A program made the translations under genes and the position numbers. Of a DNA stretch of 64,000 bases, positions 1 through 64,000 are shown piece by piece (the first letter of the stretch is position 1; each line of letters opens with the position of its first letter). The stretch covers positions 2,258,501 to 2,322,500 of the forward strand of contig NZ_JAQGPL010000001.1 in assembly GCF_028826105.1 (NCBI RefSeq). The letters are read 5' to 3'. Below the pieces are notes generated by a model. It did no database searches. It was not told where the DNA came from and worked only from the letters and a program-made list of their open reading frames with translations. This DNA is from Paenibacillus humicola (GTDB taxonomy: Bacteria > Bacillota > Bacilli > Paenibacillales > Paenibacillaceae).

Positions 1-1
1 C

Positions 2-166
2 ATGGCGATGATGCTCATCACGCACGAAATGGAGTTTGCACGCGAGGTGTCGGACCGCGTCATCTTCGGTGCGGACGGCCTCATCGTGGAGCAGGGCACG
101 CCCGAGGAAATATTCGGCAACCCGCAGAGCGAGCGGCTTCAATCGTTTCTGCGGAGGTTTCGTTAA
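2..166 (+). CDS. ABC transporter ATP-binding protein, C-terminal part (polar amino acid / possibly ectoine uptake)
   Basis: Only the last 54 residues lie in the window; the gene begins upstream. The visible reading frame contains the H-loop region (LITHEMEFAREVSDRV) followed by a D-G-L-I-V-E-Q-G-T-P-E-E-I-F stretch, the usual ending of GlnQ/HisP-type ATPases of polar amino acid importers. The stop is followed after only 15 bases by ectA, with no terminator between them, so the two are probably co-transcribed. From this context it may be EhuA, the ATPase of an ectoine/hydroxyectoine importer, but the substrate cannot be read from this fragment. The family call is firm; the substrate is inference. 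Confidence 0.85.
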   Translation: MAMMLITHEMEFAREVSDRVIFGADGLIVEQGTPEEIFGNPQSERLQSFLRRFR

Positions 167-181
167 GGGAGGCGATCGGCG

Positions 182-706
182 ATGAAAGCTGCAGCCGGCA
201 TCACACTCGGCAGACCGGACGCGTCGGACGGCGCCTCCGTCTGGCAGCTGGTCAAGGAATCGGGGACGCTTGACCTGAATTCCGCCTACTGCTACATCAT
301 GCTGTGCGATCTGTTTCGCGATTCGTGCGTCGTGGCGAAGCAGGACGGCGTAACAGTCGGTTTTCTGTCTGCCTGCCGCATGCCCGCAAGCCCGGATACG
401 CTGTTTGTCTGGCAGGTCGCGGTGTCGGGCGGGCAGCGCGGGAAGGGAATCGGCACCGCGATGCTGCAGGAGCTGCTGGACCGGGAGGAGCTTGGGGACA
501 TCCGGTACGTCGAGGCGACGATCGGCCCTGAGAACGACCGCTCCCGAAGGCTGTTTATGAGCTTGGCCGCCCGCCGCGGCGGACAATGCTCCGTCAGCGA
601 GCGGTATCCGGCGAACCTGTTTCCGCAGGGGCAGGGCGCCCACGAGCCGGAGCTGGCGTTCCGCGTCGGCCCGCTGCGCCGTCCGGGCGAACCGGCGAGG
701 GGATGA
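182..706 (+). CDS. ectA: L-2,4-diaminobutyrate N-acetyltransferase EctA
   Basis: GNAT-fold acetyltransferase of 174 residues. It should acetylate L-2,4-diaminobutyrate at the gamma amino group with acetyl-CoA, the second dedicated step of ectoine synthesis in the cytoplasm. The acetyl-CoA binding motif is visible as GGQRGKGIGTAM near residues 83-94, followed by the EctA-like ATIGPENDRSRRLF stretch. The ATG is preceded by GGGAGG at proper spacing. It follows the ABC ATPase gene by 15 bases and precedes ectB by 55 bases, and the ectA-ectB-ectC-ectD order fixes the assignment. The last ten or so residues are Gly/Pro/Arg-rich and probably unstructured. Confidence 0.95.
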   Translation: MKAAAGITLGRPDASDGASVWQLVKESGTLDLNSAYCYIMLCDLFRDSCVVAKQDGVTVGFLSACRMPASPDTLFVWQVAVSGGQRGKGIGTAMLQELLDREELGDIRYVEATIGPENDRSRRLFMSLAARRGGQCSVSERYPANLFPQGQGAHEPELAFRVGPLRRPGEPARG

Positions 707-761
707 GCCGCCGCCGATTTGACATCCATACCAAACCCGGGAAACAAAAAGGAGGGATTCG

Positions 762-2063
762 ATGAACGTTCAGACCCAATCGTCCATGAAAGTATTCGAA
801 AAGCTCGAATCGGAGGTGCGAAGCTACTGCCGCAGCTTTCCGACCGTTTTTACGAAAGCGAGCGGCGCTTCCATCTGGGATGTGAACGGCCGCGAATATA
901 TCGATTTTTTCGCCGGTGCCGGGGCGCTGAACTACGGCCATAACAATGCTCTCATCCGCCGCAGGCTGGTCGATTATTTGCTGGCGGACGGCGTTACGCA
1001 CAGCCTCGATATGGCGACGAAAGCGAAGGAGGACTTTCTCACCGCGTTCGACAATATCGTGCTGAAGCCCCGGGGACTCGAATATAAAATCATGTTTCCG
1101 GGCCCGACGGGCACGAACGCCGTCGAAAGCGCGATGAAAATCGCCCGCAAGGCGACGGGACGGACGAATATCGTCTGTTTCACCAACGCCTTCCACGGCA
1201 TGTCGCTCGGCTCCCTGTCGGCGACAGGCAACAAATTCAAGCGGGGCGGGGCGGGTATTCCGCTCGGGAACACGACCTTCGTTCCCTATGACGGCTATTT
1301 CGGCGAGGCGATTGACACGAGCGCCATGCTGGAGAAGCTGCTTGGCGATCCCGGCAGCGGCGTGGAGCTCCCGGCCGCCGTCATGCTGGAGACGGTGCAG
1401 GGAGAAGGAGGCCTGAACGCGGCGAGCTTCGGCTGGCTGCGCAGAATCGAGGCGCTGTGCCGCAAATTCGGCATGCTGCTGATTGTCGACGACGTGCAGA
1501 TGGGCTGCGGCCGTACGGGGACGTTCTTCAGCTTCGAGGAAGCAGGCATCCGGCCCGACATCGTCTGTCTGTCCAAATCGATCGGCGGCTACGGGCTCCC
1601 GCTGGCGCTGACGTTAATCAAGCCCGAGCACGACCTGTGGGCGCCCGGCGAGCATAACGGCACGTTCCGGGGCAACAACCTGGCGTTCGTTGCCGCCGCC
1701 GAAGCGCTGTCCTATTGGCGGAGCGAAGATTTCAGGATGGAGCTGAAGGAAAAGTCGGCCGTCATCCGGTCGGCGCTTGAGCGGCTGACGAAGAAGCATC
1801 CGGAGCTCCGGACACGCATCAAAGGCCGCGGCATGATTCAGGGCATCGCGTTCGAACGGCCGGAGCTTGCCGCCAAGCTGTGCGCGATCGCCTTTGAAAA
1901 GGGCGTCATTATGGAGACGTCAGGCCCCCGCGATGAAGTGGCGAAGCTGATGCCGCCGCTCACGATCGGCGCCGACCAGCTCGCATCCGGCCTTGCGATC
2001 GTCGAAGCCGCCTGGAGCGAGCTGCTGAAGCGGGAGACGATACCGGTGAAGGCGACGGTATAA
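762..2063 (+). CDS. ectB: L-2,4-diaminobutyrate:2-oxoglutarate aminotransferase EctB
   Basis: Class III PLP-dependent aminotransferase of 433 residues. It makes L-2,4-diaminobutyrate from aspartate semialdehyde with glutamate as amino donor, the entry step of ectoine synthesis. The PLP lysine is probably K272 in [13 protein letters not shown], and the cofactor-phosphate region reads [16 protein letters not shown]. Further family landmarks are [12 protein letters not shown] and HNGTFRGNN. The start is set by GGAGGG eight bases upstream of the ATG. Length is normal for EctB (about 420-430). It sits between ectA and ectC in one operon. Confidence 0.97.
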
Positions 2064-2117
2064 GCAAAGAAGCCGGGCGTTCAATACCTTACTTTATTCG
2101 AAGGAGCGGATTTTGCC

Positions 2118-2501
2118 GTGATTGTCAAACATTTAAACGAAGTGGTAGGCACACAGGACGATGTCGATACGCCGAACTGGAATGCAAGGCGGCTGCTGCT
2201 GCGAAAGGACGGCATGGGCTTTTCGCTGAACGATACGATTATCAAGGCGGGGACCGAGACGCTTATCTGGTACAAAAACCACGTGGAGGCCGTGTACTGC
2301 ATCGAAGGCGAAGGGGAAATCGAAGTGGTCGGCGGGGAAACGTACGCCATTCGCCCCGGCATGATGTACGCCTTGAACGGCCACGAGAAGCATCTGCTTC
2401 GGGCAAGCAGCCAAATGCGCATGGTGTGCGTGTTCAACCCGCCGCTGTCGGGCAGAGAAGTGCACGACAAGGACGGCGTATATCCGCTTGTGGAAGACTA
2501 A
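2118..2501 (+). CDS. ectC: L-ectoine synthase EctC
   Basis: Small cupin of 127 residues that cyclises N-gamma-acetyl-L-2,4-diaminobutyrate to ectoine. The N-terminus ([12 protein letters not shown]) and the cupin core ([19 protein letters not shown], then the [18 protein letters not shown] region) are typical of EctC, with metal-ligand candidates in the Glu, Tyr and His positions of those stretches. The start is a GTG preceded by AAGGAG. Full length for the family. Third gene of the ectoine operon; ectD follows 25 bases later. Confidence 0.97.
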
Positions 2502-2526
2502 TTTCTGAACCGAGGGAGAGGATTCG

Positions 2527-3441
2527 ATGTATCCGTTTGTCAGAACCGAACAATACTCCGTCACGAACGAAAACGACGCTTATCCGTCCCGGGTGGACGA
2601 CACGCCTTCGCTGCTGGAACGGAAGGACCCGGTCGTCTATTCGGAATGGACGAAGGACAGCCCGCTGAGCCGGGAGCAGCACGATTTCTACGACCGGAAC
2701 GGCTACTTGTTTCTGGAGGGCTTCTTCTCGCCGGAGGAAATCGCCGAGTGGAGGCAGGAGCTTCGCAGACTGCAGCAGCTGTACCGGGATCGCGAGGCCG
2801 ACTATGTCGTCCGGGAGCCCGAAAGCCGGGAGGTGCGGTCGATCTTCGCCGTTCACGACCATAACAAGCTGTTCATGCAGCTGGCCGCTCATCCCCGGTT
2901 GGCGGCGATCACGGATTACCTGCTCGGCTCGGTAACGTACATCCACCAGTCTCGTATCAATTTCAAGCCGGGCTTCACGGGGAAAGAATTTTATTGGCAT
3001 TCGGATTTCGAAACGTGGCATGTGGAGGACGGCATGCCGCGGATGCGGGCGCTCAGCTGTTCGATCGCACTGGAGGACAACTTTCATTTCAACGGGCCTT
3101 TGATGGTTGTGCCGGGCTCGCACAAGAAGTTCGTGACCTGCGTCGGCCGGACGCCGGAAAACCATTTCAAGCAGTCGCTCCGCCGCCAGGAATACGGGGT
3201 TCCGGACCATGAAAGCTTGACGAAGCTTGTGGAGGAAGGCGGCATCGATACGCCGGTCGGACGCGCGGGCTCGGTCGTGCTCTTCGACTGCAACATCATG
3301 CACGGCTCGAACAGCAATATCACGCCGCTTCCCCGCAGCAACGTATTCCTCGTCTATAACAGCATCGAGAACGAGCTCATCGAGCCGTATTCGGGGCAGG
3401 CTCCAAGGCCGGGATACATCGCCACGCGCACGTTCGGGTAA
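2527..3441 (+). CDS. ectD: Ectoine 5-hydroxylase EctD
   Basis: Fe(II)/2-oxoglutarate-dependent dioxygenase of 304 residues that converts ectoine to 5-hydroxyectoine. The family signature F-x-W-H-S-D-F-E-T-W-H-x-E-D-G-M-P is present. The iron triad can be placed at H158 and D160 in that signature and H259 in MHGSNSN. The ATG follows a GAGGGAGAGG ribosome binding site. Having ectD in the same run as ectABC means the organism should make hydroxyectoine, which protects against heat and drying better than ectoine. The next reading frame begins five bases after the stop. Confidence 0.97.
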   Translation: MYPFVRTEQYSVTNENDAYPSRVDDTPSLLERKDPVVYSEWTKDSPLSREQHDFYDRNGYLFLEGFFSPEEIAEWRQELRRLQQLYRDREADYVVREPESREVRSIFAVHDHNKLFMQLAAHPRLAAITDYLLGSVTYIHQSRINFKPGFTGKEFYWHSDFETWHVEDGMPRMRALSCSIALEDNFHFNGPLMVVPGSHKKFVTCVGRTPENHFKQSLRRQEYGVPDHESLTKLVEEGGIDTPVGRAGSVVLFDCNIMHGSNSNITPLPRSNVFLVYNSIENELIEPYSGQAPRPGYIATRTFG

Positions 3442-3445
3442 TACC

Positions 3446-3958
3446 GTGTGGACCGCTCTTTCGATCGTTGCGATCAACATCGCGTACGTATCGGCATTTA
3501 CGCTGCGCCTCATTCTCGTCATTAAAGGGCGGAGAGGCGCGGCGTCCCTGCTTTCGATGGTGGAGGTCTTCATCTATTTGGCGGGGCTGGACCTCGTCCT
3601 TCGGAACCTGTCCGATCCGCTTCATATGATCGCATACTGCGTAGGCTTCGGAGCGGGCGTCTATTTGGGCAGCCGCATTGAAGAATATTTGGCGCTCGGT
3701 TATTCCGTCGTGCAGGTGATTGCCGATTCGATGATCGTCTCGCTCCCGGACAAGCTGCGCGCGCACGGCTACGGCGTCACGTCGTGGCTGGCCGACGGCA
3801 AGGACGGCAAACGGCTCGTCATGCAGGTGCTGGTCAAGCGCAGCAACGAAAAGAAGCTGCTCGACAGCATCATGACCGTCGCGCCGCGGGCGTTCGTCAT
3901 TTCGCACGAGCCCCGGAATTTCAGAGGCGGCTTCTGGGCGAAAATGATCCAGCGGTAG
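3446..3958 (+). CDS. DUF2179 / UPF0316 family membrane protein (YebE-like)
   Basis: A 170-residue protein with an N-terminal membrane half (about three hydrophobic segments between residues 5 and 80) and a soluble C-terminal DUF2179 domain that includes HGYGVTSWLADGKDGKR and ends in EPRNFRGGFW. Such domains are also found at the C-terminus of YitT-type membrane proteins; the biochemical role is unknown. The frame is open further upstream inside ectD, but homologues start at this point, so I chose the GTG four bases after the ectD stop. The ribosome binding site is weak, suggesting translational coupling to ectD. A strong terminator follows, so it appears to be the last gene of the ectoine operon. 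Confidence 0.8.
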   Translation: MWTALSIVAINIAYVSAFTLRLILVIKGRRGAASLLSMVEVFIYLAGLDLVLRNLSDPLHMIAYCVGFGAGVYLGSRIEEYLALGYSVVQVIADSMIVSLPDKLRAHGYGVTSWLADGKDGKRLVMQVLVKRSNEKKLLDSIMTVAPRAFVISHEPRNFRGGFWAKMIQR

Positions 3959-3985
3959 ACGGATCGATAACGGGCAAAAAAATAA

Positions 3986-4035
3986 AACGAAAAGCGGCCG
4001 GTCAAGACAAATGCCTTGACCGGCCGCTTTTCGTT
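3986..4035. terminator. Bidirectional rho-independent terminator
   Basis: A perfect stem of about 20 bp (AACGAAAAGCGGCCGGTCAAG and its complement) with a short loop, A-rich on the left and T-rich on the right. It separates the ectoine operon from the convergent small genes on the minus strand. Confidence 0.9.
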
Positions 4036-4052
4036 TGCCTGGATTTCCCGTT

Positions 4053-4331
4053 TTAGACGTCGATATCCGCCCAAAACTCCTCGTCGGCATCCAGCTTGAT
4101 CTGCGAACGGTAGACGCGAAGCTGGTAATGCTTGAGCATGTACCGCTCGATCGCCTCGAGCAGATTCGCTTCCACGATATACTGGCTTCGCCCCGAGATC
4201 CAAACCTCGGCCGTAAAGCCGTATTCCTCGTCCCACGCAAGCTGTACCTCCACATCGTTCGGCGAGATGCCTTTGCGCTCCGCCATATGGAGGCAGACGG
4301 CGTTGATGATTTCGTCCGTGTAGATGCGCAT
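4053..4331 (-). CDS. DUF2653 (YxcD-like) small protein
   Basis: A 92-residue acidic protein (begins MRIYTDEIINAVCLHMAERK, ends FWADIDV) that resembles the DUF2653/YxcD family of Bacilli; no biochemical function is known. It has no signal peptide or membrane segment. It starts three bases after the stop of the membrane protein gene upstream on the same strand (4335-4760), so the two form an operon. Family assignment is from memory of the pattern. Confidence 0.7.
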   Translation of the reverse strand: MRIYTDEIINAVCLHMAERKGISPNDVEVQLAWDEEYGFTAEVWISGRSQYIVEANLLEAIERYMLKHYQLRVYRSQIKLDADEEFWADIDV

Positions 4332-4334
4332 CGT

Positions 4335-4760
4335 TTAATAGCGTCTCCTGACATCGGGTTGGCCCGGCTTCCTTCGGTTCCGGAAGTACGTCACGAGGCT
4401 TCGAATGATGACGAACAGGACGTAAATCGCCAGCAGGTTAACGATCAGCCCCATGAAATTGCCGAAAAATCCGGTTCCGAACATGCTGCCGAACAGCAGG
4501 CCGGCAAGTCCGCCGATCATCAGTCCTTTCATCAGGCCGCCGCCGCTGAAAAATCCGCGGTTCGGCGTTGTCGTGCCGGCGGACGCTCCCGTCTTGGCGC
4601 CCGGACTCGACGAGGTGACGTTGTCGGCAGGCTTGGATGGCTGATGGGTTATGCTTTGACGCGGCGATTTCAATCCCCCTCGCGGTTTGGCGTCGACCGC
4701 ACTTGCCGTAAAGGCGAAAAATACGGCGAATACGAGCGAAAACAGTAAACTTTTCTTCAT
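4335..4760 (-). CDS. Secreted or membrane-anchored small protein with glycine-rich hydrophobic segments (Tim44-like N-terminal region)
   Basis: 141 residues. An N-terminal signal peptide (MKKSLLFSLVFAVFFAFTASA) is followed by a Ser/Pro/Thr-rich linker, a glycine-rich hydrophobic stretch (GGGLMKGLMIGGLAGLLFGSMFG type, residues about 73-95), a second hydrophobic segment (about 100-122) and a basic tail. This layout resembles the N-terminal half of bacterial Tim44-like proteins, but the Tim44 domain itself is absent. The start has AAGGAG upstream. It heads the two-gene unit with the DUF2653 gene. Function unknown. Confidence 0.75.
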   Translation of the reverse strand: MKKSLLFSLVFAVFFAFTASAVDAKPRGGLKSPRQSITHQPSKPADNVTSSSPGAKTGASAGTTTPNRGFFSGGGLMKGLMIGGLAGLLFGSMFGTGFFGNFMGLIVNLLAIYVLFVIIRSLVTYFRNRRKPGQPDVRRRY

Positions 4761-4818
4761 GATCGTCAGGCTCCTTTTCTATTAAACGGGTATGGTAGGC
4801 GTTCTTGTGATACAATTA

Positions 4819-4833
4819 CGTCTAATATAGACG
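4819..4833. promoter_or_regulatory. Perfect 15-bp palindrome between divergent genes
   Basis: CGTCTA-ATA-TAGACG lies in the 116-base gap between the minus-strand membrane protein gene and the plus-strand DUF309 gene, three bases after a TACAAT sequence at 4811-4816 that could be a -10 element. The symmetry and place suggest a regulator binding site, but I do not recognise the regulator. Confidence 0.4.
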
Positions 4834-4876
4834 ATGGTTTCAATTTTCATCCGTTTGAAAGAAAGGTTGTGGCCGC

Positions 4877-5419
4877 ATGGGCTTCGGCGGGACGCATTAT
4901 CCGGAGGCATATATCGATTATTTGATCGAATTTCACGGTACGCGCGACTTTTTCGAATGTCATGAGCTGCTGGAGGAATATTGGAAGGAGCATCCCGGGG
5001 ATCCGCAGGCGGACGGCTGGGTCGGCCTGATTCAGCTGGCGGTCGGCGCTTACCATTATCGCAGGGGAAACAGGCAGGGGGCGGCGAAAATGCTGCGCTC
5101 GGCGGCATCCCGGCTGACGGCGGAGCGGCTGGAAGCGCTCGGTTTGAAAGGCGCACAAACGGCCGCCGCGATCGAGGGGATGATTCGCGCGCTCGATGAC
5201 GGTCTTCCGTATGCGGATATCGATCTGATCTTCCGCGACGGCGGGCTGCTGGATGCCTGCCGCGGGCAGTGCGCGGCACGGGGCCATGCATGGGGTGCCC
5301 CGAGCCCGGAGCTTGAGGCGCTCGTGCACCGGCATACGCTGCGCGACCGGAGCGACGTCATCGAGGCGCGCCGGGCCGCGTCCGCAGCCAGACGAAACGG
5401 GAACGAGGGCGGCGGCTAA
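4877..5419 (+). CDS. DUF309 domain protein (YpuF-like)
   Basis: 180-residue helical protein. The DUF309 signature is the FFECHELLEEYWKE stretch near residue 20 followed by GLIQLAVGAYHYRRGN near residue 50; the conserved His/Glu residues suggest a metal or substrate site, but no activity is established for the family. Residues after about 130 are less conserved and end in a Arg/Gly-rich tail. The ATG is 10 bases after an AAAGAAAGG sequence. It stands alone between a divergent gene and a strong terminator. Confidence 0.8.
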   Translation: MGFGGTHYPEAYIDYLIEFHGTRDFFECHELLEEYWKEHPGDPQADGWVGLIQLAVGAYHYRRGNRQGAAKMLRSAASRLTAERLEALGLKGAQTAAAIEGMIRALDDGLPYADIDLIFRDGGLLDACRGQCAARGHAWGAPSPELEALVHRHTLRDRSDVIEARRAASAARRNGNEGGG

Positions 5420-5428
5420 AAAACGGCA

Positions 5429-5482
5429 AAAAAAGCCGGACCGGCGAGCCTGCATACGCAGGCTCGCCGGTCCGGCTTTTTT
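5429..5482. terminator. Bidirectional rho-independent terminator
   Basis: A perfect 25-bp stem (AAAAAAGCCGGACCGGCGAG... with ATAC loop) flanked by A and T runs, shared by the DUF309 gene and the convergent carbonic anhydrase gene. Confidence 0.92.
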
Positions 5483-5494
5483 AACGGAGTCCGT

Positions 5495-6070
5495 TCATTT
5501 GTTCGCCAAATATTCGTTGCCATCGGTCACGAGATCGAGCCTGCCCGTCGTCGGATCGATGATGAGGCCGTGAACCGGCGTGTTCGGCGGCAGCAGCGGA
5601 TGGTTGCGGATGATGCCGACGCTGCGCTCGACGCTGTCCTGCACGCTGTCGAAGCCTCGGAGCCAGCGGTTCAAGTTGATGCCGGCATGCTCTAGCGTCT
5701 CGAGGGTTTCCTGCGGAATGCCTTTCTCGAGCATATGGCCGACGACCGTGTCGGCGTTCAGCCCCGTCATGCCGCATTCATAGTGACCGATGACCAGCAC
5801 CTCGTGGGCGCCGAGCTCGTATACCGCCACAAGCACGCTGCGCATGATGTTGCCGAAAGGCTGCGTCACGATACCGCCGGCGCTCTTAATCATTTTGGCG
5901 TCGCCGTTGCGCAGGTTGAGCGCCTTCGGCAGCAGCTCCGTCAGGCGGGTGTCCATGCAGGTGACGATCGCGAGCTTTTTGTCCGGGAACCTGTCCGTCA
6001 AATATTGCTCATATTGTTTTTCTTCCACAAATTGGCGATTAAAGGATAAAATATTTTCGAGTGTATGCAT
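5495..6070 (-). CDS. Beta-class carbonic anhydrase (YtiB-like)
   Basis: Zinc enzyme of 191 residues interconverting CO2 and bicarbonate. The zinc ligands are visible as C38 in TCMDTR, with the D40/R42 dyad, and H96 and C99 in GHYECGM. The length and pattern match the short YtiB-type beta carbonic anhydrases of Bacilli. Two starts are possible: TTG at 6076 and ATG at 6070. I prefer the ATG, which lies 10 bases after GGGAGG, whereas the TTG is only 4 bases away. It is a single-gene unit ending in the shared terminator. Confidence 0.92.
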   Translation of the reverse strand: MHTLENILSFNRQFVEEKQYEQYLTDRFPDKKLAIVTCMDTRLTELLPKALNLRNGDAKMIKSAGGIVTQPFGNIMRSVLVAVYELGAHEVLVIGHYECGMTGLNADTVVGHMLEKGIPQETLETLEHAGINLNRWLRGFDSVQDSVERSVGIIRNHPLLPPNTPVHGLIIDPTTGRLDLVTDGNEYLANK

Positions 6071-6114
6071 CGTCAAATTGCCTCCCCGGGCAGTTGTATA
6101 TTGGCAGACCTCGG

Positions 6115-6432
6115 CTATTGCAGAAGCCGCATATGAACCGTATAAATCTGATTGTCGCTTTTCAGGCTGAACGCGTTACGCGCTTCATTAAAATCGATGC
6201 GCAGCCGGGGCTCGAAAAAAACCTCCTGCTTCGGATCGTACCAAACCGGATACGGGCTTCCCTCGCCTTTCCGGTCGTCCGCCTCCGGTGTTTCGATCAG
6301 CTTCAGTGCCGGCACGCCGTTTAAAGCACAGCCGCAACCTTCGGTGTCGTACAGCAGCTTCAGGCTTTTCCCGCTTTCGCGCACATAACCGGCCAGCTTC
6401 TCGGCGGCCGCCGGCGTAAACGTAAATTGCAT
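6115..6432 (-). CDS. HesB/IscA-like iron-sulfur biosynthesis domain protein (YqkB-like)
   Basis: 105-residue single-domain protein of the Fe-S biosynthesis (A-type carrier) fold. The Cys pattern is EGCGCALNG near residue 33, without the C-terminal CxC of classic IscA/SufA carriers, which is the form seen in Bacillus YqkB and related proteins. It is therefore unclear whether it carries a cluster. GGAGAGGAG precedes the ATG. It is upstream of and on the same strand as the carbonic anhydrase gene, 45 bases apart. Confidence 0.8.
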   Translation of the reverse strand: MQFTFTPAAAEKLAGYVRESGKSLKLLYDTEGCGCALNGVPALKLIETPEADDRKGEGSPYPVWYDPKQEVFFEPRLRIDFNEARNAFSLKSDNQIYTVHMRLLQ

Positions 6433-6566
6433 TTCTTCAGCTCCTCTCCCGTTCTTTCTCTCTCTATTCGTCCTTGCTCGGATTACTGTTGATTATACGT
6501 TTTGCAAAAAGTATGATCAAGTGGAGGGGTTCGCAGCATCTAAATGATGGAAAGGCGGATGAGCAC

Positions 6567-8084
6567 ATGGCGACGAATGCCGAAACGGCGTTGCAGAAAT
6601 TTACGGATCGGATCAAGCAGATTAAAAGCTACGAGGAAGCGCTCGGCGTGCTGTATTGGGATTTGCGGACGGGCGCGCCGCGCAAAGGGGTGGAGGCGCG
6701 TTCCGAGGCGATCGGCATGCTCTCCGCGCAAAGCTTCCAGCTCGCCACGGCGCCGGAGCTCGGCGAATGGCTGAGCGAGCTGGAGCAGCCGCAGACGCTT
6801 GAAGCTTTAAGCGAGATCGACCGCCGTCTGGTCGCGGAAACGCGGAAGGATTACGACCGCAGCGTCAAAATACCTCCCGGGCTCTACCAGGAATATGTCG
6901 TGCTTACCTCGCAGTCGGAATCGGTCTGGGAAGAGGCGAAGGCTTCAGGTGATTATGCCTCGTTCGAGCCGTATCTGGACAAAATCATCTCCTATACGAA
7001 CCGGTTCATTGATTTGTGGGGGCCGAAGGAGACGCGCTACGACACGCTGCTCGATGCGTACGAGCCGGGGATGACGACGGCGGAGCTCGACCGCGTGTTC
7101 GGCGGGCTGCGCGGGAAGCTGGTGCCGCTGGCCGCCGCGATTGCGAATTCGCCGCACCAGCCGGACCGGAGCTTTTTGCAGCAGACGTTTCCCAAGGAAG
7201 CGCAGAAGAAATTCAGCCTGTTTATTCTGGAGCAGATGGGCTTCGATTTCGGCGCCGGCCGGCTCGACGAAAGCGTGCATCCGTTCGCGACGGGACTGAA
7301 TCTCGGCGATGTGCGCATCACGACGCGCTACCTGGAGCACGACGTGACGAGCGCCCTGTTCGGGACCATTCACGAAGGCGGGCATGCGCTGTACGAGCAG
7401 AACATCATGAAGGAGCTGCTCGGCACGACGCTTTGCACGGGCACCTCGATGGGCATTCACGAATCGCAGTCCCGCTTCTGGGAAAATGTGATCGGCCGCA
7501 GCAAGCCGTTCTGGCAGCGGTATTTCGGCGATTTGCAGCAGGCGTTCCCGAACCGGCTGGACGTGGACGTCGAAGACTTTTACCGGGCGACCAATACGGT
7601 GAAGCCTTCGCTGATCCGGATCGAAGCGGACGAGCTGACCTATAACCTGCATATCATCATCCGTTACGAAATTGAAAAGCTGATCTTTAACGAAGGCGTG
7701 AAAGTGTCCGAGCTGCCGGCGGTCTGGAACGGCAAATATAAGGAATATTTGGGCGTGGAACCGGGCAGCGACGCGGAAGGCGTGCTGCAGGACGTGCACT
7801 GGTCGGGCGGCGCGTTCGGGTATTTCCCGTCCTATTCGCTCGGCAACATGTATGCGGCGCAAATCGCCGATACGATGGAACGCGAAATTCCCGCCATGTG
7901 GGAGCTGGTCGGCCGCGGCGATCTGCTGCCGATCAAGGAATGGCTGACGGACAAGGTATACAAATTCGGCAAGCTGCGCACGCCGTCGGAGCTCATTAGC
8001 GGCATTACGGGCAAGCCGCTCGATCCGGATTACCTGTTCGTTTACCTCGATAAGAAGTACCGCGACATTTACCGACTGACTTAA
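6567..8084 (+). CDS. M32-family metallocarboxypeptidase (YpwA / Taq carboxypeptidase type)
   Basis: Cytoplasmic zinc carboxypeptidase of 505 residues, removing C-terminal amino acids from peptides. The zinc motif HEGGH spans residues 269-273 (H269, E270, H273) and the conserved GIHESQSRFWENVIGR block follows at about residue 300. The family signature DLRTGAP lies near residue 32 and the C-terminal YFPSYSLGNMYAAQ block is present. The frame is open upstream, but the ATG at 6567 follows GGAAAGG and matches family starts; length is normal (about 500). It stands alone and is followed by a terminator. Confidence 0.93.
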   Translation: MATNAETALQKFTDRIKQIKSYEEALGVLYWDLRTGAPRKGVEARSEAIGMLSAQSFQLATAPELGEWLSELEQPQTLEALSEIDRRLVAETRKDYDRSVKIPPGLYQEYVVLTSQSESVWEEAKASGDYASFEPYLDKIISYTNRFIDLWGPKETRYDTLLDAYEPGMTTAELDRVFGGLRGKLVPLAAAIANSPHQPDRSFLQQTFPKEAQKKFSLFILEQMGFDFGAGRLDESVHPFATGLNLGDVRITTRYLEHDVTSALFGTIHEGGHALYEQNIMKELLGTTLCTGTSMGIHESQSRFWENVIGRSKPFWQRYFGDLQQAFPNRLDVDVEDFYRATNTVKPSLIRIEADELTYNLHIIIRYEIEKLIFNEGVKVSELPAVWNGKYKEYLGVEPGSDAEGVLQDVHWSGGAFGYFPSYSLGNMYAAQIADTMEREIPAMWELVGRGDLLPIKEWLTDKVYKFGKLRTPSELISGITGKPLDPDYLFVYLDKKYRDIYRLT

Positions 8085-8128
8085 TCGATCCATGCGCGTG
8101 CCCGCCCCGCGAGCATGAGCTGCGACAG

Positions 8129-8174
8129 AACGCGTACCGTTCAGCCCTCCCGGCTGAACGGTACGCGTTTTTTT
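8129..8174 (+). terminator. Rho-independent terminator
   Basis: Stem AACGCGTACCGTTCAGCC / GGCTGAACGGTACGCGTT with a five-base loop and a run of seven T, just after the carboxypeptidase gene. Confidence 0.92.
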
Positions 8175-8352
8175 ATGCGGCAGGCAGCGTCCGTCCATTC
8201 CGTCAAACCCGACGATACGCGGCTCAACCGTTTGAAGGGGGTCTAAACGAATAACAGAACCAGGATGCCCGGCGATGCCGTTTCACCAAACGGGCAGAAG
8301 CCGCATAGGCTGTAATACTCAAACTGCTGCGGCAAAACTGGGGGAAGGTTCG

Positions 8353-9357
8353 ATGGCGATCAGAAGGAAAACAGGGGTGCTGCTGCTTGCGGCGGCGATG
8401 CTCGCCGGGCTGCTTGCGGGCTGCGCCGGAAAATCGGGCGGCGAAGCGGTCAAGATCCGGCTCGGCGAGGTGACGCGCTCGCTGTTCTACGCGCCGGAAT
8501 ATGTAGCGCTGGGCAAAGGCTTTTTCAAGGACGAGGGGCTGGACGTCGAGCTCCAGACGACCGCCGGCGGCGATAAAACGATGACCGCGCTGCTGTCGGG
8601 CGTCATCGACGTGGCGCTCGTCGGCTCGGAAACGTCGATTTACGTCTACCAGCAGGGCGCGACGGACCCGGTCATCAATTTCGCGCAGCTGACGCAGACC
8701 GACGGAACGTTTCTCGTATCCCGCAAGCCGGTTTCGAATTTCGACTGGAACAGCCTGAAAGGGAGCACGTTTCTCGGCCAGCGGAAAGGCGGCATGCCGC
8801 AGATGGCCGGCGAATTCACGCTGCGGAAGCACGGCATCGACCCGCATCAGGATCTGAATCTGCTGCAAAACGTCGATTTCGCCAACATTCCGGCCGCTTT
8901 CGCCTCCGGTACGGGCGATTACGTGCAGCTGTTCGAGCCGCAGGCGTCGATTTTCGAGAAGGAAGGCAAAGGGAGCGTCATCGCGTCGTTCGGCGTGGAG
9001 AGCGGCCATCTGCCGTACACCGTCTTTATGACGAAGCAAAGCTACATGGATAAAAACAAGGATACGGTGCAGAAGTTTGCCGACGCGGTGTATAAGGCGC
9101 AGCAATGGGTGAAGGAGCACAGCCCGGACGAAATCGCCGACGTCGTCATGCCGTATTTCAAGGATACCGACCGCGATATCGCGGTGCGGGTCATCGAGCG
9201 CTATAAGGAGCAGGGCTCTTATGCAACCGATCCGATCATCGACCAGAACGAGTGGAACAACCTGCTGGACATCATGACGCAGGCCGGCGAGCTGAAGGAT
9301 CGGACGCCGCTCGACAAAGTCGTCGATAACACATTTGCGGAAAACGCGATGAAATAA
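8353..9357 (+). CDS. ABC transporter substrate-binding lipoprotein, NMT1/SsuA family
   Basis: 334-residue lipoprotein. The signal peptide ends in a lipobox L-L-A-G-C with the lipidated Cys at residue 24. The mature part has the SsuA/THI5-like pattern (YVALGKGFFKDEGLDVEL, then GGDKTMTALLSGVIDVALVG). Such proteins bind nitrate, alkanesulfonates, taurine, pyrimidine vitamin precursors or riboflavin; the substrate here cannot be read. The ATG at 8353 follows GGGGAAGG, and the upstream in-frame ATG at 8275 lacks the signal peptide context. The ATPase and permease genes follow. I found no recognisable riboswitch in the 180 bases upstream. Confidence 0.9.
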   Translation: MAIRRKTGVLLLAAAMLAGLLAGCAGKSGGEAVKIRLGEVTRSLFYAPEYVALGKGFFKDEGLDVELQTTAGGDKTMTALLSGVIDVALVGSETSIYVYQQGATDPVINFAQLTQTDGTFLVSRKPVSNFDWNSLKGSTFLGQRKGGMPQMAGEFTLRKHGIDPHQDLNLLQNVDFANIPAAFASGTGDYVQLFEPQASIFEKEGKGSVIASFGVESGHLPYTVFMTKQSYMDKNKDTVQKFADAVYKAQQWVKEHSPDEIADVVMPYFKDTDRDIAVRVIERYKEQGSYATDPIIDQNEWNNLLDIMTQAGELKDRTPLDKVVDNTFAENAMK

Positions 9358-9387
9358 CGGCCGGCGGGCCGGAAAGGAAGGATGAGC

Positions 9388-10182
9388 ATGGAAACGGCTT
9401 TGGAGCTGCGGGACGTATCGCACGTTTACGTCCACGACCGGGGTGCGACGCTAGCGGTGGAAGGGCTGAATCTCACCGTCGCCCGCGGCGAATTCGTCAG
9501 CCTCGTCGGACCTAGCGGCTGCGGCAAAACGACGGTGCTCAGCCTGATGGCCGGCCTGCTTCATCCGGCGCGCGGCACCGTCACGGCCGGCGGCGAGCCG
9601 GTCGGGCGTCCCACGGCTCGCATCGGGTATATGCTGCAGCAGGATTATTTGTTCCCGTGGCGTACGATTATGGATAACGTCCTGCTCGGGCCGGAGCTGG
9701 CCGGCACGAGAAATGCCGCTTCGTCCGCCCGCGCGGAGTCGCTGCTCGCGGAGCTGGGCCTTGCCGGAGCCGGAAACCGTATGCCGCACGAGCTGTCCGG
9801 CGGCATGCGGCAGCGGGCGGCGCTTGCGCGCACGCTGGCGACCGATCCGGAGGTGCTGCTGCTTGACGAGCCGTTCTCCGCGCTGGACCTGCAGATCAAG
9901 CTGCAGCTGGAGGATCTGGTGCACGAGACACTCCGCGGCCGGGGCAAAACCGCCGTGCTGGTCACGCACGATTTGGGCGAAGCGGCCGCGATGAGCGACC
10001 GCGTCGTCGTGCTCGGCCGCAATCCCGGCCATATCCGGGCCGTCTTCGACATGCCGCCCGCGCTTCGCAATGCGGTGCCGACCGAGGCGCGTAAGCTGCC
10101 GGAATTTCATTCGACGTTCGAGCGGATCTGGGAAACGCTGGAGGAAGCGGAGACGTCCAAGGCAAGGAGCGATGAACGATGA
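9388..10182 (+). CDS. ABC transporter ATP-binding protein, SsuB/NrtD/TauB type
   Basis: About 264 residues. Walker A GPSGCGKTT (residues 41-49), signature LSGGMRQR, Walker B VLLLDEPFSALD and H-loop VTHD are all intact. The FPWRTIMDNVLLGPEL stretch is typical of ATPases paired with NMT1-type binding proteins. Two in-frame ATGs exist at 9382 and 9388; the second has the ribosome binding site AAGGAAGG six bases upstream and is preferred. The gene overlaps the permease start by four bases (ATGA). Confidence 0.93.
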   Translation: METALELRDVSHVYVHDRGATLAVEGLNLTVARGEFVSLVGPSGCGKTTVLSLMAGLLHPARGTVTAGGEPVGRPTARIGYMLQQDYLFPWRTIMDNVLLGPELAGTRNAASSARAESLLAELGLAGAGNRMPHELSGGMRQRAALARTLATDPEVLLLDEPFSALDLQIKLQLEDLVHETLRGRGKTAVLVTHDLGEAAAMSDRVVVLGRNPGHIRAVFDMPPALRNAVPTEARKLPEFHSTFERIWETLEEAETSKARSDER

Positions 10183-11087
10183 ACATAGACGATCGTGTCA
10201 AGGCCGGAGGAGCGGGAGCCGGCGGCGGGAGCGAATATCCCGGCGGCGCGGGTGACCGGGGCACGGCCCGCCGCGGCTGGATTGCCGAGCTGCACGCGGA
10301 TTACATGCGGCGGGCCAGGCGCACGGTCTGGTCGGTGAGGCTGACCCAGACGCTTCTGCTCGTCCTGTTTCTTGCGCTGTGGGAGGCTGCGGGCCGCAAC
10401 GGCTGGATCGACGTGCTGCTGTTCAGCTATCCGAGCAAGCTGCTGGCGCAGATCGCCTCGATGGTTGCCGACGGTTCGCTGTTTCCGCATTTGGGCGTTA
10501 CGGTCGGCGAAACGATCGTCGGCTTCATCCTGGGCACGGTGCTCGGCACGGCGCTCGCGGCGCTGCTGTGGTTTTTTTCCTTCGTGTCCCGCGTGCTCGA
10601 CCCTTATCTGGTCGTCCTGAACAGCATGCCGAAGGTTGCGCTCGGACCGGTGTTCATCGTCAGCCTCGGCCCCGGCTTCATGTCGATCGTCGCCACGACG
10701 CTTTCGATCACGGTCATTATTACGACGCTTACCATATACGGCAGCTTCCGCGAGGTCGATCCGAACTACATCAAGGTCGTCCGCCTGTTCGGCGGCTCGA
10801 AGGCGAAGGTATTCCGGCTCGTCGTGCTTCCGGCCTCTTATCCGGCGATCGTCTCGACGCTCAAGGTCAACGTCGGGCTGGCCTGGATCGGCGTCATTGT
10901 CGGCGAATTTCTGGTGGCGAAAAGCGGGCTCGGCTACCTGATGATTTACGGCTTTCAAGTGTTCAATTTCACGCTTGTGCTCTCCAGCCTGGTGCTGATC
11001 GCGGTCGTGGCTACCGTCATGTACCGGCTGGTCGGCTATCTGGAGCAGCTGCTGCTGGGCGCATCGCGCAAGAGCGGCGGGAGCTGA
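10179..11087 (+). CDS. ABC transporter permease, SsuC/TauC type
   Basis: 302-residue inner-membrane permease. A glycine-rich cytoplasmic leader of about 45 residues precedes the first of six membrane segments. The EAA loop that docks on the ATPase is visible as VRLFGGSKAKVFRLVVLPASYPAI near residue 205. Its start overlaps the ATPase stop (ATGA), so the two are translationally coupled. Completes a binding-protein/ATPase/permease importer of unknown substrate. A terminator follows. Confidence 0.92.
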   Translation: MNIDDRVKAGGAGAGGGSEYPGGAGDRGTARRGWIAELHADYMRRARRTVWSVRLTQTLLLVLFLALWEAAGRNGWIDVLLFSYPSKLLAQIASMVADGSLFPHLGVTVGETIVGFILGTVLGTALAALLWFFSFVSRVLDPYLVVLNSMPKVALGPVFIVSLGPGFMSIVATTLSITVIITTLTIYGSFREVDPNYIKVVRLFGGSKAKVFRLVVLPASYPAIVSTLKVNVGLAWIGVIVGEFLVAKSGLGYLMIYGFQVFNFTLVLSSLVLIAVVATVMYRLVGYLEQLLLGASRKSGGS

Positions 11088-11099
11088 CGCACGCGCGCC

Positions 11100-11143
11100 A
11101 AGGGGACGGAGCCGGCATGGACCATGCCGGGCCGTCCCTTTTG
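11100..11143 (+). terminator. Probable rho-independent terminator
   Basis: Imperfect stem AGGGGACGGAGCCGGCATGG / CCATGCCGGGCCGTCCCTTTT with two small bulges and a short T run after the permease gene. Confidence 0.75.
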
Positions 11144-11514
11144 CTTCGGCAGCCGGGGCAAGCGCGGGCCCGGGAAGCGGTTCTCCGGTAAAGCTTTTCG
11201 TTTTGGCGGTTTACGAGGCATTGAACCGGAAGGTGAACCATATATATAGTAATGAACGGACGGAAGCGAAAAAAAAGACGGCCCGGGATCGGACCGCCGT
11301 CAGCAGGCGCGCATGATTTTCCACGGAACAAACGCCGCCGCATAACCCTCGGATTCATGCCATTCTACCTTCGCCGAGCTTTACGAATCAGCGAAAAAAT
11401 GAGCGTTTTCGGCCATTTCGGAGCAATATCTATTTGTTCTTCTCAGTTTTATCAACAAACGCCTATGTCCTGCATACACTTTAAATGAATGATTGTATGG
11501 AGGAGGTTAGATCG
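11144..11514. other. Non-coding gap upstream of cotE
   Basis: About 370 bases without a convincing gene. The first half is GC-rich; the second half is AT-richer and looks like a promoter region, with a mother-cell-type -10 sequence near 11473. A short open frame at 11252-11488 has no ribosome binding site and no protein-like pattern. I see no RNA gene. Confidence 0.6.
11452..11480 (+). promoter_or_regulatory. Putative mother-cell (sigma-E or sigma-K) promoter of cotE
   Basis: CATACACT at 11473-11480 matches the sigma-E -10 consensus CATACAnT; the wider CATACACTTT is one base from the sigma-K form CATAnnnTA. The -35 region (TTATCAAC around 11450) is only a weak match. B. subtilis cotE is read by sigma-E and sigma-K, so the place fits. 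Transcription would begin about 11486, leaving the ATG at 11515 as start. Confidence 0.45.
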
Positions 11515-12075
11515 ATGGCTTATGCAGATAAACAGCTGAGAAGAGAGATTATAACGAAAGCTGTCTGCGGCAAAGGTCGTAAGTTTTCCACAGTAACCCA
11601 TACCGTTACGCCGCCTCATCAACCCACGAGCATTCTCGGTGCGTGGATCATTAACCACCAATACGAGGCGGTGCGTTCGGGCGACGGCATCGAGGTTATC
11701 GGTACTTACGATATCAACATTTGGTATTCTTACAACAAAAACTCGCAAACCGACGTAGCAAAGGAAACGTTATCCTACGTCGAGCATGTGCCGCTGGGCT
11801 ACGTTGACCCGAAGCACCGCTCCACGACCGAAGAAGTGACGGCGGAGGCGACGCAGGAGCCGAACTGCATTGAAGCGAACATATCGTCAAGCGGCACCGG
11901 CGTCGTCATTCGCGTCGAGCGCGAGTTTGCCGTGGAAATGGTCGCCGAGACGAAAATCGTCGTTCCCGTGCTGCCGGGCGGCGACGATTGGGAGTCCAAG
12001 GCGCTCGAGTTCAGCGAAGACGAAGGCGGCGATTACGAAGATCTGGATCCGGAGCTGCTTGACGACGAGCTGTAA
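11515..12075 (+). CDS. cotE: Outer spore coat morphogenetic protein CotE
   Basis: 186-residue protein that in Bacillus forms the scaffold for outer coat assembly around the forespore. The conserved core is seen as TKAVCGKGRKFS, TPPHQPTSILGAWIINH and the IWYSYNKNSQT stretch, and the C-terminus is the typical acidic tail (EDEGGDYEDLDPELLDDEL). The ATG at 11515 follows GGAGGAGG; an in-frame ATG 30 bases upstream falls at the likely transcription start and is rejected. It precedes an amidoligase gene and mutS; cotE close to mutS is also seen in Bacillus. Confidence 0.96.
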   Translation: MAYADKQLRREIITKAVCGKGRKFSTVTHTVTPPHQPTSILGAWIINHQYEAVRSGDGIEVIGTYDINIWYSYNKNSQTDVAKETLSYVEHVPLGYVDPKHRSTTEEVTAEATQEPNCIEANISSSGTGVVIRVEREFAVEMVAETKIVVPVLPGGDDWESKALEFSEDEGGDYEDLDPELLDDEL

Positions 12076-12134
12076 AGCTGGAGGTTTACGGCGAAATCGT
12101 ATGCTTTATCCTATGCGGCGGAGGGGAAGGATTC

Positions 12135-12158
12135 GAGGGCGGGAGCCCTCTTTTTTTA
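12135..12158 (+). terminator. Rho-independent terminator after cotE
   Basis: Short stem GAGGGC / GCCCTC with GGGA loop, followed by seven T. Confidence 0.8.
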
Positions 12159-12315
12159 TTATTCATTTGCATGAAATTCCGATGGATTGTTCAAACCGGA
12201 TCTGGAGGAAAAATCGGCTTCGCCGCCAGGGGCGCGCTTTCTTGTATCACGGGCGAAAAAATAACGCCGGCGGCACGTTCGCTGAGCCGGAAACTATTCG
12301 CGGAACGGAGATGGC

Positions 12316-13824
12316 TTGGGCATGGGCAGCGTATGGTTGTGGGGAGACGGACTGCCGGATTTGCGGCCGGAGTTTGCCGCAGAGTGGGAGGACGGCGCGC
12401 CCGCCGAGGATGACGCCGTCGCCGTGTGGGGGACGCGGCCGCTTCCGGCCGCTTCGCCGGGCGGAGCCCCGGCCGGTTTCGGCGCCGGGCAGCCGCTGAT
12501 TCTGAATGCGGGCGCGGCATCCTTCGCGGCGCTTCCCGGCGCCGAGCTGCGCCGGCGGCTGGCGCGGGCGGGTGTTGCCGTGTCGGCGTCATTCGCGCAC
12601 GGAGGACGGGGAGCGTTCGCCGGCGGAAAGCCGTGCCGGCGTCCTTCGCGCTCGGGAGGGCAGCGGCGCGAAGGCCCGCTGCCGGCGCCGGAGGCGGCGG
12701 GCTGCTGGAGCTCGGAGCGGGTCTATGCCGTCTCGCTGTTTCACCTGCGGCCGATCGAGGTCGTGTGGCGCCAGTCGTCCGGCCTCGGCGGGGATGCCGC
12801 CGGCGAGGTCGATCCGGCTGTGCCGCTCTGCCGCAGCCTGACGAAGCTGGCGGCCAAGGCGCTGTATGCGGCCGGGCTCGAAAACGGCACCGCCGAGCTT
12901 GCGCGGGAACGCGGCGGACGGCTGAAGCTGCTCGGTCTGCGGGTCCCGGACGGCCGGGAGCTGACGGACGGCCCTTGGCTTACGGCGCTGCGCGCCTTTG
13001 GCCGGGAGCTGACCGCGGGGCGGGAGCAGGGCGGCGGGCCGAGCAGGGAGATCCGCATCGGCGCCGACCCGGAATTTCTGCTCCTGACCGAAGCGGGCAA
13101 AGTCGTGCCGGCCGCCCGGTTTCTGGACGGACTCGGCGGCGTCGGCAGCGATTCGGCGCTCATCGGCGGCCGGGTGATGCATCCGCTGGCCGAGCTGCGT
13201 CCGGCTCCCGCCCGGACGCCGGAAGGGCTTGCCGCGAACGTGCGCGTGCTGCTGCTCCAGGCGGCTTCGCGCATTCCGGACCCGCGTCTGCGCTGGGCGG
13301 CGGGCGGCATGCCCGTCAGCGGCTTCGCGCTCGGCGGGCATCTTCACCTCAGCGGCGTCGCGATGACATCGCGGCTGCTGCGGCAGCTCGACAGCTTCCT
13401 CGCAATGCCGCTCGCGCTCGTCGAGTCGCCGGAGGAGCGCCGGCGGCGGCCGCGCTACGGCTCGCTCGGCGACTTCCGGCTGCAGCCGCACGGCGGCTTC
13501 GAATACCGGACGCTGCCGAGCTGGCTCGTGTCGCCCGCCGCGGCCAAGGCGGCGTTCGCGCTGGCGCTCCTGTGCGCGCGGGAAACCGAAGCGCTCGATT
13601 ATGTGCCGGCGCTGGAAGAGCGTTATATCGCGGCCTATTACGACGGAGACAGGGAGACGCTGCGCGAATGCCTGGAGCCGCTCGCCGCCTGCATGGCGCG
13701 CACCGCATCCTACAGCGGGCTCGCCCGGCATATCGAGCCGCTGCTTGAAGCCGCCCGCCGCGGGCGAACGTGGGATGCCGCATCCGATCTGCGGATCAAA
13801 TGGCGTATTCCGCCTTACGGCTGA
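12316..13824 (+). CDS. PhiEco32-like COOH-NH2 ligase-type (amidoligase) homologue
   Basis: 502-residue protein. The C-terminal half resembles the glutamine-synthetase-fold amidoligases of the phiEco32 COOH.NH2 ligase type 2 group: IGADPEFLL near residue 249, a GGHLHLSG block near 340 (H342, H344), an R-R-R-P-R-Y-G-S-L-G-D-F-R stretch and HGGFEYRTLPSWLVSP near 395. In this fold the acidic and histidine residues bind metal-ATP and the enzyme joins a carboxyl to an amine. The first 230 residues are poorly conserved and Ala/Gly/Arg-rich. Start may be the TTG at 12316 or ATG at 12322, both after CGGAG. It lies between cotE and mutS, so a coat-related peptide ligation role is plausible but unproven. 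Confidence 0.8.
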   Translation: MGMGSVWLWGDGLPDLRPEFAAEWEDGAPAEDDAVAVWGTRPLPAASPGGAPAGFGAGQPLILNAGAASFAALPGAELRRRLARAGVAVSASFAHGGRGAFAGGKPCRRPSRSGGQRREGPLPAPEAAGCWSSERVYAVSLFHLRPIEVVWRQSSGLGGDAAGEVDPAVPLCRSLTKLAAKALYAAGLENGTAELARERGGRLKLLGLRVPDGRELTDGPWLTALRAFGRELTAGREQGGGPSREIRIGADPEFLLLTEAGKVVPAARFLDGLGGVGSDSALIGGRVMHPLAELRPAPARTPEGLAANVRVLLLQAASRIPDPRLRWAAGGMPVSGFALGGHLHLSGVAMTSRLLRQLDSFLAMPLALVESPEERRRRPRYGSLGDFRLQPHGGFEYRTLPSWLVSPAAAKAAFALALLCARETEALDYVPALEERYIAAYYDGDRETLRECLEPLAACMARTASYSGLARHIEPLLEAARRGRTWDAASDLRIKWRIPPYG

Positions 13825-13858
13825 AGCCGCGCGTCCGCTCCACCGGGGGGCGCTTTTC

Positions 13859-13867
13859 TGCTATAAT
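13859..13867 (+). promoter_or_regulatory. Extended -10 promoter for mutS
   Basis: TGCTATAAT is a perfect extended -10 element 45 bases before the mutS ATG. No good -35 is seen 17 bases upstream, as is common for extended -10 promoters. Confidence 0.55.
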
Positions 13868-13911
13868 GAAGCTCTGGCAGCTGTTATTTCGAACGATTCA
13901 GGAGGAGCGGC

Positions 13912-16818
13912 ATGGCTTCATATACCCCGATGATCCAGCAGTACCTGGCCGTCAAGGAAGAAGCGAAGGACGCTTTTCTTTTTTTTCGGCTCGGCGACTT
14001 CTATGAAATGTTTTTCGACGACGCAATCAACGCGTCGCGGGAGCTGGAAATTACGCTGACCGGCCGCGAGGGCGGCGGAGATGCGCGCATTCCGATGTGC
14101 GGCGTTCCCTACCATTCGGCCGAAGGATACATATCAAGGTTGATCGAAAAAGGCTATAAAGTAGCGATTTGCGAGCAGGTCGAGGATCCGGCGGCGGCCA
14201 AAGGCGTCGTGCGCCGCGAAATCGTGCGCGTCGTGACGCCGGGCACGGTCATGGAGACGAAAGCGCTCGAAGGGGCGGCGAACAATTTTATCGTCGCGGC
14301 GGCGGAAGCGGACGGCGCTTACGGCATCGCCGCGTGCGATCTGTCGACGGGAGAGATGTACGCAACCTCGTTTTCCTCCCTGCTCGACCTGCTGACGGAC
14401 GAGATCAACGTCTACAGGCCGGCGGAAATTGTCGGCGACGCGGCATTATTGGAGCGGCTGCGCCCGGCCGCGGCCGGCTGGAACCGGCCCGTGCTGTTCA
14501 CGGACCGCGAGCCGATGGAGGAAGCGCGGCTGGCGCTTCAGTTCGAAGGGACGAGGCTGGATGCGCTCGATCCTGCGCGGCTGCGGGCGGTCAGTCTGCT
14601 GACCGGCTATTTGGACGATACGCAGAAGCGGTCGCTCGCCCATGTCCGCAGCATCCGCAGCTACGAGCCGAACCAGTTCATGGTGCTCGATCCGTTTACG
14701 CGCCGCAATCTGGAGCTCGCGGAAACGGTTCACGACCGGAGCAGGAAAGGGTCGCTGCTTTGGCTGCTCGACCGTACGCGCACCTCGATGGGCGCCCGGC
14801 TGCTTCGGCGCTGGATCGACAAACCGCTGCTCTCGAAGGAGGCGATCGACGCGCGGCTGGAAGCGGTGGACGAGCTGCACCGCGATTTCATGCTGCGCGA
14901 CGAGCTGCGCCGCGAGCTGGGCGGCATTTACGACCTTGAGCGGCTCGTCGGCCGCGTCGCGTATGGAACCGCCAACGGGCGCGACCTGAACGCGCTGAAA
15001 GCGTCGCTGGACCGCGTGCCCGCCATTGCCGGCCTGTGCGCCGGCTCCGGCTCGCAGACGCTTCGCGCGCTGGTGGACGGCATCGACGACTGCTCCGATC
15101 TGGCGGCGATGATCGGCACGGTCATCGTCGACGACCCTCCGGTTTCGGTCCGGGAAGGAGGGCTGATCCGCGCCGGCTACGACGCCTATTTGGACGAGCT
15201 GCGGGAAGCCGGGGCGAGCGGAAAGAAGTGGCTTGCCGAGCTCGAGCGCAGGGAGCGCGAGGCGACGGGCATCAAATCGCTAAAAATCGGCTACAACAAA
15301 GTGTTCGGCTATTTCCTCGAGGTGTCCAAGGCGAATTTGGCGATGCTGCCGGAGGGTCGTTACGAGCGCAAGCAGACGCTTGCCAATGCGGAGCGGTTCG
15401 TGACGCCTGAGCTGAAAGAGAAGGAGCGGCTTATCCTGGAAGCGGAGGAGAAAACGGTCGACCTCGAATACGAGCGGTTCATTCAGCTCCGCGACCATTT
15501 GAACACGCAGCTGAACCGGCTGCAGCGGCTGGCCGGAATCGTGGCGGAGCTGGACGTCCGCCAGTCGCTCGCCGCGGTCGCCGCCGAGCAGCGGTACGTA
15601 CGGCCCGAAGTGACGGAAGGCTACGATCTGATCATCGAGGAAGGGCGTCATCCGGTCGTCGAGGCGGTGATGGAGGGAACTCCGTTCATCGCCAACGGGA
15701 CGGAGCTCCGCAAGGGCGGCCCTTCGATGATGCTCATTACCGGGCCGAATATGGCCGGCAAAAGCACGTACATGCGGCAGGTCGCGCTCATCTGCATCAT
15801 GGCGCAGATCGGCAGCTTCGTGCCTGCGAAGAGCGCGGTTATCCCGCTGACCGACCGGATTTTCACCCGCATCGGCGCCGCCGACGACCTGATCGGCGGG
15901 CAGAGCACGTTTATGGTGGAGATGAAGGATATCCAAACGATGACCGCGAAGGCGACGGCGCAAAGCCTCGTCATCATCGACGAGCTGGGGCGCGGCACCT
16001 CGACCGGGGAAGGGATGGCGATCGCCCAGGCGGTCATCGAGTTCGTTCATAATGAAATCGGCAGCAAGGCGCTCGTTTCGACGCATTTTCACGAGCTTGC
16101 CCATCTGGAACAATCGCTGCCTTCGCTCGCGAACGCCTGCATGGCCGTGCAGGAAACGGCGAACAGCGTCACCTTCCTGCGCAGGCTCGTCCCGGGCGCG
16201 GCGGGCAGCAGCTACGGCATTTACTGCGCGCAGCTGGCGGGGCTGCCCGAGTCGATTATTAGCCGGGCGTATACGCTGCTCGAAGCGCATGCGGCCGCTG
16301 CAACGGCGGAGGGCGCGTCGCAGGCGGCTGCCGGAGCGGCCTTGGACGAGCCGGCCCGGCCTGCGCCGCAGCGCGTCTCCGCATCGATGCGGACCGAACC
16401 GGGTGCGGAGCCGGAAACGGCCGTGCCGGACGCTGGCGCGGGCGGAGCGGCAGCGTCCGGGAATACGCCGGAAGGCGCCGCGCTTTCGGTGAATGAGACG
16501 GCCGGAGACGCCGCATATATTGCCGCGCTGCGGGATGACGGCCCGGACAGGGAAACGGCATCGGGCCCGCAGCCGGCCGTTCCTGGCCGGAGCGACGCGC
16601 ATGCGGCTGCGCTTCTGCACGATGAAGCGGCGGCAGCGGGCGAGGTCGTGCAGCTGTCCATTTTCCCGGACGCCGGTCCGGAGCCGGTCCGGACGCGCAG
16701 AAATAATCCGAAGGCCGAAGAGCTGGCCGCGCAGTTAAAGAAGCTCGACCTGTTCAATCTGACGCCGCTGCAGGCCATGCAGTGGCTGAACGATATGAAG
16801 CTGAAGCTCGGCGAATAG
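13912..16818 (+). CDS. mutS: DNA mismatch repair protein MutS
   Basis: 968 residues. Mismatch recognition domain I has the F-Y-E motif (F30, E32 in GDFYEMFFDD); the ATPase domain has Walker A GPNMAGKST at about residue 611 and Walker B/signature DELGRGTSTGEG. MutS binds mismatches and recruits MutL. The protein is about 100 residues longer than usual because of a low-complexity Ala/Gly/Pro/Glu insert (about 795-920) between the ATPase domain and the C-terminal helices. A clamp-binding motif QLSIF sits at the end of the insert, matching the beta-clamp tether of Bacillus MutS. GGAGGAG precedes the ATG. First gene of mutS-mutL-methyltransferase-miaA. Confidence 0.98.
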   Translation: MASYTPMIQQYLAVKEEAKDAFLFFRLGDFYEMFFDDAINASRELEITLTGREGGGDARIPMCGVPYHSAEGYISRLIEKGYKVAICEQVEDPAAAKGVVRREIVRVVTPGTVMETKALEGAANNFIVAAAEADGAYGIAACDLSTGEMYATSFSSLLDLLTDEINVYRPAEIVGDAALLERLRPAAAGWNRPVLFTDREPMEEARLALQFEGTRLDALDPARLRAVSLLTGYLDDTQKRSLAHVRSIRSYEPNQFMVLDPFTRRNLELAETVHDRSRKGSLLWLLDRTRTSMGARLLRRWIDKPLLSKEAIDARLEAVDELHRDFMLRDELRRELGGIYDLERLVGRVAYGTANGRDLNALKASLDRVPAIAGLCAGSGSQTLRALVDGIDDCSDLAAMIGTVIVDDPPVSVREGGLIRAGYDAYLDELREAGASGKKWLAELERREREATGIKSLKIGYNKVFGYFLEVSKANLAMLPEGRYERKQTLANAERFVTPELKEKERLILEAEEKTVDLEYERFIQLRDHLNTQLNRLQRLAGIVAELDVRQSLAAVAAEQRYVRPEVTEGYDLIIEEGRHPVVEAVMEGTPFIANGTELRKGGPSMMLITGPNMAGKSTYMRQVALICIMAQIGSFVPAKSAVIPLTDRIFTRIGAADDLIGGQSTFMVEMKDIQTMTAKATAQSLVIIDELGRGTSTGEGMAIAQAVIEFVHNEIGSKALVSTHFHELAHLEQSLPSLANACMAVQETANSVTFLRRLVPGAAGSSYGIYCAQLAGLPESIISRAYTLLEAHAAAATAEGASQAAAGAALDEPARPAPQRVSASMRTEPGAEPETAVPDAGAGGAAASGNTPEGAALSVNETAGDAAYIAALRDDGPDRETASGPQPAVPGRSDAHAAALLHDEAAAAGEVVQLSIFPDAGPEPVRTRRNNPKAEELAAQLKKLDLFNLTPLQAMQWLNDMKLKLGE

Positions 16819-16861
16819 GCCGGGAAGCCGGCCTGCCGGCAAGGAAAGGAGGCGGACGCCA

Positions 16862-18952
16862 ATGGGGAAAATTCAAGTGCTGGACGAGCAGCTGGCCAAT
16901 CAGATCGCGGCGGGCGAGGTTGTCGAACGGCCCGCTTCGGTCGTGAAGGAGCTGGTCGAGAACGCGATCGACGCGGGCGCGACGACGGTCGACGTCACGG
17001 TGGAGGAAGGCGGTCTTGCGCTCGTTCGGGTTACCGACAACGGCTCGGGGATCGAGGCGGGCGATATGGAAACGGCTTTTTTCCGCCATGCGACGAGCAA
17101 GCTTTCGTCGGGCAAGGATTTGTTCCGCATCGCGAGCCTCGGCTTCCGGGGCGAGGCGCTGCCCAGCATTGCGGCGGTCTCGCGCGTCGAATGCGTCTCG
17201 TCGGCGGAGACGACGGGCCTCGGGCGCAAGCTCGTCATCGAGGGCGGAACCGTCCGGTCAAACGAGGAAACGAGCGCGCCGAGGGGAACCGACATCTCCG
17301 TGCGCGATTTGTTTTATAACACGCCCGCAAGGCTGAAATACATGAAGACGATCCAAACGGAAATCGGCCATATCGCCGATTACGTCAACCGGCTTGCGCT
17401 GGCGCATCCGGGCATCGCTTTTACGCTGAAGCATAACGGGGGGCTGCTGCTGCGGACTATCGGCGGCGGCGACCGGCTGCAGGCGTTCGCGGCGATCTAC
17501 GGCACGTCGTCGGCGAAGTCGATGCTGCCCGTGGAGGGCGAGCACCCGGACTACGATTTGCGGGGCTTCATCTCGAAGCCGGAGCTGACGAGAGCCAGCC
17601 GGGGCGGCATTACCGTCGTCGTGAACGGGCGCTACATTCGCAGCTTTGTCGTCAACCAGGCGCTGCTGCAGGCGTACCATACGCTGCTGCCGATCAACCG
17701 TTATCCGCTGGCGGTGCTGGAGCTTGGCATGCATCCGTCACTCGTGGACGTCAACGTTCATCCCTCCAAAATGGAAGTTCGCTTCAGCAAGGAAGGGGAG
17801 CTGAAGCAGTTCATCGAAACGGCGCTCGGCCAGGCATTGGGCAGGCAGCGCCACATTCCGGGACCGGCGCCGGAGCGCTCGAAGCCCGTTTACGTGCAGG
17901 AGCAAATCTCGTTCCACCGGCCGGAGCCTTCGTTCGGACCGGCTGCAGACGCCAGCGGCGGACGCCCTCCGCTGGGAGCGCCGTCCCCGTCCGCAAGCTG
18001 GCGGGACGGACAGCCGGACGGTTCGCGGCGGACGCCGGTATCCGGCCGGCCGGCCGCAAGCGGCGGCGGTGCCGGATATGCGCCCGAGGAACGCGGCCGG
18101 ACCCCGATTCCGCGGGACGCGGCGGAGCGGCTGTATGCGCCTGTTCAGCGGGAGGGCACGGATACCGCGGACGCCGTATACGAAACGGCGGCGGCCCTGG
18201 ATTACGGCTTTAGGCCCGCCGCTTCGGTATATGACCGGCCGCCTGGGGATATGCCGGAGCTGGATAAGCGCGTTCCGGCGGCTGAACCGCCCGCGGCCGC
18301 CGGAGAGCTGCCGCCGGCTCCGGACGTCTCTTCGTCCCGGTCCGCCGGGGGCGAAGACCGCCCGGCTTTTCCCGAGCTGTACTGGATCGGCCAGCTTCAC
18401 GGAACTTACATCGTGGCGCAGAACGAGGAAGGCTTGTTTTTGATCGACCAGCACGCGGCGCACGAACGGATCCATTACGAATATTATTTGGACAAATTTG
18501 GCCGGCCGGAGCCGGCCAGCCAGCCGCTGCTCGTGCCGCTGACGCTCGAATTTACGCCGGCGGAAGCGGCGGCGCTCGCGGAGAAGCTCGGCGCGCTGGC
18601 GGCGGTCGGCGTCGAGCTCGAGCCGTTCGGAACGAATACGTTCCTCGTCCGCGCCTGTCCGGAATGGTTTCCGCGAGGCGAGGAGCAGGCCATCGTGGAA
18701 GAGATGGCCGAATGGCTGCTCGGGGAGCGCGGCGCGATCGAGGTCGGCAAGCTTCGCGAGAAATCCGCGATTATGTGCTCCTGCAAGGCGTCGATCAAAG
18801 CGAACGACCGGCTGACCCGCGAGGAGGGCGAGGGCCTGCTCCGTCGTCTCGCCGCCTGCCGCATGCCGTATACGTGTCCGCACGGCCGGCCGATCGTCGT
18901 GCATATAACCGCCTATCAATTGGAAAAAATGTTTAAACGGGTGATGTCATGA
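16862..18952 (+). CDS. mutL: DNA mismatch repair endonuclease MutL
   Basis: 696 residues. The N-terminal GHKL ATPase has ELVENAIDAGAT, DNGSGI, RHATSKL and GFRGEALPS. The C-terminal domain has the endonuclease metal motif DQHAAHERIHYE (from D529) plus the CKASIKAND and CPHGRP motifs, so this is a nicking MutL as expected for Firmicutes lacking MutH. A Pro/Gly/Arg-rich linker of roughly 180 residues (about 340-510) joins the halves, longer than in B. subtilis. AAAGGAGG precedes the ATG. Its stop overlaps the next start (ATGA). Confidence 0.98.
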   Translation: MGKIQVLDEQLANQIAAGEVVERPASVVKELVENAIDAGATTVDVTVEEGGLALVRVTDNGSGIEAGDMETAFFRHATSKLSSGKDLFRIASLGFRGEALPSIAAVSRVECVSSAETTGLGRKLVIEGGTVRSNEETSAPRGTDISVRDLFYNTPARLKYMKTIQTEIGHIADYVNRLALAHPGIAFTLKHNGGLLLRTIGGGDRLQAFAAIYGTSSAKSMLPVEGEHPDYDLRGFISKPELTRASRGGITVVVNGRYIRSFVVNQALLQAYHTLLPINRYPLAVLELGMHPSLVDVNVHPSKMEVRFSKEGELKQFIETALGQALGRQRHIPGPAPERSKPVYVQEQISFHRPEPSFGPAADASGGRPPLGAPSPSASWRDGQPDGSRRTPVSGRPAASGGGAGYAPEERGRTPIPRDAAERLYAPVQREGTDTADAVYETAAALDYGFRPAASVYDRPPGDMPELDKRVPAAEPPAAAGELPPAPDVSSSRSAGGEDRPAFPELYWIGQLHGTYIVAQNEEGLFLIDQHAAHERIHYEYYLDKFGRPEPASQPLLVPLTLEFTPAEAAALAEKLGALAAVGVELEPFGTNTFLVRACPEWFPRGEEQAIVEEMAEWLLGERGAIEVGKLREKSAIMCSCKASIKANDRLTREEGEGLLRRLAACRMPYTCPHGRPIVVHITAYQLEKMFKRVMS

Positions 18953-19719
18953 TCGTGACCACGCCGCGCCAATGCCCGCCGGCTCTCATTGAATACGCCA
19001 ACGGGTTGGCCGCCGAGCTGGGGGGCCGTTACGTGCCGCGCCGGCGGGAGACGCTGAGCGGTCTCAAGACGCTGTACGGCGATGCAAGGCTGCTTGTTGC
19101 GGACGAGCGCGGACTGCGTTATTATGAGGACTCGGACGAACCGTTTTATTTTCATCCGAGCATGGCATACGTCCGCGTGAAACGGCTGCGCAGAGGCGAG
19201 CGGGATCCGCTCGTCGAGCTGTCGGGCTGCCGTCCAGGCGATACGGTGCTGGACTGCACGGCGGGCCTCGGCTCGGACGCCATCGTTTTTTCGTACGCCG
19301 CCGGACCGGAAGGCCGCGTCACCGCGCTCGAAAGCGAGCAGCTGCTGTACACGATCGTACGGGAAGGTTTGAAGACGTACGCCACGGACCATCATGACGT
19401 GAACGAGGCGCTGCGCCGTATCGATGTCCGGCTTGCCGATCACCGCGAATATTTGGCCGCCCTGCCGGACAACTCGGCCGATATCGTCTACTTCGACCCG
19501 ATGTTCCGGCAGCCGATCCACGAGTCCGCCGCGCTGCAGCCGCTGCGGGCGCTTGCGAATCCCAGCGCGCTGAGCGCCGATACGATCCGCCACGCGGTTC
19601 GGGTCGCGCGGCGCTCGGTCGTCATGAAGGAGCATAGGGAGAGCGGCGAATTCGAACGGCTCGGCTTCCGGCTCCGCCACGCCAACAAAATTGCCTATGG
19701 AGTGATCACACCGCCATGA
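18949..19719 (+). CDS. RsmJ-like class I SAM-dependent methyltransferase
   Basis: 256 residues. The SAM-binding motif is LDCTAGLGSDAIVFSYAAG near residue 99 and the catalytic-type motif is YFDPMFRQP near 180, both as in RsmJ (16S rRNA guanine-N2 methyltransferase). The N-terminal region (ETLSGLKTLYGDARLLVADERGLRYY) differs from enterobacterial RsmJ, so the exact substrate is uncertain. It overlaps mutL and miaA by four bases at each end, so it is firmly within the mismatch repair/miaA operon. Confidence 0.82.
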   Translation: MIVTTPRQCPPALIEYANGLAAELGGRYVPRRRETLSGLKTLYGDARLLVADERGLRYYEDSDEPFYFHPSMAYVRVKRLRRGERDPLVELSGCRPGDTVLDCTAGLGSDAIVFSYAAGPEGRVTALESEQLLYTIVREGLKTYATDHHDVNEALRRIDVRLADHREYLAALPDNSADIVYFDPMFRQPIHESAALQPLRALANPSALSADTIRHAVRVARRSVVMKEHRESGEFERLGFRLRHANKIAYGVITPP

Positions 19720-20702
19720 GCGCCGAACTCGGTACAACGGGCAAGCCCCGGCTGCTCGTGCTCGTCGGGCCGACGGCCGCCGGGAAGACGCGGATAAGCC
19801 TCGACATCGCCAAAGCGTGGAATGCGGAAATCATCTCCGGCGATTCGATGCAGGTATACCGCGGCATGGACATCGGAACGGCGAAAATCCGTCCGGAGGA
19901 GCGGCAGGGCGTTCCGCATCATTTGATCGATATTTGCGAGCCGGACCATCCGTTCTCGGCAGCGGAATTTCAGCGGCTGTGCACCGGACTGATCGCCGAA
20001 ATCACCGCACGCGGCAAACTTCCTTTTATCGTCGGGGGCACGGGCCTGTATGTGGAATCGGTCGCGTACGGCTACGATTTCGCCGAAGGCGGCTCGGACG
20101 AGGCGTACCGGTCGGAGCTGCGCGAATACGCGCTCCGATGCGGCACGGAGGCGCTCCACGCCAAGCTTCGCGAGGTCGATCCCGCTACGGCGGAGCGCCT
20201 GCACCCGAACGATCAGCGGCGCATTATCCGGGCGCTGGAAATCCGCCATTTAACCGGCGTCACCTTGTCGGAGCAGCTGGCCGGCCAGAAACGCGTTTCA
20301 CCTTACGAATTATGTATTGTCGGCCTGAATATGGAACGCGCCAAGCTGTACGAGCGCATTAACGAGCGGGTCGACGCGATGATCGCCGAAGGGCTCGTGG
20401 ACGAGGTGAAGCGGCTGTTGGACGCTGGCGTGCCGGCGGACTCGGTGTCCATGCAGGGACTCGGCTATAAAGAAATCGCGCTCTGCATCCGGGACCGGAT
20501 CCCGCTTGCGGAAGCGGTCGAGCTGCTGAAGCGGAATACGAGGCGGTTCGCGAAGCGGCAGCTGTCGTGGTTTCGGCGGATGGAAGACATCGCCTGGGTC
20601 GAGGCTTCCGAAAATATTCACGAGAATTTGCGCTCGTTTCATGCTATAATAGCAGGAAAGTTTGGAGTGGATCTTGAATATATTACTAACCAATCTTTTT
20701 AA
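19716..20702 (+). CDS. miaA: tRNA dimethylallyltransferase MiaA
   Basis: 328 residues. Transfers a dimethylallyl group to N6 of A37 in tRNAs reading UNN codons. The P-loop is GPTAAGKTRIS near residue 14, followed by the family block ISGDSMQVYRGMDIGTAKI and later GGTGLY, LHPNDQRRIIRALE and GLGYKEI. The ATG overlaps the methyltransferase stop (ATGA). hfq follows 18 bases later, the Bacillus order. Confidence 0.98.
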   Translation: MSAELGTTGKPRLLVLVGPTAAGKTRISLDIAKAWNAEIISGDSMQVYRGMDIGTAKIRPEERQGVPHHLIDICEPDHPFSAAEFQRLCTGLIAEITARGKLPFIVGGTGLYVESVAYGYDFAEGGSDEAYRSELREYALRCGTEALHAKLREVDPATAERLHPNDQRRIIRALEIRHLTGVTLSEQLAGQKRVSPYELCIVGLNMERAKLYERINERVDAMIAEGLVDEVKRLLDAGVPADSVSMQGLGYKEIALCIRDRIPLAEAVELLKRNTRRFAKRQLSWFRRMEDIAWVEASENIHENLRSFHAIIAGKFGVDLEYITNQSF

Positions 20703-20720
20703 CGATGGGGGTAACGACCA

Positions 20721-20963
20721 ATGAACAAATCAATCAATATTCAGGATACGTTTCTGAACCAATTGCGCAAAGACAGCGTTCCGGTGACGGTCTATTTGAC
20801 GAACGGGTTCCAAATTCGCGGCGTCATTAAAGCGTTCGACAACTTTACGATCGTCATTGACAGCGAAGGTCGTCAGCAAATGGTGTACAAGCATGCCATT
20901 TCGACGTTTACCCCGCAGCGAAACGTCTCGCTTATGCAGCAGGAACCGTCCCACGACGCCTGA
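20721..20963 (+). CDS. hfq: RNA chaperone Hfq
   Basis: 80-residue Sm-like protein. Sm1 ([22 protein letters not shown]) and Sm2 (MVYKHAIST) are complete; the F-x-N-F region ([11 protein letters not shown]) is the usual one. Forms a hexamer that binds A/U-rich RNA; in Firmicutes its sRNA role is weaker than in enterics. It keeps a short acidic C-terminus. Preceded by GATGGGGGTAA, spaced normally. A terminator hairpin follows at 21060. Confidence 0.98.
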
Positions 20964-21059
20964 TCCAAAGCGCTGACATCGTCAAGTACGGACTGGCAGC
21001 GGACCGCGCGATGAAACTTTTTCAGCGCGCGGTTCGTTAATTGAATAGCGGCGCGAAGC

Positions 21060-21091
21060 AGCAACCCGCTTTCGAGCTGGGTTGCTTTTTC
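21060..21091 (+). terminator. Rho-independent terminator after hfq
   Basis: Stem AGCAACCC / GGGTTGCT with an inner GCT-TTCG-AGC helix and a T run. A second hairpin (ACCGCGCG / CGCGCGGT, 21003-21032) lies upstream with no T run. Confidence 0.85.
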
Positions 21092-21203
21092 GTTCCGGCG
21101 CTTAATCGGGCGCTGTTTCAAAACGGCCGGCGGAGTTTAGTTGAATCTCGGGCACAGAGAAACGGGACCTGGCTCCCGCGGCAGGTTAGGAGGGGGATCG
21201 GCT

Positions 21204-23951
21204 ATGGCTGATGGACCGCGCAACAAGAGCAAAAACGCGCCAGGGGCGCAAACGAACCGAAAAAAGAACACCAAGAAGGGGAAAAAGCGTTTTACGGTGC
21301 GAAAGCTGGCCGTCTGGCTGTTTTTCACGGCCGCCGTCGCCGTCATTTGCGGCATTATCGGCTATTTGCTCGTCATTTTGAACGGGCAGCGCATTCTGAG
21401 CGAAAACGCGAACAAATTCGAGCTTCCCGAAACGTCCATCATTTACGACACAAACGGCAAAGAAGTGACGAAGCTGTTTGTGGAAAACCGCGAGAACGTC
21501 GAGTTCAAGGACATTCCGAAGCAGCTGCAGGAGGCGTTTATCGCTACCGAGGACCGGCGCTTCGAAGAGCACTCCGGCATCGACCTGTGGTCGATCGGGC
21601 GCGCGCTCGTCAAGGACGTCGTGTCGCGAAGCGCCGCCGAAGGCGGCAGTACGATTACGCAGCAGCTGGCCAAAAACCTGTTTTTGTCGCAGGATAAAAC
21701 GCTCTTCCGCAAAGCGACGGAGGCGTCGATCGCCGTCGCCCTGGAAAACCGCTATTCGAAAGACGAAATTTTGACGATGTACCTGAACCGGATTTACTTC
21801 GGCAAGGGGGCATACGGCGTCAAAGCGGCCGCCAAGGTATATTTCAACACGTCGCTGGATCAGTTGAAGCTGTGGCAAATCGCCACGCTCGCGGGCATTC
21901 CGAGGGCGCCGTCCACGTACAATCCGATCGACAATCCGGAAAAATCGATGGAGCGGCGCGCGGTCGTGCTCAAGCTGATGCTCGATCAGGGCTACATTAC
22001 GCAGCAGGAATACGAGCAGGCGAAGGCGCAGGTCTATGACGCGGATATGTTCTCGAAGCCGAATACGCAGGTGTACGCCTCGTTCGTCGACTTTGCGGTC
22101 AACGAAGCCGAGGAGCGAACCGGCCTCAGCGAGGAGCAGCTGCGCGCCGGCGGCTATAAAATCTACACGACGCTGAATACGAAGGCGCAGTCGGTGATGG
22201 AGAAGGAATTCGCCGACGATAAAAATTTCGAGAAAAGCGTGGACAATCAGCAGGTGCAGGGCGCTATGATTATCGTCGATCACCGCGACGGCAATATCCA
22301 GGCGCTCGTCGGCGGACGGGACTACCAGAAGAAAGGGCTCGACCGCGTGCTGGTGCCGCGCCAGCCGGGCTCCGGCTTCAAGCCGGTAACCGTCTACGGC
22401 CCGGCCATCGATACGGGCGACTGGTACCCGTGGTCGATCGTGCAGGATACGAAAACCTGTTACGGCAGCTATTGTCCGAGCGATTCCAATGCGAACAAAT
22501 ATCTCGGCCCGATCACGATCCGCCAGTCGATCAAGGAATCGCGCAACGCTTCGGCGGTATGGCTGCTGAATCAGATCGGCATCACAAAAGGGCTCGATTT
22601 CGCCGACCGGCTCGGCTTCAAGCTGGATAAAAAGAACGACCGCAATCTCGCGATCGCGCTGGGCGGCCTGACCCAAGGCGTCACCCCGCTCCAAATGGTG
22701 ACGGCTTACAGCGCATTTGCCAACGGCGGCAAGTCGGTAGACCCGCACAGCATCGTGAAAATTACGGACAGTCAGGGCCGATCGGTTTATCAATACGATC
22801 CGCCGGCTCCTAAGCAGCTGATGAAGCCGTCCACGGCCTGGTATATGACCGACATTATGCAGGGCGTGGTCGAAAAAGGCGGCACCGGCACGCAGGCGAG
22901 AATCGACCGGCCGGTCGCCGGCAAGACGGGGACGACGCAGCACGGCATCCCGAACTTTCACTCGAGCTATAACCGCGATGCCTGGTTTTCCGGATTTACG
23001 CCGGAATGGACGGCGGTCGTTTGGATGGGCTACGACAAGACGGATAAGCAGCATTTGCTGAAGAAAAGCAGCTCCCAGTCGGCCGCGATGTGGGGCAAGG
23101 TGATGGAAGAAGCGATGAAGGGGATGCCGGTCGAAAGCTTCAAGAAACCGGCCGGCGTCCAGGACAAACAGCCGATTCCGGCCGTAACGGATTTCTCCGC
23201 CGTCTACGACGAAGCCAGCAAAGCCGTCAAGCTGTCGTGGACGCCGCCGGAGGGCAATTTCAACAACCTGACGTACCGCGTGTACCGCAAGGAAGCCGGC
23301 GAGACGGAGTTCACGAGAGTGCTCGATGCGCTCTCTGCGACCGGCGTCGACGATATGAGCGTAGCGCCGGGGATGACGTACGAATACTACGTCACGGCTT
23401 ACGACGCCCAGGACGATGTCGAAAGCGCGTCTTCGCAGCATGCCGGTCTGACGATTCCGGCGGAGCAGCTGAATCCGCCGCCGCCTGGCGATGGAACCGG
23501 AGTCCCCGGTGACGGAACCGGCGTGCCGGGCGACGGATCCGGCGTCCCCGGCGATGGCGGCCAACTGCCGAACGGAGACGGGCAGCAGCCGGGCGGAGAC
23601 GGACAGCAGCCGGATGGCGGCGGTCTGTTCCCGGGCGGGGACGGCCAGCCGCCGGGCGATAACGGCGGCCAGGGCGGCCAGCCCGGCGACGGAACCGGGC
23701 AGCCCGGCGGGGACGGCGGCGGCGGTTCCGCCGGCGGAAGCGGAGACGGCGGTTCCCCGCCGCCTCCCGGTCAGAACGGCGGGACGCCGAATGACGGTTC
23801 CGTACCGCAGAACGGAGGCGGTGCGCCGAACGGCAGCACCGGCACCGGAAACGGCTTCAGCTCCGGCACAAGCGGGACCGGCGGATCCGGAACGACGAAC
23901 GGGCCCGGAACTGGAGGAGCCGGGGGCATTACGTTCGGCACGGGCGGCTAG
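21204..23951 (+). CDS. Class A penicillin-binding protein (PBP1A type) with FN3 domain and Gly/Pro repeat tail
   Basis: 915 residues, bifunctional peptidoglycan synthase. A basic cytoplasmic head and one membrane segment (about 35-60) precede the GT51 glycosyltransferase domain (E116 in ATEDRRF; GGSTITQQLAKNLF) and the transpeptidase domain with SGFK (S390, K393), the SRN-type motif in KESRNAS, and KTGTT (K574). A fibronectin type III domain follows (about 655-750). The last 160 residues are Gly/Pro/Asp/Asn-rich with three near-identical GDGTGVP units. The ATG at 21204 follows TAGGAGG; an upstream in-frame ATG lacks a site. Polymerises and cross-links cell wall outside the membrane. Confidence 0.95.
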   Translation: MADGPRNKSKNAPGAQTNRKKNTKKGKKRFTVRKLAVWLFFTAAVAVICGIIGYLLVILNGQRILSENANKFELPETSIIYDTNGKEVTKLFVENRENVEFKDIPKQLQEAFIATEDRRFEEHSGIDLWSIGRALVKDVVSRSAAEGGSTITQQLAKNLFLSQDKTLFRKATEASIAVALENRYSKDEILTMYLNRIYFGKGAYGVKAAAKVYFNTSLDQLKLWQIATLAGIPRAPSTYNPIDNPEKSMERRAVVLKLMLDQGYITQQEYEQAKAQVYDADMFSKPNTQVYASFVDFAVNEAEERTGLSEEQLRAGGYKIYTTLNTKAQSVMEKEFADDKNFEKSVDNQQVQGAMIIVDHRDGNIQALVGGRDYQKKGLDRVLVPRQPGSGFKPVTVYGPAIDTGDWYPWSIVQDTKTCYGSYCPSDSNANKYLGPITIRQSIKESRNASAVWLLNQIGITKGLDFADRLGFKLDKKNDRNLAIALGGLTQGVTPLQMVTAYSAFANGGKSVDPHSIVKITDSQGRSVYQYDPPAPKQLMKPSTAWYMTDIMQGVVEKGGTGTQARIDRPVAGKTGTTQHGIPNFHSSYNRDAWFSGFTPEWTAVVWMGYDKTDKQHLLKKSSSQSAAMWGKVMEEAMKGMPVESFKKPAGVQDKQPIPAVTDFSAVYDEASKAVKLSWTPPEGNFNNLTYRVYRKEAGETEFTRVLDALSATGVDDMSVAPGMTYEYYVTAYDAQDDVESASSQHAGLTIPAEQLNPPPPGDGTGVPGDGTGVPGDGSGVPGDGGQLPNGDGQQPGGDGQQPDGGGLFPGGDGQPPGDNGGQGGQPGDGTGQPGGDGGGGSAGGSGDGGSPPPPGQNGGTPNDGSVPQNGGGAPNGSTGTGNGFSSGTSGTGGSGTTNGPGTGGAGGITFGTGG
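23487..23570 (+). repeat. 21-bp tandem repeat in the PBP tail
   Basis: Four consecutive 21-base units encode GDGTGVP, GDGTGVP, GDGSGVP and the diverged GDGGQLP, followed by shorter GGDGQQP units. Such in-frame repeats change length easily by slippage. Confidence 0.85.
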
Positions 23952-24306
23952 CAGGCTTCGCCGCACGAAATGTGCCGCGCAGCCGGTATAGCCCGGCCGG
24001 CTTCCGGCGAGTGCCGTGCCGGCCTCGTCTTGGACCGGCGGAGCAAAAAGAATCGAACATGACGTGCAAGAAATGCAAGCGTCTTTCATATGCTATACAA
24101 AGAAGAGGGGAGAGCGGCCAAAGCTCTCCTTTCTGCCATTTTTGCCGTTTCGCCCTGCGGGAGAGCCGCCGGATTTTACGCATACCGGCTTGCGATCGCT
24201 TCGAATTTTGCCCCCGAGTGGAGATCACCGTTAAGTTGTGGTAAAGTTTTGGATACAATCCCTTGTTGATCAGTTAGTTTCGATCCTAACGGAAAGGTCG
24301 TTCCGT
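23952..24306. other. Gap between the PBP gene and the DUF402 gene
   Basis: About 355 bases. A weak hairpin GGAGAGC / GCTCTCC (24109-24129) followed by a pyrimidine run may end the PBP transcript. TACAAT at 24254-24259 with TTAAGT 17 bases upstream is a possible promoter for the next gene. The open frames here have no ribosome binding site and no protein-like pattern. Confidence 0.5.
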
Positions 24307-24864
24307 ATGAAGCGAAAATTTTCTGACCGTGCCAATTGGCGGCGCATCTTGCGCAGAAGCTACACCTGTCTGGCGATGGACGGCGATGAGTTCAAAGGGC
24401 TCGTGACGCTGTACCGGATCCATGAATTGCGGGAACCGCTTTGGAAGGAATATAACGGACGCCGGCTGTGTCTGGCCGACCGCGGCTATTTGTGGATGCA
24501 GCATTTTCCGCGCGGTGAGCATTTCGTCGTGACCACGATGTTTGATGACAAGAACCGTGTCGTCCAGTGGTACATCGATATTTGCAAAACGCAGGGGCTG
24601 ACCGACCAGCAGGTGCCGTGGTTTGACGATTTGTACCTGGACGTGGTCGTGCTGCCGAGCGGCGAAGTGTTCCTGCTCGACGAAGACGAGCTCGAGGATG
24701 CTGTGCGGCAGGGGACGCTCAGCAGCAAGGACGCGGCGCTGGCGAAGAAGACGGCGGGCCGTTTGATGTCCTCGATCAAGAGCGGCCGGTTCCGTTATTT
24801 TACGCTCAGCCTGAAGCATCGCAAGACGCTTGCCGCCCAAAGCGGCGAGGTCAGCGAGTCGTGA
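24307..24864 (+). CDS. DUF402 nucleoside tri-/diphosphatase (YgaC / Ntdp type)
   Basis: 185 residues. The DUF402 fold is recognised from the YTCLAMDGDEFKG start, the RGYLWMQHFPRGEHF stretch, and the acidic metal-binding motif YIDICK with WFDDLYLDVVVLPSGEV. S. aureus Ntdp of this family hydrolyses NTPs and NDPs; B. subtilis has YgaC. Start chosen at the ATG after GGAAAGG; upstream in-frame starts are not conserved. Its stop overlaps the start of the YdcF-like gene (GTGA). Confidence 0.85.
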   Translation: MKRKFSDRANWRRILRRSYTCLAMDGDEFKGLVTLYRIHELREPLWKEYNGRRLCLADRGYLWMQHFPRGEHFVVTTMFDDKNRVVQWYIDICKTQGLTDQQVPWFDDLYLDVVVLPSGEVFLLDEDELEDAVRQGTLSSKDAALAKKTAGRLMSSIKSGRFRYFTLSLKHRKTLAAQSGEVSES

Positions 24865-25643
24865 GTGCCGCTCCCGCAAAGCCGAAAGCTCGCAGCGGCG
24901 GGAAGTCGGACGCGCCAGGCGGCGGCAGGCCGAAAGCGCCTGGCGGTGTGAAGCCGAAAGCGCCGGGCGGAGCCAAACCGAAAGCGAGAGGCAAGCGGCG
25001 GAAGAAGCGCCGATTCCGGCCGGCCGCGGCTTTGCTGCGGACCGCCGCCGTCCTTGTCTCGCTCGGCGCGTTCTGGTGTGCCTATTTGCTGTGGGTGATC
25101 GCCGGCTACGAGCTGCCGAAGCCGATTCCGAAGGCGGATGCGGCGATCGTGCTGGGGGCGGCGCTCTGGAACGACGTGCCGAGCCCGGGGCTGCAGGAGA
25201 GGCTTGACCATGCCGCCGAGCTGTACAAGCAGGGAAACGTCGGCTATTTGCTGCTGACCGGCGGTCTCGATCATAACGGCTCCCGCCTGACCGAAGCGGA
25301 AGGCATGCGCGATTATTTGCTGAAGAAGGGAATCCCGAAGGGCAGGCTGGTGCTGGAGAACGATGCCCGGAGTACCTATGAGAACCTGAAATTCAGCCAG
25401 CCGCTGATCGCGAAGCACGGCTGGACAAGCGTGGTCATCGTGACGCACGATTATCACGCGCCGCGCGCCGCCGAAATCGCCCGTTACCTGCATTACAAGC
25501 CGGATACCGCCGTCCTCGGCTACAAGTCGAAGGTGCTGCCGCTAGCGCAGCAGCAGCTGCGCGAGGTGCTGGCTTTTACGAAATGGAAGCTGGACTCCGT
25601 CCTGCTCCGGTTCGGGCTTCAAACGCCCGATGCCTTCTTTTGA
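24861..25643 (+). CDS. YdcF/SanA-like DUF218 membrane protein
   Basis: 260 residues. A basic Lys/Pro/Gly repeat head (about 55 residues with APGG-x-KPK units) precedes one membrane segment (about 57-80) and a DUF218 domain: ADAAIVLGAALW, LLTGGLD, TEAEGMRDYLLKKGIP, NDARSTYENL and VTHDYHAPRA. DUF218 proteins such as SanA and YdcF act at or near the envelope; the substrate is unknown. The GTG start overlaps the DUF402 stop, so the pair is coupled. The head repeats look like GC-driven expansion rather than a functional domain. Confidence 0.82.
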   Translation: MSAAPAKPKARSGGKSDAPGGGRPKAPGGVKPKAPGGAKPKARGKRRKKRRFRPAAALLRTAAVLVSLGAFWCAYLLWVIAGYELPKPIPKADAAIVLGAALWNDVPSPGLQERLDHAAELYKQGNVGYLLLTGGLDHNGSRLTEAEGMRDYLLKKGIPKGRLVLENDARSTYENLKFSQPLIAKHGWTSVVIVTHDYHAPRAAEIARYLHYKPDTAVLGYKSKVLPLAQQQLREVLAFTKWKLDSVLLRFGLQTPDAFF

Positions 25644-25781
25644 CGCTCCTTTGCCGCAAATCTGTTAATATGACCGGCTCCGCAGGAATACAATGGAGCA
25701 AGCGGTATGCGCTCCGCGGCCGGCTCGTCTGGCAGCCGGCTGCATGTGCGCGCCAAATGATGCGGATGCGAAGGACAGGTG

Positions 25782-26774
25782 ATGGAGCAGATGAACGAAC
25801 GAGTCGTGAATTCCGGGCAATCCGGCGGCGCAAGACCTTCGCGGCAGATCAACGTAGTGCTTCGAAGCAGCGAATCGGCCGCCCCGGCGAGCGCCGCCGC
25901 GCAGACGCTGGAGAGCGAGCCTGCCGCCGTCAGGCAGCTGCCGGCAAACGATCCTTATCTCGATATTCAGCGCGAGCTCGATCCGATGGTCGGCTTGGAA
26001 AACGTCAAGCTGCTCGTCTATGAAATTTACGCACTGCTGCAAATCGGACGCATGCGAACGGAAGCCGGATTATCCGGCGGCTCGCACGTCTATCATATGA
26101 TTTTCCGGGGTAACCCCGGTACGGGCAAAACGACGATCGCCCGCATCGTGGCGAAGCTGTTCAACAAGATGGGCGTACTGTCCAAAGGTCATCTGATCGA
26201 AGTCGAGCGTGCCGATCTGGTCGGCGAGTATATCGGCCACACCGCGCAGAAGACGCGCGATCTGGTGCGCAAGGCGCTGGGCGGCGTTTTGTTTGTCGAC
26301 GAGGCGTACAGCCTCGCGCGCGGAGGCGAGAAGGATTTCGGCAAGGAAGCGATCGATACGCTTGTGAAAGCAATGGAGGATTACCGCAACCAGTTCGTCC
26401 TCATTTTGGCCGGTTATCCGCTCGAAATCGAGCATTTTTTGATGACCAATCCGGGCCTGCCTTCGCGGTTTCCGATTCAAATCGATTTTCCGGACTATTC
26501 GATCGATCAGCTGATCCAGATTTCCGAGCTGATGGCCAAAGAACGCGATTATACGCTGATGCCGCAGGCGCTATTCAAACTCCGCCAGCATTTGCTGCAG
26601 GAGAAAACGGCCTCGCTGTACGCCTTCAGCAACGCGCGGTACGTCCGCAACATCATCGAGAAGGCGTTCCGCCATCAGGCGGTGCGGCTGCTGCAGCAAT
26701 ACCCTTCGGGCTCGCCGGGCAAGCAGGAACTGATGTCGATCCGGCCGGAGGATTTGCGGTGGGAGACGAAATAA
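25782..26774 (+). CDS. spoVK: Stage V sporulation protein K (AAA ATPase SpoVK)
   Basis: 330-residue CbbX/SpoVK-type AAA+ ATPase needed for spore maturation in Bacillus. Walker A GNPGTGKT spans about 110-117, Walker B is LFVDEAYSL, and the second region of homology follows with SRFPIQIDFPDYS. An unstructured head of about 60 residues precedes the ATPase core (LDPMVGLENVK). GTG 25779, ATG 25782 and ATG 25791 are all possible; AAGGACAGG favours 25782. Followed by hflX, as in B. subtilis (spoVK-ynbA). Confidence 0.94.
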   Translation: MEQMNERVVNSGQSGGARPSRQINVVLRSSESAAPASAAAQTLESEPAAVRQLPANDPYLDIQRELDPMVGLENVKLLVYEIYALLQIGRMRTEAGLSGGSHVYHMIFRGNPGTGKTTIARIVAKLFNKMGVLSKGHLIEVERADLVGEYIGHTAQKTRDLVRKALGGVLFVDEAYSLARGGEKDFGKEAIDTLVKAMEDYRNQFVLILAGYPLEIEHFLMTNPGLPSRFPIQIDFPDYSIDQLIQISELMAKERDYTLMPQALFKLRQHLLQEKTASLYAFSNARYVRNIIEKAFRHQAVRLLQQYPSGSPGKQELMSIRPEDLRWETK

Positions 26775-26813
26775 AGGCTATTTTGGACATGGAAAGGGGC
26801 AACCACAAGCCGG

Positions 26814-28106
26814 ATGCGACCGACAACATACGATACGGAGGACGGGCTGCGGGACCGCGCCATTTTGGTCAGCCTGGTAACGCCCGATATTCGAAGAGGG
26901 TCCGCCGATCCCGAGCATTCGCTGCAGGAGCTGGTCCGTTTGGCCGAAACGGCCGGCGTCGAGGTGCTGACCAGCCTGACGCAGCATAAGGAATCGCCCG
27001 ACTCGAAATGGTTTATCGGCAAAGGCAAAGCGGGCGAGGTCCGGGCGCTGGCGGAGGAGCTCGGCGCAACGACCGCAATATTCGACCAAGAACTGTCCGG
27101 CGCCCAAGTACGCAATTTGGAACAGACGCTCGACTTGAAAATCATCGACCGCACGCAGCTGATCCTCGATATATTCGCCCAGCGCGCCAAGACGCGCGAA
27201 GGCATTATCCAGGTCGAGCTGGCGCAGCTCAGCTATCTGCTTCCGCGGCTGTCCGGACACGGCAAAAATTTGTCGCGCCTCGGCGGCGGAATCGGGACGC
27301 GCGGTCCGGGCGAATCGAAGCTGGAGATGGACCGGCGCCATATTAGACGCCGGATTTCCGATTTGAAGGCGCTGCTGGACGAGGTCGTCCGGCACCGCAA
27401 TCTGCACCGCGAACGGCGAAAAAAATCGGGCGTGCAGCAGGTCGCGCTCGTCGGCTATACGAACGCCGGCAAGTCGACGCTGCTGCGCGAGCTGACGAAA
27501 GCCGACGTGTACGTCGAAAACCAGCTGTTCGCCACGCTCGATCCGACCTCGCGGACGCTCGAGCTGCCGAGCGGCAAGGAAGTGATTCTGACCGACACGG
27601 TCGGCTTCATTCAAAATCTGCCGCACGATCTGATCGCAGCTTTCCGCGCGACGCTGGAAGAGGTGAACGAGGCGGACCTCATTCTTCACGTCGTGGACAG
27701 CTCGTCTCCGATGCGCGATGAGCAAATTTCGGTCGTCGAGGAGATTTTAGGCGATCTCGGCGCTTCAGGGAAGCCGCAGCTGACCCTTTTCAATAAAATC
27801 GACTTGAGCGGCGGGCCGGCGCTCGGGCTGCTTCCGGCTGCCGGACCGGATTCGATGGCGCTCAGCGCGTTCTCCGCGGACGATCTGCTGCGGCTGAGGC
27901 AGGCGATTCAGGACAAGCTGACGGGCGATACGCGCACGTTCGTTTTTCCGGCGGAGCGGGGCGATCTCATTGCGCTCGCTTACAGGACCGGCGAAGTCGT
28001 CGGACAGGAGATCGAAGGGGATACGCTGCGCATGACGGTGCAGCTGAACAAGCAGGATTTCGAGGTGCACGGCTACAGGCTGGAAGCCTATATCGAGCCG
28101 CGATAG
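26814..28106 (+). CDS. hflX: Ribosome-associated GTPase HflX (YnbA)
   Basis: 430 residues. The N-terminal HflX domain ends in the glycine-rich GGGIGTRGPGESKLEMDRR hinge; the G domain has G1 GYTNAGKST (G214), G2/G3 LTDTVGFI, and G4 FNKID. HflX splits stalled ribosomes in heat and antibiotic stress. The ATG lies 15 bases after GGAAAGGG, a little far, so the start is slightly uncertain. It starts 39 bases after spoVK and precedes ynbB. Confidence 0.95.
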   Translation: MRPTTYDTEDGLRDRAILVSLVTPDIRRGSADPEHSLQELVRLAETAGVEVLTSLTQHKESPDSKWFIGKGKAGEVRALAEELGATTAIFDQELSGAQVRNLEQTLDLKIIDRTQLILDIFAQRAKTREGIIQVELAQLSYLLPRLSGHGKNLSRLGGGIGTRGPGESKLEMDRRHIRRRISDLKALLDEVVRHRNLHRERRKKSGVQQVALVGYTNAGKSTLLRELTKADVYVENQLFATLDPTSRTLELPSGKEVILTDTVGFIQNLPHDLIAAFRATLEEVNEADLILHVVDSSSPMRDEQISVVEEILGDLGASGKPQLTLFNKIDLSGGPALGLLPAAGPDSMALSAFSADDLLRLRQAIQDKLTGDTRTFVFPAERGDLIALAYRTGEVVGQEIEGDTLRMTVQLNKQDFEVHGYRLEAYIEPR

Positions 28107-28143
28107 TTTGCGATTGACGAGAAGGTAAGAGGGGACAACGCGA

Positions 28144-29424
28144 GTGGAACAGCAAAGCCATTGGAATACGCTTCTGCAGTGGGCGGAGGCGGCAGAGGAA
28201 GAGGTGCTCGGTTCGTTCCGGGAGCTCGATAAAACGGCGGAACACAATCAGTGGAAGGTGATCCGCGCATTCCAGCGCCATAAGGTAAGCGATTTTCATT
28301 TTAGCGGATCGACGGGCTACGGCTATAACGATTCCGGACGCGAGGTGCTCGATCTCGTCTTCGCCGACGTATTCGGCGCCGAGGCGGCGCTTGTGCGTCC
28401 GCATTTCGTCTCGGGGACGCATACGATCTGCTGCGCTCTGTTTGGCCTGCTGCGCCCGGGGGATGAGCTGCTGTACATCACGGGACGTCCGTACGATACG
28501 CTTCATAAGGTGATCGGCAAGCCCGGGGACGGAACAGGCTCGCTGCAGGATTTCGGCATCGGTTATGCCGAGGTTCCGCTTCGCGAGGACGGGGGCGTCG
28601 ACTGGGACGGCGTCGCCGCCCGGATGAACGGGCGGACGAAAGTCGTCGGCATTCAGCGTTCGCGCGGCTATGACTGGCGCTCATCGTTTACGGTGGACGA
28701 AATCGGGGAAATGGTGCGGCGGGTGAAAGCGATCCGGCCTGACGTGCTCGTGTTCGTCGACAACTGCTACGGAGAATTTACGGAACGGCTCGAGCCGACG
28801 GAGGCCGGAGCCGACCTCATCGCCGGCTCGCTGATCAAAAACCCCGGCGGCGGTCTCGCGCCGACCGGCGGCTATGTCGCCGGAACGAAGGAAGCGGTGG
28901 AGCTGGCCGCTTTCCGGCTGACCGCGCCGGGCATCGGCGGCGAGGTCGGGGCGACGCTGGGGACGCTGCGCGCCATGTACCAGGGGCTGTTTCTGGCCCC
29001 GCATCTGGTCGGACAAGCACTGAAAGGAAGCGTTTTTGCCGCGGCGATGTTCGAGCGTCTCGGCTTCGAGACGAAACCGAGCCGGGACGAGGTGCGCACC
29101 GATTTGATCCAGGCGGTCCGGTTTACGTGCAGCGAGCAGCTGATCGCGTTCGTTCAGGGTGTGCAGCGGGCGGCGGCGGTCGACGCCCACGTCGTGCCGG
29201 AGCCTTGGGCGATGCCGGGCTACGAGCATCCCGTTATTATGGCAGCGGGCACGTTCATGCAGGGCGGCAGCCTCGAGCTGTCGGCGGACGCGCCGGTCCG
29301 CGAGCCCTATATCGCTTATATGCAGGGAGGGCTTACATATGCCCATGCCAAATTCGGCGTCCTGAACGCACTGCAAGCGCTTGCGGAGCGAGAGCTGATT
29401 GTGATTAAACCTTACATAACTTGA
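28144..29424 (+). CDS. ynbB: PLP-dependent 'aluminium resistance'/methionine gamma-lyase-like protein YnbB
   Basis: 426 residues of the Cys/Met-metabolism PLP fold. The PLP lysine is in the GSLIKNPGGGLAPTGGY stretch; FHFSGSTGYGYNDSGRE, VFVDNCYGEF and the C-terminal MQGGLTYAHAKFGV are family landmarks. The family is often labelled methionine gamma-lyase or aluminium resistance protein; its true reaction is not known. GTG start after AAGAGGGG. Its last codons overlap the GlnR operator and the -35 of the glnRA promoter. Order hflX-ynbB-glnR-glnA matches B. subtilis. Confidence 0.9.
   Translation: MEQQSHWNTLLQWAEAAEEEVLGSFRELDKTAEHNQWKVIRAFQRHKVSDFHFSGSTGYGYNDSGREVLDLVFADVFGAEAALVRPHFVSGTHTICCALFGLLRPGDELLYITGRPYDTLHKVIGKPGDGTGSLQDFGIGYAEVPLREDGGVDWDGVAARMNGRTKVVGIQRSRGYDWRSSFTVDEIGEMVRRVKAIRPDVLVFVDNCYGEFTERLEPTEAGADLIAGSLIKNPGGGLAPTGGYVAGTKEAVELAAFRLTAPGIGGEVGATLGTLRAMYQGLFLAPHLVGQALKGSVFAAAMFERLGFETKPSRDEVRTDLIQAVRFTCSEQLIAFVQGVQRAAAVDAHVVPEPWAMPGYEHPVIMAAGTFMQGGSLELSADAPVREPYIAYMQGGLTYAHAKFGVLNALQALAERELIVIKPYIT
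29400..29416. promoter_or_regulatory. GlnR/TnrA operator (o1-like)
   Basis: TGTGA-TTAAACC-TTACA fits the GlnR/TnrA site TGTnA-N7-TnACA at every fixed position. It lies inside the 3' end of ynbB, four bases upstream of the glnRA -35, where o1 lies in B. subtilis. Confidence 0.85.
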
Positions 29425-29449
29425 CATGTTTTTGGCAGCGGGGTACAAT
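29421..29449 (+). promoter_or_regulatory. Sigma-A promoter of glnRA
   Basis: TTGACA (29421-29426), 17-base spacer, TACAAT (29444-29449). A degenerate second GlnR half-palindrome, TGACA-N7-GGCAG (29422-29438), overlaps the -35, as o2 does in B. subtilis. Confidence 0.9.
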
Positions 29450-29486
29450 AGGGGCATACAATCCGATATTGGAAGGTTGATGCTGC

Positions 29487-29897
29487 ATGGGTGACGATAT
29501 ACGCAGAAATATGGCGCTTTTCCCGATCGGCATCGTCATGAAGCTGACGGACCTGACCGCGCGGCAGATCCGTTATTACGAGCAGCACGAGCTGATTGTG
29601 CCGGCGCGAACGTCCGGCAATCAGCGGCTGTTTTCCTTCAACGATGTGGAGAGGCTGCTCGAGATCAAGTCGCTGATCGAGAAAGGCGTAAATATCGCAG
29701 GAATTAAGCAGGTCATGAATCCGGTTTCGAAGGAATCGGAAGAAGCGACCGTTATGAGCGAGCAATCGGAAGTGAAACGGCGCGAGCTGTCCGACGCGCA
29801 GCTGCACCGTCTGCTGAAGCAGGAGCTTCTGGAGAAGAGACCGGGCAAGGCCTCGCTTATTCAAGGCCAGCTGTCCCGTTTCTATAACAGAAAATGA
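29487..29897 (+). CDS. glnR: Glutamine-responsive repressor GlnR (MerR family)
   Basis: 136 residues. The winged helix-turn-helix of the MerR family is clear ([30 protein letters not shown]), followed by a short C-terminal tail that in Bacillus GlnR senses feedback-inhibited glutamine synthetase. Represses glnRA and other nitrogen genes under nitrogen excess. ATG after GGAAGG. A GlnR operator sits upstream, so autoregulation is expected. glnA begins 29 bases after the stop. Confidence 0.97.
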
Positions 29898-29926
29898 CAC
29901 CTTACACCTTCGAAGGAGATGATACC

Positions 29927-31255
29927 GTGAGCTATACAAAAGATGACATTATGCGCATCGCCCAGGAACAGAACGTCCGGTTTATCCGACTGCAGTTCAC
30001 CGATCTGCTCGGGACGGTCAAGAATGTGGAAATCCCGGTCAGCCAATTGCCGAAAGCGCTCGATAACAAAATGATGTTTGACGGTTCTTCCATTGAAGGT
30101 TACGTCCGCATCGAAGAATCCGACATGTACCTGTACCCGGACCTGAGCACATGGGTTGTATTCCCATGGGTAACGGAAGACCGGGTCGCCCGGCTGATTT
30201 GCGATATCTATATGCCGGACGGCACGCCGTTTGCCGGCGATCCGCGGGGTATTTTGAAGCGCGCGCTGAAGGAAGCGGACGAGCTTGGCTTCACCGCGAT
30301 GAACGTCGGCCCCGAGCCGGAATTTTTCCTGTTCAAAACCGACGAGAAAGGCGAGCCGACGACGGAGCTGAACGATCAGGGCGGTTATTTCGATCTCGCG
30401 CCGACCGATCTCGGCGAGAATTGCCGCCGGGAGATCGTGCTGACGCTCGAGGAGATGGGCTTTGAAATCGAAGCCTCCCACCACGAAGTTGCGCCCGGCC
30501 AGCACGAGATCGACTTTAAATACGCGGATGCCGTCAAAGCGGCGGATCAAATCCAGACGTTCAAGCTCGTCGTGAAGACGGTCGCCCGCCAGCACGGTCT
30601 GCATGCGTCGTTTATGCCGAAGCCGCTGTTCGGCGTGAACGGGTCGGGGATGCACTGCCACCAGTCGCTTTTCCGCGGCAACGACAACGCGTTTTTCGAC
30701 GAAAACGACAAGCTCGGCCTCAGCCATACGGCTCGTCAATATATGGCCGGCGTCCTGCGCCACGCGCGCGGCTTCGCCGCCATTACGAATCCGACGATCA
30801 ATTCGTACAAGCGTCTGGTGCCAGGCTATGAGGCGCCGTGCTACGTCGCCTGGTCGGCCAGCAACCGCAGCCCGATGATCCGCATCCCGGCTTCGCGCGG
30901 GCTCAGCACGCGTATCGAGGTGCGCAACCCGGATCCGGCCGCAAACCCGTATCTTGCGCTGGCCGTCATGCTGAAAGCCGGTCTGGACGGCATCCGCAAC
31001 AAAATGCAGCTGCCGACGCCGATCGACCGAAATATTTACGTCATGACGGATGAAGAGCGGATCGACGAAGGAATCCCAAGCCTTCCGGTCGACCTGAAGG
31101 AAGCGCTGGACGAATTGCTGCGCGATGAAGTGGTGTGCGATGCACTTGGCGATCATGCGCTTGCGCATTTCTATGAGCTGAAGGAAATCGAGTGGGATAT
31201 GTACCGCACGCAGGTCCATCAGTGGGAACGCGATCAATATTTGACGCTGTATTAA
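29927..31255 (+). CDS. glnA: Glutamine synthetase type I-alpha GlnA
   Basis: 442 residues, forming glutamine from glutamate, ammonia and ATP. Landmarks are [19 protein letters not shown], the [11 protein letters not shown] metal site, [13 protein letters not shown], the [14 protein letters not shown] loop, [13 protein letters not shown] and the IPASRG stretch. There is no adenylylation-type insertion, so it is the short I-alpha form, controlled by feedback and by GlnR/TnrA. The GTG start is 11 bases after GAAGGAG; an in-frame ATG that overlaps glnR has no site. A strong terminator follows. Confidence 0.98.
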
Positions 31256-31267
31256 TGCGAAACAACG

Positions 31268-31304
31268 AAAAACCCTTTGGCGCCTGGCGCCAAAGGGTTT
31301 TTTT
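31268..31304 (+). terminator. Rho-independent terminator of glnRA
   Basis: Perfect 17-bp stem AAAAACCCTTTGGCGCC and its complement with a single-base loop gap and seven T. Confidence 0.95.
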
Positions 31305-31393
31305 GTGTAACGGCGGGCTGCGTGTTATGCTCCGCACGGGGAGTCTTTCCATGGCATACGATGCACCAAAAGGATGGAGGCGGTGCTCGTAAG

Positions 31394-31969
31394 ATGGCCA
31401 AGTCAAACAAGCAGGCAGGCTTTCGGCTTCCCCCGGCGGTTCTGCGGAGAACGGCCGCTTATTTAGTCCCGTTTTACCGGAAAATCGCTGCGGACCGCAC
31501 GTTTGCCTGCCGGTGGTCGGCTGCCGTTCGGGGTCTGGACCCGGACCGCATGCAGCGGCTTTTGAAATCCGTCGTTCCGCGGGCGCGGCTGGACGGTTTG
31601 TCCACAAACGGAATCGGCTATTTTATCGACTTTGCGTTTCCGGCGCCGGTGCTTCAGTATTCATGCGGCACGTCGATTCCGCCCGGTAAAGCCCGGTTTG
31701 CGTTTCCCGCTCCGGCCCACCGGAAAATCGCCGCAGCCGTGCTCCCGTTTTACAGAGCGCTGTCTTGTTCGCCGGGTTACGCAGCGGCAATCGCAAAATC
31801 GGTTCGGGAAGGCCGGCGGGAGGCGCTTTCCCGGCTGGTGCGCTTATATGTCCGATCGGCGGCGCTCCGTTCGGCGGATGTCGACGCCGCCGGCATCCGC
31901 CTTGTGTTTCGGTTTACAACGGGCAAATATGAATACGACCACCTGCTGTACCGCGATATTCCCGACTGA
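31394..31969 (+). CDS. Hypothetical basic protein
   Basis: 191 residues, rich in Arg, Ala and Pro; no membrane segment, signal peptide or motif that I recognise. Visible blocks are VPFYRKIAADR, a near-repeat of it at HRKIAAAVLPFYRALSCSPGYAAAI, and the C-terminal FRFTTGKYEYDHLLYRDIPD. The repeated 'hydrophobic-PFYR' unit hints at internal duplication. The ATG follows GGAGGCGG by 11 bases; the frame is open further upstream without a site. It is alone between glnA's terminator and a bidirectional terminator shared with lexA. Codon use is like its neighbours. Confidence 0.65.
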   Translation: MAKSNKQAGFRLPPAVLRRTAAYLVPFYRKIAADRTFACRWSAAVRGLDPDRMQRLLKSVVPRARLDGLSTNGIGYFIDFAFPAPVLQYSCGTSIPPGKARFAFPAPAHRKIAAAVLPFYRALSCSPGYAAAIAKSVREGRREALSRLVRLYVRSAALRSADVDAAGIRLVFRFTTGKYEYDHLLYRDIPD

Positions 31970-31987
31970 TGGCGTCCGAAGAACAAG

Positions 31988-32042
31988 AAAAGGGAGCCTT
32001 GAAGCGATTCCGACTGGAATCGTGTCAAGGCTCCCTTTTTTT
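31988..32042. terminator. Bidirectional terminator between the hypothetical gene and lexA
   Basis: Outer stem AAAAGGGAGCCTTGA / TCAAGGCTCCCTTTT plus inner CGATTCC / GGAATCG, with A and T runs on the two sides. Confidence 0.93.
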
Positions 32043-32109
32043 CACGTGGATTCCGAGCGATCCGTGCGCCGAGGCGTTTCTTTCTTCCCCTCGCCATGCT
32101 GTCCTCGCG

Positions 32110-32730
32110 CTAGTGAATATCGCGGAACAGGCCGACGACTTTGCCCAAAATCGTCACGTTCCGCAAACGAATCGGTTCCATCGTCGGATTTTCCGGCTGC
32201 AGCCGGATATGATCCTTCTCTTTGTAGAAGGTTTTGACCGTTGCTTCGTCGTCCTCCGTCATGGCGACGACGATTTCTCCGTTGTTGGCGGTTTGCTGCT
32301 GGCGGACGATAACGTAATCGCCGTTCAATATGCCCGCTTCGATCATGCTTTCGCCAATGACGTTCAGAATAAAAAGGTTGTCGTCTCCGACCTTGCTCGC
32401 CGGAAGCGGAAAATAATCCTCGATGTTCTCGGTGGCCGTAATCGGAAGGCCGGCCGTTACTTTCCCGACGACGGGCACCTTGGCGACGGTCAGCGGGAAA
32501 GCGAGCTCCGACTCGTCCGAATCCAGTATTTCAATCGCCCGCGGCTTCGTCGGGTCGCGGCGGATCAGCCCTTTCTTCTCCAGACGATCCAGATGCCCGT
32601 GTACGGTGGAGCTGGAAGCAAGGCCGACCGCTTCGCCGATTTCCCGGACGGAAGGCGGGTAACCTTTCTCCCGGACCTCGGTTTTAATAAATTCGAGTAT
32701 CGCCTGCTGGCGGTTGGAAAGTTTCGACAC
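32110..32730 (-). CDS. lexA: SOS repressor LexA
   Basis: 206 residues. The N-terminal winged helix ([24 protein letters not shown]) binds SOS boxes. The self-cleavage site is A93-G94 in VTAGLP, and the S24 protease dyad is S128 (GESM) and K166 (ATVKTF). RecA filaments trigger cleavage. Two GTGs are possible; the inner one at 32730 has GGAG eight bases upstream and gives the usual length (B. subtilis 205), while the outer one at 32739 overlaps the site. Divergent from yneA with six LexA-box-like sites between, so autoregulated. Confidence 0.97.
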
Positions 32731-32761
32731 CTGAATCACTCCAATGGTTCATTTGTGTCAA

Positions 32762-32790
32762 ATTATAACACAGAACCGGAGTTCGTACAA
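32762..32790 (-). promoter_or_regulatory. lexA promoter
   Basis: On the minus strand TGTTATAAT is an extended -10 (TATAAT at 32767-32762); TTGTAC at 32790-32785 is a weak -35 with 17-base spacing. LexA box 1 lies in the spacer and box 2 starts within the -35, so repressor binding would block it. Confidence 0.7.
32772..32785. promoter_or_regulatory. LexA box 1
   Basis: A-GAAC-CGGA-GTTC-G; both GAAC/GTTC half-sites exact. Confidence 0.85.
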
Positions 32791-32801
32791 ACATAAGTTC
32801 G
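32788..32801. promoter_or_regulatory. LexA box 2
   Basis: C-AAAC-ATAA-GTTC-G; right half exact, one change in the left half. Sixteen bases from box 1. Confidence 0.6.
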
Positions 32802-32803
32802 AG

Positions 32804-32817
32804 AAAACAAAGGTTCG
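32804..32817. promoter_or_regulatory. LexA box 3
   Basis: A-AAAC-AAAG-GTTC-G; right half exact, left half with one change. Sixteen bases from box 2. Confidence 0.5.
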
Positions 32818-32827
32818 CATCAGCCTG

Positions 32828-32841
32828 CGAACAGACGTTCT
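32828..32841. promoter_or_regulatory. LexA box 4
   Basis: C-GAAC-AGAC-GTTC-T; both half-sites exact. Lies just upstream of the yneA -35. Confidence 0.85.
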
Positions 32842-32850
32842 AAAATGGTA

Positions 32851-32880
32851 TTGACTCCAAACATGCGTTCGTGTTATTGT
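32851..32880 (+). promoter_or_regulatory. yneA promoter
   Basis: TTGACT (32851-32856) and TATTGT (32875-32880) with an 18-base spacer that contains LexA box 5. Confidence 0.65.
32858..32871. promoter_or_regulatory. LexA box 5
   Basis: C-AAAC-ATGC-GTTC-G; right half exact, one change in the left half, in the yneA promoter spacer. Confidence 0.7.
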
Positions 32881-32896
32881 TGGTTTAACAAATAAC

Positions 32897-32910
32897 AGAA
32901 CAAACGTTTG
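32897..32910. promoter_or_regulatory. LexA box 6
   Basis: A-GAAC-AAAC-GTTT-G; close to a B. subtilis lexA/yneA operator (CGAACAAACGTTTC). Lies between the yneA promoter and its start codon. Confidence 0.8.
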
Positions 32911-32922
32911 GGGTGTTGCGGA

Positions 32923-33324
32923 ATGATGACGACTATTTCAACGTATTCGAATACGCAGGGCAAGCGTGCGGCTGCGAACGGCACACGGGAAGTGCAGCGG
33001 AGGCTGGACGGAGCGCCGAAGGCAAACGTAAGAAGCGTGGAGCGGCTTATGATGAAGTTTGCCATCGCGGGGCTGCTCGTTATTTTATTGTTTTCAGGCT
33101 TGACGCTCATGCGCACGGATGCGAGCGGCGAACGGCCTGCCGCGCCGACGGCGCAGGAGAGGGTCATTGTCGTCGGAGCGGGCGATACGCTGTGGTCGAT
33201 TGCCGGCACGCTCCGGCATGAAGGCGAAGACGTCAGGCAAATCGTTTACGAGCTGAAGGAACGGAACAATTTGCGGTCAAGCGTCATTCGCGCAGGGCAG
33301 ACGTTAATCGTTCCCGCGGATTGA
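32923..33324 (+). CDS. yneA: SOS-induced cell division inhibitor YneA
   Basis: 133 residues: a basic cytoplasmic head, one membrane segment (about residues 46-62) and an extracytoplasmic LysM domain (VGAGDTLWSIAGTL to AGQTLIVPAD). In Bacillus YneA delays septation during DNA damage. The head is longer than in B. subtilis (about 45 residues). ATG chosen after TTGGGGTG; a TTG five codons upstream overlaps LexA box 6. Divergent from lexA, which fixes the identity. Confidence 0.9.
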   Translation: MMTTISTYSNTQGKRAAANGTREVQRRLDGAPKANVRSVERLMMKFAIAGLLVILLFSGLTLMRTDASGERPAAPTAQERVIVVGAGDTLWSIAGTLRHEGEDVRQIVYELKERNNLRSSVIRAGQTLIVPAD

Positions 33325-33375
33325 TTTCCGGTCCCGGTACACGCCATCGCATTCCGGTTTGGCTGCATGTTTATG

Positions 33376-33425
33376 AATCGCCCTCGCCTGAGCCTGTCCG
33401 GCTTCACGGTGACGGGCGATTTTTG
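33376..33425 (+). terminator. Probable terminator after yneA
   Basis: Outer stem ATCGCCC / GGGCGAT with an inner helix (GAGCC / GGCTT) and TTTTGT after it. Confidence 0.7.
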
Positions 33426-33546
33426 TCTCTCAATCGCGGCATGCGGGCGTTTCGCGTGTAGTGAAGCCTTCTTGACAATGGTAGAATAAAAATGTCAAAG
33501 TAAAAGACGGAATGTTCGCTTGCTGGCCAGAAAGGAGCGATGGGAA

Positions 33547-33741
33547 ATGGGAAAGCTGATCGATCGGATCAACGAGCTGTCGCGCAAGCAGAAAACGGTC
33601 GGTTTGACGGCCGAGGAAGCTGCCGAACAAGGCGAGCTGCGCCGTAAATATTTGGACAATTTCAGACGGAATTTCCGCAATCAGCTCGATGCGATCAAAT
33701 GGGCCGAGGACGAGGATGGAGACTCCACGATCAAGCACTGA
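33547..33741 (+). CDS. DUF896 / YnzC-like small protein
   Basis: 64 residues, helical. The pattern IDRINELSRKQKTVGLTAEE...ELRRKYLDNFRRNFRNQLDAI is diagnostic of the DUF896 (UPF0291) family. In B. subtilis YnzC lies in the yneA-yneB-ynzC SOS operon; here the resolvase yneB is missing and a terminator separates the gene from yneA. TTGACA at 33472 may be a -35, but I see no good -10. AAGGAG is nine bases before the ATG. Function unknown. Confidence 0.88.
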   Translation: MGKLIDRINELSRKQKTVGLTAEEAAEQGELRRKYLDNFRRNFRNQLDAIKWAEDEDGDSTIKH

Positions 33742-33778
33742 CGCCGCGGCTTCGGCAGCATCTCATTTTATCATCCGG

Positions 33779-33826
33779 CAAACCGCAGAGGGACTTCGAA
33801 GTCCCTCCGGACGGCCGGCGGTTTTT
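33779..33826 (+). terminator. Rho-independent terminator
   Basis: Outer stem AAACCGC / GCGGTTT enclosing a perfect inner hairpin GAGGGACT-TCGA-AGTCCCTC, then a T run. Confidence 0.8.
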
Positions 33827-33849
33827 CATGAGAAGGAGGAGAAGAGAAG

Positions 33850-34848
33850 ATGGAATATCGGCTGCTTGGACGAAGCGGACTTGCCGTTTCGGAGCTTTGC
33901 CTGGGTACGATGTCGTTCGGAAATACGACCAGTGAGAGCGATTCGATCGAGATGGTTCACCGTTTCCTCGACCGGGGCGGCAATTTTCTCGATACGGCAA
34001 ACGTGTACGTTGCGGGACGGTCGGAGGAAATCGTCGGCAAGGCGATCAAGGACCGCCGCTCGCAGGTCGTGCTCGCGACGAAGGTGCGCTTCGCCACCGC
34101 GGATCATCCGAACGGGGTCGGCGTATCGCGCAAGCATATTATGGATTGTGTCGAAGCCAGTTTAAAACGGCTCGATACGGATTATATCGATCTTTATCAG
34201 GTTCACGTCTGGGATCATGCAACGCCGATCGAAGAAACGCTGCGCGCGCTGGACGATCTCGTCACGGCCGGCAAAGTCCGCTATATCGGCTGCTCGAATT
34301 TTTATTCCTGGCAGCTGATGAAATCGCTTGCCGTCAGCGATGCCAACCGCTATGTACGCTTCGTTTCGCTCCAGCCGCAGTACAGCCTGGTCAGCCGCGA
34401 AATGGACCGCGAAATGATGCCGCTTTGCCTCGAGGAGAACGTCGGCGTTATTCCGTGGGCGCCGATTGGCGGCGGATTTTTGACCGGACGCTACACCCGG
34501 GAGGAGCCGGTCTCCGGGCGCCTGACCGCGAAGACGGGCGAAAGCTCGTGGGCGCTGCGCGCGAACGAGCATAATTTCGAGGTGCTGGATGCGGTGCTTG
34601 CCGCGGCGAAGGAGCTGGGGAAAACGCCCGCCCAGGTCGCGCTCAATTGGCTGATCCACCGCAAAGGCATTACGTCGCCGATATTCGGCGCGAGCACGCT
34701 GGAGCAGTATGAGGACAACATCGGGGCGGCCGGCTGGAAAATGCCGCAGGAAACGTGGGACAAGCTTGACGCCGTCAGCGCGCTTCCTTCGGAATATCCG
34801 AAACGGTTCATCGCGAAATTCGAGCGCCCGATCGAACGTCAGTGGTAA
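33850..34848 (+). CDS. Aldo/keto reductase
   Basis: 332 residues, NADPH-dependent (beta/alpha)8 oxidoreductase. The catalytic tetrad is visible: D48 and Y53 (NFLDTANVY), K78 (LATKVRF), H119 (YQVHVWD). The cofactor region GCSNFYSWQL and C-terminal PIFGASTLEQ are family-typical; the pattern is closest to AKR11/YdhF-like general stress reductases. The substrate is not readable. AGAAGGAGG precedes the ATG. It is followed after 32 bases by a membrane protein gene, with a small chance of co-transcription. Confidence 0.9.
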   Translation: MEYRLLGRSGLAVSELCLGTMSFGNTTSESDSIEMVHRFLDRGGNFLDTANVYVAGRSEEIVGKAIKDRRSQVVLATKVRFATADHPNGVGVSRKHIMDCVEASLKRLDTDYIDLYQVHVWDHATPIEETLRALDDLVTAGKVRYIGCSNFYSWQLMKSLAVSDANRYVRFVSLQPQYSLVSREMDREMMPLCLEENVGVIPWAPIGGGFLTGRYTREEPVSGRLTAKTGESSWALRANEHNFEVLDAVLAAAKELGKTPAQVALNWLIHRKGITSPIFGASTLEQYEDNIGAAGWKMPQETWDKLDAVSALPSEYPKRFIAKFERPIERQW

Positions 34849-34880
34849 AGAAGCTTAAAGCAGTTTGAGGGGGAGCATAC

Positions 34881-35387
34881 GTGTCTCGTTCCTGGGAACG
34901 CAAGGTTCAGAAAAACCAAAAACAAATTAACGTGCGGCGCAAGAAGATGGGCCAGTCGCCGATCCAATTCGGCCAAGGCGCGTCCGATCCTTCCGATACG
35001 TACAAAGGACGCAGCCTGTTGCTGCCTGCGTTACTGGTCCTGTTTGCGATTTTGTACGTCATCCTTTACATTGGCAGCCAGATGAACCAGATGTTCTGGT
35101 TTACGATCGCTTGTTACCTCGTGCTGGCGGGCCTGTTATTTCTTAGGCGCCCCTACCTGACGGTCGGCAAGGATTTTCTTCGGACGCGCCGCTTCGGCGG
35201 AGACCGGACGGTTTACCAGGACAACATCAAATCGATAACAGCCCAGAAGGGGTATGTCATCGTCGGCCAGAACAAAGGCGGGAACTGGGTGTTCTCCAAG
35301 CTGATCAACCGGTACCCGACGGAAGCGATGACGGAACGACTGCGCACGTTCGCCGCAGTTCACCGCATCCCTTTCGAAGAGAAATGA
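34881..35387 (+). CDS. Conserved small membrane protein
   Basis: 168 residues. A basic, Gln/Lys-rich cytoplasmic head (about 45 residues) precedes two membrane segments (about 47-65 and 70-87) and a soluble C-terminal part (YLTVGKDFLRTRRFGGDRTVYQDNIKSITAQKG) that resembles a small PH-like domain as found after two-helix membrane hairpins. I do not recognise a named family. GTG start after GAGGGGG. Followed 20 bases later by the HAD gene, so likely the same transcript. Confidence 0.75.
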   Translation: MSRSWERKVQKNQKQINVRRKKMGQSPIQFGQGASDPSDTYKGRSLLLPALLVLFAILYVILYIGSQMNQMFWFTIACYLVLAGLLFLRRPYLTVGKDFLRTRRFGGDRTVYQDNIKSITAQKGYVIVGQNKGGNWVFSKLINRYPTEAMTERLRTFAAVHRIPFEEK

Positions 35388-35407
35388 TATGGAGTGGAGC
35401 ATAAGCG

Positions 35408-36199
35408 ATGGCGAAGAAAAAGGCGGTACTATTCGATCTGGACGATACGCTGCTTTGGGACGACCGAAGTGTGAAGGAAGCGTTCCAGGCGACCTGCGCG
35501 GCTGCGGCGGAGAAAACGGGCGTCGATCCGGACGCCCTTGAGGAAGCGGTGCGCCGCGAAGCCCGGTCATTATACGAATCGTATGAAACGTTCCCGTTCA
35601 CAAAAATGATCGGCATCAATCCGTTCGAAGGGCTTTGGGCCAATTTCACCCAGGGCGAACAGGAACAATTCCGCAAGCTGGAGCGGTTGGCGCCCGGGTA
35701 CCGCCGCGAGTCCTGGACGCGCGGGCTGCGTGCACTCGGCGTGAACGACGAGGAGCTCGGCGCGGAGCTGGCCGAACGGTTCCCGGCGGAACGGCGCAAA
35801 CGGCCGATCGTCTATGACGAGACGTTCCGCGTGCTGGACAAGCTGAAGGGCCGCTTCAAGCTCCTGCTGCTGACGAACGGTTCGCCGGATTTGCAGCTGG
35901 AGAAGCTGGCGGGCGTACCGGACTTGGCACCGTATTTCGATCATATTGTCATTTCCGGCCAATTCGGCGAAGGAAAGCCGGCCGCCTCGATTTTCCGTCA
36001 TGCGCTGGATCGGCTCGGTGTTCAGCCGGAGGAGGGCATTATGGTCGGTGACAAGCTGACGACGGACATTTTAGGCGCCAATACGATCGGCATGACTTCC
36101 GTCTGGATTAACCGTCACGGCGTGCAGCACACCGGCGAAATCGTGCCTTCGCACGAAATACGGCATTTGGAGGATCTGCTCCCGCTGCTCGGCGAATAA
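35408..36199 (+). CDS. HAD-superfamily hydrolase (YsaA-like)
   Basis: 263 residues. Motif I is FDLDDTLL (nucleophile D10, acid D12), motif II is LLTNGSP, motif III has the Lys in GEGKPAASIF, and motif IV is MVGDKLTTDILGA. The large helical cap between residues 20 and 110 places it in subfamily IA with B. subtilis YsaA; the substrate is unknown. GGAGTGG precedes the ATG. Followed by a terminator. Confidence 0.88.
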   Translation: MAKKKAVLFDLDDTLLWDDRSVKEAFQATCAAAAEKTGVDPDALEEAVRREARSLYESYETFPFTKMIGINPFEGLWANFTQGEQEQFRKLERLAPGYRRESWTRGLRALGVNDEELGAELAERFPAERRKRPIVYDETFRVLDKLKGRFKLLLLTNGSPDLQLEKLAGVPDLAPYFDHIVISGQFGEGKPAASIFRHALDRLGVQPEEGIMVGDKLTTDILGANTIGMTSVWINRHGVQHTGEIVPSHEIRHLEDLLPLLGE

Positions 36200-36208
36200 C
36201 GCATACCG

Positions 36209-36243
36209 AAAACCCGCCCGGCCGCAGTCAGGCGGGTTTTTCC
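36209..36243 (+). terminator. Rho-independent terminator after the HAD gene
   Basis: AAAACCCGCC / GGCGGGTTTTT with a 12-base loop. Confidence 0.88.
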
Positions 36244-36288
36244 ATTCCCTTTTCCGCGAACGCTGTCCGCCAGCCGAGATTGCCTCCA

Positions 36289-36427
36289 GCGCTCGTCGAC
36301 TTGCCTTTTCCGTCAGGGAAGGGGGACGACGGAAACTGCGGCATCCTTCCTCGAATCTTGCGCACGTCGGCTTGCCCTTTCGTCATGAAAAGGGTAGGAC
36401 GGAGCTGCGGCATCCTCCCCCGAATCT
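36289..36427. repeat. Imperfect tandem repeat, two units of about 70 bp
   Basis: Unit 1 (36289-36358) and unit 2 (36360-36427) both run GCGC-A/T-CGTCGrCTTGCC...CTGCGGCATCCT...CGAATCT. Each carries an inner hairpin-like CCTTTTCcGTC...GGGAAGG or CCCTTT...AAAAGGG. Unit 2 reaches the stop codon of the sulfotransferase gene. Read on the minus strand it encodes repeated RKIRGRMPQ-type peptides, but without a ribosome binding site. It looks like an intergenic repeat element. Confidence 0.7.
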
Positions 36428-37187
36428 ACGTATAGCCGTATTTGCTCATGACGGCGCTGCATTCGGTTTGAATGATGCGGATATCCGCATCGGAAACCGG
36501 ATTTTTATGGCTTCCCACCTTGTAAGCAAGCGTGAGCTCGATCTCTTCCTCGGTCACGTCCGCCACTTTGGAAATCAGATCGAGCGTTGCCTGGTCGCGG
36601 TTAACGAGGTTTTCGTAGACGACCAGGTGGGCTCTCGGATCCTGCTCGGCCAGTTCCAAATAATAGCCGGCATTTTCATTCCATTTGGTCGTGAAATCGC
36701 CGATGCGGTTGTACCAGCCGACCGAGCTGCGCCACGTGTCCACGGGATGGCGGACGATCAGCAAAATATCGGCTTCGGGAAAACATTGCCGGAATAACGT
36801 CAGCGCCGGCCGGCCGTACCGGACCTCCTTAAAACCGATCCGGTCATGGGTATCCCGGAAAGGAGCGTAAAGCCGGGCGAACAAAGCGCGAACGGAAGCG
36901 ATTACCGCTTCGTCCACATAGGTGCTTTCCGGCGTCATGTTGGCGATCCACTGGTTGGCGTCTTCCCCGTTGCCGAAGAAAGCCTCGCGTTCACTGCTGC
37001 TGTGATCGGAAAAATAACGAATCAGCCGCCCGATGTTCTCGTAATCGTTCAGCACCCCGCCGTGCTCGCCCCAAATCAAGCTTCCACTGCGCCGGTTGCA
37101 TATCCGCTGGAGCAGGGTCGAACCGGACCGTTGAACGGGCGCCGCAACGATCAGGTGAATCGGTTCGTTTTCGGTTCGTTCCGACAT
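36426..37187 (-). CDS. PAPS-dependent sulfotransferase-like protein
   Basis: 253 residues. The 5'-phosphosulfate loop is PVQRSGSTLLQRI (about 18-29) and the 3'-phosphate binding motif is VRHPVDTWRSSVGWY (about 145-159, with R146 and S154/S155), both typical of Stf0/carbohydrate sulfotransferases. It would move sulfate from PAPS to a hydroxyl or amine acceptor, perhaps a sugar. The ATG at 37187 has AAGGAG 13 bases upstream; the frame continues upstream without conservation. It is divergent from a glycosyltransferase gene 105 bases away. Acceptor unknown. Confidence 0.85.
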   Translation of the reverse strand: MSERTENEPIHLIVAAPVQRSGSTLLQRICNRRSGSLIWGEHGGVLNDYENIGRLIRYFSDHSSSEREAFFGNGEDANQWIANMTPESTYVDEAVIASVRALFARLYAPFRDTHDRIGFKEVRYGRPALTLFRQCFPEADILLIVRHPVDTWRSSVGWYNRIGDFTTKWNENAGYYLELAEQDPRAHLVVYENLVNRDQATLDLISKVADVTEEEIELTLAYKVGSHKNPVSDADIRIIQTECSAVMSKYGYT

Positions 37188-37240
37188 AAGCGAGTTCAGC
37201 CTCCTTGTCCGTTCGCGAAATGAAATTCGCTTACAATCTT

Positions 37241-37270
37241 TTAACCTGTCTGACGGAAGCGGCATACAAT
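37241..37270 (+). promoter_or_regulatory. Possible promoter of the GT2 gene
   Basis: TTAACC (37241-37246) and TACAAT (37265-37270), 18-base spacer, 22 bases before the start codon. Confidence 0.4.
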
Positions 37271-37292
37271 GTGGTATCAAGGGAGTGACCGC

Positions 37293-38603
37293 ATGCTGCT
37301 TGTATTTGTTCTGGATACGGGAGCCAACGCCCGTTCCCTGCAAATGACGGAACGGCTGGTCCGGTCAGCGCCGATAAACTGCCGGGTCGTCCCGCTCCAA
37401 CGCGATTTTGCGGCTGCGATGAACCGGGAAATTTTAAGCGGGTATACGGAACCTTTCTTCGTTACGCTGCTGGCGGGGGAGTCCGTGGATGAATCGTTTC
37501 TTAGCCAAGCGGATGCGTGGATGCGGCGTGCGGACGACACCGTCGCCGGCTTGCTGCTCAACCCGGAGTCCGGCTGGAATGGAGACGAGAAACGGGACCC
37601 GCCGCGGGGACCTGTCGTCTGGCGGACGGAAGCGGTACGGTCCGGGAACGGTCCGGGCTTTGCGACTCTCGACCGGCTGCCGTTCGAACGATATGTACTG
37701 CTCGAGCTGCAGTACAGGCTGACTCCGGCATGGCGGTGGAGCGAAATCGCGGCAGACTGCTGGAGCGTCCGGCGCGGATCGAACCCGGGCTGGATGCGGA
37801 CACGGGAAGAATGGGAGGCGCTGGCGCCCCTATTGGCCGCCAAGCCATCCTCCCAAACCGCCGGCTGCCGCCCGCTGTTCAGCGTCGTCATCTGCACCTA
37901 CAACGACGCGCCTTATTTGAAATGGGCGATTCGCAGCGTCTTCGTCCAGCAGTGCCCGGATTGGGAGCTAATCATCGTGGACGACGGCTCGCACGATGAA
38001 ACAGCGCTCATCCTGGAGGCGGAAGCAGCGGATCCCCGCGTAACCGTTCTTCGCAATGAAACGAACCGCGGAAAAGGCTTCAGCCTGAATCGTGCGCTTG
38101 CCCATGCAAAAGGAGCATGGCTGGTGGAACTGGATGCCGACGACTGGTTAGCGCCCGACTGCCTTTCCGTATTCGCAGCACATATTCGAAGCGAGAGCGA
38201 GAGCGAAAGCGAGCTGCGAACCGGCGCTTATTTTGCCGGTCATTATGAATGGCAGCAGCTTAGCGGCGGACACCAGCCCGTCTACCGCAATATCCGTCAG
38301 CCGGCCCGGTTTACGCCTGAAACGTTATTGGAATACGCCGAACCGCTGGCTCCGAGATGCTTCAGCCTATCGGCGCTTCGCGAGCTTGGCGGCTGGCTGG
38401 TCTCGGATCCGTTCGGCGGCTCGCTATATGAAGATATACAAATGCTGCTGCGAATGGCGCAATTTTACGCCGTCAAGCGCTCGGACGGGACCCTGTACCA
38501 CCGCAGGCTTCGTCCGGACAGCGTCACAAGCGTCAACAGGACGTCCTATTCAAGCTGGAAAAAATGGTTTCTGCAAACGGTATGCCGAAGCGGAAACGAA
38601 TGA
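37293..38603 (+). CDS. Glycosyltransferase family 2 with degenerate N-terminal module
   Basis: 436 residues. The C-terminal GT-A domain begins near residue 194: FSVVICTYNDAPYLKWAIRSV, IIVDDGSHDET, RNETNRGKGFSLNRAL and the DxD-type ELDADDW near 281. The first 190 residues (LLVFVLDTGANARSLQMTERL, FFVTLLAGESVDESFLSQAD) follow the outline of a GT-A fold but lack the metal motif, so this half may be a degenerate duplicate. AAGGGAG is seven bases before the ATG at 37293. A run of GAGAGCGAGAGC codons (SESESE) lies near residue 300. No membrane segment. Part of the presumed spore-surface locus. Confidence 0.85.
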   Translation: MLLVFVLDTGANARSLQMTERLVRSAPINCRVVPLQRDFAAAMNREILSGYTEPFFVTLLAGESVDESFLSQADAWMRRADDTVAGLLLNPESGWNGDEKRDPPRGPVVWRTEAVRSGNGPGFATLDRLPFERYVLLELQYRLTPAWRWSEIAADCWSVRRGSNPGWMRTREEWEALAPLLAAKPSSQTAGCRPLFSVVICTYNDAPYLKWAIRSVFVQQCPDWELIIVDDGSHDETALILEAEAADPRVTVLRNETNRGKGFSLNRALAHAKGAWLVELDADDWLAPDCLSVFAAHIRSESESESELRTGAYFAGHYEWQQLSGGHQPVYRNIRQPARFTPETLLEYAEPLAPRCFSLSALRELGGWLVSDPFGGSLYEDIQMLLRMAQFYAVKRSDGTLYHRRLRPDSVTSVNRTSYSSWKKWFLQTVCRSGNE

Positions 38604-38625
38604 TACGTCTGCGTAAACGGGCGCG

Positions 38626-38826
38626 TCAGGCCGGCAGAAACCGGACATATTCGGTATTGACTTCCAGTACGCTTACCTGCGTTCCCGGCGTATAAGCGGA
38701 GGGACTGACCTGGACGGTAAAAAATCCTTGGCTGACGCCGGACAGAACACCGGTCACCACCTGCGACATTTGAAACACTTCGACTCGGCGGCCGATAAAG
38801 CGCGCCAACGCCTGGGAAAAATCCAT
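38626..38826 (-). CDS. DUF2642-like small protein
   Basis: 66 residues forming what looks like a small beta barrel (IGRRVEVFQMSQVVTGVLSGVSQGFFTVQVSP). It is similar in pattern to the C-terminal 60 residues of its upstream neighbour and to DUF2642 proteins of spore-forming Bacilli. AGAGGTGTG precedes the ATG. It starts 29 bases after the stop of the neighbour gene on the same strand, so the pair is an operon. Function unknown; a spore-surface role is inference from context. Confidence 0.7.
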   Translation of the reverse strand: MDFSQALARFIGRRVEVFQMSQVVTGVLSGVSQGFFTVQVSPSAYTPGTQVSVLEVNTEYVRFLPA

Positions 38827-38855
38827 CTTTTCACACCTCTTATTCGATAGTCGGT

Positions 38856-39368
38856 TTACACAAACGAATTGATTTCGGCAACCGGAATGAGTACGATGGC
38901 GCCCGACGGCTCGGTAATGGCCACATAATCGTTTCCGACCTCCGTGAGCGTTCCTGTAATCGTACCGGCGTCGGTTTCGATGATGATCGCCGTGCTAATC
39001 CGGGAATTCAGCGCATCGCGAAGGCTTTGCGTGATCGGCGGGGCGCTGATGATCGCCTGGATCGAATTGACGTCGCTGCGAAGCTGGTTCGTTATCGCGG
39101 TGAGCTGCGAGTAGCCGGATGTCAGCTGCGAGTAGCCCGCGGTGAGCTGCGAATAGCCTGCAGACTGCTGGTCGATCCGGGTACGAAGATCGAGGGCGAC
39201 CTGGTCGACACGCTGTTGCAGCTGACGGATCAGCGAGAGCAAGGAGATGCCGGGCTTCTTTTTTCGTTTCCGGACGATTTTCCGGCATCGAATGACGGGC
39301 TTCGGCTTATGCTTCGGAGGGCATGGGCAAAGCCGAAGCTTTTTCGGTTTCACTTTACATACGGTCAC
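38856..39368 (-). CDS. Basic-head / heptad-repeat / DUF2642-like protein, probable spore surface protein
   Basis: 170 residues in three parts: a Cys/Lys/Pro-rich head (CKVKPKKLRLCPCPPKHK with further Cys and a KRKKKPG stretch), a helical stalk with three exact or near-exact 7-residue GYSQLTA/S units (about residues 70-90) flanked by heptad-like sequence, and a C-terminal DUF2642-like domain (IIIETDAGTITGTLTEVGNDYVAI). The GTG at 39368 is nine bases after GGGAG; the ATG three codons upstream touches the site and is less likely. A CATAAGTTA (sigma-K-like -10) lies 33 bases upstream. Function inferred only. Confidence 0.72.
   Translation of the reverse strand: MTVCKVKPKKLRLCPCPPKHKPKPVIRCRKIVRKRKKKPGISLLSLIRQLQQRVDQVALDLRTRIDQQSAGYSQLTAGYSQLTSGYSQLTAITNQLRSDVNSIQAIISAPPITQSLRDALNSRISTAIIIETDAGTITGTLTEVGNDYVAITEPSGAIVLIPVAEINSFV
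39099..39161 (-). repeat. 21-bp tandem repeat encoding GYSQLTA heptads
   Basis: Three units encode AGYSQLT, AGYSQLT and SGYSQLT; the seven-residue period equals a coiled-coil heptad, so unit number would set stalk length. Confidence 0.85.
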
Positions 39369-39400
39369 GCAATTCATCTCCCTTTTGTTCCGGTTGCTTG

Positions 39401-39409
39401 TAACTTATG
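39401..39409 (-). promoter_or_regulatory. Sigma-K-like -10 element
   Basis: On the minus strand the sequence is GCATAAGTTA, matching CATAnnnTA. No AC-type -35 is evident at the usual distance, so this is tentative. Confidence 0.4.
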
Positions 39410-39468
39410 CTGGACAGATAGGGGGGGAAGCTAGTCTATTTGAAGATGATGAATTCACCCAGACAAGC

Positions 39469-39507
39469 AAAAAAAGCCGGCGGACGCCTTTTGGAGCGCC
39501 TGCCGGC
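39469..39507 (-). terminator. Rho-independent terminator of the GT4-like gene
   Basis: On the minus strand GCCGGCAGGCG / CGTCCGCCGGC with an eight-base loop and seven T. Confidence 0.85.
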
Positions 39508-39542
39508 CGCCTTTTACCTGCAGTAAAACATGAACGGTAAAC

Positions 39543-40580
39543 CTATCGTGCCGGATAAACGCCGCCTTTCTCAAGCCTGTTCAGGATATGGGCGAGCGCC
39601 ACCTTCGCGCGGCTGGTCCAGGAGTTCTTGAAGGCATACCGCTGCCGCATGCGGACCTTCATCTCGTGATTTTCCTCGATCGCTTTCGCCACGGTCTCCG
39701 CGGCATTGCCGGCGTCAGCGAAATAGACGAGATTGCGGAATTTTCCGAGCTCCTGCATGTTCGAGGCGACAACCGGCTTGCCGGCCGAAATATATTCGTA
39801 AAATTTGACGGGATCGCAGCCGGCGATCATTTCGGTAAGCAGAAAAGGAATCAGGGCCGCGTCGAACCAGCTCAAATACGCCGGCAGCTCGCGGTAAGGC
39901 TTCATCCCGAGAAGCGTTACGTTCGGATGCTCGATACTCCGGTTGTACAGCTGGTTTGATCCGATCAGCACCACCGGGAAACAGTCGGCGATCCGGTATA
40001 CCATTTCCGCATCGAGCCAGGTGTAAATGGCGCCGTAATACCCGACGAGCGGCCGGCCTCCGGTATCCGGCAAATCGGCGGGACGCGGAAGCCTGCCCGC
40101 GGCAGGCTTGAAGTGATCGAAATCGGCGCCGTTCGACAATAGAACGGTTGGAACGCCCCGACTCGTATGCTCCCTGAAAATGGCGCCGGACGAAGCGAAC
40201 GTCAGCTGCGTTTTCTTTTCCATGACCGGGATGATTCCGCTCCAGGCCGAAAACTCGCCGGCAGCCAGGTCGCAGGAGTCGAAAATCGCCAGATCGTGAT
40301 CGTAGCAGTCGATGAACCAGCCTTGGTTCACCGCGCACCAAAACACCAGCTTGCCTTTTACAAGCGGCTTGAAATCGACGGAACGGTGGATGACCGTGAA
40401 ATTCGGCAGCTCGGGGAACGGATGATAGACGGGCGTTTCCTGGGGGAACAAATCGGCCGGATTGATAAAGACGACATTCGCGCCCGCCTGGGCGAGCGCC
40501 TTCATCATCTGCTGCGGACGCTGATGCATGAATTGATAATCGATCGCAGGGGGATACACGATCGTAAGATCCAGCCCCAA
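39543..40580 (-). CDS. GT4-like glycosyltransferase
   Basis: 345 residues, GT-B fold. The N-terminal half starts LDLTIVYPPAIDYQFMHQRPQQMMKALA, a pattern common in spore- and capsule-related glycosyltransferases; the C-terminal half has VGYYGAIYTWLD, ELPAYLSWFDAALIPF and the donor-binding DPVKFYEYISAGKPVVASN. The start is a TTG at 40580 preceded by a perfect AAGGAGGT seven bases upstream; the longer open frame has no such site. Divergent from the cgeB-like gene. It should move a nucleotide-activated sugar; the sugar is unknown. Confidence 0.85.
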   Translation of the reverse strand: MGLDLTIVYPPAIDYQFMHQRPQQMMKALAQAGANVVFINPADLFPQETPVYHPFPELPNFTVIHRSVDFKPLVKGKLVFWCAVNQGWFIDCYDHDLAIFDSCDLAAGEFSAWSGIIPVMEKKTQLTFASSGAIFREHTSRGVPTVLLSNGADFDHFKPAAGRLPRPADLPDTGGRPLVGYYGAIYTWLDAEMVYRIADCFPVVLIGSNQLYNRSIEHPNVTLLGMKPYRELPAYLSWFDAALIPFLLTEMIAGCDPVKFYEYISAGKPVVASNMQELGKFRNLVYFADAGNAAETVAKAIEENHEMKVRMRQRYAFKNSWTSRAKVALAHILNRLEKGGVYPAR

Positions 40581-40723
40581 ATTTCCCACCTCCTTCAATA
40601 ATTTCGATAAGGCAGCAGCTTTTCTCATCTTATGACAAACCGTATGCGCGGGGCTGTGCGCCAACCTACTGCCCGCCGGCAACAGGCGGTGCCCTTTTTT
40701 TGCTTGTCCAAGTCATGTACCTA

Positions 40724-40751
40724 GTCATGTTCATGCTGCGGGCATAAACTA
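40724..40751 (+). promoter_or_regulatory. Putative sigma-K promoter of the cgeB-like gene
   Basis: CATAAACTA at 40743-40751 matches the sigma-K -10 CATAnnnTA. Upstream is a direct repeat TAGTCATGT/AAGTCATGT (40711-40730), one copy of which could serve as -35 or as an activator site; spacing is not ideal for sigma-E. Confidence 0.45.
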
Positions 40752-40802
40752 GCTTCATGGCAACAAAAAGGCTTACGCATAAGATCCGAAGGAGGACATC
40801 CG

Positions 40803-41750
40803 ATGAAAATCCTGTTCCTCAACTCGGCTCCGATCGTAAAGTTGGGCATGGGGCGGGGTTTTGTCAGGCTCGGGCATGAGGTGGAATTTATTCATCCCGG
40901 TGAGCAGGAACCGGACGTCATGCTGGCCAAAATCGATGCGTTCAAACCGGACCTGCTGTTCACCGATGGCGGAGTCGGGCGGGTGGAAGCGATCACCGGC
41001 ATAATCGACCGGACCGGCATCCCGCACATTTATTGGGGAATCGAGGATCCGGTCGCCCGCAACATGTCGCTGGCGTACGGGCGAAAATCGGTCCTGACGC
41101 TGACGACCTTTACGGAATGGATCGACGAGCTGTACCGGCCGAACGGCATTCGCGCGATTTCCGTGCCGTTCGCCTGCAACCCCGGCTTCCACCGGCGCGG
41201 CGTTTACCGTCCTGAGCTCGCCCGCGAGCTTGCGTTCGTCGGCAACAATTACGAGGTGCATCCGAACCGGCTTGCCGGGAACCGGCTCCTGTTCGAGCCG
41301 CTGATCGGGCGGGGGGCCGACATCGCCTTCTACGGCGGCGCGCATTGGGTCAGCGGGAAATTCGCGTTCCGCATACCGCAAGACATGTATAAAGGCTACA
41401 TGGCTTACGAGCATTGGCCGGATCTATGCGCGTCCGTGCCGTTCATTCTGGGCGTCCACAGCATCAACGGCTCGAAAACGATGCAGTCCATGCGGACGTT
41501 CGAGGTGCTCGGCTGCGCCGGTTTTTTCTTCACGCAGCATACGACGGCCATCGAAGCGATGTTCGAGAACCATACCCATCTCGTCTGGTCGCGGTCGCCG
41601 GAGGAAACGCTCGAGCTGTACGACTATTACAGAAGCCGCCCGGATGCGATGGAGCGGATCCGAAAGCAGGGCCAGCAATTCGTGTACGATCATCATACGT
41701 ACGACCATCGGGCGGCGCAAATTTTGGAAGCCCTGAAGCCGCTTCTGTAA
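40803..41750 (+). CDS. cgeB: CgeB-like glycosyltransferase (spore surface maturation)
   Basis: 315 residues, GT-B fold of the CgeB/DUF3880 type. Landmarks: FLNSAPIVKLGMGRGFVRLGHEV at the start, PHIYWGIEDPV, AFVGNNYEVHPNR in the middle, and the C-terminal acceptor-sugar region MRTFEVLGCAGFFFTQHT followed by SRSPEETLELYDYY. In B. subtilis CgeB (317 residues) is a mother-cell product that matures the spore crust glycan. ATG after GAAGGAGG. It is followed 12 bases later by a methyltransferase gene. Confidence 0.87.
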   Translation: MKILFLNSAPIVKLGMGRGFVRLGHEVEFIHPGEQEPDVMLAKIDAFKPDLLFTDGGVGRVEAITGIIDRTGIPHIYWGIEDPVARNMSLAYGRKSVLTLTTFTEWIDELYRPNGIRAISVPFACNPGFHRRGVYRPELARELAFVGNNYEVHPNRLAGNRLLFEPLIGRGADIAFYGGAHWVSGKFAFRIPQDMYKGYMAYEHWPDLCASVPFILGVHSINGSKTMQSMRTFEVLGCAGFFFTQHTTAIEAMFENHTHLVWSRSPEETLELYDYYRSRPDAMERIRKQGQQFVYDHHTYDHRAAQILEALKPLL

Positions 41751-41762
41751 AGGAGGACGACA

Positions 41763-42425
41763 TTGGAAAACAAACTGGATTCCCGCTTTTTCGTGGACAC
41801 GGATCCGAAGACGGACGAAATCGTGTTCAAGCTGCCGAATACATGGTGGAGCCGCTACTATGAATACGAGTGGGCAAAGCAGTTTCCGGAGCCGGACGAC
41901 GTCGTGCTCGACGCCGCGAGCGGTGTCGACCATCCGTTCAAATTTTATTTGACGACCGTCGCGCGCGAAGTCCACGCCTGCGATATCGATCCCCGCATCA
42001 TGACGCCGGAGCGGGTTGTGGAAGCGATCCGGAGAAGCTGGTTCGGACCGGAGGCCGCCGACATCGTACAGGCGAAGTATATTGGGAACGTTCATCTGAA
42101 GTGGGGAAATTTGGCCAACCTGCCTTACGGAGACCGGACGTTCGATAAAGTGTTCTGCATTTCCGTGCTGGAGGAAATGCCGGAGCGGGACCGGAAGGCG
42201 GCCTTCGTCGAGTTTGGCCGTGTCTTGAAGGACGGCGGCTTGATTGTCCTGACCTTCGACTATCCGAATATCGACCTGAAGCAGCTCTGCCGCGACGTCG
42301 CCGCAGCCGGCCTGGAACTCGCCGGGAACGCCGATTTCGAGAAACCGGCGAACGCGATTTATACGGAGATGTGGGGCGGATTGCATTGTTTCCGGTGCGT
42401 GCTTCGGAAGAGGGAGCCGGCCTGA
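41763..42425 (+). CDS. SAM-dependent methyltransferase in the glycan locus
   Basis: 220 residues, class I fold. The SAM motif is VVLDAASGVDHPFKF (about 47-61), then HACDIDPRI, and the Methyltransf_11 C-terminal block FDKVFCISVLEEMPERDR and GRVLKDGGLIVLTFDYP. TTG start six bases after AAAGGAGG. It is co-transcribed with the cgeB-like gene, so methylation of a surface sugar is plausible. Followed by a terminator. Confidence 0.85.
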   Translation: MENKLDSRFFVDTDPKTDEIVFKLPNTWWSRYYEYEWAKQFPEPDDVVLDAASGVDHPFKFYLTTVAREVHACDIDPRIMTPERVVEAIRRSWFGPEAADIVQAKYIGNVHLKWGNLANLPYGDRTFDKVFCISVLEEMPERDRKAAFVEFGRVLKDGGLIVLTFDYPNIDLKQLCRDVAAAGLELAGNADFEKPANAIYTEMWGGLHCFRCVLRKREPA

Positions 42426-42446
42426 CCGCGAAGCGAACAACATGAA

Positions 42447-42494
42447 AGCCCTTGGCCGCGCTCCTTTTCGAAGCGGGTCAAGGGCTCTCTTTTC
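42447..42494. terminator. Terminator between the methyltransferase gene and mtnD
   Basis: AGCCCTTG / CAAGGGCT outer stem with an imperfect inner helix and CTCTTTT after it; serves convergent genes. Confidence 0.7.
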
Positions 42495-42518
42495 GCGAGC
42501 GGCGTTCGCAAACGGCGC

Positions 42519-43067
42519 TTAAGTCTGCGATTTCTGGAAGGACGGGTCTTCGAACGGATGCGCGATCCAGCCTTCCGTCTCGATGAACAGGCGCACCGCC
42601 ACGATCTGCCGGTTGTCCATCAGCGTGAAGAAATGGGGCTTGTTTTCCGGAACCGAGATGACGTCGCCGGCTTCGAGCTCGACATCGAAATAGCCGACGT
42701 CGTCCGTTCCTTTAATGATAAAAATGCCTTTGCCGGCCGTAATGGCGCGCACTTCGTCCTCGGTATGCGTATGCACCTGTTCGAATTTTTTCAGCAGCTC
42801 CTCCAGATTCGGCGTGGCGTCGGACAGGGCGATGATGTCCCAGGTGCGGTAGCCCCGGCGATCGGCGAGATCGCGGATTTCCCCGTCAAACGTCGACAAG
42901 ATTTGCTGCTTCTCTTCGTCGTTCAGCACGAATTTTTCGCGTAGCGCCGCAGGCAGCTTCTCCGGATTCCAATGCTCGTACAGCACTTCCTGCTTTTCCA
43001 AAAAATCGCGGACGTTTTGTTCGCCCGTTATGCGTTCGTCCGTCTTGCGGATTCGAATCTCTGCCAT
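42519..43067 (-). CDS. mtnD: Acireductone dioxygenase MtnD
   Basis: 182-residue cupin that oxidises the acireductone intermediate of the methionine salvage pathway. The metal motif is VHTHTEDEVRAI (H-x-H-x4-E) with the fourth His in ENKPHFFTLMD; N-terminal AEIRIRKTDERIT is typical. Start at the ATG for MAEIR, with GAGGG upstream; an upstream in-frame ATG is not conserved. The other salvage genes are not here. It is divergent from metH, so the two methionine genes share an intergenic region, each with its own promoter. Confidence 0.93.
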   Translation of the reverse strand: MAEIRIRKTDERITGEQNVRDFLEKQEVLYEHWNPEKLPAALREKFVLNDEEKQQILSTFDGEIRDLADRRGYRTWDIIALSDATPNLEELLKKFEQVHTHTEDEVRAITAGKGIFIIKGTDDVGYFDVELEAGDVISVPENKPHFFTLMDNRQIVAVRLFIETEGWIAHPFEDPSFQKSQT

Positions 43068-43120
43068 TTTTGCACGATCCCTCGTTTCCGATAAGTTCAT
43101 CTTAAAATTCCGATAAAACC

Positions 43121-43149
43121 ACTATATAATAAATCGGTTAGGCTGTCGA
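43121..43149 (-). promoter_or_regulatory. mtnD promoter
   Basis: On the minus strand TCGACA (43149-43144), 17-base spacer, TATAGT (43126-43121); each one base from consensus. Confidence 0.7.
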
Positions 43150-43159
43150 TATTAGAACC

Positions 43160-43188
43160 TTTTCACGTTCTCCCGATTCTGGTACACT
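43160..43188 (+). promoter_or_regulatory. metH promoter
   Basis: TTTTCA (43160-43165) and an extended -10 TGGTACACT (TACACT at 43183-43188), 17-base spacer. No S-box or cobalamin riboswitch pattern is visible in the 84-base leader. Confidence 0.55.
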
Positions 43189-43271
43189 AAGGGTTAACGA
43201 TTTTTGAGCCGGGTACGGGCCCGATGACCGGGTCTTGTATCAGCTGCAACGGGAAGGAAGTACGCGCTACG

Positions 43272-46200
43272 ATGAAACCGACATTACAGGAATTGATGAA
43301 AGAACGCATTCTCATACTGGACGGCGCCATGGGTACGATGATCCAGCGGGAAAACCTCGGCCCGGACGATTTTGGCGGCGAAGCGCTGGAGGGCTGTAAC
43401 GAAATGCTCGTCCTGACGCGTCCCGATATCATCCGCGGCATCCATGAGGCCTATTTCGCGGCCGGCGCGGACATCGTCGAAACGAATACGTTCGGCGCGA
43501 CGAGCGTCGTGCTGGCCGAATACGACATCCCCGAGAAAGCGCGGGAGATCAACCTGGCGGCGGCGGCCCTCGCCTGCGAAGCGGCGCAGAAGCACTCGAC
43601 GCCGGAGCGCCCGCGCTATGTCGCCGGTGCGATGGGGCCGACCACGAAGACGCTCTCCGTCACGGGCGGCGTCACCTTCGACGGGCTGGTAGACAGCTAC
43701 TGCGAGCAGGCGGCCGCTCTGATCGAAGGCGGCGTCGATGCGCTGCTGCTGGAGACGTCGCAGGATACGCTGAACGTCAAAGCCGGGAGCATCGGCATCC
43801 GCAAGGCGTTCGAGCTGACCGGCCGGAAGCTGCCGGTCATGATATCGGGCACGATTGAGCCGATGGGGACGACGCTCGCAGGGCAAAGCATCGAATCGTT
43901 CTATATTTCGCTCGAGCATTTGGAGCCGGTCTCGGTCGGCCTGAACTGCGCAACGGGACCGGAATTCATGCGCGATCATATTCGTTCGCTCGCCGGCATT
44001 TCCCGCGCGGCGATCAGCTGCTACCCGAACGCCGGCCTGCCGGACGAGAACGGCAACTACCACGAATCGCCATCGTCGCTCGCGGCCAAAATCGCGGCGT
44101 TCGCCGAAAGAGGCTGGCTCAATATTGCCGGCGGCTGCTGCGGCACGACGCCCGACCATATCCGCGCCATCGCGGAGACGCTGAAGACGTTTGCGCCGCG
44201 GACGCAGTCGGGCGACCACCCGCCGGCCGTCTCGGGCATCGAGACGGTCTACATCGAAAGCGCGAACCGGCCGTACATGGTCGGCGAACGGACGAACGTG
44301 CTCGGCTCGCGCAAATTCAAACGGCTCATCGCCGAGGGCAAATACGAGGAAGCGGCCGAAATCGCCCGCGCCCAGGTGAAGAACGGGGCGCATGTCATCG
44401 ACGTCTGCCTGCAGGATCCGGACCGCGACGAAGCGGAGGACATGATGCGGTTCCTCGAGCTTGTCGTGAAGAAGGTGAAGGTGCCGCTCGTTATCGACAC
44501 GACCGATCCGAAGGTGCTCGATCTGTCGCTGAAATATTCGCAGGGCAAGGCGATTATCAACTCGATCAACCTCGAGGACGGGGAAGAGAAATTCGAGAAG
44601 GTCGTGCCTCTCATTCATAAATACGGCGCGGCCTCCGTCGTCGGCACGATCGACGAGCGCGGCCAGGCCATCACGCGGGAAGACAAGCTCGAAGTGGCGA
44701 AACGCTCGCATGACCTGCTCGTGAACAAATACGGGATGAACGCGGAGGATATTATTTTCGACCCGCTCGTCTTCCCCGTCGGCACCGGCGATGAGCAGTA
44801 TATCGGCTCGGCGAAGGAAACGATCGAAGGGATCCGCCTGATCAAAGGAGCACTGCCGAAGTGCCAGACGATTCTCGGGATCAGCAACGTATCGTTCGGC
44901 CTGCCGGAAGCGGGCCGCGAGGTGCTGAACTCCGTGTTCCTGTACGAGTGCACGAAAGCCGGGCTTGACTATGCGATCGTCAACACCGAGAAGCTCGAGC
45001 GGTACGCCTCCATTCAGGAGGAGGAACGCCGGCTCGCCGAAGAGCTGATCTACAACACGAACGACGAGACGCTCGCCGCATTCGTGGCCGCTTTCCGCGA
45101 CAAGAAAACGGCGAAGAAAGAGAAAACGTCGAATTTGACGCTTGAGGAGCGGCTCGCCTCCTACGTGGTCGAAGGCACGAAGGAAGGGCTGATTCCGGAT
45201 CTCGAGGAGGCGCTGAAGAAATATACGCCGCTTGAGACGATCAACGGGCCGCTGATGCGCGGGATGGAAGAGGTCGGCCGCCTGTTTAACAACAACGAGC
45301 TGATCGTCGCCGAGGTGCTGCAGAGCGCTGAGGTGATGAAAGCGTCGGTCGCCTATCTCGAGCAATTTATGGAGAAGAACGAGACGTCCGTCAAGGGTAA
45401 GATCATCTTGGCGACCGTTAAAGGCGACGTGCACGACATCGGGAAAAATCTCGTCGAAATTATTTTGTCCAACAACGGCTACCGGATTGTCAACCTCGGC
45501 ATTAAAGTGCCGCCTGAGCAGCTGATCGAAGCGTACCGGAACGAAAAAGCCGACGCCATCGGCCTCTCCGGCCTGCTCGTCAAATCGGCCCAGCAGATGG
45601 TCGTGACGGCGCAGGATTTGCGCAACGCCGGCATCGATGCGCCGATTCTGGTAGGCGGCGCGGCGCTGACGCGCAAATTTACGAAAACGCGGATCAGCCC
45701 GGAATACGACGGCCTCGTCCTGTACGCGAAGGATGCGATGGACGGGCTGGATATCGCCAATAAGCTGATGGACCCCAAGCACCGGCGCACGTACGAAGAG
45801 GAGCATGATGCGCTGGTAGCGTCCGGTTATGGAATCGAGGAAGAGAAGAAGCCGCTGCCGGAGCCGAGCCGGGCCGTGCGGTCGAACATTTCGCCGGATG
45901 CGCCGGTTTTCATGCCGCCGGATCTGGAGCGCCACGTGCTTCGCGACGTGCCGATCCCGCAAATCGTGCCGTACGTCAACATGCAGATGCTGCTCGGCCA
46001 TCATCTCGGGCTGAAGGGCAGCGTCGAGCAGCAGCTGGCCGACCGGAACGAAAAGGCGGTCTCGCTGAAGGAAACGGTTGACGGCATTTTGGAGGAAGCG
46101 GTATCGAAAGGCATTTTGCACGCGCACGGGATGTACCGGTTTTTCCCTGCGCAATCGTCGGGCAACGATATCATCGTTTACGACCCGAAGGAACCCGGCA

Positions 46201-46709
46201 GGGAAATCAAACGGTTTACGTTCCCGCGCCAGCAGGTGGAGCCGTATTTGTGCCTGGCCGATTTTCTGAAACCGGTGGACGGCGGCGTCATGGACTACGT
46301 CGGCTTCCTCGTCGTGACGGCGGGACAGGGCGTCCGTGAGCTGGCTTCCGAATGGAAGGACAAAGGCGATTATTTGCGTTCCCATGCGCTGCAGGCCGTC
46401 GCGCTCGAGGTCGCCGAAGGACTGGCGGAGCGCGTGCATCATATGATGCGCGACCAGTGGGGCTTCCCGGATCCGCTCGACATGACGATGAAGCAGCGTC
46501 ATGGCGCCCGTTACCAGGGCATCCGCGTTTCGTTCGGCTACCCGGCCTGCCCGAACCTCGAGGATCAGGAGCCGTTGTTCGATCTGATGAAGCCGGAGGA
46601 TATCGGCGTGCAGCTGACCGAAGGCTTTATGATGGAGCCGGAGGCGTCCGTTTCGGCGATGGTGTTCGCCCATCCGGAAGCGCAATATTTCAATGTCGAG
46701 AAAAGCTGA
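43272..46709 (+). CDS. metH: Cobalamin-dependent methionine synthase MetH
   Basis: 1145 residues with all four modules: the homocysteine domain (ILDGAMGTMIQ; zinc cysteines in GLNCATG and GGCCGTTPDH near 290), the pterin domain (VGERTNVLGSRKFKRLI; DVCLQDPDRDEAEDM), the B12 domain (cobalamin His in DVHDIGKN near 720) and the C-terminal activation domain (RQVEPYLCLADF, ending with the SFGYPACPNL block). Transfers methyl from methyltetrahydrofolate to homocysteine. ATG after GGGAAGGAAG. The upstream in-frame ATG at 43224 is not conserved. Monocistronic with its own promoter. Confidence 0.97.
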   Translation: MKPTLQELMKERILILDGAMGTMIQRENLGPDDFGGEALEGCNEMLVLTRPDIIRGIHEAYFAAGADIVETNTFGATSVVLAEYDIPEKAREINLAAAALACEAAQKHSTPERPRYVAGAMGPTTKTLSVTGGVTFDGLVDSYCEQAAALIEGGVDALLLETSQDTLNVKAGSIGIRKAFELTGRKLPVMISGTIEPMGTTLAGQSIESFYISLEHLEPVSVGLNCATGPEFMRDHIRSLAGISRAAISCYPNAGLPDENGNYHESPSSLAAKIAAFAERGWLNIAGGCCGTTPDHIRAIAETLKTFAPRTQSGDHPPAVSGIETVYIESANRPYMVGERTNVLGSRKFKRLIAEGKYEEAAEIARAQVKNGAHVIDVCLQDPDRDEAEDMMRFLELVVKKVKVPLVIDTTDPKVLDLSLKYSQGKAIINSINLEDGEEKFEKVVPLIHKYGAASVVGTIDERGQAITREDKLEVAKRSHDLLVNKYGMNAEDIIFDPLVFPVGTGDEQYIGSAKETIEGIRLIKGALPKCQTILGISNVSFGLPEAGREVLNSVFLYECTKAGLDYAIVNTEKLERYASIQEEERRLAEELIYNTNDETLAAFVAAFRDKKTAKKEKTSNLTLEERLASYVVEGTKEGLIPDLEEALKKYTPLETINGPLMRGMEEVGRLFNNNELIVAEVLQSAEVMKASVAYLEQFMEKNETSVKGKIILATVKGDVHDIGKNLVEIILSNNGYRIVNLGIKVPPEQLIEAYRNEKADAIGLSGLLVKSAQQMVVTAQDLRNAGIDAPILVGGAALTRKFTKTRISPEYDGLVLYAKDAMDGLDIANKLMDPKHRRTYEEEHDALVASGYGIEEEKKPLPEPSRAVRSNISPDAPVFMPPDLERHVLRDVPIPQIVPYVNMQMLLGHHLGLKGSVEQQLADRNEKAVSLKETVDGILEEAVSKGILHAHGMYRFFPAQSSGNDIIVYDPKEPGREIKRFTFPRQQVEPYLCLADFLKPVDGGVMDYVGFLVVTAGQGVRELASEWKDKGDYLRSHALQAVALEVAEGLAERVHHMMRDQWGFPDPLDMTMKQRHGARYQGIRVSFGYPACPNLEDQEPLFDLMKPEDIGVQLTEGFMMEPEASVSAMVFAHPEAQYFNVEKS

Positions 46710-46752
46710 TCCGGCAGAGCAGGAGCCGCCGGACGGCATCCTTTGATTGGGC

Positions 46753-46801
46753 ATACCCTCGGCGGCGGGAAGCTGTATTACGTTTCCGCTTCGGAGGGTA
46801 T
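46753..46801. other. Long imperfect hairpin between metH and rnz
   Basis: Outer stem ATACCCTC / GAGGGTAT (8 bp), a four-by-four internal loop, then GCGGGAA / TTTCCGC (7 bp with one G-U) and a small loop. No T run follows, so it is not a standard terminator. Confidence 0.5.
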
Positions 46802-46872
46802 TGCTATAGAGACGAGCGCCGCAAGCACGAAGCATCGCCGGAGGCGGCGCGTTATCGGGAGGGATAGTGGTC

Positions 46873-47799
46873 ATGCGGGTGATGTTTCTGGGCACGAGCG
46901 CGGGAAGGCCGACGAAAGCCCGCAACGTGACGTCGATCGCGCTGCTTCTGCCGGAGCGCGCGGGCGCTTTCTGGCTGTTCGACGCCGGGGAGGGCACGCA
47001 GCACCGGCTGCTGGAAACGCGGCTGAAGCTGAACAAGCTGGAGCGCGTTTTTATTACGCACCTGCACGGCGATCATGTTTACGGGCTGCCCGGCCTGCTG
47101 AGCAGCCGGTCGTATTTCGAAGGCGCCGGGCCGCTCCAGGTATTCGGTCCTGCCGGGCTCAAAGCTTATATCGAGCATGCGTTCAAAATGACCGGCGCCC
47201 GGCTCGAATATGAGCTCGATATCCGGGAAACGGCGCCCGGACGGCTTTGGCAGGACGAGTCGTTCGCCGTGGATGCCGCCGAGCTTCAGCATCGTCTGCC
47301 GTGCTTCGGCTACCGGATCGAGGAAGCGGCGAAGCCAGGCCGGCTCGATACGGAGCGGCTGGCGCGGATCGGCCTCCCGCCCGGTCCGCTCTACGGAAGG
47401 TTGAAGCGCGGTGAAGATGTCGTCCTGCCGGGCGGGGAACCGGTACGCGCCGCGGAGGTGGTCGGCCCGCCCATGCCGGGCAGGATCGTCACGATTTTGG
47501 GCGATACACGCCCTTGCGACAATGCAGTCGTTCTGGCGAAGGGCGCCCATCTGCTCGTTCACGAGGCGACGTTTGCCGCGGGAATGGAGGAGAAGGCGGC
47601 GGCCTACGGACATTCGACGATCGCCCAGGCGGCGGAAACCGCCGCCAAAGCCGGAGCCTGCCGGCTCGCCGTCACGCATTTCAGCTCGCGCTTCAGCCCG
47701 GAGGCGGTGGATGAAATGGTCGGCAGCGTGCAGGACGTGTTCCCGAATACCGTTCCGGCGGAGGACTTTTTGGAGCTCGAGGTCGGACGGCCCGAATAA
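46873..47799 (+). CDS. rnz: Ribonuclease Z
   Basis: 308 residues, metallo-beta-lactamase fold, trimming tRNA 3' ends. The zinc motif is THLHGDHVYGLPGLL, preceded by FDAGEGTQHR; later HEATF and THFSSRF supply further ligands. The GTG at 46867 and ATG at 46873 are both open; GGGAGGG is 8 bases before the ATG, so that is the start. It follows metH by 163 bases and ends in a terminator. Confidence 0.95.
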   Translation: MRVMFLGTSAGRPTKARNVTSIALLLPERAGAFWLFDAGEGTQHRLLETRLKLNKLERVFITHLHGDHVYGLPGLLSSRSYFEGAGPLQVFGPAGLKAYIEHAFKMTGARLEYELDIRETAPGRLWQDESFAVDAAELQHRLPCFGYRIEEAAKPGRLDTERLARIGLPPGPLYGRLKRGEDVVLPGGEPVRAAEVVGPPMPGRIVTILGDTRPCDNAVVLAKGAHLLVHEATFAAGMEEKAAAYGHSTIAQAAETAAKAGACRLAVTHFSSRFSPEAVDEMVGSVQDVFPNTVPAEDFLELEVGRPE

Positions 47800-47865
47800 C
47801 CGGTTTTGTCCGCACGACTGGCGGCCGGTTTTCGAAAGCTTCGCCGCACCGCCCAATCGTAAATA

Positions 47866-47899
47866 AGCGCCGCGCTGCGCAATGCAGACGGCGCTTTTT
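47866..47899 (+). terminator. Rho-independent terminator after rnz
   Basis: AGCGCCG / CGGCGCT with an inner CTGC / GCAG helix and five T. Confidence 0.85.
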
Positions 47900-47922
47900 C
47901 GCTGTCCGGGACCTGCGGGAGG

Positions 47923-48156
47923 TCAGTCTTCCTGGCGGCTTTGAAACTTCGCCTCGTCCTTGATTTCCGCTTTCATGTCCTCCATCGATTGTTGGCGTTG
48001 CTCGTTCTTCGCTTCGACGTCCCGCTTTTCCTTCGGAGAAATTTCTTCGGCATGCTCGTCCAAATAGTGCTGCGCCTCATGCAAATTTTCTTCCGTGTTG
48101 TGGACCGCCTGCTGCAGGTGTTCGACGTTATCGGCGCGGTCATCCGGTTTTGCCAC
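47923..48156 (-). CDS. tlp: Small acid-soluble spore protein Tlp
   Basis: 77 residues, very hydrophilic. The family signature is PDDRADNVEHLQQAVHNTEENLHEA followed by KEKRDVEAKNEQRQQSMEDMKAEIKDE. In Bacillus Tlp is made in the forespore under sigma-G and degraded at germination. GTG start nine bases after AAGGAGG. Single-gene unit on the minus strand between rnz and mrfA. Confidence 0.93.
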   Translation of the reverse strand: MAKPDDRADNVEHLQQAVHNTEENLHEAQHYLDEHAEEISPKEKRDVEAKNEQRQQSMEDMKAEIKDEAKFQSRQED

Positions 48157-48402
48157 GATTGCTCGCCTCCTTGGAAAGATTTTTCGGGTCCCTGATCTGG
48201 CCCGCTTTAGGTTGCGCCCGTGCGAAAAACCCTATTCACCGGACAGCCGGGGCCGCGAACGCCCGCGAGCGTCGTTACAAAAACACGCACCGCGGCCGAA
48301 AGCCGTGCCGGAACGGACGGAACCGGACCGGGGCTTTTTTAATTCGACATTGACGTATATAATAGGGGGAACAACCGTTCTAGCCATGGAGGGATGTCTG
48401 AC

Positions 48403-50652
48403 GTGTTCGGTAAGAGGACGCTTCCCGAATTGATTCGTGAAATGCGGGGCAACGAACATATTATCAACTGGCACGAATTGGAGCCGCAGGACGCGAAAAC
48501 AAGGGAAATGCCGGAAAGCATAGACCCCCGAATAAAAGCGGCGCTCGGCAATAGAGGGATCGACCGGCTGTACACGCACCAGTATACCGCTTACGAAACG
48601 GTGCGCAGGAACGAAAACATCGTCGCCGTCACCCCGACCGCTTCGGGAAAAACGCTTTGCTATAACCTTCCCGTGCTTCAGGCGGTCGCGGAAGACGACG
48701 GCAGCCGCGCGCTGTACCTGTTCCCGACGAAAGCGCTGGCGCAGGATCAAAAAAGCGAATTGAACGAAATCATCGCCGAGATGGGCATCGATATTAAAAG
48801 CTTTACATACGACGGCGACACGTCGCCGGCCGTCCGCCAGCTGGTCCGGACCGTCGGGCATATCGTGATCACGAACCCGGACATGCTGCATGCGGCCATT
48901 CTTCCGCATCATACGAAATGGGTCAGCCTGTTCAGCAACCTGAAATACGTCGTTGTCGACGAACTGCATACATACCGGGGCGTATTCGGGAGCCATGTCG
49001 CGAACGTCATCCGCAGGCTGAAACGAATCTGCGCCTTCTACGGCAGCAGCCCGATCTTTATTTGCACGTCCGCTACGATTGCGAATCCGAAGGAGCTGGC
49101 CGAGCAGCTGACGGGCAGCCCGATGCGCCTCATCGACGATAACGGGGCGCCAAGGGGGCGTAAGCATTTCGTTTTCTATAATCCCCCCATCGTGAATAAA
49201 CCCTTGAACATCCGCAAAAGCGCAACGGCGGAGGTCAACGACCTGGCGCGGCAATTTTTGGCCAATAAAATCCAGACGATCGTGTTCGCCCGAAGCCGGG
49301 TCCGGGTCGAAATCATTTTAAGTCATTTGCAGGAACTGGTGAAAAAAGAAATCGGAGCGAAATCGCTAAGAGGATACCGGGGCGGTTATTTGCCGAACCA
49401 GCGGCGGGAAATCGAGAAGGGATTACGTAACGGCGATATTTTGGGCGTCGTCAGTACGAACGCCCTGGAGCTGGGAGTGGACATCGGGCAGCTCCAGGTA
49501 TGTATCATGACGGGCTATCCCGGCAGTGTGGCAAGCGCTTGGCAGCAGGCGGGGCGGGCCGGAAGACGGCATGGGGAATCGCTGGTGCTGATGGTAGCCG
49601 GCAATACCCCGATCGATCAGTACATCGTCCAGAACCCCGAATATTTTTTCGACCGGTCCCCGGAATCGGCGCGAATCAACCCGGAGAACCTGATGATCCT
49701 TGTTGATCATTTGCGCTGCGCCGTTTACGAGCTTCCTTTTAAAAAGGACGAATCGTTCGGACCGCTGGAGATAACCGATATTCTGGAGTACCTTGTCGAG
49801 GAAAAAGTGCTGCATGCCGCGGGAAATACGTATTACTGGGCGAATCAGTCGTTTCCCGCCAGCGAAGTCAGCCTCCGCTCGGCTGCGCAGGAGAACGTCG
49901 TCATCGTGGACCAGTCGGATGTGGCGAACGTGAAGATCATCGGGGAAATGGACCGGTTCAGCGCGATGACGCTGCTGCACGACGAAGCGATCTATTTGCA
50001 CGAGGGCGTGCAGTATCAGGTCGAAAAGCTGGACTGGGACCATAAGAAGGCTTACGTGCGGGAAGTCAGGGTCGAATATTACACGGACGCCAACCTGGCG
50101 GTGAAGCTTAAGGTACTGAACATCGACCGGACGGACAACCGGCGCGGCACCTCGATTCATTTCGGTGACGTCGTCGTGAATGCGATGCCGACGTTATTCA
50201 AAAAAATCAAACTGACCACGTTTGAAAATATCGGATACGGGCCGATCAGCCTGCCCGAAGAGGAGCTGCACACAAGCGCCGCTTGGGTCGAGCTGAAGGA
50301 GGCGGTGCCGGACATCGGCACGAAAACGCTGGAGCAGCTGCTGCTCGGCATCGCCAACGTTTTCCGGCATATCGTGCCCATACACGTGATGTGCGACAGA
50401 AGCGACATCCACGTCGTGTCGCAAATCCGCGCCGAGCATACCCAGCTTCCGACGATCTTCATTTACGATCATTATCCCGGCGGAATCGGATTGGCCGACG
50501 ACGTCTACAAGCGTTTCGACGAAATTAAAGCGGCCGCGCGGAATCTAATCCGAAGATGTCCCTGCGAAGACGGATGCCCTTCCTGCATCGGCACGGAAAT
50601 CGAAGGCTCGAACGCCAAGCAAAAAAGCATCGAATTGTTGGGGGTACTATGA
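48403..50652 (+). CDS. mrfA: DEXH-box DNA helicase MrfA (YprA)
   Basis: 749 residues, identical in length to B. subtilis MrfA. Superfamily 2 helicase: THQYTAYE, Walker A TPTASGKT, DEXH-type DELHTYRGVFGSH, TSATIANP, then GYPGSVASAWQQAGRAGRR. The C-terminal MrfA domain ends with four zinc cysteines in CPCEDGCPSC. With MrfB it repairs mitomycin C and other bulky adducts without UvrABC. The ATG at 48394 touches GGAGGG; the GTG nine bases further is preferred. TATAAT at 48358 may be a -10. First gene of the repair run. Confidence 0.96.
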   Translation: MFGKRTLPELIREMRGNEHIINWHELEPQDAKTREMPESIDPRIKAALGNRGIDRLYTHQYTAYETVRRNENIVAVTPTASGKTLCYNLPVLQAVAEDDGSRALYLFPTKALAQDQKSELNEIIAEMGIDIKSFTYDGDTSPAVRQLVRTVGHIVITNPDMLHAAILPHHTKWVSLFSNLKYVVVDELHTYRGVFGSHVANVIRRLKRICAFYGSSPIFICTSATIANPKELAEQLTGSPMRLIDDNGAPRGRKHFVFYNPPIVNKPLNIRKSATAEVNDLARQFLANKIQTIVFARSRVRVEIILSHLQELVKKEIGAKSLRGYRGGYLPNQRREIEKGLRNGDILGVVSTNALELGVDIGQLQVCIMTGYPGSVASAWQQAGRAGRRHGESLVLMVAGNTPIDQYIVQNPEYFFDRSPESARINPENLMILVDHLRCAVYELPFKKDESFGPLEITDILEYLVEEKVLHAAGNTYYWANQSFPASEVSLRSAAQENVVIVDQSDVANVKIIGEMDRFSAMTLLHDEAIYLHEGVQYQVEKLDWDHKKAYVREVRVEYYTDANLAVKLKVLNIDRTDNRRGTSIHFGDVVVNAMPTLFKKIKLTTFENIGYGPISLPEEELHTSAAWVELKEAVPDIGTKTLEQLLLGIANVFRHIVPIHVMCDRSDIHVVSQIRAEHTQLPTIFIYDHYPGGIGLADDVYKRFDEIKAAARNLIRRCPCEDGCPSCIGTEIEGSNAKQKSIELLGVL

Positions 50653-50749
50653 ATAGGTATCGTTACGTGTTAATCGGCCCGGCAACGGCCTTGATGCCAT
50701 GGCTGCGGAAGCCGCGTGCCGGCGGCTGCTCGGAAGCGGGAGCGACCGT

Positions 50750-52294
50750 ATGAGCGGGGGGCTGCGCGAAAAGCTGCTGCGCCTGCGCGGCGCCGCTGGG
50801 CAGGCCGGCGGGACGCCGGAAGCCGGCAGCTCGGACGGCGACGGTCGGGACGGCCGGCAGCAAGCGCCGGAGTACGGCTCTGCGGACGGCGCCGGACCGG
50901 GCGGCCGCAGCGCTGCGCCGGCCGCAAGCCGGCTCCCTCACGGGGCGGCGGAGCCTGCCGCCGAGGGCCGTGCGGCTGCGGGCCTGCCGGCGTCGCCCGG
51001 CGGCCGCGCGGCAGAGACGCCTGCAGGCGCCGCGGACGGCGAAGCTGCGACGCTGCCGCCGGAATGGGCGCCGCTCGGCGTCCGCGCGGCGCGCTCCGCC
51101 GAAGGCGATTTTCTGCTGCGCGTGGTGCGCTGCCCGCTGACGCAGCGGCACGGCATCCACCGCCTGTCGGAGCTGACGCTTGCGGCGGCCGGCCTTGCGG
51201 CGTTTAACGGCCGGCCGGCTCCGGCTGCCCGGGCAGGGCGAGGGCGGCAGGGCGGAGCGGCGACGGGGCGATCCGGCACCGAAGCGGCGGTGGAGGCGGA
51301 GAAGCTGCTGTTTCTCGACCTGGAGACGACAGGGCTCGGCGTCGGCGCGGGCAACATTCCGTTCATGGTCGGCATCGCTTATAGCGACGGAGCGGGATCG
51401 TTCGTCATTGAGCAAATGCTCATCCGCCACCCGGCGGAGGAGCGGGCGATGCTCGCCTACCTGCAGGATAAGCTGCCTGCCTTTACGCATCTGGTGACGT
51501 ATAACGGACGCACGTTCGATTGGCCGGTCGTCCAAAGCCGAATGATCATGAACGGCTTTCGCAGCTTTTCCTGGGATTTCGTCCATATCGACCTGCTGCA
51601 TCCGTCGCGGAGCATCTGGCGCAACACGCTCGCCTCGTGCAAGCTGAGCCGCGTCGAGGAAGAGCGGCTCGGCATCGAGCGCGAGGACGACGTTCCCGGC
51701 TCGCTGGCGCCTGCGATCTATTTTCAGTTTCTAGCCGACGGGAATCCGCTGCCGCTTCTGGGCGTATTTCGCCACAACGAGACGGATATGCTGTCGCTTG
51801 CCACCCTCGCCATCCGATTCGGCCATTTGCTAAGCGAACGGCTCGATCTGGCGCTGCCGCACGAGCCGGAGGCGGAGGAGCTTCTGCGCACCGGGCTATG
51901 GCTCGAGAAAATGGGCGCGGCGGGCGCCGCCGAAACGCTGTTCGCGAAAGTCGAAGCCGACGAGAAGGCCGCCGCGCCTCTCCTGTGCGCGCTCGCGGAA
52001 CGGGACAAGAAATGTGGAAATTGGCCGCGGGCTGTGGTATTGTGGCAGAAGGCTGTGCGAGCCGCGGAGCGAAGCTCCCTGCCGGGATGGGAAGCGCATA
52101 TCGAGCTTGCCAAATATCATGAGCATAGGACCAGGCGGTTCGACCTGGCGCTGGCGTTTGCCGAAGAAGCGCTGGAGCACGCGCAGCGCCGTTATTCCGG
52201 CATGCGCACGGACGCCAAGCGGCGCAGTGAGCTCGACGGCATCCGCAAGCGTATCGACCGGCTGAGGGCGAAAACGGGGAGGAAATCCGGATGA
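50750..52294 (+). CDS. mrfB: DEDD exonuclease MrfB (YprB)
   Basis: 514 residues. An RNase H-like 3'-5' exonuclease core begins KLLFLDLETTGLGVGAGNIPFMVG, followed by TYNGRTFDWPV and the final acidic motif in FRHNETDMLSLATL; a helical TPR-like C-terminus follows. B. subtilis MrfB is about 100 residues shorter: here a Gly/Ala/Arg-rich insert occupies residues about 12-110. ATG at 50750 after CGGGAG. It follows mrfA by 97 bases; partner exonuclease in MrfAB repair. The next start overlaps its stop (ATGA). Confidence 0.93.
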   Translation: MSGGLREKLLRLRGAAGQAGGTPEAGSSDGDGRDGRQQAPEYGSADGAGPGGRSAAPAASRLPHGAAEPAAEGRAAAGLPASPGGRAAETPAGAADGEAATLPPEWAPLGVRAARSAEGDFLLRVVRCPLTQRHGIHRLSELTLAAAGLAAFNGRPAPAARAGRGRQGGAATGRSGTEAAVEAEKLLFLDLETTGLGVGAGNIPFMVGIAYSDGAGSFVIEQMLIRHPAEERAMLAYLQDKLPAFTHLVTYNGRTFDWPVVQSRMIMNGFRSFSWDFVHIDLLHPSRSIWRNTLASCKLSRVEEERLGIEREDDVPGSLAPAIYFQFLADGNPLPLLGVFRHNETDMLSLATLAIRFGHLLSERLDLALPHEPEAEELLRTGLWLEKMGAAGAAETLFAKVEADEKAAAPLLCALAERDKKCGNWPRAVVLWQKAVRAAERSSLPGWEAHIELAKYHEHRTRRFDLALAFAEEALEHAQRRYSGMRTDAKRRSELDGIRKRIDRLRAKTGRKSG

Positions 52295-53388
52295 CCATAC
52301 GAGAATTGAGATGGGCCGTAATCGGCTTTGGAAATATAGCGAAAACGCATATGACGGCGCTTCGCGCGCTGCCGGTCATCAAGAAAACGCCGATCGTTCC
52401 GGTGCTGGACACTTTGGTGACGCGCAGTCCGGAGAAGCATGCCGCACAGGCGGAAGCGATCGGGTTCCGGAGGGTCGTGCATGAGGCTGCCGAGGCGGCT
52501 GCGGACGAGCGGGTCGACGCTTTCGACGTCTGCACGCCGAACGCGAACCATTTCGCCGACGTTTCGCAAGCGCTGCAGGGAGGCAAAGCGGTGTATTGCG
52601 AAAAACCGGTGACCGAATCGTACGCCCGGTCGAAGGAGCTGGCCGATAAGCTGGAGAGCCGGCCGGAAACGCTGCAGCAGCTTGCGTTTACGTTCCGCTA
52701 CCATCCGGCGGCGATGCGCATCAGGAAGTATGTGCAGGAAGGCATTGTCGGGGACGTGCTGCAGTGTAAAATTTCGTACCGGCGCTCGGGCTACCTGAAC
52801 CCGGAGCGTCCGGTCAGCTGGCGGCTGCAGAGCGGCATGTCGGGCGGCGGCGCGATCAGCGACCTCGGCGTCCACGCGCTCGATCTGCTCCGCTATTGGT
52901 TCGGCGAGCTTGCCGACGTGCGGGGGCGGACGCACACTTACGTGAAGCGCCGCCCGCATGCGGACTCCGGCGAGGTTGTCGACGTCGACGTCGACGACTG
53001 GGCGATGATGCAGTTCGTCACCGCAAGCGGAGTCGTCGGGACGGCGGAGGTTTCGCGCATCGCGCTTGGGTCGGACGCGTTCGACATCCAGATTGTCGGA
53101 ACGAAGGGCTCCATCACGTGCGACCTGGAACGGAGCGCTTTTCCGGCCGTACATCTGCTGAAGGGCGGAACGCCCGCGCTGCCTTCGCCGGAAAGCCTGG
53201 AACTGCTTCCGGACGAGAAAACGACGATGGGCTTTGCGGTCGATACGCATTTCGGCGCGCTTCATCATTTTCTCCTCCGCTTCGCGGGCGAGGACCGCTT
53301 CAGCGGACTTGCGCCGTCGATCGCGGACGGCGTGCAGGCGGAATATTGGGTCGACCGCGTGCTGCAGGAAAACAGGGAGTGGGCGTAA
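52291..53388 (+). CDS. Gfo/Idh/MocA family oxidoreductase
   Basis: 365 residues. The NAD(P) motif is VIGFGNIAKTHM near residue 10; the catalytic Lys lies in YCEKPVTES (EKP motif), and the second domain has GGGAISDLGVHALDLLRYWFG. Family members oxidise sugars or cyclitols; the substrate is unknown. ATG overlaps the mrfB stop and the last base of its stop is the first base of the next ATG, so it is tightly coupled to repair genes, which is not a Bacillus arrangement. Confidence 0.92.
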   Translation: MTIRELRWAVIGFGNIAKTHMTALRALPVIKKTPIVPVLDTLVTRSPEKHAAQAEAIGFRRVVHEAAEAAADERVDAFDVCTPNANHFADVSQALQGGKAVYCEKPVTESYARSKELADKLESRPETLQQLAFTFRYHPAAMRIRKYVQEGIVGDVLQCKISYRRSGYLNPERPVSWRLQSGMSGGGAISDLGVHALDLLRYWFGELADVRGRTHTYVKRRPHADSGEVVDVDVDDWAMMQFVTASGVVGTAEVSRIALGSDAFDIQIVGTKGSITCDLERSAFPAVHLLKGGTPALPSPESLELLPDEKTTMGFAVDTHFGALHHFLLRFAGEDRFSGLAPSIADGVQAEYWVDRVLQENREWA

Positions 53389-54224
53389 TGTCACGAAGCC
53401 TTCACGCAAAATCGCCGCTGCGCGGCCTTCTGATCGATTTGGACGGGACGCTATACCACGGAAGCCGGATGATCGACGGGGCGGATCGGCTGATCCGTTA
53501 CCTGCGCGGGCGGGGGCTGCCTTATTTGTTCGTCACGAACAATTCGTCGGCGACCCCGGAGACGGTGGCGGAACGCCTGAACGAAATGGGCATTCCGGCC
53601 GTGCCGCAGGAGGTGTGCACGTCCGCCCAGGCGGCCGCCCGCTATGCGGCGCGGCGCAAACCGGGCGGCGGCGCCTATGTCGTCGGCGAATCGGGACTTT
53701 GCCGGGCGCTGGAAGAAGCGGGGCTCCGGCTCGCGGAACCGGACGGCGAAATGCCCGATTTCGTCATCCAGGGCATCGACCGGTTCATGACCTATGAGAA
53801 GCTGGCGCATGCCGTCCGGTTCATTCGCGCCGGCGCGGAATTCGTGCTGACGAATCCGGACGTGCTGCTGCCTTCGGAGGGCGGCCTGATGCCGGGGGCC
53901 GGTTCGATCGGCGCCCTGCTGCAGACGGCAAGCGGCGTCAAGCCGACGGTAATCGGCAAGCCGTCGGCGATCCTGATGAGCTATGCGCTGGAACGGCTGG
54001 CACTCGGCGCTTCCGAGACGTGGGTTGTCGGGGACAATCCCGCGACCGACATAGCGGCCGCGGCTGCGGCAGGATGCCCTTCCGCGCTGGTGCTGACAGG
54101 GCTGGCGCGACGGGACAGCTTCCGGCAGCTGCTGGAGAAAGCGAACTGCGAAGCCGACGAAATCTTCGACGATTTGCATACATTGCTTGCGTACATAAAG
54201 GACAAGATGGAACTACACGCGTAA
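53388..54224 (+). CDS. NagD-like HAD subfamily IIA phosphatase
   Basis: 278 residues. Motif I is LIDLDGTLYHG, motif II is FVTNNSSATPE, and motif IV is VVGDNPATDIAAAAAAG, with the C2 cap in between (PDFVIQGIDRFMTYEKL, LTNPDVLLPSEGGLMPG, IGKPSAILM). Close to B. subtilis YutF/AraL-type sugar phosphate phosphatases. Start ATG at 53388 shares one base with the previous stop. The frame is open far upstream but only as an antisense-like shadow. Substrate unknown. Confidence 0.92.
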   Translation: MSRSLHAKSPLRGLLIDLDGTLYHGSRMIDGADRLIRYLRGRGLPYLFVTNNSSATPETVAERLNEMGIPAVPQEVCTSAQAAARYAARRKPGGGAYVVGESGLCRALEEAGLRLAEPDGEMPDFVIQGIDRFMTYEKLAHAVRFIRAGAEFVLTNPDVLLPSEGGLMPGAGSIGALLQTASGVKPTVIGKPSAILMSYALERLALGASETWVVGDNPATDIAAAAAAGCPSALVLTGLARRDSFRQLLEKANCEADEIFDDLHTLLAYIKDKMELHA

Positions 54225-54250
54225 CCTTAGGACAGGAAGGAAGATTTCGG

Positions 54251-55066
54251 ATGCCGGAATGGCCGGAAATGGAAAACTATCGTGAGCAGCTGGCCGCTAA
54301 AATCGCCGGACAGCCGATTATCGGCGCGGAAGTCTCACGGGAAAAATCGATCAATATGGACAAAGAGACGTTCATCCGCGAGCTGGCGGGGCGGACCGTA
54401 TGGTTCGTCGAACGGCGCGGCAAAATGCTCGTCTTTCATCTGGACAACGGCAAGCGGCTGGTGCTGCACCTGATGCTCGGCGGTATGATCCGGTTCGGCG
54501 GCGAAGAGGATTTGCCCGGCCGCTCCGTTCAGGTGGCCATCTCGTTTCCGAACGGAACACTGAGCTTTATCGGGCTGCGTCTCGGCTATCTCCATCTGCT
54601 GACGGCAAAAGAGGTTGCCGGGAAATTTTCGGAGCTCGGGCCCGATCCGTTCGATGTCCGGCTGACGCCGGTGAGATTCAGGGAGCGGTTCCGCGGCAAA
54701 AGGGGCTCTTTGAAAAGCGCGCTCGTCGACCAGCACGTGCTGGCGGGCATCGGAAACTGCTACGCCGACGAGATCGCGTTCGACGCCGAGGTGCGGCCGG
54801 ACGCGCGGCTGCAGGACCTGGAGCCGGAGACGTGGGACCGCCTATACGGCTCGATGCGGAAGGTGCTCCGCGAAGCGGCATCTTACGGCGGTTATATGGA
54901 AATGCCGCTGTCGTCCGAGGATACGCGGACAGGCGGCTACAACGAACGCTGCCGCGTCTACGACAGGGGCGGCGAGCCCTGCCCCCGCTGCGGCGCCGCG
55001 ATCGAGCAGGGGGAAATCGGCGGGCGCAAATTTTTCAGCTGCCGCTCCTGCCAGCGGGACAGGTAA
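54251..55066 (+). CDS. mutM: Formamidopyrimidine-DNA glycosylase family protein
   Basis: 271 residues of the Fpg/Nei fold. Catalytic Pro and Glu are in MPEWPEMENYR (P2, E3), K58 is in ERRGKML, the helix-two-turn-helix reads LVDQHVLAGIGNCYADEI, and a C4 zinc finger closes the protein (CPRCG...CRSC). Fpg removes oxidised purines. The MPEWPEMENYR start differs from the usual MPELPEVE and marks a separate Firmicutes subgroup, so this may be an extra paralogue beside a housekeeping mutM. GGAAGGAAG precedes the ATG. nfo follows after four bases. Confidence 0.88.
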   Translation: MPEWPEMENYREQLAAKIAGQPIIGAEVSREKSINMDKETFIRELAGRTVWFVERRGKMLVFHLDNGKRLVLHLMLGGMIRFGGEEDLPGRSVQVAISFPNGTLSFIGLRLGYLHLLTAKEVAGKFSELGPDPFDVRLTPVRFRERFRGKRGSLKSALVDQHVLAGIGNCYADEIAFDAEVRPDARLQDLEPETWDRLYGSMRKVLREAASYGGYMEMPLSSEDTRTGGYNERCRVYDRGGEPCPRCGAAIEQGEIGGRKFFSCRSCQRDR

Positions 55067-55070
55067 GCCG

Positions 55071-55910
55071 ATGATGAGACTCGGCTGCCACGTCAGCACC
55101 CGCGGCGGTTACGCGGAGTCGGCGCGGAGAACCGCCGCGCTCGGCGCGCAGGCGTTTCAATATTTTCCGAAAAATCCGCGGAGTCTCGCCCTCAAATCGT
55201 TCGATGCGGCCGACGCCCGGCGGTGCGCGGATTTCTGCCGCGAGCGGGGCATCGTGTCGATTGCGCATGCGCCGTATCCGACGAATATCGCCGCTGAAGA
55301 TGCCGAGCACCGCGCCAAGACGGCGCTGTCGCTGCTGAACGATCTCGAAATCGCGGAATCGTGCGGATCGCTTGGGGTTGTCGTTCATTTCGGCGTATAT
55401 AAAGGGCCCGACCCGCTCGAGGGCTACCGCAACGCGGTAACGACGCTGAGCGCCGTAGCCGGGCGGTGGAACGGGCGGGCGAAGCTGCTGGTCGAGAATC
55501 AGTCGGGCGAGCATACGTTTATGGGAGCAACGATGGAGGAGCTGGCGCAAATCCGCTCGCTCTGCGCGCAGCCGGAGAAGATCGGCTTTTGCCTCGATAC
55601 GTGCCACTTGTTCGCAAGCGGCGTTTGGGAAGGCTCGGCGGGCGCCGCTTGGCTGGATAAGGCGGCGGAGCTGGGCGTGCTCCCCAATACCGCGGCGTTC
55701 CATCTAAACGATTCGGTGCACAAGTCGGGATCGAAAAAGGATCGGCATGCCGTCCTGGGCCAAGGCTTTATCGGAGAAGAGGGACTGAGCTGGCTGCTTG
55801 GCCATCCGCATCTGCGCGGGATGCCGTTCGTGCTGGAAACGCCGGCGGGTCCGGACGGAACGCACCGCGGGCAGCTGGAGCTGGCCCGCCGTTTGGGGGG
55901 AGAAGCATGA
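55071..55910 (+). CDS. nfo: AP endonuclease IV
   Basis: 279 residues, TIM barrel with three metal ions. Family pattern: LGCHVSTRGGYAESARR, AHAPYPTNIA, LVENQSGEH, LDTCHLFASG, FHLNDS, KDRHAVLGQGFIG and LETPAG. It cuts at abasic sites left by glycosylases, so coupling to the Fpg gene (four bases apart) is functionally sensible. ATG at 55071 or 55074. Its stop overlaps the cREC gene start (ATGA). Confidence 0.95.
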   Translation: MMRLGCHVSTRGGYAESARRTAALGAQAFQYFPKNPRSLALKSFDAADARRCADFCRERGIVSIAHAPYPTNIAAEDAEHRAKTALSLLNDLEIAESCGSLGVVVHFGVYKGPDPLEGYRNAVTTLSAVAGRWNGRAKLLVENQSGEHTFMGATMEELAQIRSLCAQPEKIGFCLDTCHLFASGVWEGSAGAAWLDKAAELGVLPNTAAFHLNDSVHKSGSKKDRHAVLGQGFIGEEGLSWLLGHPHLRGMPFVLETPAGPDGTHRGQLELARRLGGEA

Positions 55911-56230
55911 TCAACGTCTATCTGGACGATTACCGGCCGTGTCCGCGCGGGTTTGCGCTGGCCAAAAATGCGGAGGAGTGCATTCTGCTGCTGGAGCATG
56001 AGCGCGTCGGCATTTTGTCGCTCGATTATGATTTGGGCTGGGGACAGCCGACGGGGCTTGAGGTTGTCCGCTATATGGTCGCTTCGGGGAGGTATCCGCA
56101 AGCGGTCTATTTGCATTCGTCCAGCCCCGCGGGACGGATGCAAATGTATCACTTGCTGTCGCAGCATGCTCCGCTCGAGGTGCGGCTCCATAACGGTCCG
56201 ATGCCGGAGCGGCCGGGAGCTGCCGATTAA
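55907..56230 (+). CDS. Cyclic-phosphate processing receiver (cREC) domain protein
   Basis: 107 residues. A receiver-like fold with NVYLDDYRPCPRGFALAKNAEECI at the start and LSLDYDLGWGQPTGLEVVRYM in the middle, the pattern of the cREC family, a CheY-like domain predicted to process cyclic phosphates or nucleic acid ends. Homologues are often mislabelled FtsJ or cell division protein. It overlaps nfo by four bases, so it belongs to the base-excision repair unit. Activity is predicted only. Confidence 0.8.
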   Translation: MINVYLDDYRPCPRGFALAKNAEECILLLEHERVGILSLDYDLGWGQPTGLEVVRYMVASGRYPQAVYLHSSSPAGRMQMYHLLSQHAPLEVRLHNGPMPERPGAAD

Positions 56231-56341
56231 GCGCATCATTTGAATGAATACAGCCGCCTACAAAGCCCCGTTCATGCCGGCCGCGGCCGGGCAGCCGCAG
56301 CAAGGCTCCCGTTTGGGCGGAACGTTAGAGGAGGAACCGGA

Positions 56342-57124
56342 ATGATACATCTTCATCAATTGACACTGCGGCGCGAGGAACGCCAAATTTTGCAAGGGGT
56401 CGATTTATCGGTCGGAAAAGGCGAGCATTGGGTTATTCTCGGCCGCAACGGTTCGGGCAAGACGTCGCTGCTCGAAATGATGACCGGCTACATGTTTCCC
56501 ACCTCGGGCACGGTTGACGTGCTGGGCAGCCGCTTCGGCGAATGCGACGTGCGCGAGGTGCGCAAACAGATCGGTTACATCAGCCAGTCGCTCGTCGAGA
56601 AGCTGACGCTTTACGATCCGGTATGGGAAGTTATTGCGACCGGGGAATACGGCTTTCTTCGTTTTTACCAGGAGATCGATCCGGAGGTGAAGGCGAAGGC
56701 CGTCCGCATGCTCGGACGCGTCGGGCTTGCGCATACGGCCGAGCGGCCGCTTGGCACGCTGTCTCAGGGGGAACGGAAGAAAGCGCTGTTGGCCCGCGCG
56801 CTGATGGCGGATCCGAAGCTGCTCATTATGGACGAGCCGTGCGCCGGTCTCGATCTGTACGAACGCGAGAAGCTGCTCGCCGACCTGTGGCCGTTGGCGG
56901 AAGACGGGCTGACGCTCGTTTACGTCACGCACCATATCGAGGAAATCGTGCCGGTTTTCACGCACGTCGCGCTCGTTCAGGACGGCCGGATCTCGGCTTC
57001 CGGCCCGAAGGAAAACGTCCTTACCGGCGAAACGCTGAGCGCCGCTTACGGCTGCAGCATCGATGTAGAATGGGCGCACGGCCGGCCCTGGATCCGGGTG
57101 GCGCCCGAAGGAGCGGGAAGTTGA
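56342..57124 (+). CDS. ABC transporter ATP-binding protein (YlmA-like)
   Basis: 260 residues. Walker A GRNGSGKTS, signature LSQGERKKALLARAL, Walker B LLIMDEPCAGLD and H-loop VTHHIEE. The Y-I-S-Q-S-L-V-E-K-L-T-L-Y region and the absence of a partner permease match B. subtilis YlmA and E. coli ModF-like ATPases, whose roles are unclear. ATG at 56342 after GAGGAGG. The next gene's TTG overlaps its stop. Confidence 0.88.
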   Translation: MIHLHQLTLRREERQILQGVDLSVGKGEHWVILGRNGSGKTSLLEMMTGYMFPTSGTVDVLGSRFGECDVREVRKQIGYISQSLVEKLTLYDPVWEVIATGEYGFLRFYQEIDPEVKAKAVRMLGRVGLAHTAERPLGTLSQGERKKALLARALMADPKLLIMDEPCAGLDLYEREKLLADLWPLAEDGLTLVYVTHHIEEIVPVFTHVALVQDGRISASGPKENVLTGETLSAAYGCSIDVEWAHGRPWIRVAPEGAGS

Positions 57125-58143
57125 CGCGGCTCATTTGTACGGCAAATCGCGGCTTTTCGGTCTATGCAATGGAGGAGCTGAAGCGGCTGTTTGCCGGCTT
57201 CAGCCTGCAATTCCGGCAGCTTGCCGCCGGCGAGATCTTCATGATGGAGGCGGACACGGGACGCGAAGAGGCGCTGCTGGCGATCCGGGGGCGGGAACCG
57301 ATATTTTTGCGGCATGTGCAGCCGATTGACAAGGCGCTGCCGATCCGGGGCAATGCCGACGATTTGCAGGCGTTGTCGGAGCTGGTGCGCAATGCCCGCC
57401 TCCGCGGCGAAGGAAAGACGGTTGCCGTGCATCTGCGCCGCGCCGATGGCACGCGGTATCCGTATTCCGCAGCCGACACGAAAGCCGTTGTCGACGCGGT
57501 ATTGGCCGAGACCGGAAGCGAGCCGGCCGTCCAGTCGCCGGAGCTCATTTTGTCGCTGTACGCCGGGGAGGAAGAACTGTATGCCGGCTGGGGCACGCCC
57601 GAGGAGCAGCTTTCCGACTGGCCCGGAGGCGCGATCCGGTTTCAGCGCGAGGAAGGGCAAATCTCGCGGGCGAAGTTCAAGCTGCTTGAAGCGGAGCGGG
57701 CGTTCAAGCTGCATCTTGCCGATTTTCGCAGCGCGCTCGATATCGGTGCGGCCCCCGGCGGCTGGACCTCGCTGCTGCTGGAGCGCGGACTGAAGGTCAC
57801 GGCGGTCGATCCGGCAGAGCTTCACGCTTCTCTGGCGGGTCATCCCCGGCTGACTTACATGAACAAAAATGCGTCCGAGGTCAAATTTAAGCCGGCTTCC
57901 TTCGACCTGCTCGTCTGCGATATGAGCTGGAGCCCGATGCTGATGGTCAAGCTGGTGCTCGAGCTGGAAGCGGCGCTGGCCGGCGGCGCGGCGGCGATTA
58001 TTACCGTCAAGCTGATGCACAAAAAGCCGCTGCAGACGATTCGCGACGTCATCGCGAAGCTCGAGACGGTTTTTGAGCTCCGCAAAGCGAAGCAGCTGTT
58101 TCACAATCGCGATGAAATTACGATATACTTGGTAAAGCGATAA
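57121..58143 (+). CDS. FtsJ/RlmM-like SAM-dependent methyltransferase
   Basis: 340 residues. An N-terminal THUMP-like region (about 1-100) precedes an RrmJ fold: SALDIGAAPGGWTSLLLERGLKVTAVDP near 205, LLVCDMSWSPM, and VKLMHKKPLQTI with a K-D-K-E-type set of catalytic residues. Architecture resembles RlmM (23S rRNA C2498 2'-O-methyltransferase), but the Firmicutes protein's target is unknown. The start is a TTG seven bases after GAAGGAG that overlaps the upstream stop (TTGA). A terminator follows, ending the run that began at mrfA. Confidence 0.85.
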   Translation: MTRLICTANRGFSVYAMEELKRLFAGFSLQFRQLAAGEIFMMEADTGREEALLAIRGREPIFLRHVQPIDKALPIRGNADDLQALSELVRNARLRGEGKTVAVHLRRADGTRYPYSAADTKAVVDAVLAETGSEPAVQSPELILSLYAGEEELYAGWGTPEEQLSDWPGGAIRFQREEGQISRAKFKLLEAERAFKLHLADFRSALDIGAAPGGWTSLLLERGLKVTAVDPAELHASLAGHPRLTYMNKNASEVKFKPASFDLLVCDMSWSPMLMVKLVLELEAALAGGAAAIITVKLMHKKPLQTIRDVIAKLETVFELRKAKQLFHNRDEITIYLVKR

Positions 58144-58172
58144 CGACAAAACCATTCGGCGCTGCCCTTGGG

Positions 58173-58226
58173 AAAGCATCCCGGCGGAAGCGGACGCAAG
58201 TCCGTTTCTTTCGGGATGCTTTTTTT
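58173..58226 (+). terminator. Rho-independent terminator ending the repair run
   Basis: AAAGCATCCCG / CGGGATGCTTT with inner AGCGGAC-GCAA-GTCCGTT helix and seven T. Confidence 0.9.
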
Positions 58227-58305
58227 GTTCGTTTTCCCGGTCAGGCGCCCGGCCCGGGAAGCCCCTGCGAACTTCGGGAGCGCTGTAGAAGGAGGACATC
58301 ACGAA

Positions 58306-59994
58306 ATGAACGTCAGCAATGATTTTATTGAAGGCGTGTCGTTTGAAATCGGCAGCGTCATCGGCGGCCGCTACCGGATTGCCGGCATGATCGGCCGCGG
58401 CGGCATGGGCGAGGTATATGCCGCCGAAGATTTGCGCCTGCAGGGGAAGCTGAGGGCGCTTAAGGTGAACAAGCCGCCGACCGCGGACGGCTTGTACGGA
58501 GCGGAGGAGGCGTCGCTGCTGATGCGGCTGAGCCACCCCCGGCTGCCGCAAATCGTCGATTATTTCCCGCCGGGAGCAGGCGGCAGCGAGATGCTGGTGA
58601 CCGATTACATCGACGGGGTTACGCTGCAGTCCTTTATGGCGTCGCGCGGCGGCGCGCTGCGGCCGGCCGAGGCGCTGGATGCCGCCGTCCAGCTGTGCGA
58701 CGCGCTGCATTACCTGCACCGGCAGCAGCCGCCGGTCATTCACCGCGACCTGAAGCCGACGAACGTCATGATCGACCGCGCCGGGTATGTGCGCCTGATC
58801 GATTTCGGCATCGCCCGGAGCTTCAAGGCGGGGCAGGCGGGCGACACCGTCCAGCTCGGCACGCCGGGCTTCGCCGCCCCGGAGCAGGAAGGAAGGCGGC
58901 AGAGCGACGCGCGGACCGACGTGTACGGGCTTGGGGCGCTGCTCGATTATTTGCTGAGCGGGGTGAAAAGGCCGCTCGATGCGGAAGCGCGCCCCGGAAG
59001 CGGGAGCCCGGCGTCGCGGCTGCTGCCGCAGACGGCGTCCGTCATCGCGGTCATGACGGACGCCAGACCCGAAGTCCGCTACGCTTCGATGGCGAAGGCG
59101 GAGGAAGCGCTTATGGCATGCCTGGAAGCGGAGAAGAAGGCCGAAGCAGCCGGCGGCCGCGCTTCCCGCGGAAGCGGGGGCCTGCACGCAGGCATCGGCG
59201 GCCGATCGCGGCTTTCCTCGTCGCCGGCTTCGGGCGAAACGCCGCCCGGTTACAACCGGCCCGATGCGGACGCTTTTCCGAAGCAGCGCCGCATCGCGGT
59301 CGCTTCTTTGTCCTCCGGCGCCGGCGCGACGTTCGCCGCCGTTACGCTGGCTCGCCTGCTCGCGGCCCGAGGCATCTCCTGCGCAGCCGTCGAGCATCCG
59401 GCCGTGGAGCCGGAATGGCTGGCGCTGCTCGATCTGGCCGGGAAAAAACCGGATGCAGGCGGAGCCGCGGGGCCGCTCGACCCGCGATATATCCGCGTAC
59501 AAGCCGGCGGAGTGCTGTGGCACGCGCTCCAACCGTCGCAGGAAGCGGCAGGCGCCGACGATGCGCTCAAATTCCGTCTCATGACGGAAGCCTTGAGGCA
59601 ATCCGTCGTCATTACGGATTTTTCCTCGCGGTGGGTTGAAGAAGCGGCGCGGGAGCAGCTGCTCGGCGCGGACGAGCTGCTGTTTGTCGCCGACCCTTTT
59701 CCTTCCAAGTGGACGCCGGTCCGGGTAAGGAAGGCGCAGGCGCTCTCGTTCGAGCGGAGCAAGGCCGGCCTCGCGACCGTCTGGCTCGCGAATAAAGACT
59801 GCCGGTTCCGCGGCCGCCCGGAATGGCTGGCTATGCTCCCTTCCAAGCCGTCGGCGGTCGTGCCGCTGCTGCCGCAGGAGCGGTGGCTGGATTTTATTTG
59901 GTTGGGACTTTGGGCGACGGACGAACGCGGCTGGATGAATTCGCTGCAAAGCGCGTTCGGACCGCTCGCCGACCGCGTTTTTGCACCGTCTTGA
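58306..59994 (+). CDS. Ser/Thr protein kinase fused to a degenerate MinD/ParA-like domain
   Basis: 562 residues. The kinase domain (about 20-275) has GRGGMGEV (G30), the ALK lysine in LRALKVNK, HRDLKPTN (H146-D148), DFG (D166) and APEQ. There is no PASTA or membrane segment. After a Ser/Gly-rich linker, residues 330-562 start RRIAVASLSSGAGATFAAVTLARLLAARG, which has the MinD/ParA/CpaE outline, but the P-loop (336-343) has Ala/Thr in place of the Lys pair, so ATP binding is doubtful. ATG after AAGGAGG. Partner and targets unknown. Confidence 0.87.
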   Translation: MNVSNDFIEGVSFEIGSVIGGRYRIAGMIGRGGMGEVYAAEDLRLQGKLRALKVNKPPTADGLYGAEEASLLMRLSHPRLPQIVDYFPPGAGGSEMLVTDYIDGVTLQSFMASRGGALRPAEALDAAVQLCDALHYLHRQQPPVIHRDLKPTNVMIDRAGYVRLIDFGIARSFKAGQAGDTVQLGTPGFAAPEQEGRRQSDARTDVYGLGALLDYLLSGVKRPLDAEARPGSGSPASRLLPQTASVIAVMTDARPEVRYASMAKAEEALMACLEAEKKAEAAGGRASRGSGGLHAGIGGRSRLSSSPASGETPPGYNRPDADAFPKQRRIAVASLSSGAGATFAAVTLARLLAARGISCAAVEHPAVEPEWLALLDLAGKKPDAGGAAGPLDPRYIRVQAGGVLWHALQPSQEAAGADDALKFRLMTEALRQSVVITDFSSRWVEEAAREQLLGADELLFVADPFPSKWTPVRVRKAQALSFERSKAGLATVWLANKDCRFRGRPEWLAMLPSKPSAVVPLLPQERWLDFIWLGLWATDERGWMNSLQSAFGPLADRVFAPS

Positions 59995-60022
59995 CACAAT
60001 CGGGGAATTCGTATGATACAAT
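59991..60022 (+). promoter_or_regulatory. Possible promoter of the ABC-F gene
   Basis: TTGACA overlaps the kinase stop; TATGAT (60012-60017, 15-base spacer) or TACAAT (60017-60022, 20-base spacer) could be the -10. Neither spacing is ideal. Confidence 0.45.
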
Positions 60023-60091
60023 GGTACGCGGGCGGCGACTGACGTCGCAGGCCCAAACGATATCTACGAATGAAACGGAGCCAAGGAAACG

Positions 60092-61642
60092 ATGAGTTTA
60101 TTGACAGTCGAAGAATTATCCCATAATTTTGGAGACCGCACGTTGTTTAAAAACGTCTCGTTCCGCCTCTTGGCGGGCGAGCGCGTCGGGCTTGTCGGCG
60201 CGAACGGCGCCGGGAAATCGACGCTGATGAACATTTTGACGGGCAGCCTGCTCAAGGACAGCGGCCGGGTCGAGTGGACGCCGAAAATCCGCTACGGTTA
60301 TTTGGACCAGCATACGAAGCTCGCGCCTGGCAAAACGATTCGCGACGTGCTGAAGGACGCTTTTCTGCCGCTGCTCGAGCTTGAGAATGAGCTGAACGAT
60401 ATCGCCGGGCAAATGGCGGATGCCGATCCGGACAGGCTCGACGAGCTGCTCGTTCGCATGGGCGAAATCCAGGAGGAGCTGGAAATCGGCGATTTCTATC
60501 TCATCGACGTGAAGGTAGAGGAGATGGCGAACGGCCTCGGCTTAAACGCGATCGGTCTTGACCGGGACGTGGCATCGTTAAGCGGCGGCCAGCGGACGAA
60601 GGTGCTGCTTGCCAAGCTGCTGCTGGAGAAGCCGACGGTCCTTCTGCTGGACGAGCCGACGAACTACTTGGATGAAGAGCATATCGCGTGGCTGACCCAA
60701 TATTTGAAATCGTACCCGCATGCATTCATGCTGATTTCTCACGATACCGGCTTCATGAATGAAGTGGTGAACGTCATTTATCATCTCGAATTTGCCAGGC
60801 TCACGCGCTATTCGGCGAATTACGAGAAGTTTCTGGAAATGGCGGATATGAACAAAACCCAGCATATCGAAGCTTACGAGAAGCAGAAGGACTATATTAA
60901 AAAGCAGGAGGATTTCATCCAGCGCAACAAAGCGCGCGCATCGACGAGCGGACGGGCGAAAAGCCGCGAGAAGCAGCTCGACCGGCTGGAACGGATCGAC
61001 CGGCCCGAGGAGGCGCCGAAGCCGACGTTCCAGTTCAAGGAAGCGCGCACGAGCGGCAAAACCGTGTTCGAAGCGCAGGGGCTCTCCATCGGATACGACC
61101 GGCCGCTGCTTCCGCCGATGGACGTGCTGATCGAGCGCGGCGACAAAATCGCCGTCGTCGGCTGCAACGGCGTCGGCAAGTCGACGCTGCTCAAAACGGT
61201 CCTCGGCCTGCTGCAGCCGCTGGCCGGCACGGTTTACCGCGGCGATTACCTGCACCCGGCTTATTTCGAGCAGGAAGCGAAGGCGCCTTCCTTGACGCCG
61301 CTCGACGATGTCTGGAACGAATTTTCGAGCATGAACCAGCACGAGGTGCGTGCCGCGCTCGCGCGGTGCGGGCTCAAAAACGAGCATATTACGCGCGCGC
61401 TGAACCAGCTGAGCGGCGGCGAGCAGGCCAAGGTGCGCTTATGCAAGCTGATGATGCGGGAGAGCAACTGGATCGCCTTCGACGAACCGACGAACCATCT
61501 GGACGTCATAGCCAAGGCTGAGCTGAAAAGGGCGCTGCAGGCGTATAAAGGGACGGTCGTACTCGTTTCCCACGAACCGGAATTTTACGAGGACTGGGTC
61601 ACGAAAGTGTGGGACGTCGAAGCCTGGTCGATGCGTCGGTAG
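60092..61642 (+). CDS. ABC-F family ATPase (YfmM-like)
   Basis: 516 residues, two ABC domains without membrane segments. Domain 1: GANGAGKST, LSGGQRTK, LLLDEPTNYLDEEH. Domain 2: GCNGVGKST, LSGGEQAKV, FDEPTNHLD. The linker between them (about 240-325) is charged and helical (KQKDYIKKQEDFIQRNKARASTSGRAKSREKQLDRL), the arm that enters the ribosomal P site in ABC-F proteins. Pattern is closest to B. subtilis YfmM, a translation factor-like rather than an antibiotic resistance member. ATG after CCAAGGAAAC. Confidence 0.92.
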   Translation: MSLLTVEELSHNFGDRTLFKNVSFRLLAGERVGLVGANGAGKSTLMNILTGSLLKDSGRVEWTPKIRYGYLDQHTKLAPGKTIRDVLKDAFLPLLELENELNDIAGQMADADPDRLDELLVRMGEIQEELEIGDFYLIDVKVEEMANGLGLNAIGLDRDVASLSGGQRTKVLLAKLLLEKPTVLLLDEPTNYLDEEHIAWLTQYLKSYPHAFMLISHDTGFMNEVVNVIYHLEFARLTRYSANYEKFLEMADMNKTQHIEAYEKQKDYIKKQEDFIQRNKARASTSGRAKSREKQLDRLERIDRPEEAPKPTFQFKEARTSGKTVFEAQGLSIGYDRPLLPPMDVLIERGDKIAVVGCNGVGKSTLLKTVLGLLQPLAGTVYRGDYLHPAYFEQEAKAPSLTPLDDVWNEFSSMNQHEVRAALARCGLKNEHITRALNQLSGGEQAKVRLCKLMMRESNWIAFDEPTNHLDVIAKAELKRALQAYKGTVVLVSHEPEFYEDWVTKVWDVEAWSMRR

Positions 61643-61745
61643 CGGCAGACAGACGCCCCGCCTTCGCTTGCAAACGGGGGGACGCTTCTTTATGATAAGG
61701 TCAGCGGTCGCTTGCCAATTCAGTCATCGGAGGTAGGTGAAGACC

Positions 61746-62444
61746 ATGAAAGAACGCATACTCGTTATTGAAGACGAAGAAAGTATTGCGCGGATTTTGC
61801 AGCTTGAGCTGGAGCACGAGGGCTACGTGGTCGGTCGGGCTTCTGACGGCCGCAGCGGCATCGAGCAGGCTTCGTCGGGCGATTGGGATCTCGTGCTGCT
61901 CGACGTGATGCTGCCGGAGCTGAACGGGATCGAGGTGCTGCGGCGTCTGCGCCAGGCGGGCAACCCGATTCCGATCATTTTACTGACGGCCCGCGATACG
62001 ATTCCCGATAAAGTAAGCGGCTTTGAGCACGGCGCCAACGATTACGTGACCAAGCCGTTTGCGATGGAGGAGCTGCTGGCGCGCGTCCGCAATTTGCTGC
62101 GCATCTTTCAGGCGCAGCCGCGCGAGGCGGAAAGCGCCGACGTTATCAAAACGGCGGATTTGGCGATCGAGCTGCGCACCCGCAAAGTGTACCGCAAGGA
62201 TTTGCCGATCGAGCTGACGCCGCGCGAATTCGAGCTGCTCGTCTATTTGGCGGAGCATCGGAACGAAGAAAAATCGCGCGAAGAAATTTTGTCCGAGGTA
62301 TGGGGCTACGACTTTATCGGCGAGACCAACCTCGTCGATGTCTATATCCGTTATTTGCGCCAGAAAATCGATAAAGGCTTCAGGCATAAACTCATTCATA
62401 CGGTGCGGGGCGTCGGCTACATGCTGAAGGAGCCGGATGCATGA
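61746..62444 (+). CDS. OmpR/ArlR-family response regulator
   Basis: 232 residues. Receiver domain with phospho-acceptor D53 (LLDVMLPELNG), D10/E11 acidic pair and K in YVTKPF; C-terminal winged helix (ELTPREFELLVYLAEH, ETNLVDVYIRYLRQKID, VRGVGYML). GTG at 61737 is only two bases from GGAGGT; the ATG at 61746 is 11 bases away and preferred. Its stop overlaps the kinase start (ATGA). Confidence 0.93.
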   Translation: MKERILVIEDEESIARILQLELEHEGYVVGRASDGRSGIEQASSGDWDLVLLDVMLPELNGIEVLRRLRQAGNPIPIILLTARDTIPDKVSGFEHGANDYVTKPFAMEELLARVRNLLRIFQAQPREAESADVIKTADLAIELRTRKVYRKDLPIELTPREFELLVYLAEHRNEEKSREEILSEVWGYDFIGETNLVDVYIRYLRQKIDKGFRHKLIHTVRGVGYMLKEPDA

Positions 62445-63796
62445 CGCTGCGAAGAAGGTTTACGTTTTTTACGATATTTTGGCTCATTTTCATTTTGATC
62501 CTGTTCAACATCTTCGTTTATTTGTTCGTCATCAATATCACGCTTCGGAGCGAGGATCAGCTGATGACGAACAAGGTGAATATTTTGCTCGAGGACAAGC
62601 GGATCGACAAGCCGGCGGGGCTGTCGGATCCCGACCTGCTGACCGATTATTATAATGCCAGCGAACTGATGCGGATCGTCTCGCCGGAAGGCAGGGTGCT
62701 CAATACGTCCGGCTCCGATCCGCAGCTGCTGGCGCTGAAGCCGGTGTTCAGCGTTCAGCACGATACCGGGATGATCTATATCGACAACCGCCGCGTGCTG
62801 TATATGAAAGTGCCTCTATATAACGGTACGCAGGTGATCGGAACGCTGGAGCTGTACCGCATGCTGACGCTGCTGGACAGCTATTTGCGGGTGCTGGTCA
62901 TCGCACTGACCGTTACCAGCGTCGGGGCGATCATGTTCGCCATTCTCGGGACTTACTGGTTCACGTCGCGCCTGACATCGCCGATTCAGCACATGGTGCA
63001 AACGATGCGGGAGATCGACCGGAGCGGCAAGCTGCGAAAAATCGAGCTCGGCGGCAAAGACCAGTCCGCCGAGCTGCTGTCGCTGGCGCGGGCTTTCAAT
63101 CAAATGATCGACCGGCTCGACCGGACGTTCGAGCGGCAGAAGCAGTTCGTCGCCGACGCTTCGCACGAGCTGAAGACGCCGCTGACCGTCATCAGCAGCT
63201 ACGCTGGGCTGCTGAACCGCTGGGGGCGGGACGACGAGAATGTGCGCGACGAAGCGATCGAGGCGATTTCGAAAGAATCGGCCCGGCTTCAAAATTTGAC
63301 GAAATCGATGCTGATGCTGGCCGAAGCCGAGCAGGAGGACTGGCTCAAGCTCGAAACGTTCGATCTTGTCCATCTCGCCGATGAAACGGCCGACATGCTC
63401 CATATGACGTTCCACCGGCTCATCCGGGTGCAGGCGCCGAAGACGGATGTCCGGCTAACGGCCGATAAGGAAAAAATCCGGCAGCTGCTCGTCATTTTGC
63501 TCGATAATGCCATTAAATACAGCAAAGAAACGATCGACGTGACGCTGTCCGTAAACAAAGGGCTTGTCCGGATGGCGGTGGCGGATAAAGGGATCGGGAT
63601 TCCGCCCGAAGAAATGCCGCATTTGTTCGAGCGGTTCTTCCGGGTGGACGGCGCGCGCCGGCGGTCGACCGGCGGTGTCGGCCTCGGGCTGTCGATCGCC
63701 AAACGGATCGTGGACCTGCACGACGGAAAAATCGACGTATTCAGCAAACCGGACGAAGGCACGACGATCACCGTCACGCTGCCACAAAAAAAATAG
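62441..63796 (+). CDS. Sensor histidine kinase (ArlS/YkoH type)
   Basis: 451 residues. Two membrane segments (about 10-33 and 145-170) flank an extracellular sensor of about 110 residues; HAMP follows, then HisKA with phospho-H242 in FVADASHELKTPL and an ATPase domain (DNAIKYSKE, DKGIGIPPEE, GVGLGLSIAKRIV, GTTITVTLP). The HisKA block with LNRWGRDDE resembles S. aureus ArlS and B. subtilis YkoH. Signal unknown. The ATGA overlap with the regulator gene makes them one unit. Confidence 0.93.
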   Translation: MTLRRRFTFFTIFWLIFILILFNIFVYLFVINITLRSEDQLMTNKVNILLEDKRIDKPAGLSDPDLLTDYYNASELMRIVSPEGRVLNTSGSDPQLLALKPVFSVQHDTGMIYIDNRRVLYMKVPLYNGTQVIGTLELYRMLTLLDSYLRVLVIALTVTSVGAIMFAILGTYWFTSRLTSPIQHMVQTMREIDRSGKLRKIELGGKDQSAELLSLARAFNQMIDRLDRTFERQKQFVADASHELKTPLTVISSYAGLLNRWGRDDENVRDEAIEAISKESARLQNLTKSMLMLAEAEQEDWLKLETFDLVHLADETADMLHMTFHRLIRVQAPKTDVRLTADKEKIRQLLVILLDNAIKYSKETIDVTLSVNKGLVRMAVADKGIGIPPEEMPHLFERFFRVDGARRRSTGGVGLGLSIAKRIVDLHDGKIDVFSKPDEGTTITVTLPQKK

Positions 63797-63904
63797 CCGG
63801 CCGGCCGCGGCGCCCGGCGCGCAGTCCTGCATGAGGACTGCCGGCGGACGCGTTCGCGCCGATCGGCTTGTTGTTCACCGCTTCATGCTGCCTAGCTTGT
63901 CCGG

Positions 63905-64000
63905 TCAGAGGACGCGGCGGGCGGTAATATAACGCTTGCTCCAGTACGAATTGATCGTCGAAAATTTTACGCCGCCTTGACCGTACGTATGAAGCATGCG
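63905..64000 (-). CDS. NlpC/P60 family cell wall hydrolase, C-terminal end (partial)
   Basis: Only 31 residues plus stop are in the window. They read RMLHTYGQGGVKFSTINSYW then SKRYITARRVL, the closing strand of NlpC/P60 peptidases (pattern R/K-M-L/I-H-x(4)-G-G-V-x(10)-Y-W-x-x-R-Y-x-x-A-R-R). The catalytic Cys and His lie outside. The gene is convergent with the histidine kinase gene; a GCAGTCCT / AGGACTGC hairpin (63821-63843 region) lies between, without a T run. Confidence 0.8.
   Translation of the reverse strand, partial: RMLHTYGQGGVKFSTINSYWSKRYITARRVL

Follow-up and report, generated by a model that had tools for sequence, protein, structure and literature searches.

We propose that seven genes at positions 36426-42425 of the window (the whole 64-kb stretch of DNA that was analysed) probably constitute a late mother-cell module for adding a glycan to a coiled-coil/Sm-barrel protein of the spore surface and sulfating that glycan. 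The proposal draws on gene content, a conserved gene triad, promoter motifs and the repeated co-location of sulfotransferase and APS kinase genes, and related cassettes recur across the order. In the model that we infer, which sets the timing, acceptor, order of steps and surface location, the mother cell would produce STALK and SM66, which would come together on the spore; a short glycan would be assembled by GT2, GT4 and CGEB, with Ser/Thr residues of the rod as its most likely attachment sites; MT may act on this glycan by methylating it; and SULF would move sulfate from PAPS to the glycan, making the outer layer anionic and hydrophilic. The window's genome encodes SpoIVA, the product of a spore-former's gene. 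All seven genes of the original prediction were found, several with corrected starts, and the locus is laid out as follows.

36426..37187, minus strand: SULF, predicted PAPS-type sulfotransferase (PF13469), 253 aa, ATG start with AGGAGG
37244..37271, plus strand: sigma-K-like promoter AC-N17-CATACAATG before GT2, a pattern match
37293..38603, plus strand: GT2, 436-aa glycosyltransferase, N-terminal part conserved, putative core gene of the cassette
38626..38826, minus strand: SM66, 66-aa small protein, putative core gene
38856..39377, minus strand: STALK, 173 aa, with a Lys/Arg/Cys-rich head, a coiled coil and a C-terminal DUF2642 domain, a candidate Sm/Hfq-like barrel
39401..39409, minus strand: sigma-K-type -10 element CATAAGTTA before STALK, matching -35 not found
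39543..~40583, minus strand: GT4, glycosyltransferase, weakly TuaH-like, ~346 aa, TTG start
40743..40751, plus strand: sigma-K-type -10 element CATAAACTA before CGEB, matching -35 not found
40803..41750, plus strand: CGEB, PF13524 glycosyltransferase, 315 aa
41763..42425, plus strand: MT, SAM-dependent methyltransferase, 220 aa, TTG start with AGGAGG

The sulfotransferase gene had initially been read from 37343; the gene itself was borne out by its match to PF13469, but that start was not, and the ATG at 37187 (253 aa, AAGGAGG upstream) is the most likely one. Start-site reading also placed the GT2 start at 37293 and that of GT4 at about 40583, where the TTG is preceded by GGAGGTG. The window gave no match in Rfam (gathering thresholds) or in a tRNA scan.

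SULF scored 42.3 bits against PF13469 (Pfam cut-off 27), and its predicted model had a pLDDT of 94.8. Across a 28-row alignment, R20, G22, S23 and T24 as well as R146, P148 and S154 were invariant; these we take to be the PAPS-binding loops, with RxGST as the 5'-PSB and RxP...S as the 3'-PSB. Judged by family and predicted fold, SULF is thus a putative PAPS sulfotransferase. The solved folds nearest to it were protein-tyrosine sulfotransferases, and the main rival to our reading is therefore that SULF sulfates tyrosines of the stalk (in its GYSQLT repeats), of SM66 or of another coat protein. SM66 does have a conserved loop tyrosine, but the tyrosines of the stalk are not conserved (the STALK of locus L084 has none, nor do the rods of L102 and L106), and we regard tyrosine sulfation as unlikely.

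GT4 (PF13692, 28.6 bits, cut-off 27), CGEB (PF13524, the CgeB family; 81.7 bits, cut-off 25) and MT (PF08241, 38.4 bits, cut-off 21.2) all exceeded their Pfam cut-offs, in line with their first description as GT4-like and CgeB-like glycosyltransferases and a SAM methyltransferase. GT2 had been described as a two-module enzyme; one Pfam region is clear (PF00535, residues 205-312), and the second module finds weak support in a profile comparison of the two halves (hhalign probability 69, E 4.3e-5). An identification of GT2 and GT4 as the teichuronic acid enzymes TuaG and TuaH was rejected, the scores lying far under the curated cut-offs (68 bits against 400 for TuaG; 47.9 against 550 for the NCBIfam equivalog of TuaH, NF047676).

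STALK has the head and stalk that had been anticipated as Cys/Lys-rich and heptad-like, namely a Lys/Arg/Cys-rich head and a coiled-coil helix at residues 46-111. The companion claim of two DUF2642-like small proteins held for STALK, which scored exactly at the cut-off for PF10842 (22.7 bits; 24.2 bits in a second run), and failed for SM66, which matched no Pfam family at cut-off, DUF2642 included, and whose profile bore a weak resemblance to that of the STALK C-terminus (probability 29, E 5.9e-4). Searches of plasmids with STALK gave no match, and a protein homologue search gave one relative besides STALK itself, so further relatives were collected by locus searches.

We compared the cassette across 59 genomes, that of the window plus 58 relatives, 21 of which belong to the window's genus. 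CGEB relatives with 59% identity were found in G020, from the same genus, and G036, from a different family, and the corresponding loci, L057 and L058, carry GT2, SM66, STALK, GT4, CGEB and MT in the order and orientations of the window. The 15 loci compared gave no match for the five genes flanking the window's cassette, and the genes from GT2 to MT appear to form a unit. Two further loci, L060 (G021) and L062 (G022), hold GT2-SM66-STALK alone of the cassette, the former beside a NeuB-family gene and the latter together with a PF00685 sulfotransferase. SULF itself is an optional addition and not part of the cassette core, being missing from the otherwise complete L057 and L058.

We also considered that the six other genes form a spore-surface module and that SULF, in this genome, rides along as a passenger with no relation to them, a view that the two SULF-less loci favour. 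SULF occurred in one of the 59 genomes, the window's own, and in none of the 21 others of its genus (missing from 21 of 22), and in five genomes of a single lineage it lies apart from the triad. Against this, the same neighbourhood was found in L168, L082, L084, L085, L089, L102 and L106, and three sulfotransferase families occur near the triad, which makes the passenger view improbable. L168 reproduces the window's layout in mirror image (CGEB, GT4, STALK, SM66, GT2, SULF and an APS kinase, with identities to the window of 62% for CGEB, 67% for GT4 and 46% for SULF; MT was not found there), so the adjacency of SULF and the cassette is not restricted to one genome. The original prediction would have been contradicted had the sulfotransferase lost its synteny with the cgeB-like gene in all relatives, which is therefore not the case. 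At L084, L085, L089, L102 and L106, a gene for a 721-882-aa glycosyltransferase precedes SULF, whose start overlaps it.

GT2 (E <=1e-70) was then followed through the order and found in 50 of 392 genomes at 51 places, each scored in a stretch of 5-21 kb, most of about 18 kb; four of the 51 matches carry one internal stop. SM66 and the C-terminal domain of STALK accompany GT2 at 47 of these places, and CGEB and MT at just three each. A sulfotransferase gene lies near GT2 at 16 places, spanning 8 of the 15 GT2-bearing genera by hand count: SULF at six, a PF00685-like enzyme at nine and a PF03567-like one at the last. Pfam agreed for six of the nine PF00685-like enzymes and for the PF03567-like one; the remaining three were assigned with a profile made from those six. 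APS kinase genes were present at ten GT2 places, one of them split over two ORFs (L234), and always together with a sulfotransferase (Fisher p 6e-7, shared ancestry ignored). SULF was found in 13 of the 392 genomes, and GT2 in 11 of these 13, as against 39 of the other 379 (p 3e-9, shared ancestry ignored); in five of the 11, all of one lineage, SULF and the triad lie at separate places. Related genomes are not independent, and five near-identical loci of one lineage recur in several of these counts. The survey points to GT2-SM66-STALK as the core, with the other glycosyltransferases, MT and the sulfation genes as apparently interchangeable additions.

A protein search with SULF gave 66 clusters at E <=1e-3, its own included; the 19 named by organism were all from Bacillales, in genera that we take to be spore-formers. 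A scan of named genomes with the 28-sequence SULF alignment then gave 133 relatives, the best 80 of which, at 79 loci, were kept. These were divided at a gap in E-value into L072-L106 (35 loci, E <=6e-50; 32 Bacillota, 2 Pirellulales and 1 Kutchimonas) and L107-L150 (44 loci, E >=2e-31), which served as the control and in which many contigs were short, as were a few of the 35. APS kinase makes PAPS, the sulfate donor. Among these best loci, an APS kinase gene lay within ~10 kb of SULF at 21 of 35 (one match weak, and five from one lineage, the P. tyrfis/ehimensis group) compared with 1 of 44 in the control, and an ATP sulfurylase gene at 10 of 35 compared with none of 44. Over the same distance, the CGEB profile matched at 4/35 (two weakly) and YheC/D at 3/35, each against 0/44. 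Six of the 35 (L082, L084, L085, L089, L102 and L106) had both STALK and SM66 alongside a strong GT2 match, and none of the 44 had STALK or SM66; the GT2 profile at a loose threshold did not separate the sets (15/35 vs 18/44).

Individual loci illustrate the association with sulfate activation. At L072, one APS kinase and one ATP sulfurylase were confirmed by Pfam, and L073 combines ATP sulfurylase, APS kinase and SULF with two glycosyltransferases and a collagen-like protein. At L098, a PF13524 gene is followed by a GT2 gene and SULF, and the set also includes ATP sulfurylase, APS kinase, CysQ and an anion symporter (PF03600/PF00939), a combination that would serve sulfate activation and removal of the by-product PAP. 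No APS kinase gene stands beside the window's SULF; the only one in its genome lies ~0.8 Mb away, adjoining a sulfatase gene.

The link to sporulation comes from the promoters. As the sigma-K consensus we assumed AC-N16/17-CATAnnnTA. The pattern is compatible with the two-block motif (5 nt and 10 nt, gap 14-16) given in the excerpt of PMC517825. GT2 is preceded at 37244 by AC-N17-CATACAAT, and its -10 element CATACAATG ends in G where the consensus has A. AC-N16/17-CATAnnnT[AG] was found within 170 nt before 28 of the 51 GT2 genes across the order, where 0.5 would be expected from the frequency of the pattern in the stretches, and at 5 of 565 mechanically called control ORFs; 23 GT2 genes lacked it. 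The spacers vary by lineage, and both elements and their distance of 17 are kept, for example in the window and in L082, L084, L085, L089 and L106. Because of this recurrence in relatives relative to the control ORFs, the match before the window's GT2 appears to go beyond chance. The mother-cell-type -10 elements foreseen before two units were recovered at STALK and CGEB (two of the seven occurrences of CATAnnnTA on both strands of the 64 kb), and an AC at sigma-K distance was found for neither. CATAnnnTA preceded STALK at 6 of 11 loci, against a background of 9/141 for a sigma-K or sigma-E -10 element, and lay within 120 nt of the 5' end in 27 of 47 STALK ORFs, the full pattern occurring there in 5 of the 47.

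SULF itself showed no sigma-K pattern at its own start, either in the window or at the six triad loci. In 25 other Bacillota SULF loci, a set that omits those six, three non-Bacillota loci and L074, the pattern was found at 4 (two places examined each) compared with 18 of 383 control genes (one place each), and a sigma-E pattern at 0/25 compared with 1/383. The spore link draws its support from the sigma-K-type promoters of GT2 and the -10 elements of STALK across relatives. Late mother-cell timing of the cassette is what these motifs suggest. The yisZ gene of B. subtilis encodes, we presume, an APS kinase. In the excerpt of PMC517825, yitBA-yisZ, with an inferred role in phosphosulfolactate synthesis, are expressed late in the mother-cell programme, and late sulfur metabolism therefore has a precedent.

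A role of the cassette in modifying a surface polymer of growing cells (teichuronic-acid-like or capsular), with CATA motifs that arose by chance, is very doubtful: GT4 and GT2 are weakly TuaH- and TuaG-like and a weak sigma-70-like match (9/12) overlaps the sigma-K-type site of GT2, but the recurrence of the sigma-K pattern at GT2 genes speaks against it, and sigma-70 matches in the locus are not in excess (4 found, 3.3 expected).

The spore-surface reading thus stands as a prediction, now a stronger one, with a core module, sigma-K-type promoters, optional sulfation and three kinds of sulfotransferase. We consider the chances evenly balanced that, beyond this locus, many Paenibacillus relatives have a proteoglycan-like spore surface under late mother-cell control, in which the glycans on coiled-coil/Sm-barrel stalks are sulfated by one or another of three or more sulfotransferase families that can replace each other, in many cases accompanied by an APS kinase of their own. 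The endospore surface governs adhesion, hydrophobicity and the encounters of the spore in soil or host. If the prediction is true, bacterial endospores would gain their first known sulfated glycan layer, a new endospore chemistry and a bacterial counterpart of sulfated proteoglycans, and the presence of PAPS-making genes close to genes of spore-surface type in several spore-forming genera would be explained. Sulfated spore glycans had been taken to be undescribed in Firmicutes, and no report of them stood among the matches listed from excerpts of the open-licence PMC literature, which makes the prediction worth testing. The promoter and synteny data narrow it to a few genes that can be tested in named strains of Paenibacillus and Cohnella.

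Among known systems, the B. subtilis crust (cge, sps, yfn, ytc) likewise relies on late-sporulation glycosyltransferases for a spore-surface glycan. The excerpt of PMC10502511 counts CgeB and CgeD among nine candidate crust glycosyltransferases and gives rhamnose, quinovose, glucose, glucosamine, muramic lactam, galactose and legionaminic acid as crust sugars; it names neither sulfate nor a sulfotransferase, and its named crust proteins do not include STALK and SM66. CGEB shares family PF13524 with B. subtilis CgeB, a putative relation at the family level. GerQ of the spore coat, whose structure (PDB 8zra) contains an Hfq/Sm-like barrel, has 15% identity to the STALK C-terminus, and any likeness would be limited to fold class, since Hfq chains score equally and Foldseek gave no match at E 0.001 or better. 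RaxX of Xanthomonas is reportedly sulfated by RaxST. Like SULF, RaxST is a bacterial PAPS sulfotransferase tied to a surface or secreted product, and in the excerpt of PMC4216712 it is tied to tyrosine sulfation, whereas SULF is surrounded by glycosyltransferases and the stalk tyrosines are unconserved. The tyrosylprotein and heparan sulfotransferases TPST, NDST and 3-OST share ~10-18% identity with SULF, whose acceptor is putative. Rhizobial Nod factor is sulfated by NodH with NodPQ, where a sulfotransferase acting on a glycan is paired with a dedicated ATP sulfurylase/APS kinase. The product of that system is a secreted signal and not a spore layer, and the window's APS kinase lies outside the cluster; yet in L072, L073, L079 and L098, SULF likewise comes with sulfate-activation genes of its own.

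Among the close relatives of SULF, the PAPS-type sulfotransferase (PF13469) of the window, some are encoded close to genes of sulfate activation:

L098, 8356-16534: PF13524 (CgeB-family) glycosyltransferase, GT2 glycosyltransferase, SULF, then ATP sulfurylase, anion symporter, APS kinase and CysQ; likewise at L100
L073, 8230-13656: ATP sulfurylase and APS kinase, immediately ahead of SULF and glycosyltransferases
L079, 8241-13665: ATP sulfurylase and APS kinase as one ORF, immediately ahead of SULF and glycosyltransferases

The array shared by L098 and L100, whose gene identities were assigned by Pfam/NCBIfam for L098 alone, is a full supply set for sulfation. In the window's own genome, the sole match to APS kinase, which makes the sulfate donor PAPS, lies elsewhere (L151, G000:C1:1482317-1482760), where its neighbours are a sulfatase gene (PF00884, 136 bits) and a gene that looks Gfo/Idh-like by eye, an unusual setting for the genome's one PAPS-making gene.

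SULF relatives outside Bacillota (L078 and L090) belong to two Pirellulales MAGs, and five SULF relatives (P0021, P0028, P0031, P0041 and P0049) carry a long N-terminal extension. In one genus group (L217, L219 and L234), the stalk looks divided into two proteins: a Lys-rich protein of about 200 aa is encoded beside a separate 130-aa protein that holds the C-terminal domain of STALK. Four GT2 relatives (L238, L239, L240 and L241) lack the small protein SM66, STALK and the sigma-K-type promoter pattern at their loci, and the enzyme has perhaps been put to another use there.

A collagen-like protein is also encoded at L073, which suggests a sulfated BclA-type nap.
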